From Granulimonas faecalis (lineage in GTDB: Bacteria > Actinomycetota > Coriobacteriia > Coriobacteriales > Atopobiaceae): a DNA stretch of 64,000 bases. Each line of letters opens with the position of its first letter. Positions within the stretch are counted from its first letter, which is position 1. Where the stretch lies: positions 62,001 to 126,000 of the forward strand of contig NZ_BQKC01000001.1 of NCBI RefSeq assembly GCF_022834715.1, in the 5' to 3' direction. Below are positions 1-64,000 of this stretch, piece after piece. The notes under the pieces are model-generated. The model was not told the origin of the DNA. It did not search any database and was given only the letters and a program-made list of their open reading frames with translations. The position numbers and the translations under genes are program-made.

Positions 1-1274
1 TCATCGTCACGTTCCTTTTGCCCTACGGCATGGTGGTGGCCGAGCTCGGCAGCACCTTCGACTCCGAGGGCGGCCTCTACGACTGGGTGCGCTCGGGGCT
101 GGGCGACGCCTGGGGGTCGCGGTGCGCCTGGTACTACTGGGTGAACTTCCCCCTCTGGATCGCGAGCGTGGCCTGCATCTTCCCGAGCGTGCTCGCGGGC
201 GTCTGGGGCGTCGCGCTGCCGCTCTGGGCGCGCATAGGCGCGGAGCTCGTCTTTGTCTGGGGCGTCACGTGGGCCGCATGCTCGCCCGTGAGCGACGCCG
301 ACTGGATCCTCAACGGCGGCGCGGTCATCAAGGTGTTCATCACGCTCGTCGTGGGCGGCGTGGGTGTGTGGTTCGCGGCGGAGAACGGGTTCGCCAACCC
401 CATGGGGCCCGAGACCTTCCTGCCCGACCTCGCCAACCCCGACTCGCTCACGTACCTCTCCATCATCCTGTTCAACTTCATGGGCTTCGAGGTGGTGGCC
501 ACCTTCGCCGGGTCCATGGACAACCCCCGCCGTGACATCCCCGTGGCCATCGTGGTGGGCGGCGTCACCATCGCGGCCGTCTACATCCTGTGCGGTGTGG
601 GCATCGGCGCGGCCGTGCCCGCCGAGGCGCTCAACCTCGACTCCGGCATCGTGGATGCCGTGACCGCCATGGTGGGCGGGTCGTCGCCCCTCGTGTGGGT
701 GGTGGGCGCCGCGTTCCTCGTCACGCTCTTCGCCAACATGGTGAGCTGGTCGTTCGGCATCAACTCCGTGGCCTGCCGCGCCGCCGAGGACGGCAACATG
801 CCCCGGCCCTTCGCCCGGAGGTCGGCCGCCACCTCCATGCCCGACGGCAGCGCCCTCATGACGGGCGTCGTGGCGAGCCTGGTGCTCCTGCTCCAGGTGC
901 CCCTCGGCGAGGACTCCGAGGTCTTCTGGGTGTTCTTCTCCATGAACGTCGTGTTCCTGCTCCTGAGCTACCTGCCCATGTTCCCGGCCTTCGCCCGGCT
1001 GCGGCGCACCGACCCCACCGAGCGCGTGTTCCGCGCGCCGTTTGGCGGCCGCGCCCTCGCCGCGGTGCTGGCGGCCCCCATGGTCGAGATCGTGCTCGCC
1101 GTGGCGGCCACGGTGGTGCCGCTCGGGCCCGGGCCCGACGAGGCGGCCAAGTTCCCGCTGCTCGCCGGTACGGTCGTATTGCTCGCGGCCGGAGAGGCTG
1201 TGCGGCTGGCATGTCGCCGGGGCGGGTCCCGGGGGCGTGCCGCCGGCGCGGGGACGCCGGCGCCGGGCGCCTGA
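1..1274 (+). CDS. APC-superfamily amino-acid permease, 5' end missing
   Basis: Integral membrane transporter of the APC superfamily, probably importing an amino acid or exchanging it for a related compound. The reading frame is open to the left edge, so the start and part of the first membrane segment lie outside the window. A TTG at 18 is inside the gene and unlikely to be the true start. The first visible stretch (PYGMVVAELGS, then GGLYDWVRSGLG) is the conserved TM1-TM2 region of the family, and about ten hydrophobic segments follow. The sequence FNFMGFEVVATFAGSMDNPRRDIP matches the TM6 region of the glutamate/GABA-antiporter-like group. The C-terminus is a short basic and Ala/Gly-rich tail. 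Substrate cannot be read from sequence. Confidence 0.85.
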   Translation, partial: IVTFLLPYGMVVAELGSTFDSEGGLYDWVRSGLGDAWGSRCAWYYWVNFPLWIASVACIFPSVLAGVWGVALPLWARIGAELVFVWGVTWAACSPVSDADWILNGGAVIKVFITLVVGGVGVWFAAENGFANPMGPETFLPDLANPDSLTYLSIILFNFMGFEVVATFAGSMDNPRRDIPVAIVVGGVTIAAVYILCGVGIGAAVPAEALNLDSGIVDAVTAMVGGSSPLVWVVGAAFLVTLFANMVSWSFGINSVACRAAEDGNMPRPFARRSAATSMPDGSALMTGVVASLVLLLQVPLGEDSEVFWVFFSMNVVFLLLSYLPMFPAFARLRRTDPTERVFRAPFGGRALAAVLAAPMVEIVLAVAATVVPLGPGPDEAAKFPLLAGTVVLLAAGEAVRLACRRGGSRGRAAGAGTPAPGA

Positions 1275-1359
1275 GCCCGGCACCCGCCATAACCGTCGGT
1301 TTTCCGGCCATTGCCTACAATGGGGGTGGCGTGTCGGCGGGGGAGAGAGGAGTGGCGGC

Positions 1360-2691
1360 GTGGACGAGCGGCTCAAGGCCTTCACGGCCTACGTCATGGC
1401 CCACCCCGGCGCCACCGTCGACGAGGTGGCCGAGCGGTTCTCCGTGAGCGACCGCACGGTGCGCGACTACCGCAAGCGCGCCAACTACGACCTCGCCGGT
1501 GCCGCCGAGGTCGTGCTGTCCCGCGGCCACCTGCGCGTCGAGGTCGTCGACGGCGCCCGGCTGCGCGCCCTCATCGCGGACGGCCCTGTCGACGCCGCCC
1601 AGGCCGTGGAGGAGGAGGGGCACGACCTCCCCCTCGAGCTTTCCGGAAGGGCCTGGGAGGTGGCGGGCTCCATGGTGGAGGCCGCCGAGGAGGCCTTCTC
1701 CCACGGGTTCTCCGACGACCTCGAGCTGCGCATGAACCTCGCCCGCCACGTGGAGCCCCTGGGCGAGCGCCTACGGTCCGGCGAGACGGTGGAGAACCCG
1801 CTGCTGGGAGACGTCAAGAGCCGCTACCCGCTGGCCTTCGCCATGGCGGCCTCGACCTCCGGCGTGCTCGAGGGGGCCTACGGCTCCAAGCCCTCCGACG
1901 ACGAGCTGGGCTACATCGCCCTCGCCTTCGCCCTGGCCCTCGAGCGGGGTCGCGAGCGCGTGCCCCGCAAGAACATCGTGGTAGTGTGTGCCACGGGCCA
2001 CACAAGCGCCCGCATGCTCGAGCACCGCATCCGTAGCGAGTTCGGCCCCCAGTTGGGCCGCGTGGAGCTCTGCGACCGCGACGACCTGCTGTTCCGCGAC
2101 CTCTCCCACGTGGACTACGTCTTCACCACCGTGCCCGTTGACGCCCAGCTGCCGGTGCCCACGGTGACCATCAGCTACTTCTTCAACGACTCCGAGGCCG
2201 ACCGCGTGCGCGGCCTGCTCTCCGACGAGGGTGACGTGGACCTCCTGCCGTTCTTCCCCGAGGGGCTGTTCTTCGGGCACTTGTCCGCGGGCACCAAGGC
2301 CGAGGCGCTCCACGCCCTCTGCGAGGCGGCCCGGGCGGCCGGTTACGTCGATGCCGGGTTCGAGGGTGCCGTGTGGAACCGCGAGGAGGCGGCGTCCACG
2401 GCCTTCGGCGGGGGCGTCGCCCTCCCGCACCCCATGGGGCGCATGTGTCCCCGCACGTTCGTGGCCGTGGGCCTACTCGACGAGCCCGTGCTCTGGGACG
2501 AGTCGGGCGAGCGGGCCGAGGCCGTGTTCCTGTTCGGGTTCGGCGAGGGCGACGGCGAGCGTTTCGAGGGGCTGTTCGGCCGTCTCTCCGCCTTCCTCAC
2601 GGACCACGACGCCGTGGCCGCCCTCCTCGGTGAGCGTGTGTTCGACGCCCTCGCCCGCGGGCTCTCGACGCCCCGGAGGCAGCTTCCCTAG
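1360..2691 (+). CDS. PRD-domain transcriptional regulator with EIIB-like and EIIA-like domains
   Basis: A 443-residue regulator of the BglG/MtlR/LicR type, whose activity is set by PTS phosphorylation. An N-terminal helix-turn-helix (about residues 15-42) is followed by one PRD (about 95-200, His130 a candidate phosphosite). Then comes an EIIB-like P-loop with Cys210 (VCATGHTSARM) and a C-terminal EIIA-like domain with the phospho-His motif GVALPHP (His357). The chosen GTG at 1360 has AGAGAGGAG 8 bases upstream. Most members of this family carry two PRDs; only one is clear here. No PTS genes lie beside it, since the flanks are an amino-acid permease and nifJ, so its target is unknown. Confidence 0.82.
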   Translation: MDERLKAFTAYVMAHPGATVDEVAERFSVSDRTVRDYRKRANYDLAGAAEVVLSRGHLRVEVVDGARLRALIADGPVDAAQAVEEEGHDLPLELSGRAWEVAGSMVEAAEEAFSHGFSDDLELRMNLARHVEPLGERLRSGETVENPLLGDVKSRYPLAFAMAASTSGVLEGAYGSKPSDDELGYIALAFALALERGRERVPRKNIVVVCATGHTSARMLEHRIRSEFGPQLGRVELCDRDDLLFRDLSHVDYVFTTVPVDAQLPVPTVTISYFFNDSEADRVRGLLSDEGDVDLLPFFPEGLFFGHLSAGTKAEALHALCEAARAAGYVDAGFEGAVWNREEAASTAFGGGVALPHPMGRMCPRTFVAVGLLDEPVLWDESGERAEAVFLFGFGEGDGERFEGLFGRLSAFLTDHDAVAALLGERVFDALARGLSTPRRQLP

Positions 2692-3060
2692 GGGCGCCCG
2701 TCGCTGGGAATTTGATATATCTTTTACCGTCCACGGCCCCATGGGGGACTGGCGGCGCCGTGGAATCGGTTGCACCCCACTCCTCCACATCGGGTCGGGA
2801 GGTGTTCCAACAGCGGAAACGCATCGACCACGGCGAAACGGTCATACAGGGTGCCGAATCTCTCATATTTCTGTTGAGATTGAGCGATAATCAAGGGCAA
2901 CGGTGCGTCGGCACCCGAGCAGCCTCTGTCGTCCCAGCCACGGGACCACGGGGTCGGGGCCGGTGCCTCCGGGCTTCCGGCACCAAGGGATCTCCCGGGG
3001 AAAGCCCCGGTACAGGGCCGCCTTGACGGGGCGGCCCGCAACGCTTCAGAAGGAGAGGGT
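2692..3060 (+). promoter_or_regulatory. nifJ upstream region with three consecutive hairpins
   Basis: A 369-base gap. An AT-richer stretch around 2861-2891 contains GATAAT (2886-2891), a possible -10 box without a good -35. Before the ribosome-binding site (3051-3057) come three GC-rich inverted repeats. The first is GGTGCC/GGCACC at 2962-2984. The second is CCGGGG/CCCCGG at 2995-3010. The third is an 8-bp stem at 3015-3022 with 3030-3037. The layout suggests a structured 5' leader. I do not recognise a known riboswitch. Confidence 0.4.
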
Positions 3061-6630
<3,570 letters not shown>

Positions 6631-6662
6631 GCCTGTCCCCACACCCCAAGGTCTTTGAGAAA

Positions 6663-6694
6663 GGGGCCGCACCCGAGGAGGTGCGGCCCCTTTT
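6663..6694 (+). terminator. Terminator of nifJ, likely bidirectional
   Basis: Perfect 11-bp GC-rich stem (6663-6673 with 6680-6690), six-base loop, then TTTT. On the other strand the stem is followed by a T-rich run, so it could also stop the minus-strand gene ending at 6760. Confidence 0.92.
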
Positions 6695-6759
6695 CTGTGG
6701 GTCGGCGACGGTGAGGACGGCCCGTGCTGGCGGCCATGGGCCGCGGGCGGTGCGGGAGG

Positions 6760-6939
6760 CTAGCCCTCGAGCTCCACCTGGCTCTGGGGGACGAAGCCCT
6801 TGTCGGCGGGCTCGTCGGGGTCGGTGGCCAGGGACACGCCGACCCCCTCGACCTCCTCCGCCACGGACTGGGCGTCTTCCACGATCGTCGGGTCGGCCGC
6901 GTTGGCCTCCATCTCGGCAGCCTTCTTCTCCAGGTCCAT
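6760..6939 (-). CDS. Small acidic hypothetical protein (59 aa)
   Basis: A short gene below the usual length cut-off, read on the minus strand from ATG at 6939 with GAGGAGGAAC directly upstream. The product starts MDLEKKAAEMEA and is strongly acidic, rich in Glu, Asp and Ala, with no membrane segment and no motif I recognise. It lies 113 bases downstream of the yitT-like gene in the same direction and may be co-transcribed. The clean ribosome-binding site and the composition support it being real; function unknown. Confidence 0.6.
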   Translation of the reverse strand: MDLEKKAAEMEANAADPTIVEDAQSVAEEVEGVGVSLATDPDEPADKGFVPQSQVELEG

Positions 6940-7052
6940 GGTTCCTCCTCTGTCGGGGCGCCGCGGCGCCGTGTCTCCGTGGGGAGGTACATACCCGGCC
7001 GGGGGCGGGGGAGCGGTCGCGCGGGACGTCGCCACGGCAACGGCATGGAGCC

Positions 7053-7997
7053 TTAGACGTTGCGGAACCCGCGGCCCACGATTTCGGAGGTGCTCACGAT
7101 GGTCATGAAGGTGCCTGGTTGGGTGAGGTGCAGGTGGTTGCGCAGCCTCACGGCCTCGGAGCGCGTGAGCACGCAGGTGACCTCGGTGAGGGCCATGCCG
7201 GAGAAGCCTCCGCGGGCGTCGCACATGGTGGAGGTGCGGTGCAGCTCGTCCACCAGGAACGCCTCGATCTCCTCGGGGTGCTGCGTGACCACGGTGCACA
7301 CCTTGGACTGGTTGAAGCCCTCGATGGCGTCGTCCACGATCATGGTCTTGGCGAGCAGGCCCAGGATGCAGAGCATGCCCGTCTCGGCGCCGTAGAGGCC
7401 CACGGAGAACGCGACGATGAGGCCGTCCACCACGAGGAGCGCGCGGCCGATCTGGAGGCTGGTGTGGGCCTTGAGGATCATCGCCAGGATGTCGGTGCCG
7501 CCGGTGGATGCGTCTACGTTGAACACGAGGGCGCTACCGGCGGCGGGCAGCATTACGGCGAAGCAGAGCTCGAGGAGCTTGTTGGAGGTGAGCGGGTCCA
7601 CGACCGGCCAGACCCACTCGAAGAGCGAGACGTAGAACGACAGCGCGAACGACGCGAAGATGGTCCAGCCCATGGTGCGCACGTCGAGGAACACGAGGCC
7701 GGCCACCACGAGGGCCACGTTGAGGATCCACATGAACGCGCCCACGTCGAGGGTGGGGAAGAGCGTGGACAGGATGATGGCCACGCCCGAGGTGCCCCCG
7801 AGGGCGAAGTGGTTGGGGGCCTTGAAGATCACGATGCCCAGGGCCGTGAGGATGAGTCCCAGGTTCACGAAGACGGCCGTGCGGGAGAGGCTGGGCCTCT
7901 CCCGGCGCGACTGGGCGCGCCGCCCCTCGTCGAGCACGGCGGGGGCGGCGCTTCTCATGGGCGGTACATAGGCCTTGGGTCTCTGGTCGGGTGTCAC
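7053..7997 (-). CDS. YitT-family membrane protein with DUF2179 domain
   Basis: Polytopic membrane protein of 314 residues. Five or six hydrophobic segments occupy about residues 40-225 and include LGGTSGVAIILSTL and the glycine-rich VDASTGGTDILAMIL, typical of the YitT family. The cytoplasmic C-terminal DUF2179 domain (about 230-314) carries GRGFRNV at its end. Some YitT relatives have been linked to transport or spore functions, but no activity is firmly known. GTG at 7997 is taken as start, with GAAGGG about 9 bases upstream. ATG at 7958 is an alternative without a good ribosome-binding site. Confidence 0.8.
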   Translation of the reverse strand: MTPDQRPKAYVPPMRSAAPAVLDEGRRAQSRRERPSLSRTAVFVNLGLILTALGIVIFKAPNHFALGGTSGVAIILSTLFPTLDVGAFMWILNVALVVAGLVFLDVRTMGWTIFASFALSFYVSLFEWVWPVVDPLTSNKLLELCFAVMLPAAGSALVFNVDASTGGTDILAMILKAHTSLQIGRALLVVDGLIVAFSVGLYGAETGMLCILGLLAKTMIVDDAIEGFNQSKVCTVVTQHPEEIEAFLVDELHRTSTMCDARGGFSGMALTEVTCVLTRSEAVRLRNHLHLTQPGTFMTIVSTSEIVGRGFRNV

Positions 7998-8006
7998 CGG
8001 GTCCGC

Positions 8007-8037
8007 CCTTCAAGCGGGTGTGCTGCCGGCTTGAAGG
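8007..8037 (-). other. Inverted repeat between deoC and yitT-like gene
   Basis: Perfect 9-bp arms CCTTCAAGC (8007-8015) and GCTTGAAGG (8029-8037) around a 13-base loop. There is no T-run, so it may be an mRNA-processing or weak stop structure rather than a full terminator. On the minus strand part of one arm provides the probable ribosome-binding site of the downstream gene. Confidence 0.55.
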
Positions 8038-8072
8038 ATGGGTCGGACGACCGGTCTTGTCAAACGGTCGCC

Positions 8073-8744
8073 CTAGGCGAGGCCCTGCTCGGCGAGCTCT
8101 GCCATGATGGCCACGCCGGCGGAGGTGCCGATGCGCTCGGCCCCGAGCTCCACCATTTTGAGGAAGGTCTCCGCGTCGCGGATGCCGCCGGCGGCCTTGA
8201 CCTTCACGGCGGGGTCCACGTTCTCGCGCATGAGGGCCACATCCTCGAAGGTGGCGCCGCCGGTGCCGAAGCCCGTGCTGGTCTTGATGAAGTCGGGGCG
8301 CACCTCGGAGGCAATCTCGCATAGGCGGATCTTCTCGTCGTCGGTGAGGTAGCAGTTCTCAAAGATGACCTTGACGATGACGCCCCTCTCGCGGCAGGCG
8401 CCCACAATCTCGGTCATCTCGCGCTTCACGAGGTCCCACTGGCCGTTCTTGACGGCGGTGAGGTTGACCACGTAGTCGATCTCGTCCGCACCGTTGGCGA
8501 TGGCGTCGCGGGTCTCAAAGACCTTGACAGCGATGGTGGTCTGTCCCAAGGGAAAGCCGATGGCGGCGCCGGTATGCACCCCGGTGCCGGCTAGCAGCGC
8601 GGAGCAGAGCGCCGACTGCACGGAGTTGACGGCCACCATGGCAAACCCGTGGTCGCGGGCCTCTTGGCAGAGGGTCTCCATATCTTGATCGCAGGCGTCG
8701 GCACGGAGGTTGGTGTGGTCGATCATGGCGTCGTAGCGGCTCAT
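8073..8744 (-). CDS. deoC: Deoxyribose-phosphate aldolase (copy 1)
   Basis: Class I aldolase that splits 2-deoxy-D-ribose 5-phosphate into acetaldehyde and glyceraldehyde 3-phosphate; 223 residues, normal length. The Schiff-base lysine is Lys154 in IKTSTGFGTGG. The second conserved lysine is Lys183 in VKAAGG, and the catalytic Asp is Asp90 in NGADEIDYVVN. ATG at 8744 is preceded by AAAGGGGAG. It is divergent from a GntR/UTRA regulator, which is the likely controller. A second deoC lies at 43287 in a PTS operon; the two proteins are clearly diverged, so they probably serve different pathways. Confidence 0.96.
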   Translation of the reverse strand: MSRYDAMIDHTNLRADACDQDMETLCQEARDHGFAMVAVNSVQSALCSALLAGTGVHTGAAIGFPLGQTTIAVKVFETRDAIANGADEIDYVVNLTAVKNGQWDLVKREMTEIVGACRERGVIVKVIFENCYLTDDEKIRLCEIASEVRPDFIKTSTGFGTGGATFEDVALMRENVDPAVKVKAAGGIRDAETFLKMVELGAERIGTSAGVAIMAELAEQGLA

Positions 8745-8780
8745 AGCTCCCCTTTGGTCTGTGGTCTGCCTTTACTAGAC

Positions 8781-8808
8781 ATATTACAGAATAAGTAAGT
8801 AACATCAA
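8781..8808 (-). promoter_or_regulatory. Probable deoC promoter
   Basis: On the minus strand, TTGATG (8803-8808) and TAATAT (8781-8786) are separated by 16 bases, in an AT-rich island between deoC and the gntR gene. Tandem GTAA repeats between and around the boxes could hold the regulator's operator. Confidence 0.5.
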
Positions 8809-8871
8809 GGGGATTCTGGGGTAGAATTGCCTGAGAAGATTAACCTATGACATGAAAGTGCAGTTTTCCTC

Positions 8872-9591
8872 GTGAGTCAGACTCCGCGATACCAAGAGAT
8901 TCGAGACGACCTGCTCGCCCGTATGTGTGACGGCACGTACCCGCCGGGCTCCCTTCTCCCCGCAGAGCCGGAGCTGGCCGAGGCCTACGGCGTGAGCCGA
9001 CCCACCTTGCGACAGGCCATCCAGCTTCTGGCCGATGCCGGCTACGTGGAAAAGCGCCGTCGGCGCGGCACGGTGGTGCGGCGGCGCAAAGTGGAGCAGC
9101 GCTTCATGGACGCCTTGATGAGCTACGGGGCCGACGTGGAGGCGCAGGGGGCCATTCCTGCCACGCGGGTGCTGCAAGCCCGCATCCAAGGGGCCTCCCC
9201 GGAGGTGGCCGAGGCCTTGGGCATTGGGGAGGGGGACCCCGTGGCGTCGCTCATGCGCCTGCGCTATCTGGACGAGGAGCCGGCGGTGCTGCTGCGCACC
9301 TGGGTGCCAACGTCGGTATTCCCCGGGCTTCTCGGCCACGACTTTGAGCGCGAGGGGCTCTACGACGTCTTTGCCGAGAGCGGGCTGCCGGTGGAGACTG
9401 TGCGCCGCGTGCTCGAGGCGGCGCTGCCGGACCCGGTGGAGGCAGAGCTTCTTGCCATAGACGAGGGGCAGCCGTGCTTTCTCTTCAAGAGCGTAGGGCG
9501 TGCCAAGACCGGTCAGGCCGTCGAGTACTCCGTGGCGCTCTATCGGGGAGACGTCAACACGTTCACCGTAACCCTTACCACCGAAGACTGA
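8872..9591 (+). CDS. GntR-family regulator, HutC subfamily (UTRA domain)
   Basis: A 239-residue transcription factor. The winged helix-turn-helix (about residues 6-70) contains LLPAEPELAEAYGVSRPTLR, the standard GntR recognition region. The C-terminal UTRA ligand-binding domain (about 90-235) binds small metabolites, often sugar phosphates, in this subfamily. GTG at 8872 has no strong Shine-Dalgarno. TAGAAT at 8822-8827 is a possible -10 box. It sits divergent from deoC and directly upstream of manA, so it may control both; a hairpin separates it from manA. Confidence 0.88.
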   Translation: MSQTPRYQEIRDDLLARMCDGTYPPGSLLPAEPELAEAYGVSRPTLRQAIQLLADAGYVEKRRRRGTVVRRRKVEQRFMDALMSYGADVEAQGAIPATRVLQARIQGASPEVAEALGIGEGDPVASLMRLRYLDEEPAVLLRTWVPTSVFPGLLGHDFEREGLYDVFAESGLPVETVRRVLEAALPDPVEAELLAIDEGQPCFLFKSVGRAKTGQAVEYSVALYRGDVNTFTVTLTTED

Positions 9592-9592
9592 G

Positions 9593-9611
9593 GCCCGGCA
9601 GGCCGGGCTTT
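9593..9611 (+). terminator. Short hairpin with TTT after the gntR gene
   Basis: GCCCGGC (9593-9599) and GCCGGGC (9602-9608) form a compact hairpin followed by TTT, just after the stop codon and before the manA ribosome-binding site. It may lower read-through into manA. Confidence 0.45.
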
Positions 9612-9633
9612 GGTCCAAGACAAGGAGACGCCC

Positions 9634-10584
9634 ATGACCGCAGACGTGAACCGCCCTGTCCCGCGCGGCGTTCTGGTGCAGGAGCCCTGTCTCGTGCGCA
9701 CCGTTTGGGGCGCCGCCCGCGTGGCCGCCGCCCGTGGAATCGAGGGCCCTGTGGGCACCAGCTGGGAGGTGAGCCGTCATCCCCATGGCGAGAGCCGCGT
9801 CGTCGTGGGGCCGTGGGCCGGCGTGGGGCTTGGGGCCGTGGTGGACGCCGACCCCGCAGGATGCCTGGGCGGCCACGCCATGGTGCGCGGAGCCTTTCTC
9901 GATGCCGCGGAGGCGCTTTCGGTGCAGGTGCACCCGCAGGAGGACTATGCGCGCACCCACGAGGGCGACCACGGCAAGACGGAGACTTGGTACGTGGTGG
10001 AGGCCGAGCCCGGCGCCACCATTGTGGCCGGCACGAGCGCCTCTTCTGTGGAGGAATTGAAGGCCGCCGTGGAAGACGGCAGCTTGGACGCGCTGCTCGT
10101 GCGCGTGCCCGTGTCCGCGGGCGATGTGGTGCACGTGCCTGCCGGAACGCTGCATGCCCTGGGCGCCGGCGTGCTCGCGGCCGAGCTGGGGTCCGACTCC
10201 GACGTCACGTACCGCTTCTTCGACTATGGGCGCACCGACGCCTCGGGCGCCCCTCGCGAGCTTCATGTGGAGCAGGGCCTCGCCGTGGTCGATCCCACGA
10301 GTCGCCCCCAGGTCGTAGGGTGCGGCACGGGGCTGGGGTCTGGCATGCGGGCGTCGGTGTCGGCCGACGGCTACGAGGCGCTTGTGCTCGACGTCTCCCG
10401 CGGCCTGACTTGGGACCCGCAAGGACGCCCCGCGGCGGTGATGGTGGTGGAGGGCTACGGCACCGCCTCGTGGAAAGGGGGCACGGCCGAGCTGGCAACG
10501 TTTGAAAGCGCCTTCGTCCCGGCGGCGACGGGTCCCGTAAGCCTTACAGGTCCCATGCGCCTCTTCTGCGCGGTGGGAGCATAA
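9634..10584 (+). CDS. manA: Mannose-6-phosphate isomerase, class I
   Basis: Zinc-dependent interconversion of mannose 6-phosphate and fructose 6-phosphate; 316 residues. Metal-binding motifs of the cupin fold are visible: LSVQVHPQEDYAR with the adjacent TETWYVVE, and VHVPAGTLHALGAGVL. ATG at 9634 is preferred over a start at 9610 because AAGGAG lies 7 bases upstream of it and the extra residues do not match the family. Being downstream of the GntR/UTRA gene suggests control by a sugar-phosphate signal. Confidence 0.93.
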   Translation: MTADVNRPVPRGVLVQEPCLVRTVWGAARVAAARGIEGPVGTSWEVSRHPHGESRVVVGPWAGVGLGAVVDADPAGCLGGHAMVRGAFLDAAEALSVQVHPQEDYARTHEGDHGKTETWYVVEAEPGATIVAGTSASSVEELKAAVEDGSLDALLVRVPVSAGDVVHVPAGTLHALGAGVLAAELGSDSDVTYRFFDYGRTDASGAPRELHVEQGLAVVDPTSRPQVVGCGTGLGSGMRASVSADGYEALVLDVSRGLTWDPQGRPAAVMVVEGYGTASWKGGTAELATFESAFVPAATGPVSLTGPMRLFCAVGA

Positions 10585-10711
10585 GCCCTCCCCTCTCCGG
10601 ACCTCTTCTCTGCGCCCGCAGGACGAGGGGGACCCGAGTCGCGACCGTTGACGCAAAGCGGGGCGCGAGATTCCGTCGTAAGCAGGTAGGTCTGCCTGAC
10701 CCACAACGCAT

Positions 10712-10812
10712 GTCCGCGGGCCCGCATCGAAGGGCGAATCTGAGAGCGGCCCCGTGCGTAGGCAGATGCACGGGGCCGCTCGAACTGGGCCCGACGATGC
10801 GGGCCCGCGGAC
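10712..10812 (-). ncRNA. Nested-hairpin element E1 (candidate structured RNA)
   Basis: Lies between the convergent manA and C69 dipeptidase genes. The outer 18-bp perfect arms are 10712-10729 with 10795-10812. A 4-bp middle stem is GGGC (10732-10735) with GCCC (10789-10792). The inner 14-bp perfect stem is 10744-10757 with 10768-10781 around a 10-base loop. No T-run follows. Read on the minus strand it aligns with element E2 at 28845-28948, including the internal loop TTC/TCAGAT, part of the outer stem (CCCGCATC) and the 5' flank. Strand is assigned from that alignment. Function unknown: RNA gene, terminator or mobile repeat are all possible. Confidence 0.55.
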
Positions 10813-10839
10813 CCCAGGTCGCGAAGGGCCTGCAGGCAC

Positions 10840-12438
10840 TTATCGGTCGTTCATGTTGAAGCAGTCGCGCATGTTCACGCTCGTGGTGAAGAGCACCTTG
10901 CCGAGCACCTCGTCGGTGGCCTTCTGGATGAGGTCGCAGGTGGCCTGGTTGGCCTTCTCGAGCTCGGCCTGCACCGAGGCCTCGTCTGCGTCGCTGCCTA
11001 GGGCGTCCACGGCCTTGTCGGCGGCCGCCACCTGGGCGTGGCCCTGGCCCAGGGTGGCCTCCTGGTAGGCGGCCACGGTGTTCCAGTTGCTGCCGAACTG
11101 CGCGTCGGCCAGGGCGGCCAGCACGCGCATCTCCCAGTAGAAGGTCTCGGTGGTCACCCGCGGGGTCACGGCGAGGTAGTCCGGCACCGCGTTCACGTTG
11201 GTGAACATCGGGATGAAGGTGGAGTAGGTCATGTCGCCCATGGCCACCCACTGCACGGCGCGGTGGCTGGCGGCCACCGAGGGGCGAATCTGGATGAGAG
11301 AGGTCTCGTTGTTGCGGTTGATGCCGATGGGCCGGTAGAGCTTGCCCTGCTCCTTGGTGCCGAGGGTGCCGTAGGGGTCGTAGACGGTGTCCTGGTAGTG
11401 GCTCGAGAGCACGGTCTTGACGTCCTCCACGGTCACCTTGCGCTCGGGAATGCGGCACCAGGGCAGGTCGTCGCTGTCGGGGCGGTAGGCGGCGTCGGGG
11501 CCGTCGTAGGAGTCGGACGGGTTGAGGTAGCGCTGCATGTACCAGGCGCGCGGCGTGTTGTACACGTGGTCGGCGTAGTCGTGGCTGCCAAAGATCGGAC
11601 GCGGGTCGATGACGCGGGGAAGGCCGCGCAGGCGCTCGTCTGAGGAGGCCCCTGCCATGCCCACGGCGGCAGCGGCGGCCCCGAGCACGGTCTTAGCCAC
11701 AGACTCCTTGGGCATCCCCAGGTAGAGGTTGTTGTCCACAATAAAGTCGGCGAGGTCGGCGCTGCAGCGGTAGTCCTTGCCTTCGCCGAGGGCGTCCACG
11801 AGGTCTAGGCGGTCGATACCCAGCTGGTTGGGCTGGGTCACGTAGGCGTCGTCGGGCACGCGGCGGGCGATCCAGTGGTGGCCGCCCACGGTCTCGAAGT
11901 ACCAGACCTCGTCGGGGTCGCTCACGGCGATGCCGTTGGACTCGTAGGTGCCGTATCTCTCGTGCAGGGCCCCCAGGCGCTCCACACCCTGCCTGGCGCT
12001 CGTGATGTAGGGCAGGCAGATGGTGACGAGGTCCTCTTCGCCGATGCCGCCTGCCTGCTCGGGCGCATAGCCGGGCTGCCCTTCGGTGCCCGTGGCGGGG
12101 CGATAGGCCACCAGGGGGTCGGCCCCTAGCACCCGGGAGTTGGTGGTGATGGTCTCGGTGGCGCTCATGCCCACGTTGACGCTGTTGACGCCGGCCTCGG
12201 CCCACACACCCTCGACGGGGTCGACGTTGGGCATCGCCGTGTAGCGCAAGGGGTTCTCCGGCAGGTTGATGGTGAGGTGCGAGATGACGCAGCGGTAGGT
12301 GCGCGGCTGGTCGGCCGGCTCCACCACCACCATCTTCTTGGCGCAGAACGAGCCGTCGCCGTCGTCCTCGTTGCGGGCGATCATGGTGGAGCCATCGTAG
12401 GTGGCTCCCTTTCCTACGAGCAGGGTGGTGCAGGCCAT
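10840..12438 (-). CDS. pepD: C69-family dipeptidase, cytosolic
   Basis: N-terminal-nucleophile dipeptidase of family C69 (PepD/PepDA), 532 residues. The start ATG at 12438 has AGGAGAGGAGG upstream and gives MACTTLLVGKGATYDGSTM. Removal of Met and Ala, or self-processing, would expose the catalytic Cys3. The conserved ARNEDDG follows, and further family motifs include VDPVEGVWAEAGVNSVNVGMS and YFETVGGHHWIA. An upstream in-frame extension exists but does not match the family. There is no signal peptide, so it acts inside the cell on short peptides. It is divergent from an exported member of the same family at 12801. Confidence 0.92.
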   Translation of the reverse strand: MACTTLLVGKGATYDGSTMIARNEDDGDGSFCAKKMVVVEPADQPRTYRCVISHLTINLPENPLRYTAMPNVDPVEGVWAEAGVNSVNVGMSATETITTNSRVLGADPLVAYRPATGTEGQPGYAPEQAGGIGEEDLVTICLPYITSARQGVERLGALHERYGTYESNGIAVSDPDEVWYFETVGGHHWIARRVPDDAYVTQPNQLGIDRLDLVDALGEGKDYRCSADLADFIVDNNLYLGMPKESVAKTVLGAAAAAVGMAGASSDERLRGLPRVIDPRPIFGSHDYADHVYNTPRAWYMQRYLNPSDSYDGPDAAYRPDSDDLPWCRIPERKVTVEDVKTVLSSHYQDTVYDPYGTLGTKEQGKLYRPIGINRNNETSLIQIRPSVAASHRAVQWVAMGDMTYSTFIPMFTNVNAVPDYLAVTPRVTTETFYWEMRVLAALADAQFGSNWNTVAAYQEATLGQGHAQVAAADKAVDALGSDADEASVQAELEKANQATCDLIQKATDEVLGKVLFTTSVNMRDCFNMNDR

Positions 12439-12800
12439 GGGGCCCTCCTCTCCTGGCGGCCGGGGCCGCCGACGGGTTTGGCGGGGTCTATACCCGCCGC
12501 GGGACGGGACGTCGGCAATGCATAGGCCGGTGACGGCGTGCTGCCCAGGCAGGACAAAAGCAAGGGACAGTAGCTCGTTGTATGCAATTGTCGGCGGTTT
12601 ATATTCGCAGAGCAATGTTTTAGAGGGGACCATTCGCGGATAAATAGGCGCCGTTCACGCAGAATTTCGGCGCGGGGTTGGGTCCTCTGATAGTATGCAT
12701 AAAGGGATACAGACATCTTTCAGGTTGTGGATGAACCGAAAGTCGCCCGTATCCCATGAGGAACGGGCCCGACCTGGCCCGCGAGAGAAGGGGAGAGCCT
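12439..12800. promoter_or_regulatory. Divergent promoter region between two C69 dipeptidase genes
   Basis: A 362-base gap, AT-richer than its surroundings at 12570-12720. On the plus strand, TG-A-TAGTAT (12688-12696) fits an extended -10 box upstream of the exported dipeptidase. On the minus strand an AT-rich run around 12597-12603 could serve the cytosolic gene. No gene is seen in it. Confidence 0.35.
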
Positions 12801-15038
12801 ATGAAGACCCGATGGTTCAAGAGGGCCATGACCGGCCTGGCCTTTGCGGCCGCCACCGTCATGGCCGTGCCCGTGAACGCGCTGGCATGCACCCAGGTGT
12901 GGATGCCCGACACGCTCACGGCCGAGGAGAACACCTGGTACGCCGGGCGTGCCGAGGACTCCTACACCCGCGCCGTCAAGATCTTCGGCGTCGAGCCGCG
13001 CCATGAGGCCGGCTTTGTCTACCAGTCCAACGAGAACGGTGGCGGCGCCGAGGGCGACAACTTCCAATGGAAGGCTCCCACCGACACCTACCGCTACACC
13101 TACGTGCGCGACCACGGCAACAACGGCTGGGAGGGTTTTGACAACGCCTACTCCGCCGCCGGCGTCAATGAGTGGGGCGTCTCCTGCTCGGCCACGCTGA
13201 GTATCTATCCCAGCACCGAGGTCAAGGCCGTCGACCCCAACGTCGACTCCGGCATCGGCGAGTACAACTACGTCTCCATCGCCCTGGGCCAGTCCAAGAC
13301 CGCCCGCGAGGCCGTGGAGCTCCTCGGCAAGCTCGTGGACGAGCACGGCGCCTGCAGCTGCGACCAGATCATCATCTCCGACAACACCGAGAGCTGGCTG
13401 CTCGACGTGGTCTCCGGTCACCAGTGGGTGGCCTTCCAGCTGCCGGAGGACCAGGCCAGCGTCAACCCCAACATGGGCAGCCTCTGGTACAAGGTGGACC
13501 TCGACGACGAGGAGAAGTGCATCCACTCCGAGAACCTCGTGAAGACGGCCGAGGACGGCAGCTTCCTCAAGAAGTTCGACGACGACACCCCCGACATCGC
13601 CCGCTCCTACAGCCGCACCAACGAGGGCAACGGCCAGTTCTCCCGCTATGTCATCGGCCGCGCCTACTTCGACGCCCCGCTCTCTGAGGATAAGTACACC
13701 GTCGACGACCAGGGCCGCATCACCGGCGTCACCGACGGCTCCCTCTTCTTCACCCCGGGCCGCAGTGACTGGACCACCTTCGACATGATCCGCTCCCTGG
13801 CCGCCCGGGCCGACAACGTCACCGGCCTCAAGGATGGTGTCGCCACCACGGTCACCGGCGTGGGGCGCCAGGACTCCCTCGAGAGCCACATCTTTGAGAT
13901 CAAGCGCAACACCGACCCCCAGGTGGGCACCGTGGAGTGGCTCGCCCTCAACCGCGACGAGTACTCCGTGGCCATCCCGTCCTTCGGCGCCCTTGTCACC
14001 GAGGTCAACTGGCGCTACGGCACCCAGGAGCTCAGCACCGTGCACCAGGGCGACCGCTACAACAACGACTCCGTGGCCACGGCCCGCGCCGCCGGCGAGT
14101 GGGACCAGTACCTGCCCTACGTGATGATGGACATCAACACCCTGGCCAACGCCAACCGTGCCGATCTGGCGCCTGTCATGCGCTCCTACCTTGACGTCCT
14201 CCAGAAGGCCCTCATCGCCGACAACGACCTCGTGGAGGCCGAGCTCCTCAAGACCCAAGGCGCCGAGGCCCGCGAGGCGCTTGCCACCCGTGCCGCCGAC
14301 AAGGCCGCCGAGAAGACTTGGGAGCGCTGCTACAAGGTGCTGCAGGAGGCCCGCGAGTGGCTCAACACCGACCGCTCCAAGCCCTTTGCGCCCTCCGACT
14401 ACGACGCCAAGAACGACGCCCTCGTGACGCCTCTGGGCTATGCCGAGCTCACTCTCGGCGAGGACCCTGTGGTGGAGCCTGTCTACGCTTGGAAGAAGGA
14501 CGCCAAGGGCTGGCAGCTTGTGGACGAGGACGGCAACACCCTCTCCAACGAGTGGAAGGACGTTGACGGCAGCCGTTATCACTTTGACGAGGACGGCTAC
14601 ATGCACACCGGCTGGCAGTCCATCGACGGCAAGTGGTACCACTTTGGCAATGCCGGCGACGGCGCCATGAAGAGCGGCTGGCTCCTCGACGGCGGCCACT
14701 GGTACTGGCTGCGCGACGACGACAACGCCTACGGCCCCAAGGGCTCCATGGGATCCGGCTGGCTGCAGAAGGACGGTCAGTGGTACTGGCTGCGCAAGTC
14801 CGGCTCTGCCTACGGTCCTGAGGGCTCCATGGGCTCCGGCTGGCTGCAGACCGGCGGCAAGTGGTACTGGCTGCGCAGGTCCGGCTCTGCCTGGGGTCCC
14901 GAGGGCTCCATGGGCGTCGGCTGGCTGCAGACCGGCGGTAAGTGGTACTACCTCAACGGCGACGGCTCCATGGCCGCCGACACGTGGGTCGGCCGCTACC
15001 ATGTGGACGGCTCGGGCGCGTGGGACCGCACCCGGTAG
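12801..15038 (+). CDS. Exported C69 dipeptidase with cell-wall-binding repeats
   Basis: Secreted relative of the cytosolic C69 dipeptidase, 745 residues from ATG 12801 (ribosome-binding site GGGGAGAG). Residues 1-29 form a Sec signal peptide with basic KTRWFKR, a hydrophobic core and ALA before the cut. Cleavage there would expose Cys30, which is exactly the nucleophile needed by the family. The catalytic part runs to about residue 560. The C-terminal 180 residues are about seven GW-rich repeats of the choline/glucan-binding type (GWLQ, KWYWLR, GSMGSGW), which should hold the enzyme on the cell surface. It is probably used to harvest peptides outside the cell. Confidence 0.92.
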   Translation: MKTRWFKRAMTGLAFAAATVMAVPVNALACTQVWMPDTLTAEENTWYAGRAEDSYTRAVKIFGVEPRHEAGFVYQSNENGGGAEGDNFQWKAPTDTYRYTYVRDHGNNGWEGFDNAYSAAGVNEWGVSCSATLSIYPSTEVKAVDPNVDSGIGEYNYVSIALGQSKTAREAVELLGKLVDEHGACSCDQIIISDNTESWLLDVVSGHQWVAFQLPEDQASVNPNMGSLWYKVDLDDEEKCIHSENLVKTAEDGSFLKKFDDDTPDIARSYSRTNEGNGQFSRYVIGRAYFDAPLSEDKYTVDDQGRITGVTDGSLFFTPGRSDWTTFDMIRSLAARADNVTGLKDGVATTVTGVGRQDSLESHIFEIKRNTDPQVGTVEWLALNRDEYSVAIPSFGALVTEVNWRYGTQELSTVHQGDRYNNDSVATARAAGEWDQYLPYVMMDINTLANANRADLAPVMRSYLDVLQKALIADNDLVEAELLKTQGAEAREALATRAADKAAEKTWERCYKVLQEAREWLNTDRSKPFAPSDYDAKNDALVTPLGYAELTLGEDPVVEPVYAWKKDAKGWQLVDEDGNTLSNEWKDVDGSRYHFDEDGYMHTGWQSIDGKWYHFGNAGDGAMKSGWLLDGGHWYWLRDDDNAYGPKGSMGSGWLQKDGQWYWLRKSGSAYGPEGSMGSGWLQTGGKWYWLRRSGSAWGPEGSMGVGWLQTGGKWYYLNGDGSMAADTWVGRYHVDGSGAWDRTR
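14741..14965 (+). repeat. Tandem 81-bp coding repeats
   Basis: Nearly identical DNA units begin at 14741, 14822 and 14903, each 81 bp (27 codons), encoding the last wall-binding repeats of the exported dipeptidase. The DNA similarity is high enough for slippage or recombination to change the repeat number. Confidence 0.9.
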
Positions 15039-15117
15039 GCCGGCCGGCACATCGCCTGCCCTGACGTAAGACGAAGCTGGGCTCTCCCGCCCCCTTACCT
15101 CACCTCGTCACCATCTG

Positions 15118-15159
15118 CGCCTGAAAGCGATTGAGGGTACCCTCAATCGCTTTCAGGCG
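15118..15159. repeat. Perfect 42-bp palindrome (REP-like family P, copy 1)
   Basis: Perfect palindrome centred between 15138 and 15139. Each arm reads CGCCTGAAAGCGATTGAGGG before the centre. Related copies occur at 36553-36598, 37157-37208, 44749-44879 and 58463-58502, always between genes. Here it lies 80 bases after the exported dipeptidase and can act as its transcription stop. Confidence 0.85.
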
Positions 15160-15294
15160 AGAAAGAAGAGAGAGGGAGGGAAGGGGCGGGAGGGTCCAGC
15201 TTTTGTGAGAGCGACGGGTTTTTCAGCGGCTACTATGGAAAGGAAAACAGGAGGTTGAAACCGGCTCGCCAGGCCGCGCTGCGAAAGGGGCTCC
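15160..15294 (+). promoter_or_regulatory. queT leader region
   Basis: A purine-rich run (15160-15195) is followed by mixed sequence up to the queT ribosome-binding site (AAAGGGG at 15285-15291). QueT-family genes often carry a preQ1 riboswitch here. I looked for the class I and II signatures and could not make either fit. Confidence 0.3.
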
Positions 15295-15912
15295 ATGGGT
15301 TCAAAAGACAAAGCAGCCATGAGTCCGTCCACCATGGCCCGCATAGCCATGATCGCCGCCCTCTATGGGGCGGCTACGTTGTTCTGCCTGATGTTCATGG
15401 GCGGCCTTGCCTGGGGGCCGGTGCAGCTGCGCCTCTCCGAGGCCCTCTGCGTCCTGGCGCTCTTCACCCCCGACGCCATACCGGGCCTCGCCTTGGGCTG
15501 CGCCGTGGCCAACGGCGCCAACATCGTGCTGGGCGGCACGGGCACCCTCGGGCTTCTCGACGTGGTCTTCGGCTCGGCAGCCACGGCCATCGGCGCCTGG
15601 GTCATGTGGCGATGGCGGGCGCACCCTTCCGTCGCGGTGCTCGGCCCTGTGGTGGCCAATGGCCTTATCGTTCCCGCGTACCTGCCTCTGCTTTTGGCGG
15701 GGCTGGGCTTCTATACCGTTCCGTTCACCTCGATCTCGCTCGAAGGGGCGTGGCCGGCCATGTACCTCTTTGGCCTGGTGTGCACCGGTGTGGGCGAGGC
15801 CGTGGTGATGTATGCCCTGGGCCTGCCCCTGTATCGTGCCCTTGAGCGCACGCCGCTTCCGGCCATGCTCGCCGGCGGCACCGACCCGCGCCCGATGGGA
15901 GGAACCCGGTGA
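15295..15912 (+). CDS. queT: QueT-family transporter, queuosine-precursor uptake
   Basis: A 205-residue membrane protein with about five or six hydrophobic segments, matching the QueT family of ECF transporter substrate-binding subunits. These bind queuosine precursors such as preQ1 and work with a shared energising module, which is not in this window. Family marks are VQLRLSEALCVLALFTPDAIPGLALGC, where the RxSEAL stretch is typical, and NGLIVPAYLP. ATG at 15295 follows AAAGGGGCTCC. Its stop codon overlaps the next gene by four bases (GTGA), so the two are translationally coupled. Confidence 0.85.
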   Translation: MGSKDKAAMSPSTMARIAMIAALYGAATLFCLMFMGGLAWGPVQLRLSEALCVLALFTPDAIPGLALGCAVANGANIVLGGTGTLGLLDVVFGSAATAIGAWVMWRWRAHPSVAVLGPVVANGLIVPAYLPLLLAGLGFYTVPFTSISLEGAWPAMYLFGLVCTGVGEAVVMYALGLPLYRALERTPLPAMLAGGTDPRPMGGTR

Positions 15913-17183
15913 ACCCCGTCATCGTCATCCCGAGCTACTGGACCACCTCCGAGGAGGTCGTGGGCACCTACGACCACGCCACCCCCGTGGACGCCCCCGA
16001 GCCCGAGCTCGCACGCTGCCTGGAGTCCCTGGAGCAGGTGCGCGGCGTCATGCGGACCGTGGTCCTGCTTGTGGCCCCGCCCGAGGCCGCGGAGGCCGCC
16101 CGTGCGCGCGTGGACGCCATCTGTGCCGAGCACCCCAACCTCACGCCGCTCGTGGTGGGTGCGCCCGAGGCCCGTACGGTGCAGAACGCCGTCATCGCCG
16201 CCGCGCCCCGCCTGAGCGGCGAGACCGTGAGCCTGCGCGGCTACGGAGCCATCCGCAACCTCGGCCTCATGGTGGCCGCCATCCTCGCCCACGACGTCGT
16301 GGTCTTTCTCGACGATGACGAGGTGGCCCTCGGCCCCGACTTCCTCGTGGAGGCGGTCTACGGCCTGGGTCAGCTCACCCGCCAGAACCTCCCGGTGGCG
16401 GCCAAGAGCGGTTTCTTCGTCGACGCCGAGGGGTCCTGCCTCGCCAACGAGAGGCTCCCTTGGTACGACCGCGACTGGGACAAGAACATCGGCTTCAACC
16501 GCTGGATGAGGGCGGCCCAGGAGGGCACGCGCATCTCGCGCTCCAACTTCGCCTGCGGCGGGTGCATGGCCATCCACGCCGAGGCCTTCTCTCAGGTGGC
16601 CTTCGACCCCTACATCACCCGCGGCGAGGACATGGACTACCTCTTCAGCCTGCGGCTCTACGGCATGGACATGTGGTTCGACAACAAATGGTGCGTGCGC
16701 CACCTGCCGCCGTCGACGCCGCGGCCGGCCAACCGCTTCAAACAGAACGTCTTCCGGTGGCTCTACGAGCGCGCCAAGCTGGCCCATGCGGCCACCAAGC
16801 AGGACCTCAGTCAGGTCACCCCGGAGTCGCTCATGCCCTACCCGGGGCCGTGGGTCTCCGATGACCTCAACCGCCGCATCCGCAGCACCGCCCTGCGACG
16901 CGCCGTCGGTACCCGCGACCATGCCGAGTACCTGGCCGTCTGGGCTTCCGGCTACCGGGAGGCCCTCCAGAACGCCGAGCGCAACGCCCGCTCGTACCTC
17001 TCGTTCATGTCGTGGTGGCCCGCCATCGTCCAGCGCCTGTGGGGCGAGCGCGACCTCGCGGCGTGGCTCGTGGACCACGCCACGCCCCCCGGCGTGGCGG
17101 CCTACAACCCCTATGTCGGCGACGGCCCCTCCACCGCGGCCGCCACAGGCCCGGTTGGTGCCGGCGAGGGGGCGCCCTCCTGA
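15909..17183 (+). CDS. Family 2-type glycosyltransferase
   Basis: A 424-residue cytosolic glycosyltransferase with a GT-A fold. It opens with VIVIPSYW, has the metal-binding motif VVFLDDDEVALGPDF near residue 137, and a later ITRGEDMDYLFSLRLYG that matches the acceptor/catalytic ED motif of the group. No membrane segment is seen. GTG at 15909 overlaps the queT stop by four bases, and its own stop overlaps the next ATG. This order suggests one operon from queT to the two-component genes. The donor and acceptor sugars cannot be read from sequence. Confidence 0.8.
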   Translation: MNPVIVIPSYWTTSEEVVGTYDHATPVDAPEPELARCLESLEQVRGVMRTVVLLVAPPEAAEAARARVDAICAEHPNLTPLVVGAPEARTVQNAVIAAAPRLSGETVSLRGYGAIRNLGLMVAAILAHDVVVFLDDDEVALGPDFLVEAVYGLGQLTRQNLPVAAKSGFFVDAEGSCLANERLPWYDRDWDKNIGFNRWMRAAQEGTRISRSNFACGGCMAIHAEAFSQVAFDPYITRGEDMDYLFSLRLYGMDMWFDNKWCVRHLPPSTPRPANRFKQNVFRWLYERAKLAHAATKQDLSQVTPESLMPYPGPWVSDDLNRRIRSTALRRAVGTRDHAEYLAVWASGYREALQNAERNARSYLSFMSWWPAIVQRLWGERDLAAWLVDHATPPGVAAYNPYVGDGPSTAAATGPVGAGEGAPS

Positions 17184-18577
17184 TGGCGCGACGCGACGGC
17201 CAGCACCACTACCTGGACAACTTCATCACCATCATCCTCGCCCTCTGCGTGTTCACCATGCTGATCCTCCTGGTGTGGGGCCTCGCCAAGGGCGAGCCTG
17301 TGGTGGCGGCTATCTCGGGCGTGGGCATCGTCGTGGTGATCTTCGCCGGCGCCGGCGCCTCAGGCGCGCCCGACTCTCTGCGCTCCCAGGCCACCGAGCG
17401 CACCTTGCGCACGGCGTCAACCACCCTCGAGTATCTGCGCGGGGGCCTCACCATGGAGGGATGCCGCGCCGTGTGCCAGCTCCTGCTCCCCGAGACCTGC
17501 GCCATGGCCGTGGCCATCACCGACCACGAGCGTGTCGTGGCCTACGTGGGTGAGTACGAGGAGGACTTCCCGCCGGGCAGTCTCATCTCCACCCAGGCCA
17601 CCCGCGACGTGCTGGCCAGCGGCCGCATGCAGACCTTCTCGCTCGTGCGGCGCATCGACGAGGACGCCATGGCCAACCTCGACGCCGGCAGCCGCCTGCG
17701 CCTCATGGGCTTCATGCCGGCCGGCATCGTGGTGCCCCTCTCGGTGCGAGACCAGACCATCGGCACCCTCAAGTTCTACTACCGCGACTACAAGGACATC
17801 GATCACACCCAGTACGCCGTTGCCGAGGGCTTCGGCGAGCTGCTGGGCACCCAGCTGTCCTTCTACGAGCTGGAGCGCCAGGCCCAGCTCACGGCCCAGG
17901 CCGAGGTCAAGGCGCTCCAGGCCCAGATCAACCCGCATTTCCTGTTCAACACCCTCAACACCATCGCCGCCTTCACGCGCACCGACCCCATGCGGGCCCG
18001 CTCGCTGCTCAGGGAGTTCGCCACGTTCTACCGGCAGACGCTGGAGAATTCCGACTCCCTCATCCCGCTCGGGCGCGAGATCGAGCAGACACGCCGCTAC
18101 CTCACGTTCGAGCACGCCCGGTTCGGCGAGGACCGCATCGTGGAGGTGGAGCACGTCGACCCCGACTGCCGGGCCGTGATGGTGCCCGCCTTCATCGTCC
18201 AGCCCATCGTGGAGAACGCGGTGCGTCACGCCATGCGCGAGGAGGGGGTGCTGCACATCGACATCCACGTCACCCGCGAGGACGGCGACGTGCTCATCGC
18301 CGTGGCCGACGACGGGGTGGGCATGGAGCAGGCGGCCGTGGACGCCATGCTCGCCAAGGCCGAGGGCTTCTCCACCGAGGAGAAGGGTACCGGCATCGCC
18401 CTGCGCAACGTCGCGGAGCGGCTGGAGCGCTTCTTCGGCGTGGGCTCGGGCGTGGACATCGTGAGCCGCCCCGACGAGGGCACCGTCGTCACGCTGCGCC
18501 TCGCCGCGGTGGAGGGTCCCGATCCCGACGGCGCCGACGTCCCGGAGGCCGCCGGAATTGGCAACGGGGTGCAATAA
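17183..18577 (+). CDS. LytS-like sensor histidine kinase with GAF domain
   Basis: Membrane sensor kinase of 464 residues. Two hydrophobic segments (about 14-34 and 41-58) are followed by a GAF-type sensor domain (about 80-230). A His_kinase domain carries the phospho-acceptor His252 in QINPHFLFNTLN, the signature of the LytS/YpdA group. The ATPase domain has VENAVRHAM and DDGVGM. ATG at 17183 overlaps the previous stop by one base, and GCGAGGGGGCG lies upstream. The next gene encodes its LytTR-type response regulator. The stimulus is unknown; relatives sense pyruvate or cell-envelope signals. Confidence 0.92.
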   Translation: MARRDGQHHYLDNFITIILALCVFTMLILLVWGLAKGEPVVAAISGVGIVVVIFAGAGASGAPDSLRSQATERTLRTASTTLEYLRGGLTMEGCRAVCQLLLPETCAMAVAITDHERVVAYVGEYEEDFPPGSLISTQATRDVLASGRMQTFSLVRRIDEDAMANLDAGSRLRLMGFMPAGIVVPLSVRDQTIGTLKFYYRDYKDIDHTQYAVAEGFGELLGTQLSFYELERQAQLTAQAEVKALQAQINPHFLFNTLNTIAAFTRTDPMRARSLLREFATFYRQTLENSDSLIPLGREIEQTRRYLTFEHARFGEDRIVEVEHVDPDCRAVMVPAFIVQPIVENAVRHAMREEGVLHIDIHVTREDGDVLIAVADDGVGMEQAAVDAMLAKAEGFSTEEKGTGIALRNVAERLERFFGVGSGVDIVSRPDEGTVVTLRLAAVEGPDPDGADVPEAAGIGNGVQ

Positions 18578-18628
18578 CCCCTAAACTCGGGGGCGGAGAC
18601 CCTGCCCCTTGTACCGCGAGGTGATTCC

Positions 18629-19351
18629 ATGCTCAGTGCGATGATCGTAGACGACGAGGCCCCGGCCCGTTCCGAGCTCCGCTACATCTTGGAGGAGACC
18701 GGGCGCGTCGACGGCATCGACGAGGCCGCCAGTGCCCGCGAGGCCGTGGAGAAGATCATCGAGAACCGTCCCGACGTCCTGTTCCTGGACATCTCCATGC
18801 CCAAGACCACCGGCATGCAGCTGGCGGAGGCCCTCCACAAGCTCAAGAACCCGCCCGCGGTGGTGTTCGTCACCGCCTACAGCGAGTACGCCGTCAACGC
18901 CTTCGACGTCGATGCCGTGGACTACCTCATGAAGCCCGTGGAGACCGAGCGCTTGGGCACGGCTCTCGACAAGGTGGAAGCCCGCGCCGTCCCGGCCGCC
19001 CCCGCCTCCCACACCCCCCAGGAGCGCATCCCCGTCGAGAAGGGCGGCCGCAAGGTGCTCGTCCCGGTGGACCAGATCCGCTACATCGAGGCCAAGGACG
19101 ACTACTCCTGCATCTACACCGACAACGACCGGTTCCTCTCCACCATCTCCCTCGCCCAGCTCGAGAACCGCCTGGCCCCCCACGGGTTCTTCCGCGTGCA
19201 CCGGGGCTACATCGTCAACCTCGAGCACGTGGAGGACGTCGAGGTGGTGTCCAGCGGTACCCTGCAGCTGGGTCTCGACGGCATCCCCGACAAGAAGATC
19301 TCCGTCTCGCGCCGCCGTGTGGTCCAGCTCAAGCGCGCCCTGGGCATCTAG
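18629..19351 (+). CDS. LytTR-family response regulator
   Basis: A 240-residue DNA-binding partner of the sensor kinase 51 bases upstream. The receiver domain (about 1-120) has the acidic pocket VDDE and the phospho-acceptor Asp54 in VLFLDISMPK, and ends with VDYLMKPV. The LytTR DNA-binding domain (about 132-240) shows VDQIRYIEAKDDYSCIYT and FFRVHRGYIVNLEHV. LytTR proteins bind direct repeats in promoters of cell-surface or transport genes. No target is evident in the window. Confidence 0.95.
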   Translation: MLSAMIVDDEAPARSELRYILEETGRVDGIDEAASAREAVEKIIENRPDVLFLDISMPKTTGMQLAEALHKLKNPPAVVFVTAYSEYAVNAFDVDAVDYLMKPVETERLGTALDKVEARAVPAAPASHTPQERIPVEKGGRKVLVPVDQIRYIEAKDDYSCIYTDNDRFLSTISLAQLENRLAPHGFFRVHRGYIVNLEHVEDVEVVSSGTLQLGLDGIPDKKISVSRRRVVQLKRALGI

Positions 19352-19378
19352 GACCGGCACCGAGAAGGAGGCACCCCC

Positions 19379-20002
19379 TTGCGCGAGATCCGCGTCGACA
19401 TCGTCAGCGACACCCACGGCCTGATCACCGACGAGCTGCGTCATGAGCTCGCGGGGGCCGACGTCATCGTCCATGCCGGCGACATCACGTCGTCCTCCGA
19501 CTACGCCCTGCTCAAATCCATCGCCACGGTGCACCTGTGCCTGGGCAACAACGACTGCACGGGCCAGTACGGTCCCGACATCAAGCGCAAGATGCGCTTC
19601 TCGGTGGACGGGGTCCGCTTCGAGGTGGCCCACTACCGAGACAAGCTCACGCCGGCTGCGGCCGACGTCTGCGTCTTCGGTCACACCCACCGTCCCTCCA
19701 TCGAGCGCTCGCCCGAGGGCGGCCAGGTGCTCCGCCGCCGATGCGGCCGCACCGTGGGCGACCACGTGAACGTCACGGCGCTCCAAGACGGCTCGGAGCT
19801 GCTCTCCCGGCCCCAGGCCGTGGACGACGAGCCCGGCGCGTGGCTCATCAACCCCGGCAGCCCCACGCTGCCCCGCACGAGCCTGGGCCCCACCATGGCA
19901 AGGCTCTGGGTGCGCGACGGCCTCGTGGAGGACCCCCAGGTCATCCAGCTCCCCCTGAGCGAGGCCCAGGCGTCGAGCCCCTGGTTCTTCATGGGGGTGT
20001 AG
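19379..20002 (+). CDS. YfcE/MJ0936-type metallophosphoesterase
   Basis: A 207-residue calcineurin-like phosphoesterase. Metal-binding motifs are DIVSDTHG (residues 7-14), HAGDIT, LGNND and the HxH motif in VFGHTHRPS. The likely activity is hydrolysis of a phosphodiester; the natural substrate is unknown. The start is TTG at 19379, chosen because GAAGGAGG lies 8 bases upstream and the N-terminus fits the family. It follows the response regulator by 27 bases and may share its transcript. A second, shorter paralogue is at 62196. Confidence 0.85.
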   Translation: MREIRVDIVSDTHGLITDELRHELAGADVIVHAGDITSSSDYALLKSIATVHLCLGNNDCTGQYGPDIKRKMRFSVDGVRFEVAHYRDKLTPAAADVCVFGHTHRPSIERSPEGGQVLRRRCGRTVGDHVNVTALQDGSELLSRPQAVDDEPGAWLINPGSPTLPRTSLGPTMARLWVRDGLVEDPQVIQLPLSEAQASSPWFFMGV

Positions 20003-20027
20003 GCGGCTGCAGGAACACGACGGACCC

Positions 20028-20066
20028 GAGGGGCCGCCGGGCGGGCAGCCCGCTCAGCGGCCCCTC
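20028..20066 (+). terminator. GC-rich hairpin at the end of the yfcE-like gene
   Basis: GAGGGGCCGC (20028-20037) pairs with GCGGCCCCTC (20057-20066), with a smaller hairpin inside. It lies between convergent genes and overlaps the last codons of the minus-strand PAP2 gene. No T-run is present. Confidence 0.6.
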
Positions 20067-20866
20067 TCCGTGCGCCGGTGCTTTGGCGCGGGTGGCACGT
20101 CGGGCGTGGTGTTCCACATGGCTGTGTCCATGGCGGGGTCGGGGCGTGTGGCCTTCTCGGGTGCGATGCGCGCGGTCAAGGCCGAGCTGTGGCGCGGGTT
20201 GGCGGGCTTGGGCAGGAAGAGCGGGGCCACGACGCGGGTGTAGAACGCCAGCCACACGAGCGAGACGCAGAAGCCGGCCACCACGTCGCTCGCGTAGTGG
20301 ACACCCAGGTAGATACGGGAGAAGCCCACCATGAAGATGACGGCGCCAAAGAACAGGCTCCAGAGCACGCGCATGGTGCGGTCGCGCTCGTAGCGCCAGA
20401 TCATCCACACCAAGAGCCCGAAGAACGCCATGGACACCATGGAGTGGCCGCTCGGGAAGCTGTAGCCCACCTCGGAGATGAGGCGGAAGCCGTCGGGGCG
20501 GGGCCGGTGCACGATGTACTTGAGCAGCTCGTTCAGGGCCACCACGAGCACGAGGTTGAGGGCGCAGCACCAGCCGGGGCGCCGCCCCGGGGCGAAGGCC
20601 GCCACGATGACCAGCATCACCAGCAGCGGGACCGGCGCGGCCAGGTTGGTGACGCTGGTCATGACGGGCGTGAGCCAGTCGGTGCGCATGTGGAGCACCA
20701 CGAGCCAGTAGGCCAGCTGGTCCATGCGCACGATGTCCGAGAAGAGCACTTCCTCCAGGATGGCGATGAGGACGATGAGGGCGAGGCACACCACGATGGT
20801 GCGCCAGTGGTTGCGGCACAGCCTGGCGAACCTGGCGGTCCACGGGGTGCGGTGGCTCTGGGGCAA
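20054..20866 (-). CDS. PAP2-family membrane phosphatase
   Basis: A 270-residue membrane protein with about six transmembrane segments and the three PAP2/acid-phosphatase motifs: KYIVHRPRPDG, YSFPSGHSMVS and SRIYLGVHYASDV. It probably dephosphorylates an isoprenoid or phospholipid at the outer membrane face. Upstream ATGs at 20986 and 20965 are rejected because the first lies against the trxA terminator. TTG at 20866 has AAGGAAGGAG 6 bases upstream and is preferred. The C-terminal tail is polar and basic. Confidence 0.85.
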   Translation of the reverse strand: MPQSHRTPWTARFARLCRNHWRTIVVCLALIVLIAILEEVLFSDIVRMDQLAYWLVVLHMRTDWLTPVMTSVTNLAAPVPLLVMLVIVAAFAPGRRPGWCCALNLVLVVALNELLKYIVHRPRPDGFRLISEVGYSFPSGHSMVSMAFFGLLVWMIWRYERDRTMRVLWSLFFGAVIFMVGFSRIYLGVHYASDVVAGFCVSLVWLAFYTRVVAPLFLPKPANPRHSSALTARIAPEKATRPDPAMDTAMWNTTPDVPPAPKHRRTERGR

Positions 20867-20987
20867 CGGTGGCTCCTTCCTTGCGTGCCGTTCCGGATCG
20901 TGGTGATTATGGCCCTGTGGCCCCCGGGTGGCCCCGGGGTTTCCCCTGTCTTTCAGAGATGTCATCTCCCACCGGTGCCGGGCCATG

Positions 20988-21017
20988 AAAAAGGCGCCCC
21001 GCCGCCGGCGGGGCGCC
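20988..21017 (-). terminator. Terminator of trxA
   Basis: Perfect 11-bp stem (20993-21003 with 21007-21017), three-base loop, followed on the minus strand by five Ts. Confidence 0.93.
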
Positions 21018-21040
21018 TCGGCCTCTATGGGGCGCGGGCC

Positions 21041-21361
21041 TTACAGGTACTTGGCGATCTCCTGGGCGAGGACGTCGCGGGGCTGGGCGCCCACCATGGT
21101 GTGCACCGGCTTGCCGTCCTTGAACAGGATGAGCGTGGGGATGGACATGACCTGGAAGCGCACGGCCAGGTCCTGGTTCTCCTCGACGTTCACCTTGCAA
21201 ACGTCCAGGACGTCGGCCATCTGGTCGGCGAGGTCCTCGACGATGGGGGAGAGCATGCGGCAGGGGCCGCACCAGCTGGCCCAGAAGTCCACGAGGACGG
21301 GCTTCTGGGCGTTGTTGATGGTCTCGTCGAAGTTCGCGGCGTTGAGCTCTTTGGCTGCCAT
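21041..21361 (-). CDS. trxA: Thioredoxin
   Basis: Small cytosolic dithiol-disulfide oxidoreductase of 106 residues, normal length. The active site is WCGPC (Trp30-Cys34), preceded by VDFWASW and followed by the cis-proline motif SIPTLILFKDG. ATG at 21361 follows GAGGAGGTTGTC. A longer in-frame reading exists upstream but has no similarity to thioredoxins. It is monocistronic, with its own terminator. Confidence 0.97.
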   Translation of the reverse strand: MAAKELNAANFDETINNAQKPVLVDFWASWCGPCRMLSPIVEDLADQMADVLDVCKVNVEENQDLAVRFQVMSIPTLILFKDGKPVHTMVGAQPRDVLAQEIAKYL

Positions 21362-21521
21362 GACAACCTCCTCGGTAAGGACGGGCCCCCGGGCCCGTCG
21401 CGCTGTGTTCTTGGGGTGTCTACCCCGTACCGCCCTCTTGCGATACCGTGGACGTGCCGGGGACGCCGGCCCATCTCCGGCTCTCCACGAATCGGCGGCC
21501 GGCACGGGGCGAGGAGGGGCC

Positions 21522-22076
21522 ATGGAAGACACCCGGGGCAAGGTTCGCTCCCAATACGGGGCCAAGGCGCGCGAGGAGCTCGCGGCCCTCGAGGCCGCCG
21601 GCGCTGTGTTGGCGGGCAACGCCTACTCGAGCGTCCTGCTCGTCAAGGGCGAACCCGGCCCGGCCGAGCGCTCCGGCGGACCGCTCCTGTCCGGCCCCGA
21701 CGGCACGGCGCTGAGGAGCGCCCTCGCGGCCCTGGGCTACGCCCCGGAGGACTGGTGCGCGGCGGCCGCGTGGGACCGCACGGGCGCCGCGGTGACGGCG
21801 GGGCTCATGAACCTCGTGGTCTCGACCCTCTCCCCGCTCACCGTGGTGGTGCTCGACGAGGCGGCATGTGCGGCGGTACGCGACGCCCTGGCCGCCGACC
21901 TCGTGGGCCTCGCCTCCATCGAGGAGGCCATGCTCAGCCCGGGTTGGCCGGTGCATACCCGGGGCATGCGCGTCATGGCCCTCGGCGGTTTCGAGGCCGC
22001 CCTCGACGACCCCGGCCGCAAGCGCGTCATGTGGGAGCGCCTCAAGCAGCTCCCCCCGCTCGACCAGCCGTTCTGA
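21522..22076 (+). CDS. Uracil-DNA-glycosylase-superfamily-like protein, degenerate
   Basis: A 184-residue protein. Its central part, LLVKGEPGPAERSGGPLLSG followed by PDGTALRSALAALGY, resembles motif 1 of family-4 uracil-DNA glycosylases (GEAPGxxE..GxPFxGxxGxLL). The four iron-sulfur cysteines of family 4 are absent, and the usual HP(S/G) motif near the C-terminus is not clear. I infer the same fold but doubt the same activity. ATG at 21522 has GAGGAGGGGC upstream. It is alone, between trxA and pgi. Confidence 0.5.
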   Translation: MEDTRGKVRSQYGAKAREELAALEAAGAVLAGNAYSSVLLVKGEPGPAERSGGPLLSGPDGTALRSALAALGYAPEDWCAAAAWDRTGAAVTAGLMNLVVSTLSPLTVVVLDEAACAAVRDALAADLVGLASIEEAMLSPGWPVHTRGMRVMALGGFEAALDDPGRKRVMWERLKQLPPLDQPF

Positions 22077-22210
22077 GGCCCGGCCCGAGGCCCGTGGCTT
22101 TGTAAAAAGCATATGAGTACCCACAGGCCGTCCGGCGCTCCACCTTTGGAGTAGGCTGAAGAAAATGATTGCGCGGGGGCCCTGCGACCCGCGAAGAGAA
22201 GGGAACAGCC

Positions 22211-23908
22211 ATGGCCTTGCCCAAGCCCGTCGACGTCACCGAGATCCCCGAGTGGGCCGCCCTCCAGGAACACTTCGACCGCCTCCAGGAGGAGGGCGTC
22301 TCCCTCAAGAGATGGTTCGCCGACGACCCCGGCCGCGTGGCGTCCATGACCTTCGATGTCGAGGACCTGCGGTTCGACCTCTCCAAGAACCTTGTGACCG
22401 GGGAGACCCTCGACCTCCTCGTCAAGCTCGGCCGCGCTGTCGACCTCGAGGGGCGCTTCCGCTCCATGGTCTGCGGCGAGCACATCAACACCACCGAGGA
22501 CCGTGCCGTGCTCCACACCGCCCTGCGCCGCCCCAAGGAGCAGTCCGGCTCCTTCGTGGTGGACGGCCAGGACGTCGTGGCCGACGTCCACGAGACCCTC
22601 GCCTCCATCTACGACTTCGCCGACAAGGTGCGCTCCGGTGCCTGGACCGGCGTCACCGGCCGCCCCATCGAGACCGTGGTGAACATCGGCATCGGCGGAT
22701 CCGACCTCGGCCCGGCCATGGCCTACGAGGCCCTCAAGGTCTATGCCGACGCCGGTCTCACCGCCCGTTTCGTGAGCAACATCGACCCCAACGACATGGC
22801 CGAGAAGACCCGCGGCCTCGACCCCGAGACCACGCTGTTCATCGTGGTCTCCAAGACCTTCACCACCCTCGAGACCATCACCAACGCCCGCGAGGCCCGC
22901 ACGTGGCTGCTCGAGGCCCTGCGCGACGCCGGCGCCATCGACGGCTCCGAGGACGCCGCCAAGGAGGCGGTGTCGCGCCACTTCGTGGCCGTCTCCACCA
23001 ACCTCGAGTTGGTGGAGGAGTTCGGCATCGACCCCAAGAACGCCTTCGGCTTCTGGAACTGGGTCGGCGGCCGCTACTCCGTTGACTCCGCCGTGGGCAC
23101 CGTCCTCGCCGTGGCGCTCGGCCCCGAGCGCTTCCAGGACTTCCTGGCCGGCATGCACGCCATGGACCACTACTTCGCCCACACGCCCCTCGAGGAGAAC
23201 GCCGTCGCGCTCATGGGCCTCATCAACGTGTGGTACGTGGACTTCTTCAAGAGCTACAGCCACGCCGTGCTGCCCTACAACCAGTACCTCTCCCGCTTCC
23301 CGGCCTACCTTCAGCAGCTCACCATGGAGTCCAACGGCAAGTCCGTGCGCTGGGACGGCACGCCTGTGGACTGCCACACCGGCGAGGTCTTCTGGGGCGA
23401 GCCCGGCACCAACGGCCAGCACGCCTTCTACCAGCTGCTGCACCAGGGCACCTCGATGATCCCGGCCGACTTCATCGCCTTCGTCAACACGCCCAACCCC
23501 ACCCGCGACGGAGAGCAGGACGTCCAGGAGCTCTTCCTCGGCAACTTCCTGGCCCAGACCAAGGCCCTGGCCTTCGGCAAGACGGCCGACGAGGTGCGCG
23601 CCGAGGGCACGCCCGAAGAGATCGTGCCCGCCCGCGTCTTCGAGGGCAACCGTCCCTCCACGTCCATCTTCGGCGTGGCCCTCACGCCCTTCTCCCTGGG
23701 CGAGCTCATCGCGCTCTATGAGCACATCACCTTCGTCGAGGGCACCGTCTGGGGCATCGACTCCTACGACCAGTGGGGCGTCGAGCTGGGCAAGCAGCTC
23801 GCCAAGCAGATCACCCCGGCCCTCTCGGAGTCCGATGCGGCCCTCGCCGAGCAGGACGCCTCCACCCGGAGCCTCATCGAGTTCTACCGCGAGAACCGCA
23901 CCTGGTAG
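22211..23908 (+). CDS. pgi: Glucose-6-phosphate isomerase
   Basis: Interconverts glucose 6-phosphate and fructose 6-phosphate in glycolysis; 565 residues. Conserved stretches include [45 protein letters not shown] and HQGTSMIP, covering the phosphate-binding loop and catalytic region. ATG at 22211 is preferred over 22169 because GAAGGG lies about 7 bases upstream and the family begins near this point. It ends at a strong terminator and looks monocistronic. Confidence 0.97.
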
Positions 23909-23938
23909 GGGCCTGCCCCGGGCACCGCAGCAACCTCG

Positions 23939-23974
23939 GGACCCCGCCGCACCTCCCTGCGGCGGGGTCCTTTT
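23939..23974 (+). terminator. Terminator of pgi
   Basis: Perfect 13-bp stem (23939-23951 with 23958-23970), six-base loop and TTTT. Confidence 0.95.
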
Positions 23975-24098
23975 GTGCAGGGGGCCGTGGGGCCGCGGTG
24001 GGAACCATCCCGCACCGGGCGGGTCGCCGGCCGTGGCGGGTAGAATGGGAGGAATCCGGGAGCGCCGGACCCGGCGCGCAGTCGACCAAGGAGGCCCC

Positions 24099-24701
24099 GT
24101 GGCACAGCTCATCGACATCCAGAAGGTGGTCGTCGGACCCAAAGACCTCACGGCCACGGTGCGCGTCGCCGAGGGCGCACCCCTCATGACGAGCGAGGAC
24201 GTCGAGGCCACGGCCCATGTCTACTGGCTCATGCCCCAGGTCGCGTCCCACGCCTGCCTCGGCGACGCCGCCCCCACCTTCCAGGACGTCATGGGCGACA
24301 CCGAGCTCGCCCACCTGCTCGAGCACGTGACGGTGGAGCTCCTCGCCCGCACGAACATGGCGGGCGACATCGCCTGCGGCCGCACCCGCGCCACGGACGA
24401 CGGGCGTACCTGGGAGGTCTCGTTCCCGTGCCCCGACGACGTGCTGGTGACCGGCGCCCTCTCGAGCGCCGCGTGGATCCTCCAGTGGGCCTTCGCGGGG
24501 GCCAACCCCGCCACCGAGCCCGATGTGGACGCCATCGTGGAGGGTCTGGCCCAGCTCGTGCAGGCCGCCTACGCCACGGCCGGCGACGGGGCGGGGCCCG
24601 CCGAGGACGCCGAGGGCGACCCCGAGCCCGAGGGTGAGCCCGCCGGGGGCGACGCCGTCCCAGACGCCGTGGCGGAGGAGGCCGAGGGGCCCCTCGCCTG
24701 A
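24099..24701 (+). CDS. Orphan CphA N-terminal-like domain protein
   Basis: A 200-residue protein starting at GTG 24099 with AAGGAGG 4 bases upstream. Residues about 55-120 (LAHLLEHVTVELLARTNMAG, then CGRTRATDDGRTWEVSF) resemble the N-terminal domain of cyanophycin synthetase and its relatives, where GHVVEHVALELQ is the signature. The ATP-grasp and Mur-ligase domains of those enzymes are absent, and the last 40 residues are an acidic low-complexity tail. So it is a stand-alone domain, perhaps a binding or regulatory protein. Similarity was judged by eye. Confidence 0.5.
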   Translation: MAQLIDIQKVVVGPKDLTATVRVAEGAPLMTSEDVEATAHVYWLMPQVASHACLGDAAPTFQDVMGDTELAHLLEHVTVELLARTNMAGDIACGRTRATDDGRTWEVSFPCPDDVLVTGALSSAAWILQWAFAGANPATEPDVDAIVEGLAQLVQAAYATAGDGAGPAEDAEGDPEPEGEPAGGDAVPDAVAEEAEGPLA

Positions 24702-24854
24702 CGTCCCGGCTGTTTATTGTCGGGGAAACGCGCGGCCCTGGCCGTCTTCCGGTAAACCGCGCCTAAACTGGGGTATAGCACCAACTCGAACACGGGCCTC
24801 TGTGCCCTCGAAGCAGCATTCGGAAGGCGCTCGGGCGCCAAAGGAGGAAGTGTC

Positions 24855-25280
24855 ATGAGCAACGCTAACGGTGGTCTCGGGTTCGTCTTCGGCGCGGTCA
24901 TCGGCGCCGGCATCGGTGCGGTGGCCGGCCTGCTTCTGGCCCCCCGTTCCGGCGAGGAGACCCGCGCCATGGCCGCGGACTCCATGAGCGACGTGTGGGA
25001 CAAGGCGGTCGACGCCTACGAGAAGGGCGCCAATCAGGTGGCCAGCAAGATCAACTCCGTGACCCCCACGGTCAACGCCAAGACCGACGAGCTCCGCGCC
25101 AAGGTGGACCTGGCCCGCGAGCGTGTTGACCAGCTCCGCTCCACCCTGTCCGACTCCGTGAACCAGGCCTCTGCCAACGTGCAGGACGCCATCAACACGG
25201 TGGCCAGCAAGGCCGACGACGCCGCCGAGAGGGCCGAGGCCGCTGCCGCCGACGTCAAGGTGGAGAACGTCGAGGCCTAA
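24855..25280 (+). CDS. YtxH-domain protein
   Basis: A 141-residue protein with one N-terminal glycine-rich hydrophobic segment (about 8-30: GFVFGAVIGAGIGAVAGLLL) followed by APRSGEETR, the hallmark of YtxH-type envelope-stress proteins. The rest is a long amphipathic, probably coiled-coil region rich in Ala, Asp and Lys. ATG at 24855 follows AAAGGAGGAAGTGTC. Its role is unknown; relatives are general-stress proteins. It ends at a strong terminator. Confidence 0.88.
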   Translation: MSNANGGLGFVFGAVIGAGIGAVAGLLLAPRSGEETRAMAADSMSDVWDKAVDAYEKGANQVASKINSVTPTVNAKTDELRAKVDLARERVDQLRSTLSDSVNQASANVQDAINTVASKADDAAERAEAAAADVKVENVEA

Positions 25281-25336
25281 GGACGCCCCAAGGGTGCCCG
25301 GCCCGAGGGTGCCGGGCGACCGGGCATGTCCGAGAC

Positions 25337-25370
25337 ACCCCGCCGGACCTGTGGGCCCGGCGGGGTTTTT
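25337..25370 (+). terminator. Terminator of the ytxH-like gene
   Basis: 10-bp stem (25337-25346 with 25357-25366) and a T-run of five. Confidence 0.93.
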
Positions 25371-25462
25371 CTTGCCGGAACGCCATGGTGGCAGTGTCGC
25401 GCATAGCGTCCGGCCGGGTTATGATGGCCCTAGTCGCAACGGCTCGAACGATGGGATTGTTG

Positions 25463-26470
25463 ATGCTAACCATGGAGCAGCTCGTGGGCCAGAAGGTGTT
25501 CGTGCCCCGCCCCGATGGCAGACGCACCAAGGCGGACGGCACCCCGGCTCCCCCCAAGCGCATCGGCAAGGTGCACAACCTCGTCTTCTCCCCGGAGGGC
25601 ACCTCCGTGGTGGGCCTCATGGTCAAGCGCCCCGACGTGGCCGGCATGGTCAAGCGCGACGACCTGTTCGTGGCGCTCGACGCCGTGGGCACGTTCGAGG
25701 GCGGCATGCTCGTGGACGAGGCCGGCACGGGCGACGGCGCCGCCGAGGTGCGGGGCCTGGACCTCGACCGCTGCATCATCTGGGGCGGCATGGACGTCGC
25801 CACCCGCTCGGGCCGCCAGCTCGGTTACGTGACCGATGTGCAGTTTGACTACGGCACCGGTGCGGTGGACACGGTCTACGTGACCGACGGCGCCGTGGCC
25901 GCCTCCATGGTGGGCTCGGTGCCGGTGCCGGGCGCCATGCTCGTGGGGTACTCCAAGGGCTTCATGGTGGTGGCCGACGAGGCCGCCGACCTCGCGCTCA
26001 CCGGCGGCCTGGCCGCCAAGGCGGGGGAGGGCCTCGCCCATGCCAGGATCGCCGGCAAGGAGGCCGCGAGCAAGGCCGGCGCCGCGGCGGGCAAGGCCGT
26101 AGACAAGGGCTCGTTCGCCCTCGGCCGCGCCCTGGGCTCGGCCAGGCGCTCCATCGCCGAGGCCATGGCCGACGACGGCTCCGACGACCCGCTTCCCAGC
26201 GCGGCCGCCGAGGCCGTGCGCGTGGAGGCCCCCGCCGAGCCCAAGGCCGTGCCCGGCGAGGCCGGCGAGCCGCCGCTCTACGCCCCTGCGGGCACGGGGG
26301 ACGCCCCCGAGGCCGCAGGGGCCGGCCCGGCCCCCAAGGAGGAGCCCGGATCCGGGTCCGCCGGGAACGACACCGCCGCCCGGGCCGCCAAGGCCGTGGG
26401 ACGCCAGCTCGGCAAGACCCAGGGGATGTTCAAGTCCTTTCTCAAGGAGTTCGAAGAGGCCAGCAAGTAG
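25463..26470 (+). CDS. PRC-barrel domain protein
   Basis: A 335-residue protein with two PRC-barrel-like segments. The first is near residues 1-90 (QLVGQKVF...RIGKVHNLVFSPEGTSVVGLMV). The second is near 105-165 (ATRSGRQLGYVTDVQFDYGTGAVDTVYV). The C-terminal half is low-complexity, Ala/Glu/Lys-rich and likely helical. No signal peptide or catalytic motif is seen. ATG 25463 is chosen (25472 is possible); neither has a strong ribosome-binding site. PRC-barrel proteins are adaptors in RNA processing or envelope functions. The next gene, a deacetylase, follows closely. Confidence 0.72.
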   Translation: MLTMEQLVGQKVFVPRPDGRRTKADGTPAPPKRIGKVHNLVFSPEGTSVVGLMVKRPDVAGMVKRDDLFVALDAVGTFEGGMLVDEAGTGDGAAEVRGLDLDRCIIWGGMDVATRSGRQLGYVTDVQFDYGTGAVDTVYVTDGAVAASMVGSVPVPGAMLVGYSKGFMVVADEAADLALTGGLAAKAGEGLAHARIAGKEAASKAGAAAGKAVDKGSFALGRALGSARRSIAEAMADDGSDDPLPSAAAEAVRVEAPAEPKAVPGEAGEPPLYAPAGTGDAPEAAGAGPAPKEEPGSGSAGNDTAARAAKAVGRQLGKTQGMFKSFLKEFEEASK

Positions 26471-26516
26471 CGGGCCTACGCCATAGACGTGGCGTGAGGC
26501 CACGGGATCGGAAACG

Positions 26517-28088
26517 GTGCGCACCATGAAGCACAGCAAAGACAACGACCGGCGCGTGGCGAGTCACATGGCCCGCAAGGCATCGCGTCGCAGCGACGCC
26601 CCCGCGCCTGCCCACGCCGCGTCGGCCGGGCAGGGGAAGGCCACCCACCCCGCCGGGGCCGCCGCCGGCAAGGCGCAGGCCGCCGCGGCCTCGGAGCCCG
26701 TCACCCGCCCCGCGGCCGAGAACCCCTACATCCCGCCCGCGGAGGCCTCCGCCGGCGCCCAGACCGGCTACCGCGCCCCTGAGCCCAACCCCGTGCTCTC
26801 GAGCGACGCCCCCATCGGCCACACCGACCTCGGCTTCAAGCCCGTGCGCGAGCAGCCCGGCTCGGGCCGCCGCCGCCTCGATCCCAAGAAGCGCAACCGC
26901 GCCATCCTCGTGATCGTGCTGGTGTTCGCGCTCATCGGCGCCATGGCGCTCGTCTCGTGGCTCAACCGCAGCGTCACGTTCAGCCTCAACGGGTCCGACG
27001 CCACCGTGAAGGTGGGCACCACCATCAAGCAGCTCATGGCCGACAAGGGCCTCTCCTACACCCCCGGCGACATGCTCAGCGTCAAGGGCGAGGTGCTCAA
27101 GCAGGGCGAGGGCAACCCCTTCTCGGCCAAGGTGGGCGACAGCGACCTTTCCGTGGACGACGCCCGCGCCTACCGCATCCAGGGCGGCGAGACCATCGAG
27201 CTGGGCGACGGCACCGACACCACCGAGCCCTACACCACCCAGGTGCAGGAGGAGCAGCCCAAGCTCGTCATGGACGGCACCTGGGGCGCCGTGAGCTACG
27301 TGAGCCAGTGGGGCCAGGTGGGCAAGGTGGAGATGCGCACCGGCTCCATCTCCGGCGAGACCGCCCAGGGCGACGTCATCCAGGAGGTCCAGAACTGCGT
27401 CATCACCGTCCGCAACGTGGAGCCCAAGGACGGCGAGAAGCTCGTGGCCCTCACCTTCGACGACGGCCCCTCCGAGTACACCCAGAAGTACCTGGACATC
27501 CTCAAGCAGTACGACGCCAAGGCCACCTTCTTCAACCTCGGCGAGAACATCGCCAACTACCCCGACCAGGCCAAGGCCATCGTCGACGCCGGCTGCCAGC
27601 TGGCCAGCCACACCCAGACGCACCAGCAGCTGCCCACCCTGGGCGCCGAGAAGCTCCAGTCCGAGCTCAAGGCCACGTTCGACGAGATCGAGAAGGCCAC
27701 GGGCGTCAAGACCACGGTCATCCGCCCGCCCTACGGCGACTTCAAGGAGCGCACCTGGCTGGAGAGCGGCGGGCTCATGAGCCTCTCGGTGCTCTGGAAC
27801 CAGGACTCCCTCGACTGGAAGCGGCCCGGCGCCTCCACCATCGTGGACAACTCGCTGGTCAACATCACGCCGGGGTCCATCATCCTCATGCACGACGGCG
27901 GCGGGAACCGCGACCAGGACGTGGAGGCCCTGCCCACCATCATCCAGCGCCTCCAGGCCGACGGCTACAAGCTCGTGACCGTCGACGAGCTCCTGGCCAG
28001 CGACCCCAACGTGCCCGAGGACATTGCCACCGGCGACGCCACGGTGCCCGAGGGCTGCGTGTGGCCCACCGAGCTCGGCGACGCCTAG
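26517..28088 (+). CDS. Membrane-anchored polysaccharide deacetylase (CE4/NodB)
   Basis: A 523-residue surface enzyme, probably de-N-acetylating peptidoglycan or another cell-wall glycan. A long polar N-terminal cytoplasmic region is followed by one membrane anchor (about 129-148). An extracellular linker and the NodB domain (about 305-490) come next. Catalytic motifs are LTFDDGPSEYT (metal-binding and base Asp), SHTQTH, RPPYGD and LMHDGGGNR. Start is GTG 26517 or ATG 26526; neither is decisive. The GntR/FCD gene begins 7 bases after its stop. Confidence 0.9.
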   Translation: MRTMKHSKDNDRRVASHMARKASRRSDAPAPAHAASAGQGKATHPAGAAAGKAQAAAASEPVTRPAAENPYIPPAEASAGAQTGYRAPEPNPVLSSDAPIGHTDLGFKPVREQPGSGRRRLDPKKRNRAILVIVLVFALIGAMALVSWLNRSVTFSLNGSDATVKVGTTIKQLMADKGLSYTPGDMLSVKGEVLKQGEGNPFSAKVGDSDLSVDDARAYRIQGGETIELGDGTDTTEPYTTQVQEEQPKLVMDGTWGAVSYVSQWGQVGKVEMRTGSISGETAQGDVIQEVQNCVITVRNVEPKDGEKLVALTFDDGPSEYTQKYLDILKQYDAKATFFNLGENIANYPDQAKAIVDAGCQLASHTQTHQQLPTLGAEKLQSELKATFDEIEKATGVKTTVIRPPYGDFKERTWLESGGLMSLSVLWNQDSLDWKRPGASTIVDNSLVNITPGSIILMHDGGGNRDQDVEALPTIIQRLQADGYKLVTVDELLASDPNVPEDIATGDATVPEGCVWPTELGDA

Positions 28089-28095
28089 GGGCCCC

Positions 28096-28827
28096 GTGGG
28101 TATCGCTCAGCGCATAGAGGCGAGCATCGACGCCGCCTCGTGCATGCACCTGCTCGACCGCGAGCCGCGGGAGCAGGCGGCCGACTGGTGCTACCGGGTG
28201 CTGCTCCACAACATCCAGATGCTGTACATGCCGCCGGGCTCCATCCTGCGGGAACCGGACCTCGCCGCGCGCATGGGGGTCTCCCGGACGCCGGTGCACG
28301 AGGCGGTCAAGCGGCTCGTCGAGGCGCACCTGGTCTTCGTGGCGCCCAAGCGGGCCACGTTCGTCTCCCTCATCGACATGGACGTCCACGCCCAGGGGCG
28401 CTTCGCCCGCACGGCGGTGGAACCCCTGCTCATCGCCAAGCTGCAGGGCCGGCTCACGCCTGGGCAGCATGCCGACTACGAGGCCAACATCGCCCGGCAG
28501 GCGGAGATGGCCCGCCTGGGCGCCAACCCGCGCGACGTGGTGACCGTGGACGACGAGTTCCACCACCTGCTCTACACCCACACCGGTAACGAGCTGGTGT
28601 GGGAGGCCAACCGCATGGTGTCGGCGCAGTTCGACCGTGTGCGCTACATGGGCCTGGTCCTGGGCTACGAGCACCTCATGGTGGGGGAGCACGACTTCCT
28701 CCTCGACATCCTCGAGACCGGCGACGTGCCCGTGGTGGATATCTACGACATGGTGGACGCCCATCTCAAGGGTTATCGCCGCTTCATCGACCGCCTGACG
28801 GCGGACCACCCCGACTACTTCGCCTAG
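28096..28827 (+). CDS. GntR-family regulator, FCD-type ligand domain
   Basis: A 243-residue transcription factor. The winged helix-turn-helix has PPGSILREPDLAARMGVSRTPVHEAVKRL (about 43-75), followed by an all-helical FCD domain. In that domain the metal/ligand residues are expected around DDEFHHLLYTHTGN. FCD members often sense sugar acids such as gluconate or galactonate. That fits the keto-deoxygluconate genes that start 0.2 kb downstream, so it is the best candidate regulator for them, though it is convergent with eda. GTG 28096 lies 7 bases after the deacetylase stop. Confidence 0.85.
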   Translation: MGIAQRIEASIDAASCMHLLDREPREQAADWCYRVLLHNIQMLYMPPGSILREPDLAARMGVSRTPVHEAVKRLVEAHLVFVAPKRATFVSLIDMDVHAQGRFARTAVEPLLIAKLQGRLTPGQHADYEANIARQAEMARLGANPRDVVTVDDEFHHLLYTHTGNELVWEANRMVSAQFDRVRYMGLVLGYEHLMVGEHDFLLDILETGDVPVVDIYDMVDAHLKGYRRFIDRLTADHPDYFA

Positions 28828-28844
28828 GGGCCTTCGTTTCCCGG

Positions 28845-28948
28845 GGCCGCGGCGCCCGCATCGGCGGAGGCAATTCGAACGGGGGTGTGTATCTGGCGAT
28901 ACACACCCCCGTTCTCAGATGCCTCCTTATGATGCGGGCGCCGCGGCC
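28845..28948 (+). ncRNA. Nested-hairpin element E2 (candidate structured RNA)
   Basis: Between the convergent gntR/FCD and eda genes. The outer 18-bp perfect stem is 28845-28862 with 28931-28948. The middle 7-bp stem GGAGGCA/TGCCTCC is 28866-28872 with 28920-28926. The inner 17-bp perfect stem is 28877-28893 with 28898-28914 around loop TGGC. The internal loop ATTC/TCAGA and the outer-stem segment CCCGCATC match element E1 at 10712-10812 when E1 is read on the minus strand. A base-pair swap in the inner stem preserves pairing (GAGCGG/CCGCTC in E1, GAACGG/CCGTTC here). No T-run follows. Confidence 0.58.
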
Positions 28949-29058
28949 TGAGCTGTGACCCCGTTGCTCCACCTGGGAGATGTCGAACCTTCGTCCCGTT
29001 GGTCGGACACCTCGGGTGTCACACGCCGCCGTGGCGCGTCGTTCCCGGCAGCGAGCGC

Positions 29059-29706
29059 CTACCGCACCAGGGCCGCCGCCTCGCGCACCAGGCGCTCCAC
29101 GGTGGCGAAGTCGCCGGCGGCCACCACGTCGGCCGGGGCCACCCAGGTGCCGCCCACGCAGAAGACGTTGGGGGCGTCCAGGTACTCGTGGGCGTTGCCC
29201 GGCTTCACGCCGCCGGTGCACATGAACTTGACGCCGGGGAAGGGGCCGTTCATGGCGTGCAGCATGGCGGTGCCGCCCACCACGGAGGCGGGGAAGAGCT
29301 TCACATGGTCCACGCCCAGGTCGATGGCGCGCACGACCTCGCTCGGGGTGGCGAGGCCCGGAACCACGGGGACCTCGTGGCGCACGCACCAGCGCACGGA
29401 GTCCTCGGCGATGCCCGGGCTCACGATGAACTTGGCGCCGGTCTCCACGGCGGCCTCGGTGGTGGGCACGTCGATGACGGTGCCGGCGCCCACGAGCAGG
29501 TCGGGCACCTCCTCTGCCATGCGGCGGATGCACTCGGCGGCGCAGGGCGTGCGGAACGTGACCTCGGCCGCGGGCAGTCCGCCGGCCACGAGGGCGCGGC
29601 CCAGGGGCACGGCGAACTCCGGGTTGTCGATGGTGATGACGGGGATGATGCCGATCTGCTCGAACCGGTCGAGCACGGCGGTGACTGCGGGGTTGTCCTT
29701 GTACAT
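29059..29706 (-). CDS. eda: 2-dehydro-3-deoxy-phosphogluconate (KDPG) aldolase
   Basis: Splits KDPG into pyruvate and glyceraldehyde 3-phosphate; 215 residues, normal for class I KDPG/KHG aldolases. Conserved marks are ITIDNPEFAVPLGRALVAGG, the catalytic Glu in AEVTFRTPCA, VGAGTV, the Schiff-base lysine in DHVKLFPAS, and TGGVKPGNAHEYL. ATG at 29706 is 2 bases downstream of the kdgK stop (on the minus strand), so the two genes form an operon kdgK-eda that turns keto-deoxygluconate into triose phosphate and pyruvate. Confidence 0.96.
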   Translation of the reverse strand: MYKDNPAVTAVLDRFEQIGIIPVITIDNPEFAVPLGRALVAGGLPAAEVTFRTPCAAECIRRMAEEVPDLLVGAGTVIDVPTTEAAVETGAKFIVSPGIAEDSVRWCVRHEVPVVPGLATPSEVVRAIDLGVDHVKLFPASVVGGTAMLHAMNGPFPGVKFMCTGGVKPGNAHEYLDAPNVFCVGGTWVAPADVVAAGDFATVERLVREAAALVR

Positions 29707-29708
29707 GC

Positions 29709-30674
29709 TTACTCCTTGACGGGGGTGTGGGCCGGGTCGGCCATGAAGGCGTCGAGCTGCTCGCGGGTGGGCAGCCCCTCGTTGTCGCCGCGGCTGGTGA
29801 GCTGGATGGCGCCGATGGCGCAGCCGCGCGTGACGGCCTGCTCAACGTCCTGGCCCTCGAGCAGGGCCGAGATGACGCCGGCCGCGAAGCCGTCGCCGGC
29901 GCCCACGGTGTCCACGATCTCGTCTACCTGGAAGCCGGGCACATAGCCCTCGCGCCCGTCCTCGCAGGCGTAGTAGGCGCCGTCGGCCCCCAGTTTCACC
30001 ACCACGAGCTTGGAGCCGGCCTCGAGGTAGCGGGCCGCGGCCTCGCGCTCGTCGCGGGTGCCGAGGAGCACCTCGCACTCGTTGATGCCGGGCAGGAAGA
30101 TGTCGGACAGCGCCGCCAGAGTGTTGGTGGTCTCGACCATGGTCCGAGTGTCGGGCCAGAGCTGCGGGCGCAGGTTGCAGTCGAACGACACGGTCACGCC
30201 GGCGTCTCGGGCCTTGCCCATGAGGTCGAGGGTGGCGGCGCGGCAGAGGTCGGAGAGGGCCGGCAGGATGCCGGTGAGGTGCACCATGGCGCACTCGGAC
30301 AGGTCGATGCCGGCGAGGTCCTCGGGGGAGAGGGTGCTGGCGGCGGAGCCTGCGCGGAAGTAGTAGATCTCGGGGTCGCCCTCGGTCACCTGGCTCTTGA
30401 GCATGAAGCCCGTGTTGCGCTCGTCGGTCTTGATCACCATCTTGGTGTCGATGCCGATCTCGTCCATGGACTTGACGATGCGGGCCCCGAAGGGGTCGGG
30501 GCCGAGCTTGGTGAGGAAGGCCGCCTCGTGCCCCAGGCGGGTGAGGCCCACGGCAACGTTGAACTCGGCCCCGGCCACGGCAAACGTGTAGCTGCCCACC
30601 GAGTCGAGCGGGCCGGGGTTGTCGGCGATGAACAGGCCCATGGGCTCACCCACGAGCAGGACCTTGTCGGACAT
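29709..30674 (-). CDS. kdgK: 2-dehydro-3-deoxygluconokinase (PfkB family)
   Basis: Phosphorylates 2-keto-3-deoxygluconate to KDPG, the substrate of the next gene product; 321 residues. PfkB/ribokinase signatures are present: the N-terminal VGEPMGLFIADNPG, then GAEFNVAVGLTRLG, and the C-terminal DTVGAGDGFAAGVISALLEG with the catalytic Asp and anion hole. ATG at 30674 follows AAAGGAGTCGCACC. It is first in the minus-strand operon and divergent from kduD. Confidence 0.95.
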   Translation of the reverse strand: MSDKVLLVGEPMGLFIADNPGPLDSVGSYTFAVAGAEFNVAVGLTRLGHEAAFLTKLGPDPFGARIVKSMDEIGIDTKMVIKTDERNTGFMLKSQVTEGDPEIYYFRAGSAASTLSPEDLAGIDLSECAMVHLTGILPALSDLCRAATLDLMGKARDAGVTVSFDCNLRPQLWPDTRTMVETTNTLAALSDIFLPGINECEVLLGTRDEREAAARYLEAGSKLVVVKLGADGAYYACEDGREGYVPGFQVDEIVDTVGAGDGFAAGVISALLEGQDVEQAVTRGCAIGAIQLTSRGDNEGLPTREQLDAFMADPAHTPVKE

Positions 30675-30716
30675 GGTGCGACTCCTTTCGCATAGGTGCC
30701 CCTCTGGGCTCAGCGC

Positions 30717-30727
30717 TTATATATTTC
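30717..30727 (-). promoter_or_regulatory. kdgK promoter box shared with kduD
   Basis: Minus strand reads GAAATATATAA, identical to 30980-30990 on the plus strand upstream of kduD. An exact 11-base match in both divergent promoters suggests a shared -10 region or regulator site. Confidence 0.5.
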
Positions 30728-30863
30728 CACTCATGGGGAGCGATGGGGACGAGAATCGCGGTTTTTTGCCAAAGGCCCCTCATTTTTCTGTGAACGTTAT
30801 CGCGTGAGAACAACCTGAAAAGAAGCGAGCTGAGAAGCCCATAAAACCACAGTTGAAATGACG

Positions 30864-30890
30864 TAGATGCTAGGAACTGTCCAGCATCTA
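30864..30890. promoter_or_regulatory. Inverted repeat in the kdgK/kduD divergent region
   Basis: Perfect arms TAGATGCT (30864-30871) and AGCATCTA (30883-30890), 19 bases apart start to start, in the AT-rich middle of the 367-base gap 30675-31041. The form fits a dimeric regulator's operator. Confidence 0.5.
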
Positions 30891-30979
30891 TAAATGATAT
30901 TGAAAAAGAGCTCGAACTACCGTCCACGGAGGGAAATATACCGTCTGCCGTCTGAACCACACCTAAGGGGACATGCATA

Positions 30980-31020
30980 GAAATATATAACCAGACACCG
31001 GGCCTGGCCGACACAGGCCC
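30980..31020 (+). promoter_or_regulatory. kduD promoter box and leader hairpin
   Basis: GAAATATATAA (30980-30990), shared with the kdgK promoter, is followed by a 7-bp hairpin GGGCCTG/CAGGCCC (31000-31006 with 31014-31020), then the ribosome-binding site AGAGGAGG. Confidence 0.45.
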
Positions 31021-31041
31021 GCGACCCCAGAGGAGGAACAG

Positions 31042-31803
31042 ATGACTTCCCTTTTCGACCTCACCGGCAAGAAGGCCATCGTCACCGGAGGCACCCGCGG
31101 TCTCGGCCGCGGCATCGCCGAGGGCCTCATGGAGGCCGGCGCCTCCGTCACCATCTTCGGCACCGGCGAGTCCGCCAAGACCGTGGCCGACGAGTTCTGC
31201 AAGAAGGGCTTCGACTGCCGCGGCATCATCGTGGACATCGGCGACCGCGTGGCGTGCAAGGAGGCCTACGACGAGGCCGTGGCTGCCATGGACGGCCTCG
31301 ACATCCTCGTCAACTGCGCCGGCGTGCAGTCCCGCCACCCCTCCGAGGAGTTCCCCTTCGAGGACTGGGACTGGGTCATCAACGTGAACCTCAACGCCAC
31401 GTTCGAGCTCTGCCAGCTGGCCGGCAACACCTTCATCGCCCAGGGTCACGGCAAGATCATCAACCTCGCCTCCATGCTCTCCTTCTTCGGCGGCTTCACC
31501 GTCCCGGCCTACGCCGCCTCCAAGGGCGCCGTCGCGCAGCTCACCAAGGCCCTCTGCAACGAGTGGGCCTCCAAGGGCATCAATGTCAACGCCATCGCCC
31601 CCGGGTACATGGCCACCGACATGAACGCCGCCCTCACCGACCCCGAGAACCCCCGCTACAAGGAGATCACCGACCGCATCCCGGCCCACCGCTGGGGCAC
31701 CGGCGACGACATGAAGGGCGCCGCGATCTTCCTGGCCTCCGCCGCCTCCGACTACCTCAACGGCGCGGTCATCCCCGTCGACGGCGGCTACCTCGTCAAG
31801 TAG
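31042..31803 (+). CDS. kduD: 2-dehydro-3-deoxy-D-gluconate 5-dehydrogenase
   Basis: NAD(P)-dependent short-chain dehydrogenase of 253 residues, closely resembling KduD. It has the cofactor loop TGGTRGLGRGIA, NCAG, RHPSEEFPFEDWD (typical of KduD), the catalytic Ser in INLASMLSFFGG and YAASKG (Tyr/Lys), and APGYMATDM. It interconverts 5-keto-deoxyuronate-derived diketo acids and keto-deoxygluconate, feeding KdgK and Eda encoded divergently. ATG at 31042 follows GAGGAGG. It is first of four genes in a plus-strand operon. KduI, usually its partner, is not in the window. Confidence 0.92.
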   Translation: MTSLFDLTGKKAIVTGGTRGLGRGIAEGLMEAGASVTIFGTGESAKTVADEFCKKGFDCRGIIVDIGDRVACKEAYDEAVAAMDGLDILVNCAGVQSRHPSEEFPFEDWDWVINVNLNATFELCQLAGNTFIAQGHGKIINLASMLSFFGGFTVPAYAASKGAVAQLTKALCNEWASKGINVNAIAPGYMATDMNAALTDPENPRYKEITDRIPAHRWGTGDDMKGAAIFLASAASDYLNGAVIPVDGGYLVK

Positions 31804-31841
31804 GCCCCCCTGAACAAGCCCCCGGAAGGAGCCCCTGGACC

Positions 31842-32792
31842 ATGCAGGTCATCATCACCGACAACGATCACGCCGACATCGACACCGAGCGCCGCATCCT
31901 GGAGGAGGCCGACGTGCCCTTCCGCCTCGAGCAGTGCGCCACCGAGGACGACGTCATCGAGCGCTGCGCCGACGGCGAGATCTTCCTCAACCAGTACGCC
32001 CCCATCACGCGCCGCGTCGTGGAGGCCCTGCCCAACCTCAAGCTCGTGGTGCGCTACGGCGTGGGCGTCAACAACGTGGACGTCGAGGCCTGCACCGAGC
32101 ACGGCGTGCAGGTGGAGAACGTGCCCGACTACGGCATGAACGAGGTGGCCGACCAGGCCATCGCCCTCATGATGGCCCTCCTGCGCAAGGTGGTCCTCAT
32201 GAACGACCGTACCAAGACCGAGGGCTGGGACTACACCCGCTCGGTGCCCGTGCACCGCCTCTCCGAGCTCACCTGCGGCGTCATTGGCCTCGGCCGCATC
32301 GGCCGCGAGTTCGCCAAGCGCGCCCACGCTCTGGGCATGAAGGTGATCGGCTACGACCCCTACTTCACCCCCGGCGAGGAGTTCTCCTTCGTGGAGCAGG
32401 TGGACCTCGACGACCTCATGGGCCGCTCCGACGTCATCTCCGTGCACTGCCCGCCCGAGCACGCCATGGACATGTTCAACAAGGACGCCTTCGCCCGCAT
32501 GAAGGACACCGCCTACCTCATCAACGTGGCCCGCGGCGGCATCGTCAACGAGGCCGACCTCGAGGTGGCCCTCACCGAGGGGCAGATCGCCGGCGCCGCC
32601 CTCGACTGCATGGAGAACGAGCCCGCGGCCCCGGGCAACCCCCTGTTCGCCCACGAGAACCTCCTCGTCACGCCCCACATGGCCTGGTACTCCGAGGAGG
32701 CCGCCGACGAGCTCAACACCAAGGTGGCCGAGGAGGCCGTGGCCTTCGCCTGCGGCGAGCCCATCCGCTACCCCGTCAACCACCTGGACTAA
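31842..32792 (+). CDS. D-2-hydroxyacid dehydrogenase (CtBP-like group)
   Basis: A 316-residue NAD-dependent oxidoreductase. The Rossmann motif is GVIGLGRIGREFAKRA, the catalytic Arg is in INVARGGIVNE, Glu is near DCMENEP, and His is in TPHMAWYSEEAADEL. It probably reduces a 2-keto acid, such as a keto-sugar acid, to the 2-hydroxy acid, given its place between kduD and a carboxylate carrier. ATG at 31842 has GGAAGGAG about 10 bases upstream. Exact substrate not readable. Confidence 0.88.
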   Translation: MQVIITDNDHADIDTERRILEEADVPFRLEQCATEDDVIERCADGEIFLNQYAPITRRVVEALPNLKLVVRYGVGVNNVDVEACTEHGVQVENVPDYGMNEVADQAIALMMALLRKVVLMNDRTKTEGWDYTRSVPVHRLSELTCGVIGLGRIGREFAKRAHALGMKVIGYDPYFTPGEEFSFVEQVDLDDLMGRSDVISVHCPPEHAMDMFNKDAFARMKDTAYLINVARGGIVNEADLEVALTEGQIAGAALDCMENEPAAPGNPLFAHENLLVTPHMAWYSEEAADELNTKVAEEAVAFACGEPIRYPVNHLD

Positions 32793-32807
32793 CCCCGAGG
32801 AGGACCC

Positions 32808-34070
32808 ATGCGCAAGCGCATCCCCATCCTGGTCGTGGGCACGGTGACCCTGCTGTTCCTCGGCCTCATCTACGGCTACTCCGTGGTCATGGCACCGCTC
32901 AAGGCCCAGTTCGATTGGTCGGTCTCGGGCATGACCACCATCTTCGCCCTGTCCATGATCGCCTTCACCGTGGGCAACCTCGTGGCCGGCAAGCTCCTCA
33001 AGCGCCATAACGTGCGGTTCGTCATGACCGTGGCCATCGCGTTCCTGCTCGTGGGCTTCGTGGGCTCCGCCTTCGCCGACGGTGCCTCCAGCCTGCCGAT
33101 GGTGTGGCTCACCTACGGCATCGTGGCCTCGGTGGGCATCGGCTTCGTCTACAACGTCATCGTCCCCACCGTCACGGCCTGGTTCCCCGACAAGACCGGC
33201 ATGGCCCAGGGCATCTGCCTCATGGGTTACGGCTTGGGCGGCTTCGTCCTCGGCCCCGTGCTCACCCAGCTCTACGCCGTGACCGACTGGCGCATCGTGT
33301 TCGTGGCCATGGCCGTGATCTTCTCGGCCCTCGTGTTCGCGAGCTCCATCGTGATCCACATGCCCACCCCCGAGGAGGCCGCCGCGCTGCCCGCCTCCAA
33401 GGCTGAGGGCGACAACGCCGGCAACGCCGCCGGCACCCAGGACGTGCCCACGTCGGGGCTCTTCCGCGACCCCACGTTCTACCTCTTCTACCTGTGGATG
33501 TTCCTGCTCGGCGCCGTGGGCATGGCCACCACCGGCATCGGCCGCGAGTTTCCCACGAGCCTGGGCGCCGACGCCGTGACCGCCGCCTTCGTCATCGGCT
33601 TCGTCAACATTGGCAGCGGCCTCGGGCGCCTCATCGGCGGCACCCCGCTCGACCGCATCGGCCGCGCCCCGTTCATGGTGGGCACTGCCTGCCTCTCCAT
33701 CGCCGGCGCGCTGATCATGCTGGCGGCCCAGGTCGCCGGCTCCATCGCCGTCCAGGTGGCGGGATGCCTGGTCACCGGCCTCGCCTGGGGCGCGGTCATC
33801 GTCACCATGGCCTTCGTGGTGCGCAAGGTGTGGGGCCAGGCCAACTTCGCCGAGAACCTGGCCGTCGTGAACTCCTACGGCATCTTCGCCGCCCTCGTGG
33901 GCTCCATCGGCTCCGGCGTGCTGCTCCAGGCCGTGGGCTCCCTGGCCACGGTGCTCGTGGTCATGGCCTGCTTCGGCGTCGTGGGCCTGGTGGACGCCCT
34001 GGTCCTCAACGCCCACCGCTCCAAGGTGGCCCGCCTCAAGGCCGCCCACGCCGGCGCCCGGGCGGAGTAG
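32808..34070 (+). CDS. MFS transporter of the oxalate:formate antiporter (OFA) type
   Basis: A 420-residue, twelve-segment carrier. The N-terminal half has YGYSVVMAPLKAQF and the half-loop KLLKRHNVRF. TAWFPDKTGMAQGICLMGYGLGG (TM5 region) is highly typical of the OFA family, which moves monocarboxylates. A polar central loop (about residues 188-215) joins the halves. With kduD and the 2-hydroxyacid dehydrogenase it likely imports a sugar-derived keto or hydroxy acid. ATG at 32808 follows GAGGAGGACCC, 15 bases after the previous stop. Confidence 0.88.
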   Translation: MRKRIPILVVGTVTLLFLGLIYGYSVVMAPLKAQFDWSVSGMTTIFALSMIAFTVGNLVAGKLLKRHNVRFVMTVAIAFLLVGFVGSAFADGASSLPMVWLTYGIVASVGIGFVYNVIVPTVTAWFPDKTGMAQGICLMGYGLGGFVLGPVLTQLYAVTDWRIVFVAMAVIFSALVFASSIVIHMPTPEEAAALPASKAEGDNAGNAAGTQDVPTSGLFRDPTFYLFYLWMFLLGAVGMATTGIGREFPTSLGADAVTAAFVIGFVNIGSGLGRLIGGTPLDRIGRAPFMVGTACLSIAGALIMLAAQVAGSIAVQVAGCLVTGLAWGAVIVTMAFVVRKVWGQANFAENLAVVNSYGIFAALVGSIGSGVLLQAVGSLATVLVVMACFGVVGLVDALVLNAHRSKVARLKAAHAGARAE

Positions 34071-34149
34071 GGGAGGCCCCGGCCCCGTGCCGCCGTCCCC
34101 GTCCCGCCCACGTTCGACCCCTCGCAACCAACCCCGTAAGGAGGTCCCC

Positions 34150-34587
34150 ATGAAAGACGAGAAGTGCGCCTACTGCATGGCCTGGGACGACCCCAGCCTC
34201 ATGGACGCCTACGGCATCCCCCTGGCCGAGCTCGAGAACTCCAACCTCATCCTGTTCAAGGAGCAGAGCCACCCGGGCCGCGTGATCGTGGCCGCCAAGC
34301 AGCATGTGGACGACATCTCCGACCTCACCGAGGACGAGGCCCTGGCCTACATGGCCGACGTCCGCCGCGTGGCCGCCGCCCTCCACAAGGCCTTCGCCCC
34401 GCAGAAGATCAACTTCGGCGCCTACGGCGACCTGATGCACCACCTGCACTTCCACCTGGTGCCCAAGTACGAGAACGACGAGTACGAGTGGGGCGACGTC
34501 TTTGCCATGAACCCCGGCCGCGTGGCCCTCACCCCCGAGGAGTGCGACGAGCTGGGCAAGAAGATCCTCGCCGCCCTGGAGGACTAG
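34150..34587 (+). CDS. HIT-family protein
   Basis: A 145-residue nucleotide hydrolase/transferase of the histidine-triad family. The triad HLHFH (His98, His100, His102) is followed by LVPKY. Two cysteines near the N-terminus (CAYC, residues 6-9) may help bind zinc. HIT enzymes hydrolyse AMP-linked compounds. As last gene of a sugar-acid operon its link to the pathway is unclear. ATG 34150 follows AAGGAGGTCCCC. Confidence 0.92.
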   Translation: MKDEKCAYCMAWDDPSLMDAYGIPLAELENSNLILFKEQSHPGRVIVAAKQHVDDISDLTEDEALAYMADVRRVAAALHKAFAPQKINFGAYGDLMHHLHFHLVPKYENDEYEWGDVFAMNPGRVALTPEECDELGKKILAALED

Positions 34588-34616
34588 GGCGCTCCGAGAC
34601 ATGAAGCACGGCCGTA

Positions 34617-34649
34617 GGGGTGCCCCTGGTGACGGGGCACCCCTTCTTT
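34617..34649 (+). terminator. Terminator of the kduD operon
   Basis: 10-bp perfect stem GGGGTGCCCC/GGGGCACCCC (34617-34626 with 34634-34643), then TTCTTT. Confidence 0.9.
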
Positions 34650-34675
34650 GATCGGGGCCGCGGGCCCACCTGCCG

Positions 34676-35863
34676 TCAGACGGGGATTCGAAGGGCGGCG
34701 CAGCGGGCGGCCCATACCGCGATGGCGACAAGGGCGAACCCGAACACGGTGAAGACGGCGGCGGCACCCCACGCCTGGGCGATGGCCCCGCAGAGGAACG
34801 AGGACAGGGAGGCCGTCCCAAAAGAGGCGAGGCTTAGGACGGCCATGGACCGACCTCCTTCCCCCGATTCGACCGACCCGAGGTAGCTGGCGGTGAGAAA
34901 CGCGGAGGCTTCTCCGGCGGCGGCCCCCGACAGGGCGACCCCTGCGGCTGCCAGCTCGGCGGAGGGGGATGCGGCAACGAGGCAGAGGGCGATCCCCATG
35001 ACCGTCATGGAAGCCGCCACAACGAGGCCCAGGGGGTGGCGGCCTCTCGACGTGAGGGAGGCGGCGGCCCCTGCCACGGACCCGGCGCCATAGGCCGTCA
35101 CAAGCAACCCCATGGTCGCCGCCCCCCATCCACGGTAGTCCACGAGGAGCGTTATGCCCGTGGAGAAGGCCCCGGAGCAGACGAGCTCGGATACGGCCAC
35201 AAGTGCGAGCATGGCTCGGCACGGCCTTTTTTGCATGAGTTCGACGAGCGTTCGCAGGGTTCCCTTTTGAGGGTGGGCGTCGATGTCGTCGGGTCCGGTT
35301 CTGGTCGTCACCGAGTTCAAGGCGACGGCGGACAGCGCAAAGCAGGCGCCGATGGCCCCATATACGAGCGCCACGGGCCATTGGGCGAGCATAAGGCCGG
35401 CAAGTGCCGGGCCAAGCACCACGCCGCACCGCTGCACCACCGAGAACTGCTTCTGGACCATGGGAACCCGGGAGGGCTCCGCCACTGCCCACGGCATGGA
35501 TTGGATGGCGGGAAGAAAGATCGCGTCGAAGGCGCCGACAAGGACTGCGGTCATCGCGAGGCCCGTCACGGTCTCGGCGCCAGAGCGAGCTGCGCTAAGA
35601 CACGCGATGAAAATCACCGCCGCCTTGAGAGCGCTGGATATGGTCGCGACCCTTTTTGTCCCAAAGCGGTCTGCGAGCATTCCTCCGGGGAGCAGGAGCA
35701 GGGCTCTTGGGAGGCTGCCGATGCCCATGACCGTACCCACGACCATCGGGTCCGGGGTCAATGCGGCCGCATACCACGACAGGCTGAGGTAATAGGCTTG
35801 GTCCGCCAGCAGTCCGACCGCATAGGACCCGAGCCATCGGGCCGTGTTCTTGGGTAGGGTCAT
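34676..35863 (-). CDS. MFS efflux-type transporter
   Basis: A 395-residue membrane carrier with about twelve segments, starting at ATG 35863 (AAGGGAAAG upstream). It has the MFS loop 2-3 motif GGMLADRFGTKR and is related to the multidrug/macrolide-efflux MFS branch (MefA/Bcr-like); the substrate is not known. A longer N-terminal reading is possible but would overlap its own promoter. It is divergent from an ArsR-like regulator and its promoter carries inverted repeats between the -35 and -10 boxes, so it is probably repressed by that protein and induced by a toxic compound. Confidence 0.82.
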   Translation of the reverse strand: MTLPKNTARWLGSYAVGLLADQAYYLSLSWYAAALTPDPMVVGTVMGIGSLPRALLLLPGGMLADRFGTKRVATISSALKAAVIFIACLSAARSGAETVTGLAMTAVLVGAFDAIFLPAIQSMPWAVAEPSRVPMVQKQFSVVQRCGVVLGPALAGLMLAQWPVALVYGAIGACFALSAVALNSVTTRTGPDDIDAHPQKGTLRTLVELMQKRPCRAMLALVAVSELVCSGAFSTGITLLVDYRGWGAATMGLLVTAYGAGSVAGAAASLTSRGRHPLGLVVAASMTVMGIALCLVAASPSAELAAAGVALSGAAAGEASAFLTASYLGSVESGEGGRSMAVLSLASFGTASLSSFLCGAIAQAWGAAAVFTVFGFALVAIAVWAARCAALRIPV

Positions 35864-35918
35864 CGGTCTTTCCCTTGTGCGGGTTTTTGCGAGCGTCTCT
35901 CTCGGGTGCCGTATCCTC

Positions 35919-35947
35919 ATGGTAGGGTGTCTTTCAAATAAAGACAA
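35919..35947 (-). promoter_or_regulatory. MFS gene promoter with an internal operator
   Basis: Minus strand TTGTCT (35942-35947), 17-base spacer, TACCAT (35919-35924). The perfect inverted repeat GTCTTT/AAAGAC (35929-35934 with 35940-35945) lies between the two boxes, a classic place for repressor binding. Confidence 0.6.
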
Positions 35948-35963
35948 TATGTGTTGCACATAT
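35947..35963 (+). promoter_or_regulatory. Second operator-like palindrome upstream of the arsR-like gene
   Basis: ATATGTG-TTG-CACATAT, 7-3-7 perfect symmetry, overlapping TATACT (35961-35966), a possible -10 box of the regulator gene. This palindrome form is common for ArsR-type repressors and would allow self-regulation. Confidence 0.55.
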
Positions 35964-35981
35964 ACTTCTCGGAGGGGCTCC

Positions 35982-36524
35982 ATGGAAGGAAAGAGGGACG
36001 TCCATCTGCGACTCAGGGCGCTCGGCAATGCGGAGCGGTTGCGCGTGCTGGCGTTTTTGCGAAACGCGGGGGAGGCCACTGTCGGCGATGTGGCAAAGGC
36101 GCTCTCCATCGCTCCGGGAAGCGCGAGTTACCACATTGGCTGCCTGGTCGACGGGGGGCTTGTGGAGAGGGCCGAGCGCCCTGATGGCGATAAGAGAAAA
36201 AGCTGGTGGCGAGCGGTTGATGGGGAGAGCCGGTTGGAAGGGCACGAGGAGGCCTCTTTGTTCCAGGCCGCAAACAGCGCCTATGGAGACGCCTACGACC
36301 GGTATCTGGCAAGCAAAGACAACTTGTCCGACGCCTGGATCGAGGCCGAGGTGGGGGTGGACACGGTTCTTGCCCTCACAGTTGATGAGGCTGCCTTGCT
36401 CAAGGAGGAGCTGGAGTCCTTTGTGCGGCGATGGATTGAGGCGAACAAAAAGACGGCTGCGGCCCAAGGAGAGGAGCGTGGGCAGGTCGCCCTTGTGGTG
36501 AGGGCGTTCCGCTGGATCCCGTAG
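35982..36524 (+). CDS. ArsR-like winged-helix transcriptional regulator
   Basis: A 180-residue regulator from ATG 35982 (GGAGGGG upstream). The helix-turn-helix spans about residues 8-75 (ALGNAERLRVLAFLRNAGEATVGDVAKAL, then SYHIGCLVDGGLV). A C-terminal helical part of unknown ligand specificity follows. No metal-binding Cys pair is seen, so it is probably not a metal sensor; the domain pattern is that of HTH_20/ArsR regulators of drug exporters. It is divergent from the MFS carrier, which it most likely represses. Confidence 0.85.
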   Translation: MEGKRDVHLRLRALGNAERLRVLAFLRNAGEATVGDVAKALSIAPGSASYHIGCLVDGGLVERAERPDGDKRKSWWRAVDGESRLEGHEEASLFQAANSAYGDAYDRYLASKDNLSDAWIEAEVGVDTVLALTVDEAALLKEELESFVRRWIEANKKTAAAQGEERGQVALVVRAFRWIP

Positions 36525-36552
36525 GGCGCTCTACCTGCGCCCCGCCCACCCC

Positions 36553-36598
36553 CTGCGCCTGAAAGCGATTGAGGGCACTCCCAATCAGGCGCAGGGGG
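36553..36598. repeat. Family P palindromic repeat, copy 2 (shortened arm)
   Basis: CCTGCGCCTGAAAGCGATTG at the left is followed by a right arm that lacks the GCTTT segment and ends in CAGGCGCAGGGG. It retains long outer complementarity and sits between convergent genes. Confidence 0.75.
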
Positions 36599-36695
36599 CA
36601 TGACGGGAGCGGGTTACTCGCTCGTTGGCTCAACGCGCAGGTCCCATCCGATGGTCTCGCCGCTTGTTGTTGGGCTATCGCTTGCTGCCGAGGCT

Positions 36696-37115
36696 CTAGC
36701 TGTCAAAGCGTTCCAAGGGCGTGCCGAGCAGCGCCCCGGCTTCGTCGTAGCCTTTGGCGAGCTCCCAGCCGCTTACGTAACCGGAGGTGTCCGAGGGATA
36801 GAGGTGTGTCCATGTGATGATGTCGCCCTTCTCCAGGGTCGCCATGACGTCTTGAACTGACGGCTCGTCGGTTTTGAATGTCACGAGCACGCAGATGCCT
36901 TTGTTGAGGGAGTGGCTGTCCAGCACTCTCGCAACTACCAGGTACTTTTCGTCCTGCACGCCCTTCATTACGACCTCGCCGGTGGATGCAATCTTGACCA
37001 TGCTGTCGATGCTCGGGCTGGACGAGCAGCTGGGCGGTGGCGAGAAGAGCGCAAGCATCAGGAGGATCACAAGGCCGGCTGCGACAAGAAGGCGCTTCTT
37101 GGAAAACGATGCCAT
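36696..37115 (-). CDS. Secreted or lipoprotein-like hypothetical protein (paralogue A)
   Basis: A 139-residue protein from ATG 37115 (GGAGGGAG upstream). A hydrophobic N-terminal segment (about 8-26, after KKR) ends before PPPSCSSS, which could be a weak lipobox or a signal-anchor. The rest shares a pattern with the next gene product: EVVMKGVQDEKYLVVARVLDS, VLVTFKTDEPSV, DIITWTHLYPSDTSGYVSGWEL. It is a small beta-rich extracellular domain of unknown function. Gene duplication with 37211-37615 is likely. Confidence 0.7.
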   Translation of the reverse strand: MASFSKKRLLVAAGLVILLMLALFSPPPSCSSSPSIDSMVKIASTGEVVMKGVQDEKYLVVARVLDSHSLNKGICVLVTFKTDEPSVQDVMATLEKGDIITWTHLYPSDTSGYVSGWELAKGYDEAGALLGTPLERFDS

Positions 37116-37156
37116 GGGTGCAGTCTCCCTCCTCCGTGCGATAGCCCGGGGTCTGC

Positions 37157-37208
37157 CCCCGTGCCTGAAAGCCGTTGAGGGCGCCCTCAACGGCTTTCAG
37201 GCGCGGGG
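37157..37208. repeat. Family P palindromic repeat, copy 3
   Basis: Perfect 40-bp palindrome 37163-37202, extended by five more G/C pairs outside one mismatch. It lies between the two paralogous lipoprotein-like genes. Confidence 0.85.
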
Positions 37209-37210
37209 AG

Positions 37211-37615
37211 TTACTCGCTTGTCGGTTTGACGCGCAGGTCCCACGCAGATATGTAGCCCAGGGTTTCGGGTGCGAGGGTGCTCATCCAGGTGATGAGGGT
37301 GCCGGGCGATACGGTTGCGTCAGCTACGGCATTGCGAAACGTCACGAGCACGTAGGAGCCAACCACGAGCCGGGGGCTGTCGAGCACCTTGGCGATCACG
37401 AGGAGCTGCTCTCCTTCCCTTTGCGAGAAGACCGCCTCGCCCTCGGATGTTCCGGCCGCTGCACCCTCGCCGCCGGTCTGCGCCTGGGAGGCGTCGCCGT
37501 CGCCCGCGTTCGGCGAGCGCGCTGTCTCGGTTTGGGCGCCCTGCCCGCATGAGGCTAGGGCGCCGCCAGCCAACAGGCCGGCAATTGCCATGAGGTGCCG
37601 CCGGGAAATGGCCAC
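37211..37615 (-). CDS. Probable Tat-exported lipoprotein (paralogue B)
   Basis: A 134-residue protein. GTG at 37615 is chosen because GAGGGAGG lies about 7 bases upstream. The N-terminus has SRRHLMAIAGLLAGG, a twin-arginine motif and hydrophobic core, followed by the lipobox-like ALASC, so it is probably a lipid-anchored Tat substrate. After a Gly/Ser/Ala linker the folded part resembles paralogue A (LLVIAKVLDSPRLVVGSYVLVTF, LITWMSTLAPETLGYISAWDL). Function unknown. A repeat of family Q lies just upstream (37637-37664). Confidence 0.72.
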   Translation of the reverse strand: MAISRRHLMAIAGLLAGGALASCGQGAQTETARSPNAGDGDASQAQTGGEGAAAGTSEGEAVFSQREGEQLLVIAKVLDSPRLVVGSYVLVTFRNAVADATVSPGTLITWMSTLAPETLGYISAWDLRVKPTSE

Positions 37616-37636
37616 CACGTTGCCTCCCTCTTTCGT

Positions 37637-37664
37637 GTGACGGGGGACGGTGCCATCTGTCACG
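37637..37664 (+). repeat. Repeat family Q, diverged copy
   Basis: GTGACGG at one end and ATCTGTCAC at the other, with GGTGCC inside; resembles the better copies at 43201-43229 and 57000-57028. Confidence 0.55.
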
Positions 37665-37787
37665 TGCTCTATTTCACTCTACATGAGTTGGCGCAGGGGG
37701 GCACGCGCAGTGGCAGGCCCGGGGACAGCGGGATAGCGGCGATGGCGGCAGCGGAGTCGCGGCAGGAGCGCGGCGTCCCGCCCACCC

Positions 37788-38579
37788 CTAGCAGAGCGTG
37801 GGGATCCCCATGGAGGCGATCTGGCCCAGCACCGCCACGTCGCTCTCGTTGGTGACCACGGCCGTGAAGTCCCCGATGGAGGCAAAGCGGTAGCCGGCCC
37901 GGTTGGAGAACTTCCAGTCCTCGGCCAGCAGGAACCTGTAGGTGGTGTTCTCTATGGCGCGCTGCTTCACCAGGCCGTCGTCCATGACGTCGGCCATGAC
38001 GGCGTGCTTTTGCAGCGAGATGCTCGAGCACGAGACGAAGGCCTTCTCAAAGAGGAGCGGCTCGAGCAGGCTGATGGTGGTGGGGCCGGTGAAGCCGCGC
38101 ATGTCGGGGGAGAGGTACCCGCCGGTGGCCAAGGCCGTTACCTTGGGGTTCTTGGCCAGGACCGTGGGGATGTCGATCATGTTGGTGGTCACGATGCAGC
38201 GCTTGTCGCCCGCGGCCAGAAGCTCGGCGATGTAGAGGCAGGTCTTGGAGACGTCCAGGAAGATGGCGTCGCCGTCGGCGATCTCCATGTAGGCGCGGGC
38301 GGCCACGGCCCTGCGACTGTGCTCGGCGGAGTCCTCCTCGGCGAGGTCGAGGGCCCCGTGGAGCAGGGCCGCCTCGCTGGCGGGCTCGGGCTCGGGCCGG
38401 TCGATCCGGGTGGCGCCGCCGTACTCGCGGCGGCAGAGCCCCTCCGCCGCCAGGACCTTGAGGTCCTTGCGGATGCTATCCACCGAGACGGAGAACCGCT
38501 GGGCCAGCTCCTCCACGGTGGCGTGGCCCTCGGCGTCGATGTATGCGGCCATGGCGCGGCGGCGCTCTTTGGGAAACAC
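37788..38579 (-). CDS. DeoR-family regulator of the PTS/transketolase operon
   Basis: A 263-residue repressor. The N-terminal HTH (ATVEELAQRFSVSVDSIRKDLKVL, about 19-42) is followed by a sugar-phosphate-binding DeoRC domain with DAIFLDVSKTCLYIAELL and ATGGYLS. GTG at 38579 has GAGGAG 5 bases upstream. It is divergent from the PTS operon and is its likely controller, responding to the imported sugar phosphate. Inverted repeats in the 243-base gap are listed separately. Confidence 0.9.
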   Translation of the reverse strand: MFPKERRRAMAAYIDAEGHATVEELAQRFSVSVDSIRKDLKVLAAEGLCRREYGGATRIDRPEPEPASEAALLHGALDLAEEDSAEHSRRAVAARAYMEIADGDAIFLDVSKTCLYIAELLAAGDKRCIVTTNMIDIPTVLAKNPKVTALATGGYLSPDMRGFTGPTTISLLEPLLFEKAFVSCSSISLQKHAVMADVMDDGLVKQRAIENTTYRFLLAEDWKFSNRAGYRFASIGDFTAVVTNESDVAVLGQIASMGIPTLC

Positions 38580-38640
38580 GGGGCTCCTCAGGCGGTTGGC
38601 GGCGGGTTGGGGTGAGAAACCGGGAAAAGCAGACTGTTTC

Positions 38641-38753
38641 GAGACTCAATTTAGTCTCTGCATGCCGTTTTTTCCAGCTTCTTCCTGATTCATCTACCGT
38701 TCATCGTCAAATACCAACCGTTCGCGGGAGAAAACCGGAAGAAACAGGAAAAA
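38641..38753. promoter_or_regulatory. Operator-like inverted repeats between DeoR and the PTS operon
   Basis: GAGACT/AGTCTC (38641-38646 with 38653-38658) is a tight perfect inverted repeat. A longer pair of 17-base arms (38669-38685 and 38737-38753) matches at 15 of 17 positions with about 50 bases between them, which would suit looping by a tetrameric DeoR protein. The region is AT-rich. Confidence 0.5.
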
Positions 38754-38822
38754 TCTAGGAAGTCCTGTCATTGTCAGGGCTGTCCAAGCATCATTAAGTT
38801 GTCTGAAGAGGAAAGGGGCGCC

Positions 38823-39287
38823 ATGGCCAACGCTATCGAGTCCATGCTCAAGCGCGAGAACGTCCAGATCTGGGAGGGGGCAGACTCCTGGGAGGAGGCC
38901 GTGAAGGTGGCCGTCACCCCCCTGGTGGACGGTGGCTTCGTGGAGGACCGCTACATCCAGGGCATCATCGACAACGCCGCCGAGTTCGGCCCGTACTTCG
39001 TGATTTGCCCCGACCTCGCCCTTCTCCACGCCCGTCCCGAGCAGGGCGCCCTCAAGACCCAGCTGGCCGTCACGGTCATGCGCGAGCCGGTCTTCTTCAA
39101 GCCCGAGGGTCCCGGCGTGCGCGTTCTGGTGACGCTGGCCGCCACCGACTCCAACTCCCACATCGAGGTCATGCGCGAGCTCGCCACGATGTTCTCCGAC
39201 CCGGCCACCATCGAGGCCGTGGCCTGCGCCGCCGACGCCGACGAGGCCTACCGCCTGTTCGTCGACGACGCTGAGGCGTCTGCCTGA
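38823..39287 (+). CDS. ulaC: PTS EIIA component, ascorbate/mannitol type
   Basis: A 154-residue cytosolic phosphocarrier. The phospho-acceptor is His69 in DLALLHARPEQG, typical of the UlaC/fructose-mannitol EIIA fold. It passes phosphate from HPr to the EIIB protein encoded at 40947. ATG 38823 follows GAGGAAAGGGG. First gene of the operon; the symbol names the family, while the substrate need not be ascorbate. Confidence 0.9.
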   Translation: MANAIESMLKRENVQIWEGADSWEEAVKVAVTPLVDGGFVEDRYIQGIIDNAAEFGPYFVICPDLALLHARPEQGALKTQLAVTVMREPVFFKPEGPGVRVLVTLAATDSNSHIEVMRELATMFSDPATIEAVACAADADEAYRLFVDDAEASA

Positions 39288-39365
39288 CAGGGCATCATCC
39301 GGCCTCCGGGCCGGCAGCCATAGGAAACGTGTAAGGAACCAACGCGACAAGAAAGGAGACGGATG

Positions 39366-40781
39366 ATGGCAGTGCTCGACTTCTTCGTCAACATCCTGTC
39401 CACTCCGGCGATCCTCGTCGGCCTCCTCTCGCTCATCGGCCTCGTGCTTCAGAAGAAGCCCGTCGAGGACGTCGTGAGCGGCACCATCAAGACCATCGTG
39501 GGCTTCCTGGTGCTCTCCGCCGGCGCCGCCTACCTCCAGAGCGGCTCCCTGCTCGCCTTCGGCGAGGTCTTCAACTACGCCTTCAACATGCAGGGCGTCG
39601 TCCCCAACAACGAGGCCGTCGTGTCCATGGCCCTCAAGGACTTCGGTCAGGCCACGGCCATCATCATGTGCCTGGGCATGGTGCTCAACATCGTGCTCGC
39701 CCGCTTCTCCCGCATGCCCTACATCTTCCTCACCGGCCACCACACCCTGTACATGGCCTGCATGCTCGCCGTCGTGCTCTCCATCGGCGGCCTCGAGGGC
39801 TGGGGCCTCTACGTGGCCGGCGGCTGCGTGCTCGGCCTGATCATGGTGCTCTCGCCGTTCTTCTGCCAGTTCACCTTCCGCAAGGTCACCGGCACCGACG
39901 CCATCGCCCTCGGCCACTTTGGCGGCATCGGCTACGCCATCTCCGGCTGGGTGGGCAAGTTCTTCGAGGGCGGCACCTCCACCGAGGACATCAACTTCCC
40001 CAAGCGACTCACCTTCCTGCGTGACACCGTGGTCTCCATCTCCATCACCATGATGGTGTTCTTCATCGTCGTCACCGGTGTGGCCGTGGGCCGCGGCATC
40101 CTCGACGCCGACCCCACCCAGTTCCAGTACCTGAACGATCTCCTCAACGTGGGCACCGAGACCCACACCAACTGGCTCGTCTGGGCCCTCACTTCCGGCA
40201 TGGCCTTCGCCGGCGGCGTGTACATCATCCTCTCCGGCGTGCGTCTCGTCGTGGGCGAGATCGTCCCCGCCTTCAAGGGCATCGCCACCAAGCTCGTGCC
40301 CGGCGCCGTGCCCGCCATCGACTGCCCCGTCGCGTTCCCCTATGCCCCCAACGCCGTCATCATCGGCTTCCTGGTCTCCTTCGTGGCCGGCATCGTGGGC
40401 CTCGTGATCCTCGGCGCCATCAACGCCTCCCTGGTGCCCGTCGCTCTGATCCTCCCCGGCGTCGTCCCCCACTTCTTCTGCGGCGCCACTGCCGGCGTCT
40501 TCGGCAACGCCCGCGGCGGCATCAAGGGCTGCGTGGCCGGCTCCTTCGTGCACGGCCTGCTGATCACCTTCCTGCCGGCTCTGTGCATGCCCGTCTTCAC
40601 CGCCCTCGGCTTCACTAGCGCCACCTTCTCCGACTTCGACTTCTCCATCCTGGGCATCGCCTTCGGCAACCTCGCCCAGATTGTCCCCGGCATGCCGCTG
40701 CTCATCATCTGCGTGGTCTGCTACCTGGCGCCCATCGTCTACAACTTCGTGGCGCCCAAGAAGGCCGAGGAGGCCAAGTAA
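39366..40781 (+). CDS. ulaA: PTS EIIC permease, ascorbate type
   Basis: Polytopic membrane permease of about 471 residues from the UlaA/SgaT family. It is hydrophobic throughout, with LSLIGLVLQKKPVEDVVSGTIKT near the N-terminus and FFCGATAGVFGNARGGIKGC and IVPGMPLLI later, all typical. ATG 39363 or 39366 (adjacent); GAAAGGAGACGG lies upstream. It moves and hands a sugar to EIIB for phosphorylation. None of the genes needed for ascorbate itself (ulaG, ulaD, ulaE, ulaF) are present. Confidence 0.92.
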   Translation: MAVLDFFVNILSTPAILVGLLSLIGLVLQKKPVEDVVSGTIKTIVGFLVLSAGAAYLQSGSLLAFGEVFNYAFNMQGVVPNNEAVVSMALKDFGQATAIIMCLGMVLNIVLARFSRMPYIFLTGHHTLYMACMLAVVLSIGGLEGWGLYVAGGCVLGLIMVLSPFFCQFTFRKVTGTDAIALGHFGGIGYAISGWVGKFFEGGTSTEDINFPKRLTFLRDTVVSISITMMVFFIVVTGVAVGRGILDADPTQFQYLNDLLNVGTETHTNWLVWALTSGMAFAGGVYIILSGVRLVVGEIVPAFKGIATKLVPGAVPAIDCPVAFPYAPNAVIIGFLVSFVAGIVGLVILGAINASLVPVALILPGVVPHFFCGATAGVFGNARGGIKGCVAGSFVHGLLITFLPALCMPVFTALGFTSATFSDFDFSILGIAFGNLAQIVPGMPLLIICVVCYLAPIVYNFVAPKKAEEAK

Positions 40782-40802
40782 GGCTCCTTGCCCGTGCACT
40801 CC

Positions 40803-40849
40803 CGGCGGGGGCGCCCTGAGCCTCACCGGCCCGGAAGGCGCCCCCGCCG
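40803..40849 (+). terminator. Intra-operon hairpin between EIIC and EIIB genes
   Basis: Perfect 13-bp stem (40803-40815 with 40837-40849) around a 21-base loop, followed by GATTTCT. It probably partly stops transcription or protects the upstream message, setting the ratio of PTS subunits. Confidence 0.6.
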
Positions 40850-40946
40850 ATTTCTCCACACCGTGGACGCATCAAAGTTCCACGATGGAACCCGTACCTA
40901 CAACCCGGCGCCCCAGGGCGCAAGCAATGGAAAGGAAGTCACCACC

Positions 40947-41234
40947 ATGGCTATCTCCAAGATCATGTGCGCCTGCGGCTCCGGCCTCGGCTCCAGTCTG
41001 ATGGTCCAGATGAACATCGACGACGTCCTGGCCGAGCTCGGCCGCACCGACGTCACGGTGGACCACACCACCATCTCCGACGTCCAGCCCGGTGCCGCCG
41101 ACCTCTTCGTCATCGGCCGCGACCTCGAGAACTTCGTCAACGACATCCCCGAGGAGCAGAAGGTCGTCCTCGTGAACATCGTCGACAAGAACGAGCTGCG
41201 CGACAAGCTCAAGGCGAAGTTCGACGCCGAGTAG
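40947..41234 (+). CDS. ulaB: PTS EIIB component, ascorbate/lactose-like type
   Basis: A 95-residue phosphocarrier. The N-terminal P-loop MAISKIMCACGSGLGSSLM contains Cys10, the phosphorylated residue. It takes phosphate from EIIA and gives it to the incoming sugar. ATG 40947 follows GGAAAGGAAG. It lies 165 bases after EIIC, with a hairpin in between. Confidence 0.92.
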   Translation: MAISKIMCACGSGLGSSLMVQMNIDDVLAELGRTDVTVDHTTISDVQPGAADLFVIGRDLENFVNDIPEEQKVVLVNIVDKNELRDKLKAKFDAE

Positions 41235-41312
41235 GCGCGGGCGCCCCACCGACCACAACGCAGGATCAGTGCGGCCCCTGATCTGGGCCGCGACTACCTG
41301 ATGAGAGCCCCA

Positions 41313-41343
41313 GGCGGGCGGCCCTCCAGGACCGCCCGCCTTT
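41313..41343 (+). terminator. Intra-operon hairpin before the transketolase genes
   Basis: GGCGGGCGG (41313-41321) with CCGCCCGCC (41332-41340), then TTT. An attenuator between PTS genes and metabolic genes is likely. Confidence 0.65.
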
Positions 41344-41366
41344 GCTATCTAAAGAAAGGAGATACG

Positions 41367-42218
41367 ATGCAGGCAGAAGAGTTGGAGCGCGTGACCACCC
41401 TCGCGGCCAAGATCCGCCGCGACGTGCTCGAGATGCTGCTTCCCCTGGGGTCCGGCCATCTGGGAGGGTCCTTCTCCATAGCCGACCTCATGGCCCTGCT
41501 CTACGGCAAGGTCCTGGCCTACGACCCCGAGAACCCCCGCTGGGAGGGCCGCGACCGCGTGGTCCTCTCCAAGGGTCACGCCGGCCCCGCCTGGTATGCG
41601 GCCCTCGCCGAGAGCGGGTTCTTCGGTCGTGACATGCTGCTCACGCTCAACCAGGGCCACACCGACCTGCCGAGCCACCCCGACCGCCTCAAGACCCCGG
41701 GTGTGGACATGACCACCGGGTCTCTCGGCCAGGGCTGCTCCACCGCCGCGGGCATCGCCTACGCCAACCGCCTCAAGGGCTCCGACGCCTACACCTACCT
41801 CATCGTGGGAGACGGCGAGCTCAACGAGGGCCAGTGCTGGGAGGCGTTCCAGTTCATTGCCCACAACCGCCTCAACCGCTGCATCGTCATCATCGACGAC
41901 AACAAGAAGCAGCTCGACGGCTACACCGCCGACGTCATGAACCCCTTCGACATCGCCGGGAAGATGCGGGCCTTCGGCTTTGCCACCCAGCGCGTGAACG
42001 GCCAGGACGTCGTGGCCCTGGACGCCGCCATCACCTGCGCCAAGCACACCGAGGACAGCGCCGTGGCCATCGTCATGGACACCGTCAAGGGCGCCGGCGT
42101 CCCCTACTTCGAGCAGCTGATGGACAACCACTCCGTGAAGTTCAACGCCGAGGCCAAGGCGGCCGCCGAGGCCGCCATCGCCGAGCTCGAGGCCGTTATC
42201 GAAGGGAGCCGAGCCTGA
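41367..42218 (+). CDS. Transketolase, N-terminal subunit
   Basis: A 283-residue subunit carrying the thiamine-diphosphate pyrophosphate-binding half. It shows SGHLGGSFSIADLMALLY, LSKGHAGPAWYAAL, TGSLGQGCSTAAGIAYA and the GDG motif VGDGELNEGQCWEA with NKKQLDG. Together with the next gene product it makes one split transketolase, moving two-carbon units between sugar phosphates. ATG 41367 has AAAGAAAGGAG upstream. Its stop overlaps the start of the C-terminal subunit gene. Confidence 0.95.
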   Translation: MQAEELERVTTLAAKIRRDVLEMLLPLGSGHLGGSFSIADLMALLYGKVLAYDPENPRWEGRDRVVLSKGHAGPAWYAALAESGFFGRDMLLTLNQGHTDLPSHPDRLKTPGVDMTTGSLGQGCSTAAGIAYANRLKGSDAYTYLIVGDGELNEGQCWEAFQFIAHNRLNRCIVIIDDNKKQLDGYTADVMNPFDIAGKMRAFGFATQRVNGQDVVALDAAITCAKHTEDSAVAIVMDTVKGAGVPYFEQLMDNHSVKFNAEAKAAAEAAIAELEAVIEGSRA

Positions 42219-43180
42219 TGTTCACCCTCGCCAAGGACCGTTCCCAGATGGGGACCGAGCTCCGCGCCGTGGTGGTCTCCACCCTCCAGGAGCTCATGGC
42301 CGAGCGCGACGACGTGGTGGCCCTCGAGGCCGACCTCGGCGGCGCCAGCGGCTTCACCAAGATCGCCAAGACCAACCCCGACCGCTTCGTGCAGTGCGGC
42401 ATCGCCGAGGCCGACATGATGGGCATCGCCGCCGGCATGTCCTCCGAGGGCTTCGTGCCGTTCTGCCACACCTTCGGGCCCTTCGCCACGCGCCGCGCCT
42501 TCGACCAGGTGTTCCTCTCCGGCGCCTATGCCGGCAACACCCTCAACATCTACGGCTCCGACCCCGGCTTCACCGTGGCCACCAACGGCGGCACCCACAC
42601 CACCTACGAGGACGTGGCGCTCATGCGCACCATCCCCGGGGCCGTGGTGGCCGACGCCGCCGACGCCACCCAGATGGCCTGGATCGTGCGGGAGTTCGCC
42701 GGCCTGGGCACCGGTGTGCACTACGTGCGCGGCAACCGCAAGACCGTCCGCGACGTCTACGCCCCCGGCTCCACCTTCGAGATCGGCCGCGGCAACGTGG
42801 TGCGCGAGGGCACCGACATCCTCGTGGTGACCGCCGGCCAGCTGGTCTCCGACGCGCTGGACGCCGCCGAGGCCCTGGCTGAGAAGGGCGTCTCCGTCGA
42901 GGTGGTGGACATGTTCTGCATCAAGCCGCTGGATGTGGACCTGCTCGTCTCCGAGGCCGCCGGCAAGAAGGCCGTGGTGGCCTTTGAGAACCACAACGTC
43001 ATCGGCGGCCTGGGCTCTGCCGTGGCCGAGGTCATGGCGGAGCGCGCCATCGCCGTGCCGCTCGTGCGCCACGGCGTGGAGGAGCGCTTCGGCCAGGTGG
43101 GCCCCGCCTCCTTCCTGCAGGAGGAGTACGGCCTGACCGCCGACGCCCTCGCGGCCACGGTCGCCGAGGCGCTGGCCTAG
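42218..43180 (+). CDS. Transketolase, C-terminal subunit
   Basis: A 320-residue partner of the preceding gene product. It holds the pyrimidine-binding half, with ALEADLGGASG, QCGIAEADMMGIAAGMSSEG (catalytic Glu) and FGPFATRRAFDQV. The C-terminal domain starts near residue 195. ATG 42218 overlaps the previous stop by one base, with GAAGGGAG upstream, so the two halves are made in equal amounts. Split transketolases of this sort are also used for uncommon ketose phosphates such as apulose 4-phosphate. Confidence 0.95.
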   Translation: MFTLAKDRSQMGTELRAVVVSTLQELMAERDDVVALEADLGGASGFTKIAKTNPDRFVQCGIAEADMMGIAAGMSSEGFVPFCHTFGPFATRRAFDQVFLSGAYAGNTLNIYGSDPGFTVATNGGTHTTYEDVALMRTIPGAVVADAADATQMAWIVREFAGLGTGVHYVRGNRKTVRDVYAPGSTFEIGRGNVVREGTDILVVTAGQLVSDALDAAEALAEKGVSVEVVDMFCIKPLDVDLLVSEAAGKKAVVAFENHNVIGGLGSAVAEVMAERAIAVPLVRHGVEERFGQVGPASFLQEEYGLTADALAATVAEALA

Positions 43181-43200
43181 CCGCCCGCCGCGCGACACGC

Positions 43201-43229
43201 GTGACAGAGGTGCCTGGCCCATCTGTCAC
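43201..43229 (+). repeat. Repeat family Q, copy 1
   Basis: An 8-bp stem GTGACAGA/TCTGTCAC with GGTGCCTGGCCC inside. It matches 57000-57028 at 33 of 35 positions over the core, with weaker similarity for about 20 bases beyond. Both follow a plus-strand stop codon by about 15-20 bases. Confidence 0.75.
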
Positions 43230-43286
43230 TTCGCCTATTCAAGTACTGATAACCACTGACACCAACTGTGGAAAGGGGTAGGTCCC

Positions 43287-43928
43287 GTGAACCTGAACGC
43301 GTTGATCGACCACACCGTCCTCAAGGCCACCGCCACCCGCGACGACGTTGCCCGCCTCTGCGACGAGGCCGTCGAGCACGGCTTCGCCTCGGTGTGCGTG
43401 AACACCTGCTGGGTGCCCATGGTGGCCGAGCGCCTCGCCGGCACCCCCGTAAAGACCTGCTGCGTGGTGGGCTTCCCCCTGGGCGCCATGGCCACCGACC
43501 CCAAGGCCTACGAGGCCAAGTGGGCCGTGGACAACGGCGCCGACGAGGTGGACATGGTCCTCAACGTGGGCTGGCTGCTCGAGGGCGCGGACGACGCCGT
43601 GCGCGAGGACATCGCCGCGGTGGTGCGTGCCTCCCAGGGCCGCTGCGTCAAGGTCATCCTCGAGACCTGCTACCTCGACGACTCCCAGATCGCACGCGCC
43701 TGCCGCCTCTCTGTGGAGGCTGGGGCCGCGTTCGTGAAGACGAGCACCGGTTTCGGCACCGGTGGCGCCACCGTGGGCGACGTGGCGCTCATGCGCGCCA
43801 CCGTGGGCGACGCCTGCAAGGTCAAGGCCTCGGGCGGCATCCACACCGCCGAGGAGGCCGCCGCCATGGTTGAGGCAGGCGCCGACCGCATCGGCACCAG
43901 CTCCGGCATCGCCATCGTCGCGGGGTAA
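43287..43928 (+). CDS. deoC: Deoxyribose-phosphate-aldolase family protein (copy 2)
   Basis: A 213-residue class I aldolase with Lys151 (VKTSTGFGTGG), Lys180 (VKASGG) and Asp89 (NGADEVDMVLN), so catalytically complete. GTG at 43287 follows GAAAGGGG. It is embedded between transketolase and transaldolase genes in a PTS operon, unlike the stand-alone copy at 8073. It may act on a deoxy-sugar phosphate made in this pathway rather than in nucleoside salvage. Confidence 0.93.
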   Translation: MNLNALIDHTVLKATATRDDVARLCDEAVEHGFASVCVNTCWVPMVAERLAGTPVKTCCVVGFPLGAMATDPKAYEAKWAVDNGADEVDMVLNVGWLLEGADDAVREDIAAVVRASQGRCVKVILETCYLDDSQIARACRLSVEAGAAFVKTSTGFGTGGATVGDVALMRATVGDACKVKASGGIHTAEEAAAMVEAGADRIGTSSGIAIVAG

Positions 43929-44033
43929 CCCGCGGTCACGACCGGTCGGCCGTCAGCCGACCCGGGTGGGTTCTTCAACCAATCAGGCTGGGTACCAACG
44001 TCGTGACCCGGCACTTCCGAGAAGGGACACATC

Positions 44034-44702
44034 ATGAAGTTCTTCATCGACACCGCAGACCTCGATCAGATCAAGACCGCCTACAGCTGGGGCTGCGTCG
44101 CCGGCGTGACCACCAACCCCTCCCTCTACGCCAAGACCGGCGGCAAGCTCGCCGACTTCGAGGCCCACATGGTCAAGATCGCCGAGGCCTGTCCCGACGT
44201 GCCGGTGTCCGCCGAGTCCACCGCCACCACCACCGAGGAGATGGTGGCCGAGGGCCTGCGCCTGGCCGCCCTCGCCCCCAACATCGTGGTGAAGCTGCCC
44301 ATCTGCGCCGAGAGCCTTGCCGCCACCAAGGAGCTCAAGAAGCACGGCGTCGACGTCAACATGACGCTCATCTTCACCGTGCCCCAGGCCCTCATGGCCT
44401 GCTCTGCCGGTGCCCGCTACGTCTCTCCGTTCGTGGGTCGCTTCGACGACATCGCCGAGGACGGCATCGACCAGCTCTCCGCCATCGTGACCGCCGTCAA
44501 GAACTACTACGGCCCCGAGCACACCGAGATCATCGCGGCGAGCCTGCGCACCCCCAACCACGTGACCCAGGCCGCCCTCCTCGGTGCCGACATCGCCACC
44601 GTGCCCTTCGCCGCCATGGAGAAGTGCCTGCACCACCCGCTGACCGACGCCGGTCTGGCCGCCTTCGAGGCCGACTGGGCCAAGGTGTCCGCCGCGGAGT
44701 AG
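44034..44702 (+). CDS. tal: Transaldolase of the small (FSA-like) family
   Basis: A 222-residue TIM-barrel enzyme with FFIDTADLDQIK and GVTTNPSL at the N-terminus and the Schiff-base lysine Lys87 (NIVVKLPI). At the position that separates the two activities it has Glu61 (VPVSAEST). Transaldolases carry Glu there, fructose-6-phosphate aldolases Gln. I therefore call it a transaldolase. ATG 44034 follows GAGAAGGGACAC. With split transketolase it completes the non-oxidative pentose-phosphate reactions for whatever sugar the PTS brings in. Confidence 0.85.
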   Translation: MKFFIDTADLDQIKTAYSWGCVAGVTTNPSLYAKTGGKLADFEAHMVKIAEACPDVPVSAESTATTTEEMVAEGLRLAALAPNIVVKLPICAESLAATKELKKHGVDVNMTLIFTVPQALMACSAGARYVSPFVGRFDDIAEDGIDQLSAIVTAVKNYYGPEHTEIIAASLRTPNHVTQAALLGADIATVPFAAMEKCLHHPLTDAGLAAFEADWAKVSAAE

Positions 44703-44748
44703 GGCGCTACCCCTTATCGTTGCCGCCCTCCGGCACCCCCCCATCGGC

Positions 44749-44879
44749 ACCTGAATGCGATTGAGGGCGACTTCCAGCGCGGAAACGTGCCGGAGTCGCC
44801 CTCATCGACGTTCAGGGAGGCGGAATCCGCCCTCAGGTGCGTTCAGGCGCGGAGAGAGGCGCCCTCAACCGTGTTCAGG
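44749..44879. repeat. Array of family P half-repeats
   Basis: A forward half-site near 44749-44770 is followed by three inverted half-sites, each reading CGCCCTCA then, after 6-7 bases, TTCAGG. They start at 44797, 44828 and 44860, a spacing of 31-32 bases. The first forward and inverted units share a perfect 10-bp stem GAGGGCGACT/AGTCGCCCTC. This fills the gap between the convergent tal and Nramp genes. Confidence 0.7.
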
Positions 44880-44945
44880 TGCTGAGGGGGCGAAGGGCCG
44901 CGGGACCGCCCGGTGCACCTGGGGGTGCGACCGGCCGGGGCGACC

Positions 44946-44985
44946 GGCCAATGTGGGACAAAAGTGTCCGACCATTGGGACGGGG
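44946..44985 (-). repeat. Repeat family R, copy near the Nramp stop
   Basis: On the minus strand GTCCCAATGGTCGGACACTT is followed by TTGTCCCACATTGG, about 1.7 units of a 22-base repeat. The same unit occurs 2.5 times after the fsa stop at 53301-53355. Both start within a few bases of a stop codon. Confidence 0.7.
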
Positions 44986-44987
44986 AC

Positions 44988-46283
44988 TCAGTAGCCCAGG
45001 GCCTGCAGCACGAACATCACCACGGTGAGGGCCGCGATGACGCCGATGGTGGCCCACGTGATGGCCGTCCACACGCGGCCGTTGACGTAGCGGCCCATGA
45101 TCCGCCGGTCGCTGGCGATGCGCACCATGTAGACCATGAGCACCGGCAGCAGCACGCCGTTGACCACCTGGGCCGCCATCATGATGCCGAAGAGGTCCAC
45201 GTTGGGGACGAGCACCACGCCGGCCGAGAGGGCGATGATGGCGGTGATGATGCCGCGGTACGCCGGGGCCTCGCCCCAGGTGCGGTCGGCCCCGTGCTCC
45301 CAGCCAAAGGCCTCGCACACGGCGCTCGAGGTGATGCCGGGCAGCACCGAGGCGGCGAGCACCGAGGCCCCCACGAGCCCCAGGCCGAAGAGCCTCTCTG
45401 CATAGGCGCCGGCGATGGGGACCAGGGCCTGGGCCGCCTGGGCCGCGTCGTCCACGGCGATGCCCGCCGGGTGCAGGGTCACGCCGGTGGCCATGATGAT
45501 GAACCAGGAGATGGCGGAGGCCAGGATGGCCCCGGTGGCGGTGTCGATGCGCTGGAACGGGATCTCGGCGGCCCCCACGTTCTTGTCCACCACGTTGGAC
45601 TGGGCGAGGAAGATCATCCACGGCGCGATAGTGGTGCCGATGTTGGCCACGAGCAGGCTCAGGTACTCGGGTGTGGCCTGGAGCCGGGGCACCAAGGTGG
45701 CGTTGAGGGCGTCGCCCCAGTCGGGGCCCACCATGAAGCCGGCGATCACATAGGTGATGAAGACGCAGCAGATGGCCAGCAGCACCTTCTCGATGCGCTT
45801 GTAGCTGCCGCTCATGGTGAGCAGCCAGATGACGATGGCCGCCGTCGGCACGCTCACGGCCGCCGGGATGCCAAAGAGGGCCATGCCGCTCGCGATGCCG
45901 GCGAACTCGGACAGCGTGACCATGGTGTTGGAGACGAGCAGCGCCAGCATGGCGAACGCGCTCATGCGCACGCCGAACTGCTCCCGGATGAGGCTCGCGA
46001 AGCCCTTGCCGGTGACGCAGCCCATGCGGGCGGCGGTCTCCTGGACCACGATCATGAGGAACCCCATGATGGGCACGGTCCAGAGCTGGCCGAAGCCAAA
46101 GAGCGCGCCGGCGTTGGAGTAGGTGGCGATGCCGCCGGCGTCGGTGCCGGAGAGGGCGGCGATGAGGCCCGGGCCCATGGCCGCGAGCACGGTGCCCACG
46201 CGCATGGCCTTGGGGGCCGCCGGTGCCGGGCGCCTCTGGCCGGTGGGGTTCTGCGGGGTCCGATCCCGCTTGAGGGCCGCCAC
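44988..46283 (-). CDS. Nramp-related magnesium transporter (NRMT-like)
   Basis: A 431-residue membrane protein of the Nramp family with about eleven segments. In ordinary Mn/Fe Nramps TM1 carries DPGN and TM6 carries MPH. Here TM1 reads TDAGG (Asp48, Gly51 in place of Asn) and TM6 reads IAPWM (Ala220 in place of Met). Loss of the metal-ligand Met and Asn is what marks the Nramp-related magnesium transporters, including the structurally studied Eggerthella protein. I therefore predict Mg2+ (and Mn2+) import. Its start overlaps or abuts the upstream MgtE-domain gene. Confidence 0.85.
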   Translation of the reverse strand: MAALKRDRTPQNPTGQRRPAPAAPKAMRVGTVLAAMGPGLIAALSGTDAGGIATYSNAGALFGFGQLWTVPIMGFLMIVVQETAARMGCVTGKGFASLIREQFGVRMSAFAMLALLVSNTMVTLSEFAGIASGMALFGIPAAVSVPTAAIVIWLLTMSGSYKRIEKVLLAICCVFITYVIAGFMVGPDWGDALNATLVPRLQATPEYLSLLVANIGTTIAPWMIFLAQSNVVDKNVGAAEIPFQRIDTATGAILASAISWFIIMATGVTLHPAGIAVDDAAQAAQALVPIAGAYAERLFGLGLVGASVLAASVLPGITSSAVCEAFGWEHGADRTWGEAPAYRGIITAIIALSAGVVLVPNVDLFGIMMAAQVVNGVLLPVLMVYMVRIASDRRIMGRYVNGRVWTAITWATIGVIAALTVVMFVLQALGY

Positions 46284-46286
46284 GGG

Positions 46287-48116
46287 CTATCCCTGCATCC
46301 CGAGGAGGGCGAGGGCCACGGCGCAGAACACCGCGATGGCCACAGCGAGGGCCACCATGCGCAGGGAGAGGCGCGACACGTCCTCGCCGCGCCCGTCCTT
46401 GACGCGCAGGGCCTTGAGGTAGGCCGGCGCCGACACGTAGCTCACCAGGGCCGCCGCCGCTGCGGCCCAGAAGCCGTCGACGAGGGCCTGGGTGACCGGC
46501 ATCTCGGGTACGATCTCGGCGAACCCGGCGGCGGCCAGCACCACGAGGGCGAGGTAGACGCAGGCGATGGCCACGCCGCGCACGACGAAGGCGCCGCTGG
46601 ACGGGGCGCCCTCGTCGTCGGGGTCGAACTCGATGAAGAAGCCCACCACGTAGCCCACCATGTCGTCGGCCATGAGCAGGCACACCGGCAGGGCCACCGC
46701 GGCGGCCAGGGTGCCGGCGCCGAGGCCCAGGGCGCTTCCTACGGCGCTCATCACGGCGGCGCCCACCACCCAGAAGAAGAACCAGAGCTGGCTACCCAGG
46801 AGCCACCGGAGGTCGTGGGTGGGCCGGTCGGGGTCGGAGTCGGTGCGGCCGCCGGCGAGCTGCAGGTCCTCCTCGTGCTCCTCCTCGAGGACGTCGAGGG
46901 CGTCGTCCACCGTGACGATGCCCACGATGCGGCGCTCGTCGGTGACCACGGGGATGGCCAGCAGGTTGTACTTGGAGATCGCCTCGGCCACGTCCTCCTG
47001 GTCGTCGTCGGGGTCGGCGCAGATGACGTCGGTCTCCATGATGGAGGAGAGGGTCGCGCCCATGGGCTCGATGAGCAGGGTGCGCAGGGACAGCACGCCC
47101 AGGAGGCGGCGGTCGTCGTCGGTCACGTAGATGTAGTTGACCGTCTCGATCTCGTCCTCGTCCACGGTGCGGATGGCCCCAATGGCGTCGGCCACCGTGG
47201 CGGAGGGCCTCAGGTCGATGAACTCCGAGGTCATGATGCGTCCGGCGGTGTCCTCCCGGTAGCCCAGGAGCTGGCGGATGGCCCGCTCCTCCTTCACGCC
47301 CATGAGGCGCAGGAGCGTCTCGGCGCGCTCGTAGTCGAGCTCGCTCACGAGCTCGGCGGCGTCGTCGGGGTCCATCTCCGAGAGCATGCGGGACGCGTCG
47401 GCCGCGTTCATCTCGTCCATGATCTCGGCGGCCATCTCGTCGTCGTCGAGCTCGGCCATGGCCTCGGCCGCCTGGACGTCGTCGAGCTGCGCGAAGACCT
47501 GGCCGCGGAGGCGTGGGTCGAGCTGCTCGAGGATGTCGGCGATGTCGGCGGGGTGCATGTCGTCGAGGGTCTTGTGGCTCACGTTGAGCTGCACGTCGGA
47601 GAGCTCGCGGTCAAGGAGGTCCATGTAGCTCCAGGCGATGATTTTCTCGGGGAGCTCGTGGCCGAAGACGCGCCCCACCTTGACCGCCAGCGACTCCAGG
47701 TGCGGGGAGAGGCCGCGCAGCACGCCGCGGGCGCCCACCTCGGCGCCGAGGAGGCGCAGCTGCGACGAGCCGGAGTCTGAGAGCTTGAGGTCGTTCACGC
47801 GCACCACGCGCAGGCCGCGGGTGTCCACGATCTGCTTGTTCATGAGGTCCCGGTTGATGAGGACCTCCTCGGGCTGCAGGTAGGAGAAGCGGATGTCGGT
47901 GGCGGGCACCTTGAGGCGCACGGCGTCGCCGTCGAAGTCCTCCACGTACTTGCGCCAGCTGATCATGAACGGCGTCTTGCCCGGGCCCACGAAGGCCAGG
48001 GAGGTGACCCGGGGGAAGACCTCGCCGGTGGCGATGCCCAGGTCGTTGACGGTGCCGACCTGCTCGCCCTCGGAGTCGACGACGGGAAGGCCCAGCATCT
48101 GGGACAGGTAGATCAT
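46287..48116 (-). CDS. PRC-barrel / MgtE-N / CBS protein with a membrane domain
   Basis: A 609-residue protein. PRC-barrel-like segments lie near residues 5-75 and 90-140. An MgtE N-terminal helical superdomain spans about 180-290 (MHPADIADILEQLDPRLRGQVF and repeated DDAAELVSEL-type helices). A CBS pair spans about 300-425. A C-terminal membrane domain of four or five segments spans about 455-605. The conserved pore sequences of real MgtE channels are not visible, so it is probably a Mg-sensing partner rather than an MgtE channel. It ends 3 bases before the NRMT-like gene, which argues for a joint Mg-uptake system. Confidence 0.82.
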   Translation of the reverse strand: MIYLSQMLGLPVVDSEGEQVGTVNDLGIATGEVFPRVTSLAFVGPGKTPFMISWRKYVEDFDGDAVRLKVPATDIRFSYLQPEEVLINRDLMNKQIVDTRGLRVVRVNDLKLSDSGSSQLRLLGAEVGARGVLRGLSPHLESLAVKVGRVFGHELPEKIIAWSYMDLLDRELSDVQLNVSHKTLDDMHPADIADILEQLDPRLRGQVFAQLDDVQAAEAMAELDDDEMAAEIMDEMNAADASRMLSEMDPDDAAELVSELDYERAETLLRLMGVKEERAIRQLLGYREDTAGRIMTSEFIDLRPSATVADAIGAIRTVDEDEIETVNYIYVTDDDRRLLGVLSLRTLLIEPMGATLSSIMETDVICADPDDDQEDVAEAISKYNLLAIPVVTDERRIVGIVTVDDALDVLEEEHEEDLQLAGGRTDSDPDRPTHDLRWLLGSQLWFFFWVVGAAVMSAVGSALGLGAGTLAAAVALPVCLLMADDMVGYVVGFFIEFDPDDEGAPSSGAFVVRGVAIACVYLALVVLAAAGFAEIVPEMPVTQALVDGFWAAAAAALVSYVSAPAYLKALRVKDGRGEDVSRLSLRMVALAVAIAVFCAVALALLGMQG

Positions 48117-48134
48117 GCGTGCTCCTTCGTGGTC

Positions 48135-48195
48135 CAGGGTCTCGCCCTGTCACGGTGCCGCCCGTGGGCGGCCGGACACCCCTCGCCCGGTGTCC
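48135..48195 (-). promoter_or_regulatory. Three-hairpin leader upstream of the MgtE-domain gene
   Basis: Three adjacent perfect hairpins lie within 80 bases of the start codon. They are CAGGG/CCCTG (48135-48149), GCCGCCC/GGGCGGC (48157-48172) and GGACACC/GGTGTCC (48174-48195). The gap 48117-48447 also holds GC-rich repeats around 48276-48295. Magnesium genes often have a Mg-sensing leader; I could not match the M-box consensus. Confidence 0.45.
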
Positions 48196-48392
48196 GAACG
48201 GTCTCGGAGTCACGCGGGAGGGGTCATCGACTGCGAGGTCGGGGTTTCATCGATGTCCCTTCTCATGTAGTGAGGCTGCCGGCCCGTCGCCGGCGCAGAC
48301 GGTTCGTAGTATAGCCGCCCCGGCCACGGGTCAGAGGCCGGTTTTCCCGCCGCGGGCCCACCGTTTGCGGGGAGTCCGGGTCGCTGCGGTCC

Positions 48393-48406
48393 AAATACGA
48401 TAAAGT
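48393..48406 (+). promoter_or_regulatory. Shared 14-base box upstream of deoR
   Basis: AAATACGATAAAGT matches GAATAGGATAAAGT (49332-49345, upstream of the radical-enzyme gene) at 12 of 14 positions. It may be the operator of the DeoR protein or a shared promoter element. Confidence 0.5.
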
Positions 48407-48447
48407 CGGACAAAACAATACGTGAACAACGGCAAAGGGGGTGCCCG

Positions 48448-49203
48448 GTGTTTCTCCAGGAGCGGCAGAACGCCATCGCCGACCTCATCGCCGAGCAGGG
48501 CCGCGTGGCCGTGGCCGACCTCGCGGCGCGCTTCGACGTGAGCGAGGACTGCATCCGCAAGGACCTCAAGCAGCTGGTGGAGGAGGGGCGTGCCAAGAAG
48601 GTCTACGGCGGTGCCATACGCCCGGAGGCGCCCCTCGAGCGTGTGGTGCTCAACCGCGTGGACATCAACGCGGACGCCAAGCGCGCCATCGCCGAGCGGG
48701 CCTACGGCCTCATCGAGCCCGGCGACACGGTGTTCCTCGACGTCTCGTCCACCAACCACTACCTGGCGCAGCTCCTGGCGGCCGGGGACACCCGCTGCCA
48801 GGTGGTGTCGACCATGATCGACATCCTCCAGATCCTCGCCGCGAATCCGCTGGTCACGGCCGTGGGCACCGGGGGCACGGTCAACCGGGAGCTCAACGGC
48901 TTCGTGGGGGCGCGCACCGTGGAGGCGCTGGGGCCGCTGCGGTTCGACCGCGCGTTCATCGCCGCGCTGGGCGTGGACGCGGCGTCGGGCGACGTCCTCA
49001 CGTTCGACGCCGACGACGGCATCGTGAAGCGGTGCGCCCTCGAGCGCTCGCGCGAGGCCTACCTGGTGGCCGATGCCGAGAAGTTCGGCGCCTGGGGCAC
49101 GTACGCCTACGGCAACGTCCGCGACTTCGCCGCGGTGATCACGGCCCCCGCGACCCCGGCGCTGGTGGAGTCGCTGGAGGAGGCCGGGGCGACGGTGCTC
49201 TGA
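48448..49203 (+). CDS. DeoR-family regulator of the glycyl-radical enzyme locus
   Basis: A 251-residue repressor. The HTH is AVADLAARFDVSEDCIRKDLKQL (about 20-42) and the DeoRC effector domain has DTVFLDVSSTNHYLAQLLAAG and GTGGTVN. GTG at 48448 follows AAAGGGGG. It resembles the DeoR protein at 37788 and, like that one, precedes a sugar-phosphate operon. A shared 14-base box in both upstream regions supports control of the next operon and itself. Confidence 0.9.
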   Translation: MFLQERQNAIADLIAEQGRVAVADLAARFDVSEDCIRKDLKQLVEEGRAKKVYGGAIRPEAPLERVVLNRVDINADAKRAIAERAYGLIEPGDTVFLDVSSTNHYLAQLLAAGDTRCQVVSTMIDILQILAANPLVTAVGTGGTVNRELNGFVGARTVEALGPLRFDRAFIAALGVDAASGDVLTFDADDGIVKRCALERSREAYLVADAEKFGAWGTYAYGNVRDFAAVITAPATPALVESLEEAGATVL

Positions 49204-49204
49204 G

Positions 49205-49250
49205 CGGCGCCGGATGCGGGCCCGTTGCCGGGCCGGGGCCCGCGGCGCCG
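49205..49250 (+). terminator. GC-rich hairpin after deoR
   Basis: Two-part stem CGGCGCC plus GCGGGCCC (49205-49223, with a 4-base bulge) pairs with 49236-49250. There is no T-run. A smaller hairpin CCTCCA/TGGAGG (49269-49284) follows in the leader of the next gene. Confidence 0.55.
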
Positions 49251-49331
49251 ACCCGGCCCCCAGATGGGCCTCCATCGGTGGAGGTGCTGTGGAGTCATTC
49301 AGTCTGTCTTGTTCTTGTAGATACCACGACA

Positions 49332-49345
49332 GAATAGGATAAAGT
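49332..49345 (+). promoter_or_regulatory. Shared 14-base box upstream of the radical-enzyme gene
   Basis: GAATAGGATAAAGT, 35 bases before the start codon of the glycyl-radical enzyme; matches the box at 48393-48406. Confidence 0.5.
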
Positions 49346-49379
49346 AATAGCAAGTAATAACCCCATCAGGGAGGACGCC

Positions 49380-51674
49380 ATGCTCACCCAGCGCACCCAG
49401 GCCATCAAGGACAGTCTCTTCGCACAGGAGCGCCCCATCGACCTCGAGCGCGCCACCCTCTATATGGAGAGCTACGGCGAGACCGAGGGCCAGCCCGCCA
49501 TCCTGCGCCGCGCCCGCGCCCTCGTCCATCTGCTGGAGAACCATGAGGTCGTGATCGACGACCACGACCTGCTCGCCGGCAACCGCACCCGCGTGCCCCG
49601 CGCCGGCGTGGTCTCGCCCGAGATGAGCCCCTACTGGATCCTCGACGAGCTCGACGAGTTCGGCACCCGCCCGCAGGACCGCTTCTCCATCACCGAGGAG
49701 GACAAGGCCTACTACCGCGACGTCCTCTATCCCTTCTGGTGTGGCCGCAGCCTCAACGACTGGTACCGCGCCCATGTGCCCGCCGAGGTGGTCGAGGCCC
49801 AGAGGACCCGCGTGTTCGCCGTGGCCCAGACCGACAAGGGCCAGGGCCACATCATCCCTGACTTCGAGGCCGTCATCACCCGCGGCTGGGGCGCGCTCCT
49901 CGCCGAGGCCCGCGGGCACCTGGCCGCCGATCCGGGGAACGGGTTCTACCAGGCGGCCGTGATTGTGCTCGAGGGCACCGTGGCCTACATCCGCCGCTAC
50001 GCCGAGGCCTGCCGGGCCCTGGCCGCCACGGCCGGGCCCGCCCGAGCCGGGGAACTTTCCCGCATGGCCGCCATGCTCGACCACCTGGCCGAGGGCCCGG
50101 CCCGCGACTTCTACGAGGGCCTGCAGGCGCTGTGGCTCGCCGAGCTCGTATTCGAGCACGAGTCCAACGCCAGCTCCATCTCGCTGGGCCGCGTGGACCA
50201 GTACCTCTGGCCCCTCTACCGCGCCTCCCGGGACGCCGGCGCCGACCCCGCGTTCATCCGCGAGCTCATCCAGGACTTCTACCTCAAGTGCAACACCGTC
50301 GTGTTCGTGCGCAGCACCGAGAGCGCCAAGTTCTTCGCCGGCTTCCCCTCCGGCTTCAACATCGTGGTAGGCGGCGTCGACGAGACCGGCCGCGACTGCT
50401 CCAACGAGCTCTCCGAGCTGCTGTTGGACGTACAGAACGACACCCGCCTGCCCCAGCCCAACCTCTCACTGCGCATCCACTCCACCACCCCGGCGCGCCT
50501 GCTCCGCACCGCCGCCGAGGTGATCCGTCTGGGCGACGGCATGCCGCAGGTCTTCTCCGACGACGCCAACATCCTGTCGTTCGTCAACCGCGGCGTCTCC
50601 CTCGAGGACGCCCGCGACTACGGCGTGGTGGGCTGCGTGGAGCTGTCCATCCCCGGCCGCATGTACGGCCTGCACGACATCTCGATGTTCAACATGGTGC
50701 GCTGCATGGAGATCGCCCTGGCCGAGCACCCGGAGGGCTTCGACACCTTCGAGGGGCTCGTCTCCGCCGTGGAGGCCGTCATCGACCGCTACGTGGCCCT
50801 CATGGTGGAGGGGTGCAACGTCTGCGACCTCGCCCACCGAGAGACCAGCCCCACCCCGCTTTTGTCCTGCGCCGTCCGCGACGCCATGGAGAAGGGCGCC
50901 GACATCACCGCCGGCGGCGCGCGCTACAACCCCTCCGGCGTGCAGGGCGTGGGCACCGCCAACCTGGCCGACTCCCTGCTGGTCATGAAGCAGGCCGTCA
51001 TCGAGCAGGGCCTGCTCTCCTGGGGCGATCTCTACGCCATGCTCGACCGCGACTGGTCCGGCGAGGGCGACGAGGTCTGGCGCCAGCGCTTCGTCAACCG
51101 CTTCGCCAAGTACGGCAACGATGTCGACGAGGTCGACCTCATCGGCGAGCGCCTGCTCTCCCACTACGGCCACGAGGTCGTGCGGTACGACAACCCCCGC
51201 GGCGGCCGCTTCCAGCCCGGCAGCTACACCGTCTCGGCCCACATCCCGCTGGGCGAGGCCTGCGGCGCCACCCCCGACGGCCGTTGCGCCCACGAGCAGC
51301 TGGCCGACGGCGGTCTCTCGCCCATGGTGGGCCGCGACAAGGAGGGCCCCACCGCGTCGCTGCGCTCCGTGGCCAAGCTCGACAACACCCTCGACTCCAA
51401 CGGCAGCCTCCTGAACGTCAAGTTCTCGCCCGCCACGCTGGCCGGCGACGACGGCGTCGAGAGGCTCTGCGCCTACCTGCGCGCCTTCAACCGCCTCAAG
51501 GTCCAGCACATCCAGTTCAACGTGGTGGACAGGGCCACGCTCCTCGACGCCCAGGAGCACCCCGAGGACCACGGGGACCTCGTGGTGCGCGTGGCCGGCT
51601 ACTCGGCCATGTTCGTGGAGCTCGCCCGCGGCATCCAGGACGACATCATCAACCGGAGCGAGCATGTCCTCTAG
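49380..51674 (+). CDS. Glycyl-radical enzyme, YbiW/PFL2-type
   Basis: A 764-residue radical enzyme. The active-site Cys419 lies in VVGCVELSIPG; GCVE is typical of the dehydratase/lyase branch rather than pyruvate formate-lyase itself. The radical-bearing glycine is Gly740 in RVAGYSAMFVEL near the C-terminus. ATG 49380 follows AGGGAGGACGCC. Its activase gene overlaps its 3' end and fructose-6-phosphate aldolase follows, the same trio as ybiW-ybiY-fsaA in E. coli. Such enzymes have been connected with opening of 1,5-anhydroglucitol 6-phosphate. The enzyme is oxygen-sensitive, so it fits an anaerobe. Confidence 0.92.
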   Translation: MLTQRTQAIKDSLFAQERPIDLERATLYMESYGETEGQPAILRRARALVHLLENHEVVIDDHDLLAGNRTRVPRAGVVSPEMSPYWILDELDEFGTRPQDRFSITEEDKAYYRDVLYPFWCGRSLNDWYRAHVPAEVVEAQRTRVFAVAQTDKGQGHIIPDFEAVITRGWGALLAEARGHLAADPGNGFYQAAVIVLEGTVAYIRRYAEACRALAATAGPARAGELSRMAAMLDHLAEGPARDFYEGLQALWLAELVFEHESNASSISLGRVDQYLWPLYRASRDAGADPAFIRELIQDFYLKCNTVVFVRSTESAKFFAGFPSGFNIVVGGVDETGRDCSNELSELLLDVQNDTRLPQPNLSLRIHSTTPARLLRTAAEVIRLGDGMPQVFSDDANILSFVNRGVSLEDARDYGVVGCVELSIPGRMYGLHDISMFNMVRCMEIALAEHPEGFDTFEGLVSAVEAVIDRYVALMVEGCNVCDLAHRETSPTPLLSCAVRDAMEKGADITAGGARYNPSGVQGVGTANLADSLLVMKQAVIEQGLLSWGDLYAMLDRDWSGEGDEVWRQRFVNRFAKYGNDVDEVDLIGERLLSHYGHEVVRYDNPRGGRFQPGSYTVSAHIPLGEACGATPDGRCAHEQLADGGLSPMVGRDKEGPTASLRSVAKLDNTLDSNGSLLNVKFSPATLAGDDGVERLCAYLRAFNRLKVQHIQFNVVDRATLLDAQEHPEDHGDLVVRVAGYSAMFVELARGIQDDIINRSEHVL

Positions 51675-52524
51675 GGCCGGGCAGACGGCCTGCGTCACCA
51701 ACGTGCAGCGCTACTCGCTCCACGACGGCGGCGGCATCCGCACCACCGTGTTCCTCAAGGGCTGCCCCTTCACGTGCCCATGGTGCTGCAACCCCGAGAA
51801 CCTCTCGGCCGCCCCGGAGGTCTCCTTCAAGGAGCGGCTGTGCATGGGGTGCTCCCGCCGCGAGCCGGGCGGCCTCTGCGCCATGGCGCCCGAGGACTGC
51901 CCCACCGGCGCCAAGACGCTCCTCGGCGAGGAGCTCTCCGTGGACGACGTCATGGACCGGGTGCTGCGCGACGCGGCCTTCTACGAGGAGAGCGGGGGAG
52001 GGCTCACGGTCTCCGGCGGCGAGGCGCTGCTCTGGCAGCCCTTCGTGCGGGCGCTCCTCGGGCGGGCCAAGGCCGAGGGCCTCGGGACCGCCGTCGAGAC
52101 CACCCTGGCCCTGCCCATGGCGGACCCCGCGGGGCTGGCCGCCGTGTGCGACCGCTGGCTCGTGGACTTCAAGGTGGCCGACCGCGACCGCTCCGTCGGG
52201 GTCTGCCGCATCGACCCGGAGGTGCGCGACCGCAACCTGGCGCACCTCCGGGGGCTCGGCGCCGACGTCGTGGCCCGGATGCCCATCGTCCCCGGCCACA
52301 CGGACTCCCCGGAGAACGTGGCCGCCAACCTCGACGCTGTGGGGGCCGCCGGTCTCACCCGCGTGGACGTGCTGCCGTTCCACCAGCTCGGCAGCGCCAA
52401 GTACGACTCCCTGGGGCTCGACTACGCCATGGGGAACGTCTCACAGCTCTCCGAGGCCGACGTCGCCTGGGTGGTCGACGAGGCCCGCGCCCGCGGCCTG
52501 GACGCCCGCGTCCGTGGGGAGTGA
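51664..52524 (+). CDS. Glycyl-radical-enzyme activating protein (radical SAM)
   Basis: A 286-residue radical-SAM enzyme that installs the glycyl radical on the preceding gene product. The SAM cluster motif is CPFTCPWC with the CxxxCxxC cysteines Cys34, Cys38 and Cys41. An insert with four more cysteines (CMGC...C...C, about 60-80) probably binds one further 4Fe-4S cluster. TVSGGEAL is the GGE motif. ATG 51664 lies inside the end of the enzyme gene (11-base overlap), so the two are coupled. Confidence 0.94.
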   Translation: MSSRAGQTACVTNVQRYSLHDGGGIRTTVFLKGCPFTCPWCCNPENLSAAPEVSFKERLCMGCSRREPGGLCAMAPEDCPTGAKTLLGEELSVDDVMDRVLRDAAFYEESGGGLTVSGGEALLWQPFVRALLGRAKAEGLGTAVETTLALPMADPAGLAAVCDRWLVDFKVADRDRSVGVCRIDPEVRDRNLAHLRGLGADVVARMPIVPGHTDSPENVAANLDAVGAAGLTRVDVLPFHQLGSAKYDSLGLDYAMGNVSQLSEADVAWVVDEARARGLDARVRGE

Positions 52525-52541
52525 GGCTGGTATATATATCT

Positions 52542-52570
52542 GTTCGTAGCATATAATCGTTTCGTTCGTA
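52542..52570 (+). promoter_or_regulatory. fsa promoter with direct repeats
   Basis: A perfect TATAAT (52552-52557) is flanked by direct repeats GTTCGTA at 52542-52548 and 52564-52570, 22 bases apart (two helical turns). This suggests fsa has its own regulated promoter in addition to read-through. Confidence 0.55.
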
Positions 52571-52627
52571 AACAGCTATCATAAGGCCAGTGTAGAAAAC
52601 CCAGGCCGGGACCAGAAAGGGAAGACC

Positions 52628-53296
52628 ATGGAACTCATCCTCGACACCGCCGACATCGACGCCATCCGCGAGCTCAACGAGGTCTACACCGTCGACGGCG
52701 TGACCACCAACCCCACCATCATCACCCGGAGCGGTAAGACCTTCGAGGAGGTCCGCGACGGCATGCTCGAGGTGCTGGCGCCCGAGCAGAAGCTGTTCAT
52801 CCAGGTGGTATCCACGGACTTCGACGGCATCATGGCCGAGGCCCGCTACATCTGCGCCCTGCGCCCCGAGAACACCTACGTCAAGATCCCGGTGACCCAC
52901 GAGGGCATGCGCGCCATCAAGGCCTGCAAGGCCGAGGGCCTGGGGGTCCTGGCCACCGCCATCTACTCCGCCAGCCAGGGCTTCATGGCCGCCAAGAACG
53001 GCGCCGACTACCTGGCTCCCTACGTCAACCGCATGTGCAACCTGGGCGACGGCGTGGGCGAGGTCGTGCGCCTGCAGGCCATGCTCGACCAGGCCCGCAT
53101 GGACACCCGCATCGTGGCCGCCTCGTTCAAGAACGTGGAGCAGGTCAACGAGCTGCTCGAGAACGGCATCGAGGCCGTGACCGTCCCCGTGGACGTGGCC
53201 TGGAACATGCTCGACATCCCCAGCACCCCCATGGCCGTGGACGAGTTCACCCGCAACTGGGACGCCGCCTACGGCCGCAAGACCCTGCTGGCCTAG
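52628..53296 (+). CDS. fsa: Fructose-6-phosphate aldolase
   Basis: A 222-residue small transaldolase-family enzyme. It has LILDTADIDAIREL, GVTTNPTI and the Schiff-base Lys86 (TYVKIPVT). Unlike the paralogue at 44034 it carries Gln59 (LFIQVVSTD), the residue that marks true aldolases. It cleaves fructose 6-phosphate, or a 1-deoxy analogue, to glyceraldehyde 3-phosphate and a C3 ketone. ATG 52628 follows GAAAGGGAAG. Its neighbour is the glycyl-radical enzyme pair, suggesting it cleaves that enzyme's product. Confidence 0.92.
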   Translation: MELILDTADIDAIRELNEVYTVDGVTTNPTIITRSGKTFEEVRDGMLEVLAPEQKLFIQVVSTDFDGIMAEARYICALRPENTYVKIPVTHEGMRAIKACKAEGLGVLATAIYSASQGFMAAKNGADYLAPYVNRMCNLGDGVGEVVRLQAMLDQARMDTRIVAASFKNVEQVNELLENGIEAVTVPVDVAWNMLDIPSTPMAVDEFTRNWDAAYGRKTLLA

Positions 53297-53300
53297 CCGC

Positions 53301-53355
53301 TCTGTCCCACCGGTCGGACACTTCTGTCCCAATGGTCGGGCACTTGTGTCCCACA
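53301..53355 (+). repeat. Repeat family R, 2.5 tandem 22-base units
   Basis: Units start at 53301, 53323 and 53345; each reads TGTCCCA, two variable bases, GGTCGG then CACT. They begin 4 bases after the fsa stop. An inverted relative is at 44946-44985. Confidence 0.75.
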
Positions 53356-53366
53356 AGGGTTTGATG

Positions 53367-53406
53367 TCGAGGGGCCCCGACGCGCCGAAGCGTCGGGGCC
53401 CCTCGA
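53367..53406. terminator. 17-bp perfect hairpin between fsa and metA
   Basis: Stem 53367-53383 with 53390-53406, six-base loop GCCGAA, no mismatches. It lies between convergent genes and there is no T-run on either side. Likely a bidirectional stop. Confidence 0.7.
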
Positions 53407-53476
53407 CCGTGCGTCGGGTACGGAGATGCGCCGTGCGGGTGGGTGGGGCGACAGGTGCCGTCGTCCCCTCGTCACG

Positions 53477-54451
53477 TCACAGCTTGGCGGGCACGCCGTG
53501 CTCGGCTGCGGCCTGCTCGGCCAGTTGGGCCTTGACCGCAGGCATCGTCTCCAGCTCGTAGGGCGTCATCTGGTAGACGTAGTTGAGCCAGTTGCGCCAC
53601 AGCAGGTTGGCGTGGGCGCGCCAGGTGAAGATCGGCTGGCGCTCCGGGTCGTCGTCGGGGAAGTAGTTCTCCGGCAGCTGGATGGGCAGCCCCGCCTTGA
53701 AGTCGCGCCAGTACTCGCCGGCCAGGGTGTCGCGGCCGTACTCAAAGTGCCCGAGCACGTACACCTCGAAGAAGTGGGGCGTGGCCACGAGGGCCGGGCC
53801 GCTCGTGAAGCCGCGGGAGAGCACCTGCAGGGACGGGTCGGCCTCGATGGCGTTGGGGTCGCTCGTGGCGTGGCGCGAGTGGGGCATGTTGTGCACCTCG
53901 TCGAACCCGTTGGTGAGGAAGTTGTACTCGTCGCACAGGCGCTGCGGGAACACGCCGAAGAGCTTGGCCCCCAGCAGGCGCTTGGGCACGCCGTGCAGGT
54001 GGTAGAGGCCGGCCATGGCGCCCCAGCACAGGTACATGGTGGAGAACACGTGTGTCTGGGCCCAGTCCATGATCTTGCAGAGCTCGTCCCAGTAGTCCAC
54101 ATCCTCGAAGGCCATCTGCTCCACGGGCGCGCCGGTGATCACGAGGCCGTCGTAGTAGCCGTCGCGGAAGGCGTCGAACGTCTCGTAGAACTTCACCAGG
54201 TGGTCCTGGCTCACATGGGTGGACTCGTGGCTGGAGACGCGCATGAAGTCGACGTCCACCTGCAGCGGGCTCTTGGAGATGAGCCGCAGGATCTGGGTCT
54301 CCGTCTCCACCTTGGTAGGCATGAGGTTGAGGATGACCACGCGCAGCGGGCGGATGTCCTGGTTGGAGGCGACCTCCTCCTCCAGGGCGAAGATGCGCTC
54401 CTGCCGCAGGATCTCCTTGGCGGGCAGGCCGTCGGCGACTTTGATGGGCAT
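53477..54451 (-). CDS. metA: Homoserine O-acyltransferase (MetA family), predicted acetyl-specific
   Basis: A 324-residue methionine-biosynthesis enzyme that acylates homoserine. The nucleophile Cys142 is in MYLCWGAMAGLYHLHG; conserved VVILNLMPTKVETE and FEYGRDTL are present. ATG 54451 is chosen because GGAGGTCCC precedes it. Residue 111 (GAPVEQMAFE) is Glu. In the Bacillus cereus enzyme Glu at this place gives acetyl-CoA use and Gly gives succinyl-CoA use. So O-acetylhomoserine is the predicted product, despite the common name of succinyltransferase. Confidence 0.93.
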   Translation of the reverse strand: MPIKVADGLPAKEILRQERIFALEEEVASNQDIRPLRVVILNLMPTKVETETQILRLISKSPLQVDVDFMRVSSHESTHVSQDHLVKFYETFDAFRDGYYDGLVITGAPVEQMAFEDVDYWDELCKIMDWAQTHVFSTMYLCWGAMAGLYHLHGVPKRLLGAKLFGVFPQRLCDEYNFLTNGFDEVHNMPHSRHATSDPNAIEADPSLQVLSRGFTSGPALVATPHFFEVYVLGHFEYGRDTLAGEYWRDFKAGLPIQLPENYFPDDDPERQPIFTWRAHANLLWRNWLNYVYQMTPYELETMPAVKAQLAEQAAAEHGVPAKL

Positions 54452-54581
54452 GGGACCTCCGGCGCTCTGGCTGAACGTTGGTTGACAGGGACCCATGCTA
54501 TCAGGTGCGCCTCCGGACTTGCGGCTCTTACCGATTGTGGGAGATCGGGCCTTGCGGGTTGTTTGCCAAAAAATAATATTC

Positions 54582-54624
54582 AGTCCTATTTTAAAGGACT
54601 AACGGTAAGAAATAATGCTATAAA
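54582..54624 (+). promoter_or_regulatory. Hairpin and extended -10 before the small secreted-protein genes
   Basis: AGTCCT/AGGACT (54582-54600) is followed by TG-C-TATAAA (54616-54624), a good extended -10 box. The region 54520-54720 is markedly AT-rich for this genome and contains nothing else I can identify. Confidence 0.5.
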
Positions 54625-54714
54625 TGAGGTAGAAGAAGGATAATTAGCTGATAGCTAAGAGAGGAGGTCGTAAGCATTCTCCGATGGTTTATGCATTATG
54701 AAAAGGAGAGAATA

Positions 54715-55089
54715 ATGAAGAAAAGGATTCTGATCCTCCCCTTGTTGGCTGCCGCGGCGCTCTGTTGCGGCACTTTTGTCGTCACTCCTGCGATGGCCTC
54801 TGAGGCCATCGCCCCCTTTGCTCAGGAATCTCCTGCTAGGCGCCCCACCATGCAGGCAACCCAGACGCTCTATTACAACTGTGGTGCTCGCATTTGGGTT
54901 ACCTACACTATCTTGTCGGACAAAATCAGCGGGATTTTGTCCTATCAGGTGACCACCCAGCCCACATCCTCCCAGAACTATTCCGTGAGTTACAGGGCGG
55001 TTGATGGTGGGGCTCGCCATGACTTCACTATTCGGTACACCTTCGCAGACGGAAGTGTGCACACCGAGACGAAGTGCCTTCTTCCTTAA
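54715..55089 (+). CDS. Small secreted protein of unknown function
   Basis: A 124-residue protein from ATG 54715 (AAAAGGAGAG upstream). A clear Sec signal peptide (MKKRILILPLLAAAALCC, cut near PAMASEA at about residue 29) precedes a mature part of about 95 residues. That part is rich in Thr, Tyr and Ser and contains two cysteines (YYNCGA and the C-terminal TKCLLP) that could form a disulfide. No family recognised. Lower GC and different codon use than neighbours hint at acquisition. It is followed after 15 bases by another secreted protein gene. Confidence 0.75.
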   Translation: MKKRILILPLLAAAALCCGTFVVTPAMASEAIAPFAQESPARRPTMQATQTLYYNCGARIWVTYTILSDKISGILSYQVTTQPTSSQNYSVSYRAVDGGARHDFTIRYTFADGSVHTETKCLLP

Positions 55090-55104
55090 GTTGGGAGGGA
55101 TACC

Positions 55105-55563
55105 ATGAAGCGCAATGGTGCAAGGTCGCGTGCGCTGCTTCTTTTTGGCTTCGGTTCGCTCCTTCTCCTTGGGGCAGCGACGGTGGCGCTTGCGAGCAAT
55201 GCGCCCCAGTTTGTCACCCAGTCTCCTGCTAACGAGTGTGCTCCGGGCGTCGCGCAGTTCAAAGGCCGCGTCACTCATGTGGGAAACGGGCGCATCGTGC
55301 TCGAAGACCCGCGAGTATTGACCCACGACCCCATCCCGGAGGACGAGGAGCCCTTCAGGGTCTTCATGGTGGATGGCTCCACGTTGGTCACCGATGCGCG
55401 CGGCAACTCCATTGATTTGGAATGCCTAGAACCCTTGTCTTGGGCTTTGGTCGAGGTCTCTTCGGGCCAAGAGAACGAGAGGTATTCCACGGCGCTTCGC
55501 ATATGTGCTGTTGACCTTCAGACGCATCTGGATGCCATGGAGGAGCCGGCTGTAGAACACTAG
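55105..55563 (+). CDS. Small secreted or membrane-anchored protein of unknown function
   Basis: A 152-residue protein. Basic residues and a hydrophobic segment (about 9-30: ALLLFGFGSLLLLGAATVALA) form a signal peptide or anchor. The remainder has three cysteines and a small beta-rich look (FKGRVTHVGNGRIVLEDP, EPFRVFMVDGSTLVTD). This could be an OB-like fold, which is a guess. ATG 55105 has GGGAGGGATACC upstream. Same operon as the gene before; its lower GC matches that gene. Confidence 0.72.
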   Translation: MKRNGARSRALLLFGFGSLLLLGAATVALASNAPQFVTQSPANECAPGVAQFKGRVTHVGNGRIVLEDPRVLTHDPIPEDEEPFRVFMVDGSTLVTDARGNSIDLECLEPLSWALVEVSSGQENERYSTALRICAVDLQTHLDAMEEPAVEH

Positions 55564-55581
55564 GTGCAAGCGAGTGATTTT

Positions 55582-55617
55582 AAGCCCGCCGCCCACTGTC
55601 CTGGGCGGCGGGCTTTT
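55582..55617 (+). terminator. Terminator of the secreted-protein operon
   Basis: Perfect 14-bp stem (55582-55595 with 55602-55615), six-base loop and a short T-run. Confidence 0.94.
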
Positions 55618-55713
55618 CGTCCTGCCGTACCGACCCGTGTGCCGTGGGCAGCCCTCGTGCAAATTGGCTGGTCTCGCGCGTGGCTGCGGCGCGTTTGTCC
55701 CATACTGGAGAAC

Positions 55714-56985
<1,272 letters not shown>

Positions 56986-56999
56986 CGGCCACGTCGGAT

Positions 57000-57028
57000 G
57001 TGACAGCGGTGCCTGGCCCATCTGTCAC
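57000..57028 (+). repeat. Repeat family Q, copy 2
   Basis: GTGACAG/CTGTCAC stem with GGTGCCTGGCCC inside, nearly identical to 43201-43229 and in the same position relative to the preceding stop codon. Confidence 0.75.
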
Positions 57029-57099
57029 TTAGCCTCTTGAGAATCTGATTGTCCTGCCCGCGGTGTTTGCCGCGCGCGGCCCGCGACCCCGGAGGAACC

Positions 57100-58389
57100 A
57101 TGAAGCAGCTGCGCCCATACCCCCAGGCGGTCGTCACCAAGAAGGCCGCCCGGGCCATCTCGGCGGGACACCCCTGGGTCTTCGAGGGAGAGGTCCGCTC
57201 CCTGGAGCCGTCGCCGGCCACCGGGGAGGCGGCCACCAACGGCTGTGTGGTGGACGTGCGCGAGGAGAAGGGCACCTATCTTGGCACGGGTCTGCTTTCC
57301 GAGCAGAGCAAGATCCGCGTGCGGCTGGTCACCCGCAACGCCAACGACCGCGTGGACGACGCCTTCTGGCGCCGCAAGGCTGCCTGGGCCTGGGACTACC
57401 GCGAGTGCGTCATGGGCGCCCGGGCCCTCCCCGGCGCAGAGCCCGACACCAACTGCTGCCGCGTGGTCTTCTCCGAGGCGGACGGCTTCCCGGGCCTTAC
57501 GGTGGACCGCTATGAGGACGTGCTCGTCTCGCAGGTGGGCACTGTGGGCATGGAGCGCCTCCGCCCCACGGTGTGCCCCGCGCTCCTCGACACCCTTCGC
57601 GGCCGCGGCCAGGCCATCCGCGGCATCTACGAGCGCAACGACATCGCCAGCCGTGCCAAGGAGGGGCTGCCGTCCTACACCGGCTGGTGGCCCGAGCCCG
57701 GTGCCTGCGACCCCGGCGAGCCCTCCGTGGTGGCGCGCGAGAACGGCGTCGCTTACGCCCTTGACCTCGTGCACTCCCAGAAGACGGGCTTCTTCCTCGA
57801 CCAGAAGTACAACCGCCGCGCGGTCCGCGACATCGCGGCCGGCCGCCGCGTGCTCGACTGCTTCTCCCATGTGGGCCCGTTCGGTCTCAACGCCGCGGCG
57901 GGAGGGGCGGCTTTTGTGCGCTGCGTGGACATATCGCAGGCGGCGTGCGACCTGGCCGCCGCCAATGCCCGTCTGAACGGCCTCGAGGACGTCATGGGCT
58001 TCACCTGCGCCAACGTCTTCGAGTACCTGGACGCCCTCATCGCCGACAAGCGCCGCCGCACCGAGGAGGGCGGCCCCTTCGACCTCATTGTTTTGGACCC
58101 GCCGGCCTTCACCAAGAGCCGCAAGAACGTGTCCGCCGCCGCCCGCGGTTACCGCGAGATCAACAACCAAGCCCTGCGCCTGCTGCCCCGCGGCGGCTAC
58201 CTGGCCACGTGCAGCTGCTCCCACTTCATGGACGCCGACCGCCTCAAGGATGCCGTCGCCCAGGCGGCCCACGACGCCAACGTGCAACTCCGCCAGGTGG
58301 AGGAGCGCCAGCAGGCCCCCGACCACCCCATCGTCTGGGGCATCCCCGAGACCCACTACCTGGACTTCCTGATCTTCCAGGTGGTGTAG
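57100..58389 (+). CDS. rlmI: 23S rRNA (cytosine) methyltransferase, RlmI-like
   Basis: A 429-residue class I SAM-dependent RNA methyltransferase. An N-terminal PUA-like domain (about 5-90: KKAARAISAGHPWVFEGEV) precedes a middle domain. The methyltransferase domain has VHSQKTGFFLDQKYNRR, VLDCFSHVGPFGLNAAAGG and the catalytic DPPAFTKSR, all characteristic of RlmI/RlmK. A catalytic Cys follows in LATCSCSHFM. ATG 57100 has GGAGGAACC upstream. It modifies a cytosine in large-subunit rRNA. Confidence 0.9.
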   Translation: MKQLRPYPQAVVTKKAARAISAGHPWVFEGEVRSLEPSPATGEAATNGCVVDVREEKGTYLGTGLLSEQSKIRVRLVTRNANDRVDDAFWRRKAAWAWDYRECVMGARALPGAEPDTNCCRVVFSEADGFPGLTVDRYEDVLVSQVGTVGMERLRPTVCPALLDTLRGRGQAIRGIYERNDIASRAKEGLPSYTGWWPEPGACDPGEPSVVARENGVAYALDLVHSQKTGFFLDQKYNRRAVRDIAAGRRVLDCFSHVGPFGLNAAAGGAAFVRCVDISQAACDLAAANARLNGLEDVMGFTCANVFEYLDALIADKRRRTEEGGPFDLIVLDPPAFTKSRKNVSAAARGYREINNQALRLLPRGGYLATCSCSHFMDADRLKDAVAQAAHDANVQLRQVEERQQAPDHPIVWGIPETHYLDFLIFQVV

Positions 58390-58462
58390 GGCTCCGCGCC
58401 CGCCTCTGTCTCCAGCTCTCTGTGCCAGGTCATCCCTCTACCTGATTCTGCGTCTGACCTGC

Positions 58463-58502
58463 GCCTGAAATCGATTGAGGGCACCCTTAATCGCCTTCAG
58501 GC
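58463..58502. repeat. Family P palindromic repeat, copy 5
   Basis: GCCTGAAATCGATTGAGGG and a near-perfect complementary right arm (CCCTTAATCGCCTTCAGGC), with two or three mismatches, 70 bases after the rlmI stop. Confidence 0.75.
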
Positions 58503-58596
58503 CAGCGGTGGTCCAGCCGTGGGAGATCCGTGATGCTGCTGAAAGGACTGGCCGTAAATAATTAGAACACGTCCAATCAAAGAAGGGAGATGCAAG

Positions 58597-58776
58597 ATGT
58601 CCAGTGGCGGTTTGAGTGAGCGGTTGGCGCTTTCGAGGTACGGGAGGCGCGAGTTTCTCCAGATTCTTTCCCTTGCTGCGGCAGGGGCCCTTCTCCCCTG
58701 CCCCAAGGTGTCAGAGGCTGCAGAGATGCGCCGCGCGCGTCTCGAAGAGGTCTTGGACACCTACTGTGAAATGTAA
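58597..58776 (+). CDS. Tat-signal micropeptide upstream of a two-component system
   Basis: A 59-residue gene starting at ATG 58597 with GAAGGGAGA about 7 bases upstream. The N-terminal part contains RYGRREFLQILSLAAAGALL, a twin-arginine pattern (RRxFLQ) followed by a hydrophobic core. The C-terminal 20 residues (AEMRRARLEEVLDTYCEM) are amphipathic with one Cys. The product looks like an exported peptide or short membrane-anchored protein. It is 60 bases before the response-regulator gene and shares its AT-richer composition. It may be a signal, accessory or sensor-partner peptide for the kinase; that is inference. Confidence 0.6.
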   Translation: MSSGGLSERLALSRYGRREFLQILSLAAAGALLPCPKVSEAAEMRRARLEEVLDTYCEM

Positions 58777-58835
58777 TTATAAAACATAGTAATTAAAGTC
58801 GATTGATGAATAACGGTTCAACGAAGGGGGCCACC

Positions 58836-59525
58836 ATGGCATCCGTCCTCTATGTGGAAGACGAAGTGCGGTTGGCCTCCCTCGTTGGCCGCTATCTTGC
58901 GCGGGCGGGCCATGATGTGCGGCTCCTCTCCACTGGGGAGGAGCTCATTGAATCCATAGGGACGGTACCTTGCGACCTCGTTCTCCTTGACTTGGGGCTG
59001 CCCGGAATGGATGGTCTGACGGTCATAGGTCGCGTTCGCGAACGCTCTTCAGTTCCACTTGTGGTACTTACCGCTCGGAGCGCCGACCTCGACTGCACTC
59101 AGGCAATTGCTACCGGTGCGGACCTCTTTTTGTCCAAGCCGTTCCGCCCCATGGTGCTTGTTTCCCATGTGGATGCGTTGCTTCGGCGTGCGGCACAGGG
59201 TCCGGCGACGGCTAGCCTTTCCTACGGCGATCTGAGGGTGGACCCCGTCACCGGGGATTTCCTGTGCCGAGGGGTGCGGCTTCTCTTGGCCCCGCGGGAA
59301 CGGAGACTGCTGCTTGTCCTCATGTCAAACGACGGGAGTGCAAAGACCCGTGAGCACCTAGCTTCTGCAGTCTGGGGCTCTAGGGCCGGCAGCTCCCATG
59401 CGATGGATGAGTCTGTGCGACGCCTTCGTCGGGCTTTGGAGGATGCCGGGTCCGCTGTGCAGGTTTGCACTTTGTGGGGAAGGGGTTTTTGCTTGGAGGG
59501 GTCAGATGAAAGGGATGCCCAATGA
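58836..59525 (+). CDS. OmpR-family response regulator
   Basis: A 229-residue transcription factor. The receiver domain has VEDE, phospho-acceptor Asp52 in LVLLDLGLPGMDG, and SKPF. The C-terminal winged helix (about 125-229) ends in CTLWGRGFCLEG, the wing of OmpR proteins. ATG 58836 is taken because GAAGGGGG lies upstream; a start at 58803 is less likely. It overlaps the kinase gene by four bases. Confidence 0.92.
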   Translation: MASVLYVEDEVRLASLVGRYLARAGHDVRLLSTGEELIESIGTVPCDLVLLDLGLPGMDGLTVIGRVRERSSVPLVVLTARSADLDCTQAIATGADLFLSKPFRPMVLVSHVDALLRRAAQGPATASLSYGDLRVDPVTGDFLCRGVRLLLAPRERRLLLVLMSNDGSAKTREHLASAVWGSRAGSSHAMDESVRRLRRALEDAGSAVQVCTLWGRGFCLEGSDERDAQ

Positions 59526-60634
59526 AGTCGAATCGAAGCAATCAGGTCTCCCCAAAAACACGGTCTTCTCTGGACCGTCTCATGGATTTGGCCCGATGGA
59601 CGCCGTTCGTGGCCGCTGTTATCGTGCTCCTTTATGCGCTGTTGGCGACTGGGCTTGTTAACGTACAGGCTCGACGCTCCCTTATGGCGGCGCAAAATAC
59701 CGCGGTTTTGGGCCTGGGCTATCCGCCTTACCACATGGGGCCTGTAACCGACATTACCTATAGCGGGCCGGACTCGGCCGGCATGCTCCAAGTGAACCTG
59801 TTCTCCCATATCCTCCATGACCAAGAGGCGGGCACCCTCGTCATGGACGAGATAAGGCCTTACGAAGATGGCTTGGTGAGCGGCTGGTACTACGCGTTCG
59901 ACGGCGACCTTTTCTCTTTTGAGACCGGCGGCCTGTGGGCATGTTGGGTGGATACCACCTTTCCCGTTTTTGCCGTCCGTGCATCCACAGCAGTCTTGGC
60001 TGCTATGGCTGCCCTTGCGTCCCTTGCTGTGCGCCACGCCTGCAGGCAGGCCCGAGGCGCGCTGGCGGGGGAGCGCGACCGCGCGAGGCATGCGTTTTCG
60101 CGGGCATCCCATTCGATGAAGGCGCCTTTGGCCGTGATTCAAGGGTGTGCAGATGGCCTTGAAGACGGCGTAGTGAATCGGGACGAGGCTGTGGCGGCCA
60201 TATCGGATGAGGTTCGCCGTGCCGCGGCCATGGCAAACCAGGTATTGCAAAAAGCACTGGTGGAGGAGGGTGCCGTTGGTCCGGATTTGAATCGGCGAAA
60301 GGTATGCGACTTGCTCGATGCCGTCGCTCCTCATTTAGAGGGCGTCAGGATAGAACAAAAGTCGGTGCCCGATGAGGCTACAGCTATCTGTGATGAGGAT
60401 TATATCATTGCTCTATTTAATATATTGGAAGGAGGGGGCTGCTCTTCTGTAGTGGCCTCTTGGGAGGGTGGCGCACTTTCCCTTGCAGCGGCGCTGGACG
60501 ACACGGCGACTATGCCCGAGGGCTACGGGCTTGGGCTCGACCTTGCTGCGTTGCTCGTCGAGCAGCAAGGAGGAGCTTTTGACGTCAGCAAGGAGGATGG
60601 TCGCGTTCGGGTGAAGATTACTCTCTGTCCTTAA
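59522..60634 (+). CDS. Sensor histidine kinase, partly degenerate
   Basis: A 370-residue membrane kinase. Membrane segments lie at about 28-47 and 150-170 and enclose a roughly 100-residue extracellular sensor region. The dimerisation domain has His197 in RASHSMKAPLAV, a normal H-box. The ATPase domain is unusual: the N-box reads LFNILEGGGCSS, lacking the second Asn/Asp pattern, the D-box is not clear, and only GYGLGLDLAALLVEQQGG (G2) is typical. ATP binding may be weak. ATG 59522 overlaps the regulator stop. The micropeptide upstream could be its ligand. Confidence 0.85.
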   Translation: MKSNRSNQVSPKTRSSLDRLMDLARWTPFVAAVIVLLYALLATGLVNVQARRSLMAAQNTAVLGLGYPPYHMGPVTDITYSGPDSAGMLQVNLFSHILHDQEAGTLVMDEIRPYEDGLVSGWYYAFDGDLFSFETGGLWACWVDTTFPVFAVRASTAVLAAMAALASLAVRHACRQARGALAGERDRARHAFSRASHSMKAPLAVIQGCADGLEDGVVNRDEAVAAISDEVRRAAAMANQVLQKALVEEGAVGPDLNRRKVCDLLDAVAPHLEGVRIEQKSVPDEATAICDEDYIIALFNILEGGGCSSVVASWEGGALSLAAALDDTATMPEGYGLGLDLAALLVEQQGGAFDVSKEDGRVRVKITLCP

Positions 60635-60650
60635 CCCCTCGTCTCTGCTT

Positions 60651-61217
60651 TCAGGCGGAGGGGGGTGCGCCGTCAGTCGCAGGGTCCGCGAGTGCCGAGA
60701 CGAGCGTGCTTGCGGCCTTTGCCGCGTCCCGCCGCGCCTCCTTCGCCGCCCGCCGCCGTGCGCGGAAGAACTCCCGCAGCATCCCGGCGCACTCCTCCTC
60801 CAGCACGCCGCCACAGACCTCGAACGCGTGGTTGAGGCGCGCATCGCCGCTCACGTCGTAGAGGGTCCCCACGGCCCCGCCCTTGGGGTCGGGGGCGCCA
60901 AAGACGCAGCGGTCCACTCGCGCGTTCACCATGAGGCCGGCGCACATGAGGCAGGGCTCCAGGGTCACGTACACGGTGCAGCCGGTGAGCCGCCAGCGGT
61001 CCAGGGCCTGCGCGGCGGCCACCATGGCCGAGAACTCCGCGTGGGCGCTGGGGTCGCGGTCGGTCTCTCGGCGGTTGTGGGCTGCCGCCACGACCTCGCC
61101 GTCGCACACCACCACGGCGCCGATGGGCACCTCGCCCTCCTCGGCGGCCTTCGCCGCCTCGCCCAAGGCCAGGGCCATGAACCTCTCGTCTTGGGCCTGA
61201 GCTGCAGAAACGTCCAC
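60651..61217 (-). CDS. tadA: tRNA-specific adenosine deaminase
   Basis: Zinc enzyme of 188 residues that converts A34 to inosine in tRNA-Arg. The HAE motif is at His59-Glu61 (DPSAHAEFSAM) and the PCxxC motif at PCLMC (Cys89, Cys92). GTG at 61217 is chosen, with AAAGGCGG upstream; ATG at residue 14 is an alternative. The C-terminal extension is Ala/Arg-rich. Divergent from tRNA-Ser. Confidence 0.93.
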   Translation of the reverse strand: MDVSAAQAQDERFMALALGEAAKAAEEGEVPIGAVVVCDGEVVAAAHNRRETDRDPSAHAEFSAMVAAAQALDRWRLTGCTVYVTLEPCLMCAGLMVNARVDRCVFGAPDPKGGAVGTLYDVSGDARLNHAFEVCGGVLEEECAGMLREFFRARRRAAKEARRDAAKAASTLVSALADPATDGAPPSA

Positions 61218-61232
61218 CGGCCGCCTTTCGGT

Positions 61233-61262
61233 TTGAATCTTGGGGATATGCGGTAGGATAAC
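61233..61262 (+). promoter_or_regulatory. Probable tRNA-Ser promoter
   Basis: TTGAAT (61233-61238) and GATAAC (61257-61262), 18 bases apart, end 7 bases before the tRNA. Confidence 0.4.
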
Positions 61263-61269
61263 AGGACCC

Positions 61270-61359
61270 GGGGAGATGGCAGAGCGGTCGAATGCAGCGG
61301 TCTTGAAAACCGCCGGGCGCGCAAACGTCCCGGGGGTTCGAATCCCCCTCTCCCCGCCA
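61270..61359 (+). tRNA. tRNA-Ser (anticodon UGA)
   Basis: Ninety-base cloverleaf including encoded CCA. The acceptor stem is GGGGAGA with TCTCCCC and the discriminator is G. The anticodon loop CTTGAAA gives UGA. A long variable arm (CGGGCGCGCAAACGTCCCG) is typical of serine tRNAs. The T-arm is GGGGGTTCGAATCCCCC. All stems pair. Confidence 0.97.
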
Positions 61360-61418
61360 GGTACGAGTTCCGCCGGGCCGCGAGCGTGGCCCGTCGTCAC
61401 CCTCCGGAAGGAGCAACC

Positions 61419-61973
61419 ATGGTCGCCGTCATCGTCATTCTCGTCATCGTGGTCGTGCTGGTGGTCGCCTGCATCTCCATCTACAACGGCATCGTCCAGA
61501 AGCGCAACCGCGTGGACAACGCTTGGCAGAACATCGACGCCAACCTGCAGCGCCGCAACGACCTCATCCCCAACCTCGTCGAGGCCGTCAAGGGCTACGC
61601 CAAGCACGAGAGCGGCACCTTCGAGGCCGTGACCGAGGCCCGCGCCGCCGTGGCGGCCGCCCCCGACCCGCAAGCCGCCATGGAGGCGAGCGACATGCTC
61701 ACCGGGGCCCTGCGCCAGCTCTTCGCCGTGGCCGAGGGCTACCCCGACCTCAAGGCGTCGGCCAACTTCATCAACCTCCAGCAGCAGCTGGACGAGACCG
61801 AGAACCGCATCGTCTACGCGCGCCAGTCGTACAACGACTGCGTCTACCTCTACAACACGGCCATCCAGACCTTCCCCGGCAACCTCGTGGCGGGCGTCGG
61901 CCACTTCACGGCCAAGGACGGCTTCAACGTCGCGGACGACTCCGTGCGCGACGCCCCCGAGGTCAGGTTCTAG
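61419..61973 (+). CDS. lemA: LemA-family protein
   Basis: A 184-residue protein with one N-terminal membrane segment (about 2-24) and a helical domain with YNGIVQKRNRVDNAWQNIDANLQRRNDLIPNLVE, the LemA signature, and YPDLKASANF. Function not established; members are surface-associated. ATG 61419 follows GGAAGGAGCAACC. It ends at a strong terminator. Confidence 0.95.
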   Translation: MVAVIVILVIVVVLVVACISIYNGIVQKRNRVDNAWQNIDANLQRRNDLIPNLVEAVKGYAKHESGTFEAVTEARAAVAAAPDPQAAMEASDMLTGALRQLFAVAEGYPDLKASANFINLQQQLDETENRIVYARQSYNDCVYLYNTAIQTFPGNLVAGVGHFTAKDGFNVADDSVRDAPEVRF

Positions 61974-61999
61974 GACCGCCGCCACATCCCGCCATGACG

Positions 62000-62027
62000 A
62001 AGGGCCCCTCCGCGGAGGGGCCCTTTT
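62000..62027 (+). terminator. Terminator of lemA
   Basis: Fully self-complementary stem AAGGGCCCCTCC/GGAGGGGCCCTT followed by TTCTCTT. Confidence 0.93.
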
Positions 62028-62074
62028 CTCTTGGCTGCCATGCGGCGGCGTGGGCTGGCGCATGCAGGTGGCTC

Positions 62075-62177
62075 TTCAGTGAGTGGCGTCGGCCCCTTCG
62101 GTGAGCGGATCGGCCGCTCACCGAAGCTTCCGTGTGCGGAAAAGCGCTCATCGAGCGGCCTGTGCCCACTCACCGAA
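62075..62177. other. Multi-branched inverted-repeat cluster
   Basis: Outer arms TTCAGTGAGTGG (62075-62086) and CCACTCACCGAA (62166-62177) pair at 11 of 12 positions. They enclose a 13-bp perfect hairpin (62096-62108 with 62114-62126), a 5-bp hairpin (62128-62141) and another 5-bp hairpin (62145-62157). The motif GTGAG(T/C)GG or its complement occurs four times. It lies between the convergent lemA and yfcE-like genes, after the lemA terminator. Confidence 0.55.
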
Positions 62178-62195
62178 CGAGGGGCCGCCCGCTTC

Positions 62196-62720
62196 CTACC
62201 CCTCCTCGAGCAGCTCGAGGCGGAACCTGCCGTTCTCGTAGACGCCAAAGGAGTGGCTGCCATCCTTGGGGATCGACACGCTGCCCGGGTTGAAGACCGT
62301 GACGCCGCCCTCGACCTCCTCGAGCACCTTCACGTGGGTGTGGCCGTAGAGGAAGGCGCTGCCCGGTTGCAGCGGCGGCAGGTTGCCGGGGTTCCACAGG
62401 TGGCCGTGGGTGAGCCAGAGGGTGCGGCCGCCCGGGTCGACGATCTCGGCGTAGTCGGCCATGCAGGGGAAGTCGAGGACCATCTGGTCCACCTCGGCCT
62501 CGCAGTTGCCGCGCACGGCCACGATGGCAGGCGCGAGGGGGTTGAGCATGGCGATGACGCCCTTGGGGTCGTAGTCGCGGGGCAGCGCGTTGCGCGGTCC
62601 GTGGTAGAGGACGTCGCCGAGGATCAGGATCTTGTCGGGCCGCTCGGCCTCGACGCGCTCCATCAGGCGGCCGCACCAGTAGGCGGAGCCGTGGATGTCG
62701 CTGGCGATGAGGTACTTCAT
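62196..62720 (-). CDS. yfcE: YfcE-type phosphodiesterase
   Basis: A 174-residue metallophosphoesterase. Motifs are ASDIHGS, LILGDVLYHGPRN, VAVRGNCEAEVD, LTHGH and YGHTHV, as in E. coli YfcE. Likely a manganese-dependent phosphodiesterase; the natural substrate is unknown. ATG 62720 has AGGAGCGTCC upstream. More typical of the family than the longer protein at 19379. Confidence 0.92.
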   Translation of the reverse strand: MKYLIASDIHGSAYWCGRLMERVEAERPDKILILGDVLYHGPRNALPRDYDPKGVIAMLNPLAPAIVAVRGNCEAEVDQMVLDFPCMADYAEIVDPGGRTLWLTHGHLWNPGNLPPLQPGSAFLYGHTHVKVLEEVEGGVTVFNPGSVSIPKDGSHSFGVYENGRFRLELLEEG

Positions 62721-62771
62721 GGACGCTCCTAGGTCGCGGTGGCTGACCCCATTGTCGCACCCGGCCGCCAC

Positions 62772-62808
62772 AAAAAAGGTACCGAGAAGCCCATCGCTTC
62801 TCGGTACC
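62772..62808 (-). terminator. Terminator of the small membrane-protein gene
   Basis: Perfect 13-bp stem (62778-62790 with 62796-62808), five-base loop, six Ts on the minus strand. Confidence 0.95.
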
Positions 62809-62841
62809 CCATCGGTTGCGGGAGGGGTCGCGCGACCGGCG

Positions 62842-63327
62842 CTACTTGTCGGATCCGGCCTCGGACCGGGCGTCCGCCTCGTCTGCGAGCTCCTCCATGG
62901 CCTTGTTGGGGGAGTCCACGGACTGGGCGTCGAGCTCCTGGTCGAGCGCTTCTTGGAACTGCGGGGCGGCCGTCTTCTCCTGCCGATGCATGTGCCAGAA
63001 GGCAAAGAACGACAGCACGCAGGGCACGACGAGGAAGAACCAGTAGGCCGGGAAGCAGCAGATGGCCACGATGTAGACGATGCCGGCGGCCAGGTTCCAC
63101 CAGCTCTTGCCCAGGAACAGGGCCAGGGCGGTGAGAACGAAGGCCACCACGGTGGCGATTAGGTGCGGCATGAGGATGTAGACGGCCAGGACGGCCACGT
63201 CGTTGCCGCCCGCGATCTGGCCGCCCCAGAAGATGGCGCAGTACAGCACGTAGGCGGCGGCGAAGATGAAGGCGATGATAGTGAGCAGCCGCTCGTTGAT
63301 GCGGTTGCGGGTGACTTGGGCGTTCAT
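62842..63327 (-). CDS. Small membrane protein of unknown function
   Basis: A 161-residue protein from ATG 63327 (AAAAGGAGTCGCC upstream). Four hydrophobic segments lie at about 15-37, 46-68, 74-92 and 96-113, with an acidic cytoplasmic tail of about 45 residues. No family recognised. It ends at its own strong terminator. Confidence 0.75.
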   Translation of the reverse strand: MNAQVTRNRINERLLTIIAFIFAAAYVLYCAIFWGGQIAGGNDVAVLAVYILMPHLIATVVAFVLTALALFLGKSWWNLAAGIVYIVAICCFPAYWFFLVVPCVLSFFAFWHMHRQEKTAAPQFQEALDQELDAQSVDSPNKAMEELADEADARSEAGSDK

Positions 63328-63545
63328 GGCGACTCCTTTTGCACGGGGCCCGTTAGGTCGTAGCAGACGTGCGTTGTGTACCCCGCCCGGCATTCAGCCA
63401 TCGGCAAGGAACCCCTTTATCCCGTCTGCGCCGGACGCCCGGTCCGCGGATTGTCAGAAAACCGTCTGCCTATTGTACCGCCGTGCCATTACTAAGGGAC
63501 ACATTGCAGGCACCCCGCCTCGACCCCCGTGCGAAAGGAGCCCCC
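63328..63545. promoter_or_regulatory. Divergent intergenic region before the Gfo/Idh gene
   Basis: 218 bases between divergent genes. The segment CCGTCTGC occurs twice (around 63422 and 63460), and TTGTCA (around 63450) is a possible -35 box. I see no gene in it. Confidence 0.3.
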
Positions 63546-64000
63546 ATGGACCGCGCCCTCGGGATCTGCGTCATCGGCTGCGGCCGCGCCGGCATGATCC
63601 ACGCCCACTCGTTCAAGGGTTCCGTCTCGGGCGCCCGCCTGGCCGCCATCTGCGACCCGGCGCCCGACCGCCTGCGCGAGGCCGCGGAGGAGCTCGGCTA
63701 CCCCGCATGCTACGAGCGCTACGAGGACGCCCTGGAGGACCCGGCCGTGGACGCCGTCGTGGTGGTCACGCCCACGGACGCCCACCGCGACGTCGTGCCG
63801 GCCGCCGCCGCGGCCGGCAAGCATGTGCTCTGCGAGAAGCCCATGGCCGCGAGCCCCGCGCAGTGCGACGAGATGATCGCCGCGTGCGAGACCGCCGGGG
63901 TAAAGCTGCAGATCGGCTTCATGCGGCGGTTCGACCCGGGCTTCCGCCGCATGAAGGAGCTGCTGGACGCCGGCGAGGCGGGCGAGCCCACCCTCGTGAA
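63546..64000 (+). CDS. Gfo/Idh/MocA-family oxidoreductase, 3' end missing
   Basis: The first 151 residues of an NAD(P)-dependent sugar or inositol dehydrogenase; the gene runs off the right edge. ATG 63546 follows GAAAGGAGCCCCC. The Rossmann motif is VIGCGRAGMIHAHSF. AAICDPAPDRL, VVVTPTDAHRDVV and the family's catalytic EKP motif in HVLCEKPMA follow, then FMRRFDPGF. The last resembles myo-inositol 2-dehydrogenases (MRRFDP), so inositol or a related polyol is the best guess. Confidence 0.9.
   Translation, partial: MDRALGICVIGCGRAGMIHAHSFKGSVSGARLAAICDPAPDRLREAAEELGYPACYERYEDALEDPAVDAVVVVTPTDAHRDVVPAAAAAGKHVLCEKPMAASPAQCDEMIAACETAGVKLQIGFMRRFDPGFRRMKELLDAGEAGEPTLV

Follow-up and report, generated by a model that had tools for sequence, protein, structure and literature searches.

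Structure of E1 and its neighbouring genes

The window analysed in this study (64,000 nucleotides of the Granulimonas faecalis genome, to whose positions the coordinates refer) contains a manA-like gene and a dipeptidase gene (Peptidase_C69) in convergent orientation, and the palindromic element E1 lies between them (Table 1). The manA-like protein scored 88.4 bits against the NCBIfam model manA, under its cut-off of 116.2, and had no Pfam match at 1e-5. The stop codon of the dipeptidase gene ends at 10840, which leaves a gap of 27 nt to E1 instead of the 28 bases counted originally; on its other side, the element is separated from the end of the manA-like gene by 127 nt.

The original prediction ascribed to E1 an outer stem of 18 bp and an inner stem of 14 bp, both perfect, and our stem census found both within the stated span, with a middle stem between them and a 10-nt loop at the tip. 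Read on the dipeptidase strand, the order is outer arm, middle stem, AGTTC, inner hairpin, TCAGAT, middle stem, and outer arm. When positions 10700–10825 were folded as RNA, the plus strand reached −92.2 kcal/mol (z −9.95) and the minus strand −94.0 kcal/mol (z −8.83), and none of 200 shuffles was as good on either strand. The minus strand also folded well as single-stranded DNA with DNA parameters (−52.6, z −8.07). The rod as a whole is far beyond what shuffling yields, the longest stem in the shuffled window being 14 bp (three second-order Markov shuffles, loops up to 80).

A second element, E2, which the first reading had overlooked, shows the same architecture and starts 17 nt past the stop codon of a GntR/FCD regulator gene. 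Therefore, E1 is not isolated in the window. Single stems were also recorded in the census at 15118 (19 bp), 37163, and 53366 (18 bp each); with these and E2 present, the claim that E1 is far stronger than the ordinary terminators of the window did not hold. We compared E1 (minus strand) with E2 over 41 pairs: 23 were identical, 13 had changed on both sides and still paired, and 5 were broken or otherwise changed. Only 4 of the 21 unpaired positions differed, indicating that the stems diverge while the unpaired bases are largely common. Since both elements lie between convergent genes, a plain two-way terminator could serve at both sites.

Three other repeats occur in and around the window. 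The first is a REP-like intergenic palindrome around GCCTGAAAGCGATTGAGGGC/GCCCTCAATCGCTTTCAGGC with well-kept sequence, whose 17-nt core was counted 7 + 4 times on the two strands in the sampled 464 kb. The second family has GGACACTTTTGTCC-type arms (12 + 7 counted in the sampled own genome). The third is GTGACAGAGGTGCCTGGCCCATCTGTCAC, of which one copy (L170) stands directly behind a partial member of the E1/E2 family and another (L256) near a RAYT-like gene.

Table 1 Features of the E1 and E2 loci and other repeats discussed in the text (L numbers are locus labels).
Feature	Position	Strand	Remarks
E1, whole rod	10712–10812	−	Stem census, folds; R2 score 91.2 on −, 47.2 on +
E1 outer arms	10712–10729/10795–10812		18 bp, perfect
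E1 middle stem	10732–10735/10789–10792		4 bp, between outer and inner stems
E1 inner arms	10744–10757/10768–10781		14 bp, perfect, loop 10
E1 internal loop, 5′ side	10782–10786	−	AGTTC on − strand, partly conserved
E1 internal loop, 3′ side	10738–10743	−	TCAGAT on − strand, partly conserved
Dipeptidase gene (Peptidase_C69)	10840–12438	−	Precedes E1; start codon assigned by eye
manA-like gene	9631–10584	+	Convergent with dipeptidase gene; NCBIfam manA; start uncertain
E2	28845–28948	+	Perfect-stem census; E1-like architecture; R2 score 117.2 on +, 66.2 on −
E2 outer arms	28845–28862/28931–28948		18 bp
E2 middle stem	28866–28871/28921–28926		6–7 bp
E2 inner arms	28877–28893/28898–28914		17 bp
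GntR/FCD regulator gene	28144–28827	+	In front of E2; start uncertain
KDPG/KHG aldolase gene	29059–29706	−	Convergent with GntR/FCD gene
GCCTGAAAGCGATTGAGGGC/GCCCTCAATCGCTTTCAGGC palindrome	15109, 36547, 37153, 44739, 58453; L120 4582, L122 3526, L123 19698
GGACACTTTTGTCC-type repeat	44952–44981, 53326–53355; L162, L167–L169
GTGACAGAGGTGCCTGGCCCATCTGTCAC repeat	43201–43250, 57000–57049; L170 near 2650; L256 1092
yjdF riboswitch/gene flanked by elements	L155 10784–11737; L156 9330–10254

Distribution of the E1/E2 family

A 61-nt core model built from four copies (R1) was searched in 160 relatives. Strong full-length matches were found only in the own genome (G000) and in G022 and G073, which belong to one genus, sister to that of the own genome within the same family; weak matches (E up to 1) occurred in 34 of the 160. 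We then used a full covariance model (R2; 15 copies, 109 positions, 41 pairs) on the three carrier genomes, 396 genomes of the class, and 140 of the family. Matches above 32 bits were confined to the three carriers. The remaining matches at E ≤ 0.001, from five genomes in the class search and one in the family search, scored at most 31.4 bits, and several covered the inner hairpin only, which alone scores 25–30 bits.

Altogether, 22 copies were counted: 10 in the own genome, 7 in G022 (four of them inside 9 kb), and 5 in G073. Of these, 21 reached at least 33 bits with R2 on the better strand, and the G073 copy behind eno (28.7 bits) was retained as the orthologue of the G022 eno copy. A G000 match at 1444230 (29.7 bits, ca. 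79 nt behind a same-strand gene), a G022 match at C11:85224 (28.2 bits, an ordinary T-tailed hairpin), and all lower-scoring matches were omitted.

Simpler searches were less suitable. A DNA search with E1 alone gave matches in 3 of 60 genomes at E 0.01 (own genome, G022, and G056), and G056 was dropped because its match spanned 24 bases with no palindrome visible around it. The exact motif TCGAGCGGCC...GGCCGCTC occurred in 16 of 395 genomes of the order, and the matches outside G000 and G022 carried different stretches between the arms; since the stem varies, this motif is too narrow. A pattern of the 5′ half with three mismatches was uninformative in the own genome (150/142 forward/reverse hits versus 330/401 for the backwards control). 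Scanning the genome collection with the dipeptidase returned 42 loci of 37–51% identity, mainly from bifidobacteria and lactobacilli, and no close strain of the own genome.

No Rfam family reached its gathering score at the elements, and the sub-threshold matches were mostly microRNA hairpins. Rfam families and uptake signals were considered as the identity of the E1/E2 family and set aside. We found no description of the family in the open-licence PMC literature searched, though it may still have been reported. Hairpins with ATCYG.CGAT-like tips and no outer arms were also seen in the own genome (L118 14251, L121 11354, and L124 10572); they may be family members in decay, or the inner hairpin may derive from them.

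Position and strand of the elements relative to genes

Because the internal loops are asymmetric, the element has a strand, and R2 scores one strand higher than the other. On the consensus strand, 19 of the 22 elements start between −5 and +46 nt from the end of a same-strand stop codon, usually at 10–30 nt; 18 of these were placed by the retrained gene caller and rbsK by a separate gene call. Counting orthologues once, the rule held at 15 of 17 independent places, several of which lie between tandem genes. Such a fixed strand relative to the gene is a property of structured cis-acting RNAs. The genes in front of the elements are unrelated and have no obvious common function; the names EttA, enolase, ribokinase, NuoG-like, ThrRS, mraZ, and yjdF were read from sequence, with Pfam assignments for part of the proteins.

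Two of the three exceptions are orthologous elements located behind a yjdF-type gene on the other strand. The third (own genome, 1304339) is in a gap of ca. 900 nt between integrase-type and mraZ-like genes, in which no Rfam match was found. Part of this gap (L166 1850–2440; C1 ca. 1303750–1304340) has AT-rich stretches and no called gene, ends in the plus-strand family member, and could hold an undescribed RNA gene. Additionally, both sister-genus species have a yjdF (azaaromatic) riboswitch and gene between two oppositely oriented family elements; the yjdF-type protein had no NCBIfam match.

Consensus structure and covariation

The family element is ca. 105 nt long and consists of an outer stem of ca. 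10–18 bp, a middle stem of ca. 6 bp, and an inner hairpin of ca. 17 bp, separated by two short, asymmetric, partly conserved internal loops. In the consensus, C precedes GGARRC and TTA follows its partner at one loop, and TTCGA is opposite TCTCAGA at the other; some loop positions are invariant and others variable. Parts of the stems are also conserved in sequence, namely GCAT/ATGC in the innermost part of the outer stem and GCATC/GATGC beneath the tip.

Using 15 aligned copies, we found that 84.5% of the cells pair (66.4 in shuffles) and that 30 of the 41 pairs show two-sided changes, 14 of 18 in the outer, 5 of 6 in the middle, and 11 of 17 in the inner helix. The covariation was 0.470 compared with 0.180 in shuffles; none of 500 shuffles reached this value, and sliding the partner by 1–3 columns lowered it to 0.161 or less. 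RNAalifold unaided recovered the identical three helices. The alignment includes four orthologous pairs and leaves out L161, L162, L164, L165, L166, L208, and L216, and the count is biased toward pairing because these seven copies pair less well or were found later. Unpaired columns were slightly more conserved on average than paired ones (entropy 0.82 versus 0.98). The 15 best copies, relatives included, therefore combine covarying helices with conserved unpaired bases, as expected of a structured cis-acting RNA.

On the other hand, G-U and A-C mismatches numbered 24 and 28 over all pairs and 19 and 10 in the 33 best-paired positions. These counts do not discriminate between the possible acting strands or molecules, and over all pairs RNA of the consensus strand is not favoured. 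Among 27 rows, both halves were kept in 10, only the 5′ half in 7, only the 3′ half in 2, and neither in 8; this asymmetry is weak because E1, L157, and L159, which fall under "5′ only", still pair.

T-runs behind the stems

Canonical intrinsic terminators have a GC-rich hairpin behind a gene and a T-run directly after it, and the elements show the former feature and mostly lack the latter. With a strict test (at least 5 T in 8 nt beginning 0–2 nt past the stem), no T-run was found directly behind the inner stem in any of the 22 elements, and in three of them a run occurred close to the outer-arm end. For comparison, 15 of 62 perfect hairpins in the sampled own genome had a T-run on either strand, although this set still includes family members and the script picked another stem in 2 of the 22 elements. 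Since the strict test misses T's paired inside the stem, it was repeated leniently over 37 nt 3′ of the tip (at least 5 T in 8 nt), which detected a run in three of the 22 elements (6 T in a row in two of these) versus 23 of 62 hairpins. These results indicate that most copies are not canonical intrinsic terminators, whereas one or two may be.

Hairpins without a U-rich tract have been described at transcript ends in a GC-rich Streptomyces (PMC8269248), and hairpin clusters near stop codons are reported to be active in termination in another study (PMC8355165). The E1/E2 family resembles the I-shaped terminators of GC-rich bacteria (PMC8269248) in having a strong hairpin soon past the stop codon, mostly with no U-tract. 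As outlined in that report, however, I-shaped terminators are defined by shape alone, unlike the E1/E2 family, which has three helices, loops that are partly conserved, and a strand, and whose copies are linked by descent or by a common design. The inverted DNA uptake sequences of Neisseria and Pasteurellaceae, as described in PMC1852404, likewise place recurring-motif hairpins where terminators are expected. They are given there as one fixed stem word of 9–11 nt that is very frequent in the genome, whereas the stems of the E1/E2 family vary and the family is small. A further likeness, by description only, is to the bacterial stem-loop sequence families of PMC2267715, repeated structured sequences of which some are suspected terminators.

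Turnover of the elements between genomes

The best matches of the own genome to the G022 enolase and ABC protein were 92% and 86% identical. Behind the enolase gene, the element is complete in G022 and reduced to the 5′ half and inner hairpin in G073. A simple T-tailed hairpin stands there in the own genome, suggesting that the element occupies the usual place of a terminator. Behind rbsK, G022 has a full element and G073 only the 5′ half; behind the ABC gene, the element is present in G022 alone among the three carriers. Neither an empty site nor a target duplication was seen at these three places.

Such presence and absence would fit a REPIN- or MITE-like palindrome, mobile but non-autonomous, that inserts behind genes and whose function, if any, is secondary, as would the confinement of the element to two genera, the cluster of G022 copies within 9 kb, and the abundance of other intergenic palindromes in the own genome. 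REPINs (PMC3116915) are, like the elements studied here, intergenic palindromes that fold into long hairpins with several copies per genome; in the account given there, however, their stem sequence is kept and they are associated with RAYT. The E1/E2 copies have no REP stem sequence in common, and their stems diverge widely rather than being copied. No RAYT gene was established in the carriers: Y1-type transposase genes (Y1_Tnp) number 3 in G000, 0 in G022, and 0 in G073, so that two of the three carriers have none, and two of the three G000 genes match the RAYT model below its cut-off. With only 5–10 copies per genome and neither of the insertion traces sought above, we regard a mobile origin as unlikely.

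The elements might instead be ordinary terminator hairpins whose arms lengthened and stayed perfect through template switching during replication, the rod itself being unselected. Template switching is reported in PMC8794818 to make and mend RNA stems, and for this reason covariation alone is weaker evidence than it appears. This reading agrees with the occurrence of inner hairpins alone and with copies that have a 5′ half but no pairing 3′ half (L161, L164, L170, L216, and G073 rbsK); we speculate that the RNA end may now lie at the inner hairpin in such copies. It leaves unexplained, however, why unpaired bases stay fixed among differing stems. In the ettA pair of G022 and G073, six pairs had two-sided changes, no pair a one-sided change, and three pairs other changes, while none of the 22 unpaired positions changed. 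The ettA pair is a clear case of stem change with fixed loops, and the other three orthologous pairs are weaker. The nuoG-like pair had four two-sided, one one-sided, and six broken or other changes, with 3 of 21 unpaired positions changed; the 1159706/1787595 pair had one, six, and ten, respectively, with 2 of 24; and the 1167807/1794353 pair had no two-sided and one one-sided change, with 1 of 22. Overall, we consider template switching as the sole cause rather improbable.

Proposed role of the E1/E2 family

Stems that change in step, loop parts that stay fixed, and the place behind genes suggest that the elements probably shape or protect mRNA ends. We therefore favour, with moderate confidence, the view that E1 belongs to a lineage-specific family acting in mRNA at the 3′ end. 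The original prediction had offered a very stable RNA or cruciform extrusion as possibilities, and the former gains from the covariation of the helices, the partly conserved loops, and the gene-matched strand (19 of 22). A DNA hairpin, either extruded as a cruciform or formed in a single strand, seems most improbable as the acting form (e.g., as a protein or recombination site). In its favour, stable folds are obtained from both strands, with DNA parameters as well, E1 and E2 are each flanked by converging genes, and G-U is not in excess over all pairs. However, the strand is that of the preceding gene at 15 of 17 independent places, several between tandem genes, and extrusion does not account for the asymmetric loops or the position past the stop codon.

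As an mRNA 3′-end element, E1 would act once the RNA shortly past the stop codon folds into one three-helix rod. This rod may form or mark the transcript's 3′ end, serving as a hairpin terminator free of a U-tract, as a clamp against 3′ exonucleases, or as both, and the internal loops might position a protein or RNase. Since the outer and middle helices covary, the transcripts would be expected to reach the far arm; if RNA is the acting form, transcription must proceed past the inner hairpin in at least some cases. A more specific version, in which the family is a new structured RNA class and a lineage-specific protein or RNase recognizes its conserved internal loops to set the 3′ end or stability of a small group of mRNAs, is put forward only tentatively.

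How transcripts end without a U-tract in GC-rich bacteria is not fully settled. Small and well bounded, clearly covarying, partly fixed in its loops, and preceded by known genes, the E1/E2 family offers a ready test set for this question. Additionally, the two-sided rewriting of the ettA stem between two sister species, with fixed loops, bears on whether selection or template switching is the source of covariation.

Follow-up and report, generated by a model that had tools for sequence, protein, structure and literature searches.

The 64,000-nucleotide stretch of Granulimonas faecalis DNA analyzed here (the window) contains two intergenic elements, E1 and E2, each drawn as three helices placed one inside the other. 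What does such an element do? A preliminary description, made from the letters of the sequence, left the choice between a small RNA, an unusual bidirectional stop and a mobile palindromic element.

Two homologous nested hairpins

The elements, their parts and the neighboring genes are the following.

28845..28948, plus strand: E2, complete nested hairpin (fold z = -11.2; R3 match 108.5 bits)
28845..28863, plus strand: E2 outer stem, left arm (variable part and GCATC foot)
28866..28872, plus strand: E2 middle stem, left arm GGAGGCA (helix 2, which covaries between copies)
28873..28876, plus strand: E2 left internal loop ATTC (conserved core; TTCGA in the family)
28877..28914, plus strand: E2 inner hairpin, terminator-like, 17-bp stem with TGGC loop and conserved apex (family TGCATCtggcGATGCA)
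28915..28919, plus strand: E2 right internal loop TCAGA, after the weak U-rich foot of the inner hairpin (reads TTCTCAGA)
28920..28926, plus strand: E2 middle stem, right arm TGCCTCC, followed by a conserved TTA
28930..28948, plus strand: E2 outer stem, right arm
28024..28827, plus strand: GntR/FCD regulator gene upstream of E2, stop codon 17 nt before E2
29059..29706, minus strand: KDPG/KHG aldolase gene, convergent neighbor of E2
10712..10812, minus strand: E1, complete nested hairpin, read on the minus strand (z about -10; R3 match 87 bits)
10744..10781, minus strand: E1 inner hairpin, 14-bp perfect stem GAGCGGCCCCGTGC
10840..12633, minus strand: peptidase C69 gene, stop codon ~26 nt before E1
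9610..10584, plus strand: convergent neighbor of E1, 324 aa, no Pfam match at 1e-5

The matches of model R3 (28844-28948 on the plus strand for E2, 10711-10814 on the minus strand for E1) agree within 1-2 bases with the boundaries first proposed. E2 folds with an outer stem of 18-19 bp, a middle stem of 7 bp and an inner stem of 17 bp closed by a 4-nt loop, at an energy of -96.6 kcal/mol compared to -51.8 +/- 4 for shuffled sequences. The stems of E1 are 18, 4 and 14-16 bp, with an energy of -90.9 compared to -53 +/- 4. The fold energies of the two elements, with three nested helices each, lie ~10-14 SD below the shuffles (z about -10 to -14), and the observation of two nested hairpins is thus real. 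Both fold as single-stranded DNA too.

When the two are aligned in matching orientation, GCATC, TTCGA, the ATCTG apex and TCTCAGAT are invariant; E1 and E2 are homologous nested hairpins. The finer details of the preliminary description are all present: the left loops ATTC/GTTC and right loops TCAGAT, the outer-stem match CCCGCATC and the paired inner-stem change GAACGG/CCGTTC against GAGCGG/CCGCTC. The suspected kinship of the 5' flanks (CCTTCG ... CCCGGGG / CCTGGGG) is also real and recurs in several further host copies. Two of its points hold in part. The position between convergent genes is true of E1 and E2 but is no family trait, as many copies lie between tandem genes. The lack of a T-run is correct for the DNA after the full E1 and E2 structures, but a short run rich in pyrimidines/U follows the inner hairpin (TTCTC, CTCTC); some other copies have TTTTC or TTTTTT in this place.

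Size and distribution of the family

A covariance model seeded with E1 and E2 (R1) found further copies in the host genome and in G027 and G028, two species of a sister genus; the preliminary description had made its proposal depend on such copies in related genomes. Later covariance models, built from 15 and 19 copies, give ~11 clear copies in the host genome, plus weaker, decayed ones, and 7 independent loci in the sister genus. No other clear carrier emerged from model searches of the family (140 genomes), the order (397) and the class (398). The few extra matches outside the carrier genera are single hairpins, and one is an ordinary U-tailed terminator with a GCATC..GATGC apex. Enolase is 93% identical between the two carrier genera and 88% identical to the next nearest. 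The nested-hairpin family thus seems to be particular to a single small clade, whose kinship is here judged from one protein, enolase.

No Rfam 15 family matched above its gathering threshold, a tRNA being the only match in the window, and the sub-threshold matches of a permissive search were far below their gathering scores. An identity with the Collinsella-1 motif is unsupported, since no Rfam family matches. A pattern scan of the genome collection gave 74 matches which look like chance; the 20 that were tested, including two Coriobacteriia loci, fit model R2 unconvincingly. Among the viral contigs there were 24 pattern matches, none of which fits R3, and the search for nested-hairpin copies in plasmids and phages found nothing.

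Consensus and covariation

The consensus begins with a variable outer arm followed by TGCAT(C/A), ACGGARRCA, TTCGA, a variable inner arm and the apex TGCATC-TGGC-GATGCA; the 3' half continues with a variable inner arm, TCTCAGA, YYTCCTTA, ATGCA and a variable outer arm. Double changes occur in 23 of the 34 pairs of the family alignment, and the covariation score is 0.52 compared to 0.17 after shuffling. Paired cells make up 91.9%, against 72% when shuffled and 37-46% when the structure is slid 1-3 columns. Covariation is seen in all three helices. Alignments of 15 and of 19 members both bear out the claim that the element is conserved in structure, with compensatory changes. Covariation beyond E1 and E2 and conservation of the internal loop, on which that claim had been staked, were both found.

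The preliminary description goes too far in calling the stem changes what one expects under selection on structure. The non-Watson-Crick cells comprise 15 G-U and 12 A-C without strand preference, and the greater tolerance of G-U than of A-C that marks selection on a sense-strand RNA is not found. Of 27 copies, 20 have a slightly more stable fold on the antisense strand; with this and the G-U count, the pairing gives no sign of RNA selection on the sense strand. In addition the stems outpace the neighboring noncoding DNA in divergence. As G-U and A-C cells are equal, covariation by itself is no proof of RNA selection; it can be generated by template switching too. The conserved core is better evidence for selection than the stem pairing.

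It should be noted that the apex is not a general terminator apex, an idea which we rejected: TGCATC-loop-GATGCA occurs only inside family copies in the three carrier genomes. The ordinary terminators of the window have other apices, although the host enolase terminator has a related one.

Position after stop codons

Reading frames marked by GC3 were used to train the codon model with which genes in the GC-rich host were called. In 16 of 18 independent loci (10 of 11 clear ones in the host, 6 of 7 in the sister genus) the element begins 6-35 nt past a stop codon of the same strand, compared to 2.6% of random intergenic positions; P is about 6e-24 when the loci are treated as independent. The G027 copy of one such site lies 49 nt from the stop. 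A copy at xerD is 103 nt from the gene and of uncertain orientation, and a copy ~61 nt after yjdF is reversed, pointing against its gene. The next gene downstream is convergent or tandem. In the sister genus an azaaromatic (yjdF) riboswitch is found upstream of a yjdF-like ORF (L033 1292-1398, L036 2108-2214, L041 2108-2214), and these riboswitch loci are flanked by two nested-hairpin elements facing each other.

A same-strand GC-rich hairpin shortly past the stop codon is the position of a canonical terminator, and the ordinary U-tailed terminators of the window mostly start in the same zone, +27 to +33 from the stop. Most loci lack a further U-tailed hairpin in the stretch from the stop codon to the next gene, and a U-tailed hairpin called there is often the inner hairpin of the element itself (L043, L138, L042, L038, L044, L055). 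Unrelated genes lie upstream (GntR regulator, C69 peptidase, class II tRNA synthetase, cation ATPase, Fe-hydrogenase, ABC proteins, enolase), as expected for a terminator but not for a regulon. A resemblance to integron attC sites, suggested by the position after stop codons, was considered improbable in view of the attC core-site consensus and the housekeeping upstream genes.

With this placement the unusual stop is the best fit among the three original options, and a free-standing small RNA is unsupported. A small RNA derived from the 3' UTR, or a protein-binding RNA, whose conserved loops act in trans would still account for the position in 3' UTRs and for the conservation of sequence at the apex and in the internal loops. 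In its right arm E2 has CCTCCTTA, which resembles the 3' end of 16S rRNA. However, this anti-SD-like stretch is paired and is CTTCC or TCTCC in other copies, and there is no Rfam family; we find a trans-acting RNA very improbable.

Evolution of core and stems

Four orthologous locus pairs of G027 and G028 were used for estimating rates. The core is identical in 238 of 249 positions (96%) compared to 481 of 552 (87%) in the adjacent noncoding DNA (next 150 nt; P = 1.4e-4), and by this comparison the core is under purifying selection. The stems are ~70% identical, with 48 of 160 positions differing compared to 71 of 552 in nearby noncoding DNA (P = 1.7e-6); this rate is approximate as the outer-stem columns are imperfectly aligned in one pair (88aa). 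Of the nine inner pairs of the EttA loci, six have changed, all with compensation, while the 62 core columns are identical. In the host, E1 and the copy at L058 have a common inner stem in otherwise different surroundings. By these alignments the stems change quickly and sometimes as blocks, a pattern that fits conversion between copies or template switching. Hairpins are reported to arise and persist through template switching (PMC8794818), and a mutational mechanism of this kind probably contributes to the stem change.

These same observations, with the equality of G-U and A-C, are what would be expected if the palindrome were kept perfect mainly by mutation, through template switching between the arms or gene conversion; covariation would then say little about function, and the elements would be ordinary terminators or relics. 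This explanation leaves the conserved core, the post-stop placement and the conserved three-tier layout unaccounted for, and no donor copy for the rewritten stems is found among the collected family loci. We regard it as distinctly unlikely. RNA hairpins maintained by template switching (PMC8794818) likewise acquire multibase compensatory changes in one step, but the core outside the stems and the fixed position show additional constraint in the present family.

The orthologous sites also bear on mobility. In the two congeneric genomes all counterpart sites identified in the second sister species are occupied, intact or truncated, one of them truncated by deletion. Orthologous sites common to both genera are limited to a doubtful pair of ABC proteins (40% identity). 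At the rbsK locus, G028 has an ATPase-like gene (408 aa; L031 5116-6342) beside its copy of the element; this gene is absent from G027, and the same difference removes the right half of the G027 element. At the 3' end of the enolase gene G028 has an element where the host and G021 have an ordinary U-tailed terminator; the host terminator has a similar GCATC..GATG apex, and at the G027 site the right half of the clamp is lost and the inner hairpin is followed by TTTT. The 3' flank of the G021 enolase gene (L152) contains a long nested hairpin of unrelated sequence directly after the ordinary terminator, so multi-tier gene-end hairpins may be common in this bacterial family.

REP/BIME, ERIC and BOX sequences are dispersed intergenic palindromes of ~100 nt, often transcribed at gene ends. 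The nested hairpins are likewise dispersed intergenic palindromes of roughly 100 nt, and could be a REP/ERIC/MITE-like family which spreads by transposition or recombination, prefers gene ends and uses its structure for mobility as folded DNA. The copies are dispersed with a common core and are near-perfect Watson-Crick palindromes folding equally well as DNA, G-U is not favored, and the sets of copies behind different genes in the two genera show that turnover occurs. Set against this are the occupied counterpart sites, the strong orientation bias, the low number of copies, the copy-specific stems and the failure to find clear copies in phage, plasmid or viral collections. The outer arms, which would be the terminal inverted repeats of a MITE or insertion element, differ between copies apart from the GCAT foot. 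A link to a RAYT-type Y1 transposase is rejected for the sister genus, as PF01797 is absent from G027 and G028; the host has three PF01797 matches, none at the listed element loci. The mobile palindrome of the preliminary description is disfavored by the present sites, which the sister species share, and we find it unlikely as the main explanation; mobility over longer times is possible, given that the copies of the two genera sit behind different genes.

Other repeats in the window

A second palindromic repeat family, CCTGAAAGCGATTGAGGGC, often occurs as two head-to-head units, which together make a 38-bp palindrome. It has 9 matches compared to 0.03 expected, at 15120-15157, 36558-36576, 37164-37201, 44750-44768, 44861-44879 and 58464-58501, and three of the sites are 48-82 nt past the end of a gene. 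Another short repeat between genes, GTCGGACACTTYTGTCCCA, is tandem or dispersed (44954-44972, 53313-53353; also L220, L221, L223 and L054), and is sometimes found directly downstream of decayed nested-hairpin copies.

A model for the elements at gene ends

A gene-end function is favored by position and orientation, by the lack of other terminators at most loci and by the exchange at enolase. We consider it reasonably probable that E1 and E2 are clade-specific composite gene-end elements in the 3' UTR of the upstream gene, most likely transcription stops and 3'-end protectors. Transcription of the element, its role in ending or protecting transcripts and the recognition of its core are inferred. 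The inner hairpin would be the counterpart of the hairpin of an intrinsic terminator whose U-rich tail (UUCUC) is weak, and the outer and middle stems would clamp around it and may replace the missing strong U-tract. As both strands fold about equally well the element could work in both directions. The core (GCATC foot, CGGARRCA-TTCGA, GCATC-TGGC-GATGC apex, TCTCAGA, YYTCCTTA) would be kept by selection and, as a conjecture, perhaps recognized by RNA polymerase or an RNA-binding factor. A more specific version postulates a class of gene-end RNA whose core is read by a dedicated factor or RNA polymerase, with the stems rewritten blockwise by template switching or conversion; this is conceivable, though doubtful.

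The family shares with intrinsic (Rho-independent) terminators, including the U-less hairpin and hairpin-cluster types (PMC8355165), a GC-rich hairpin shortly after the stop codons of unrelated genes and, in several copies, an inner hairpin with a U-rich tail. It differs in having three nested helices, conserved loops and junctions, a weak or absent U-tract, and homologous copies confined to two sister genera. In E1 and E2 no U-tract follows the hairpin directly, with CTCTC/TTCTC only at the base of the inner hairpin; some other copies do have a U-tract after theirs. The lack of a proper U-tract counts against the terminator reading of E1 and E2, but U-less hairpin terminators have been reported as common (PMC8355165).

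Other points against a gene-end function are that efficient termination at the inner hairpin would leave the right outer arm untranscribed, yet this arm covaries; that an ordinary terminator needs no conserved loops; that only ~10 genes per genome carry the element; and that the yjdF and xerD copies are out of place. The efar-type repeats of Enterococcus faecalis are a repeat family proposed as a bidirectional terminator. By description the nested hairpins are similar, a repeat family with a terminator proposal, but their stems are copy-specific.

If the gene-end model is valid, the family shows how a signal resembling a terminator turns into an element of several tiers, marked by sequence and found in one small clade. 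The orthologous sites in the sister species are paired natural cases in which whole stems have been replaced with pairing kept and loops untouched. They bear on the origin of compensatory change and advise caution against taking covariation alone as proof of RNA function.
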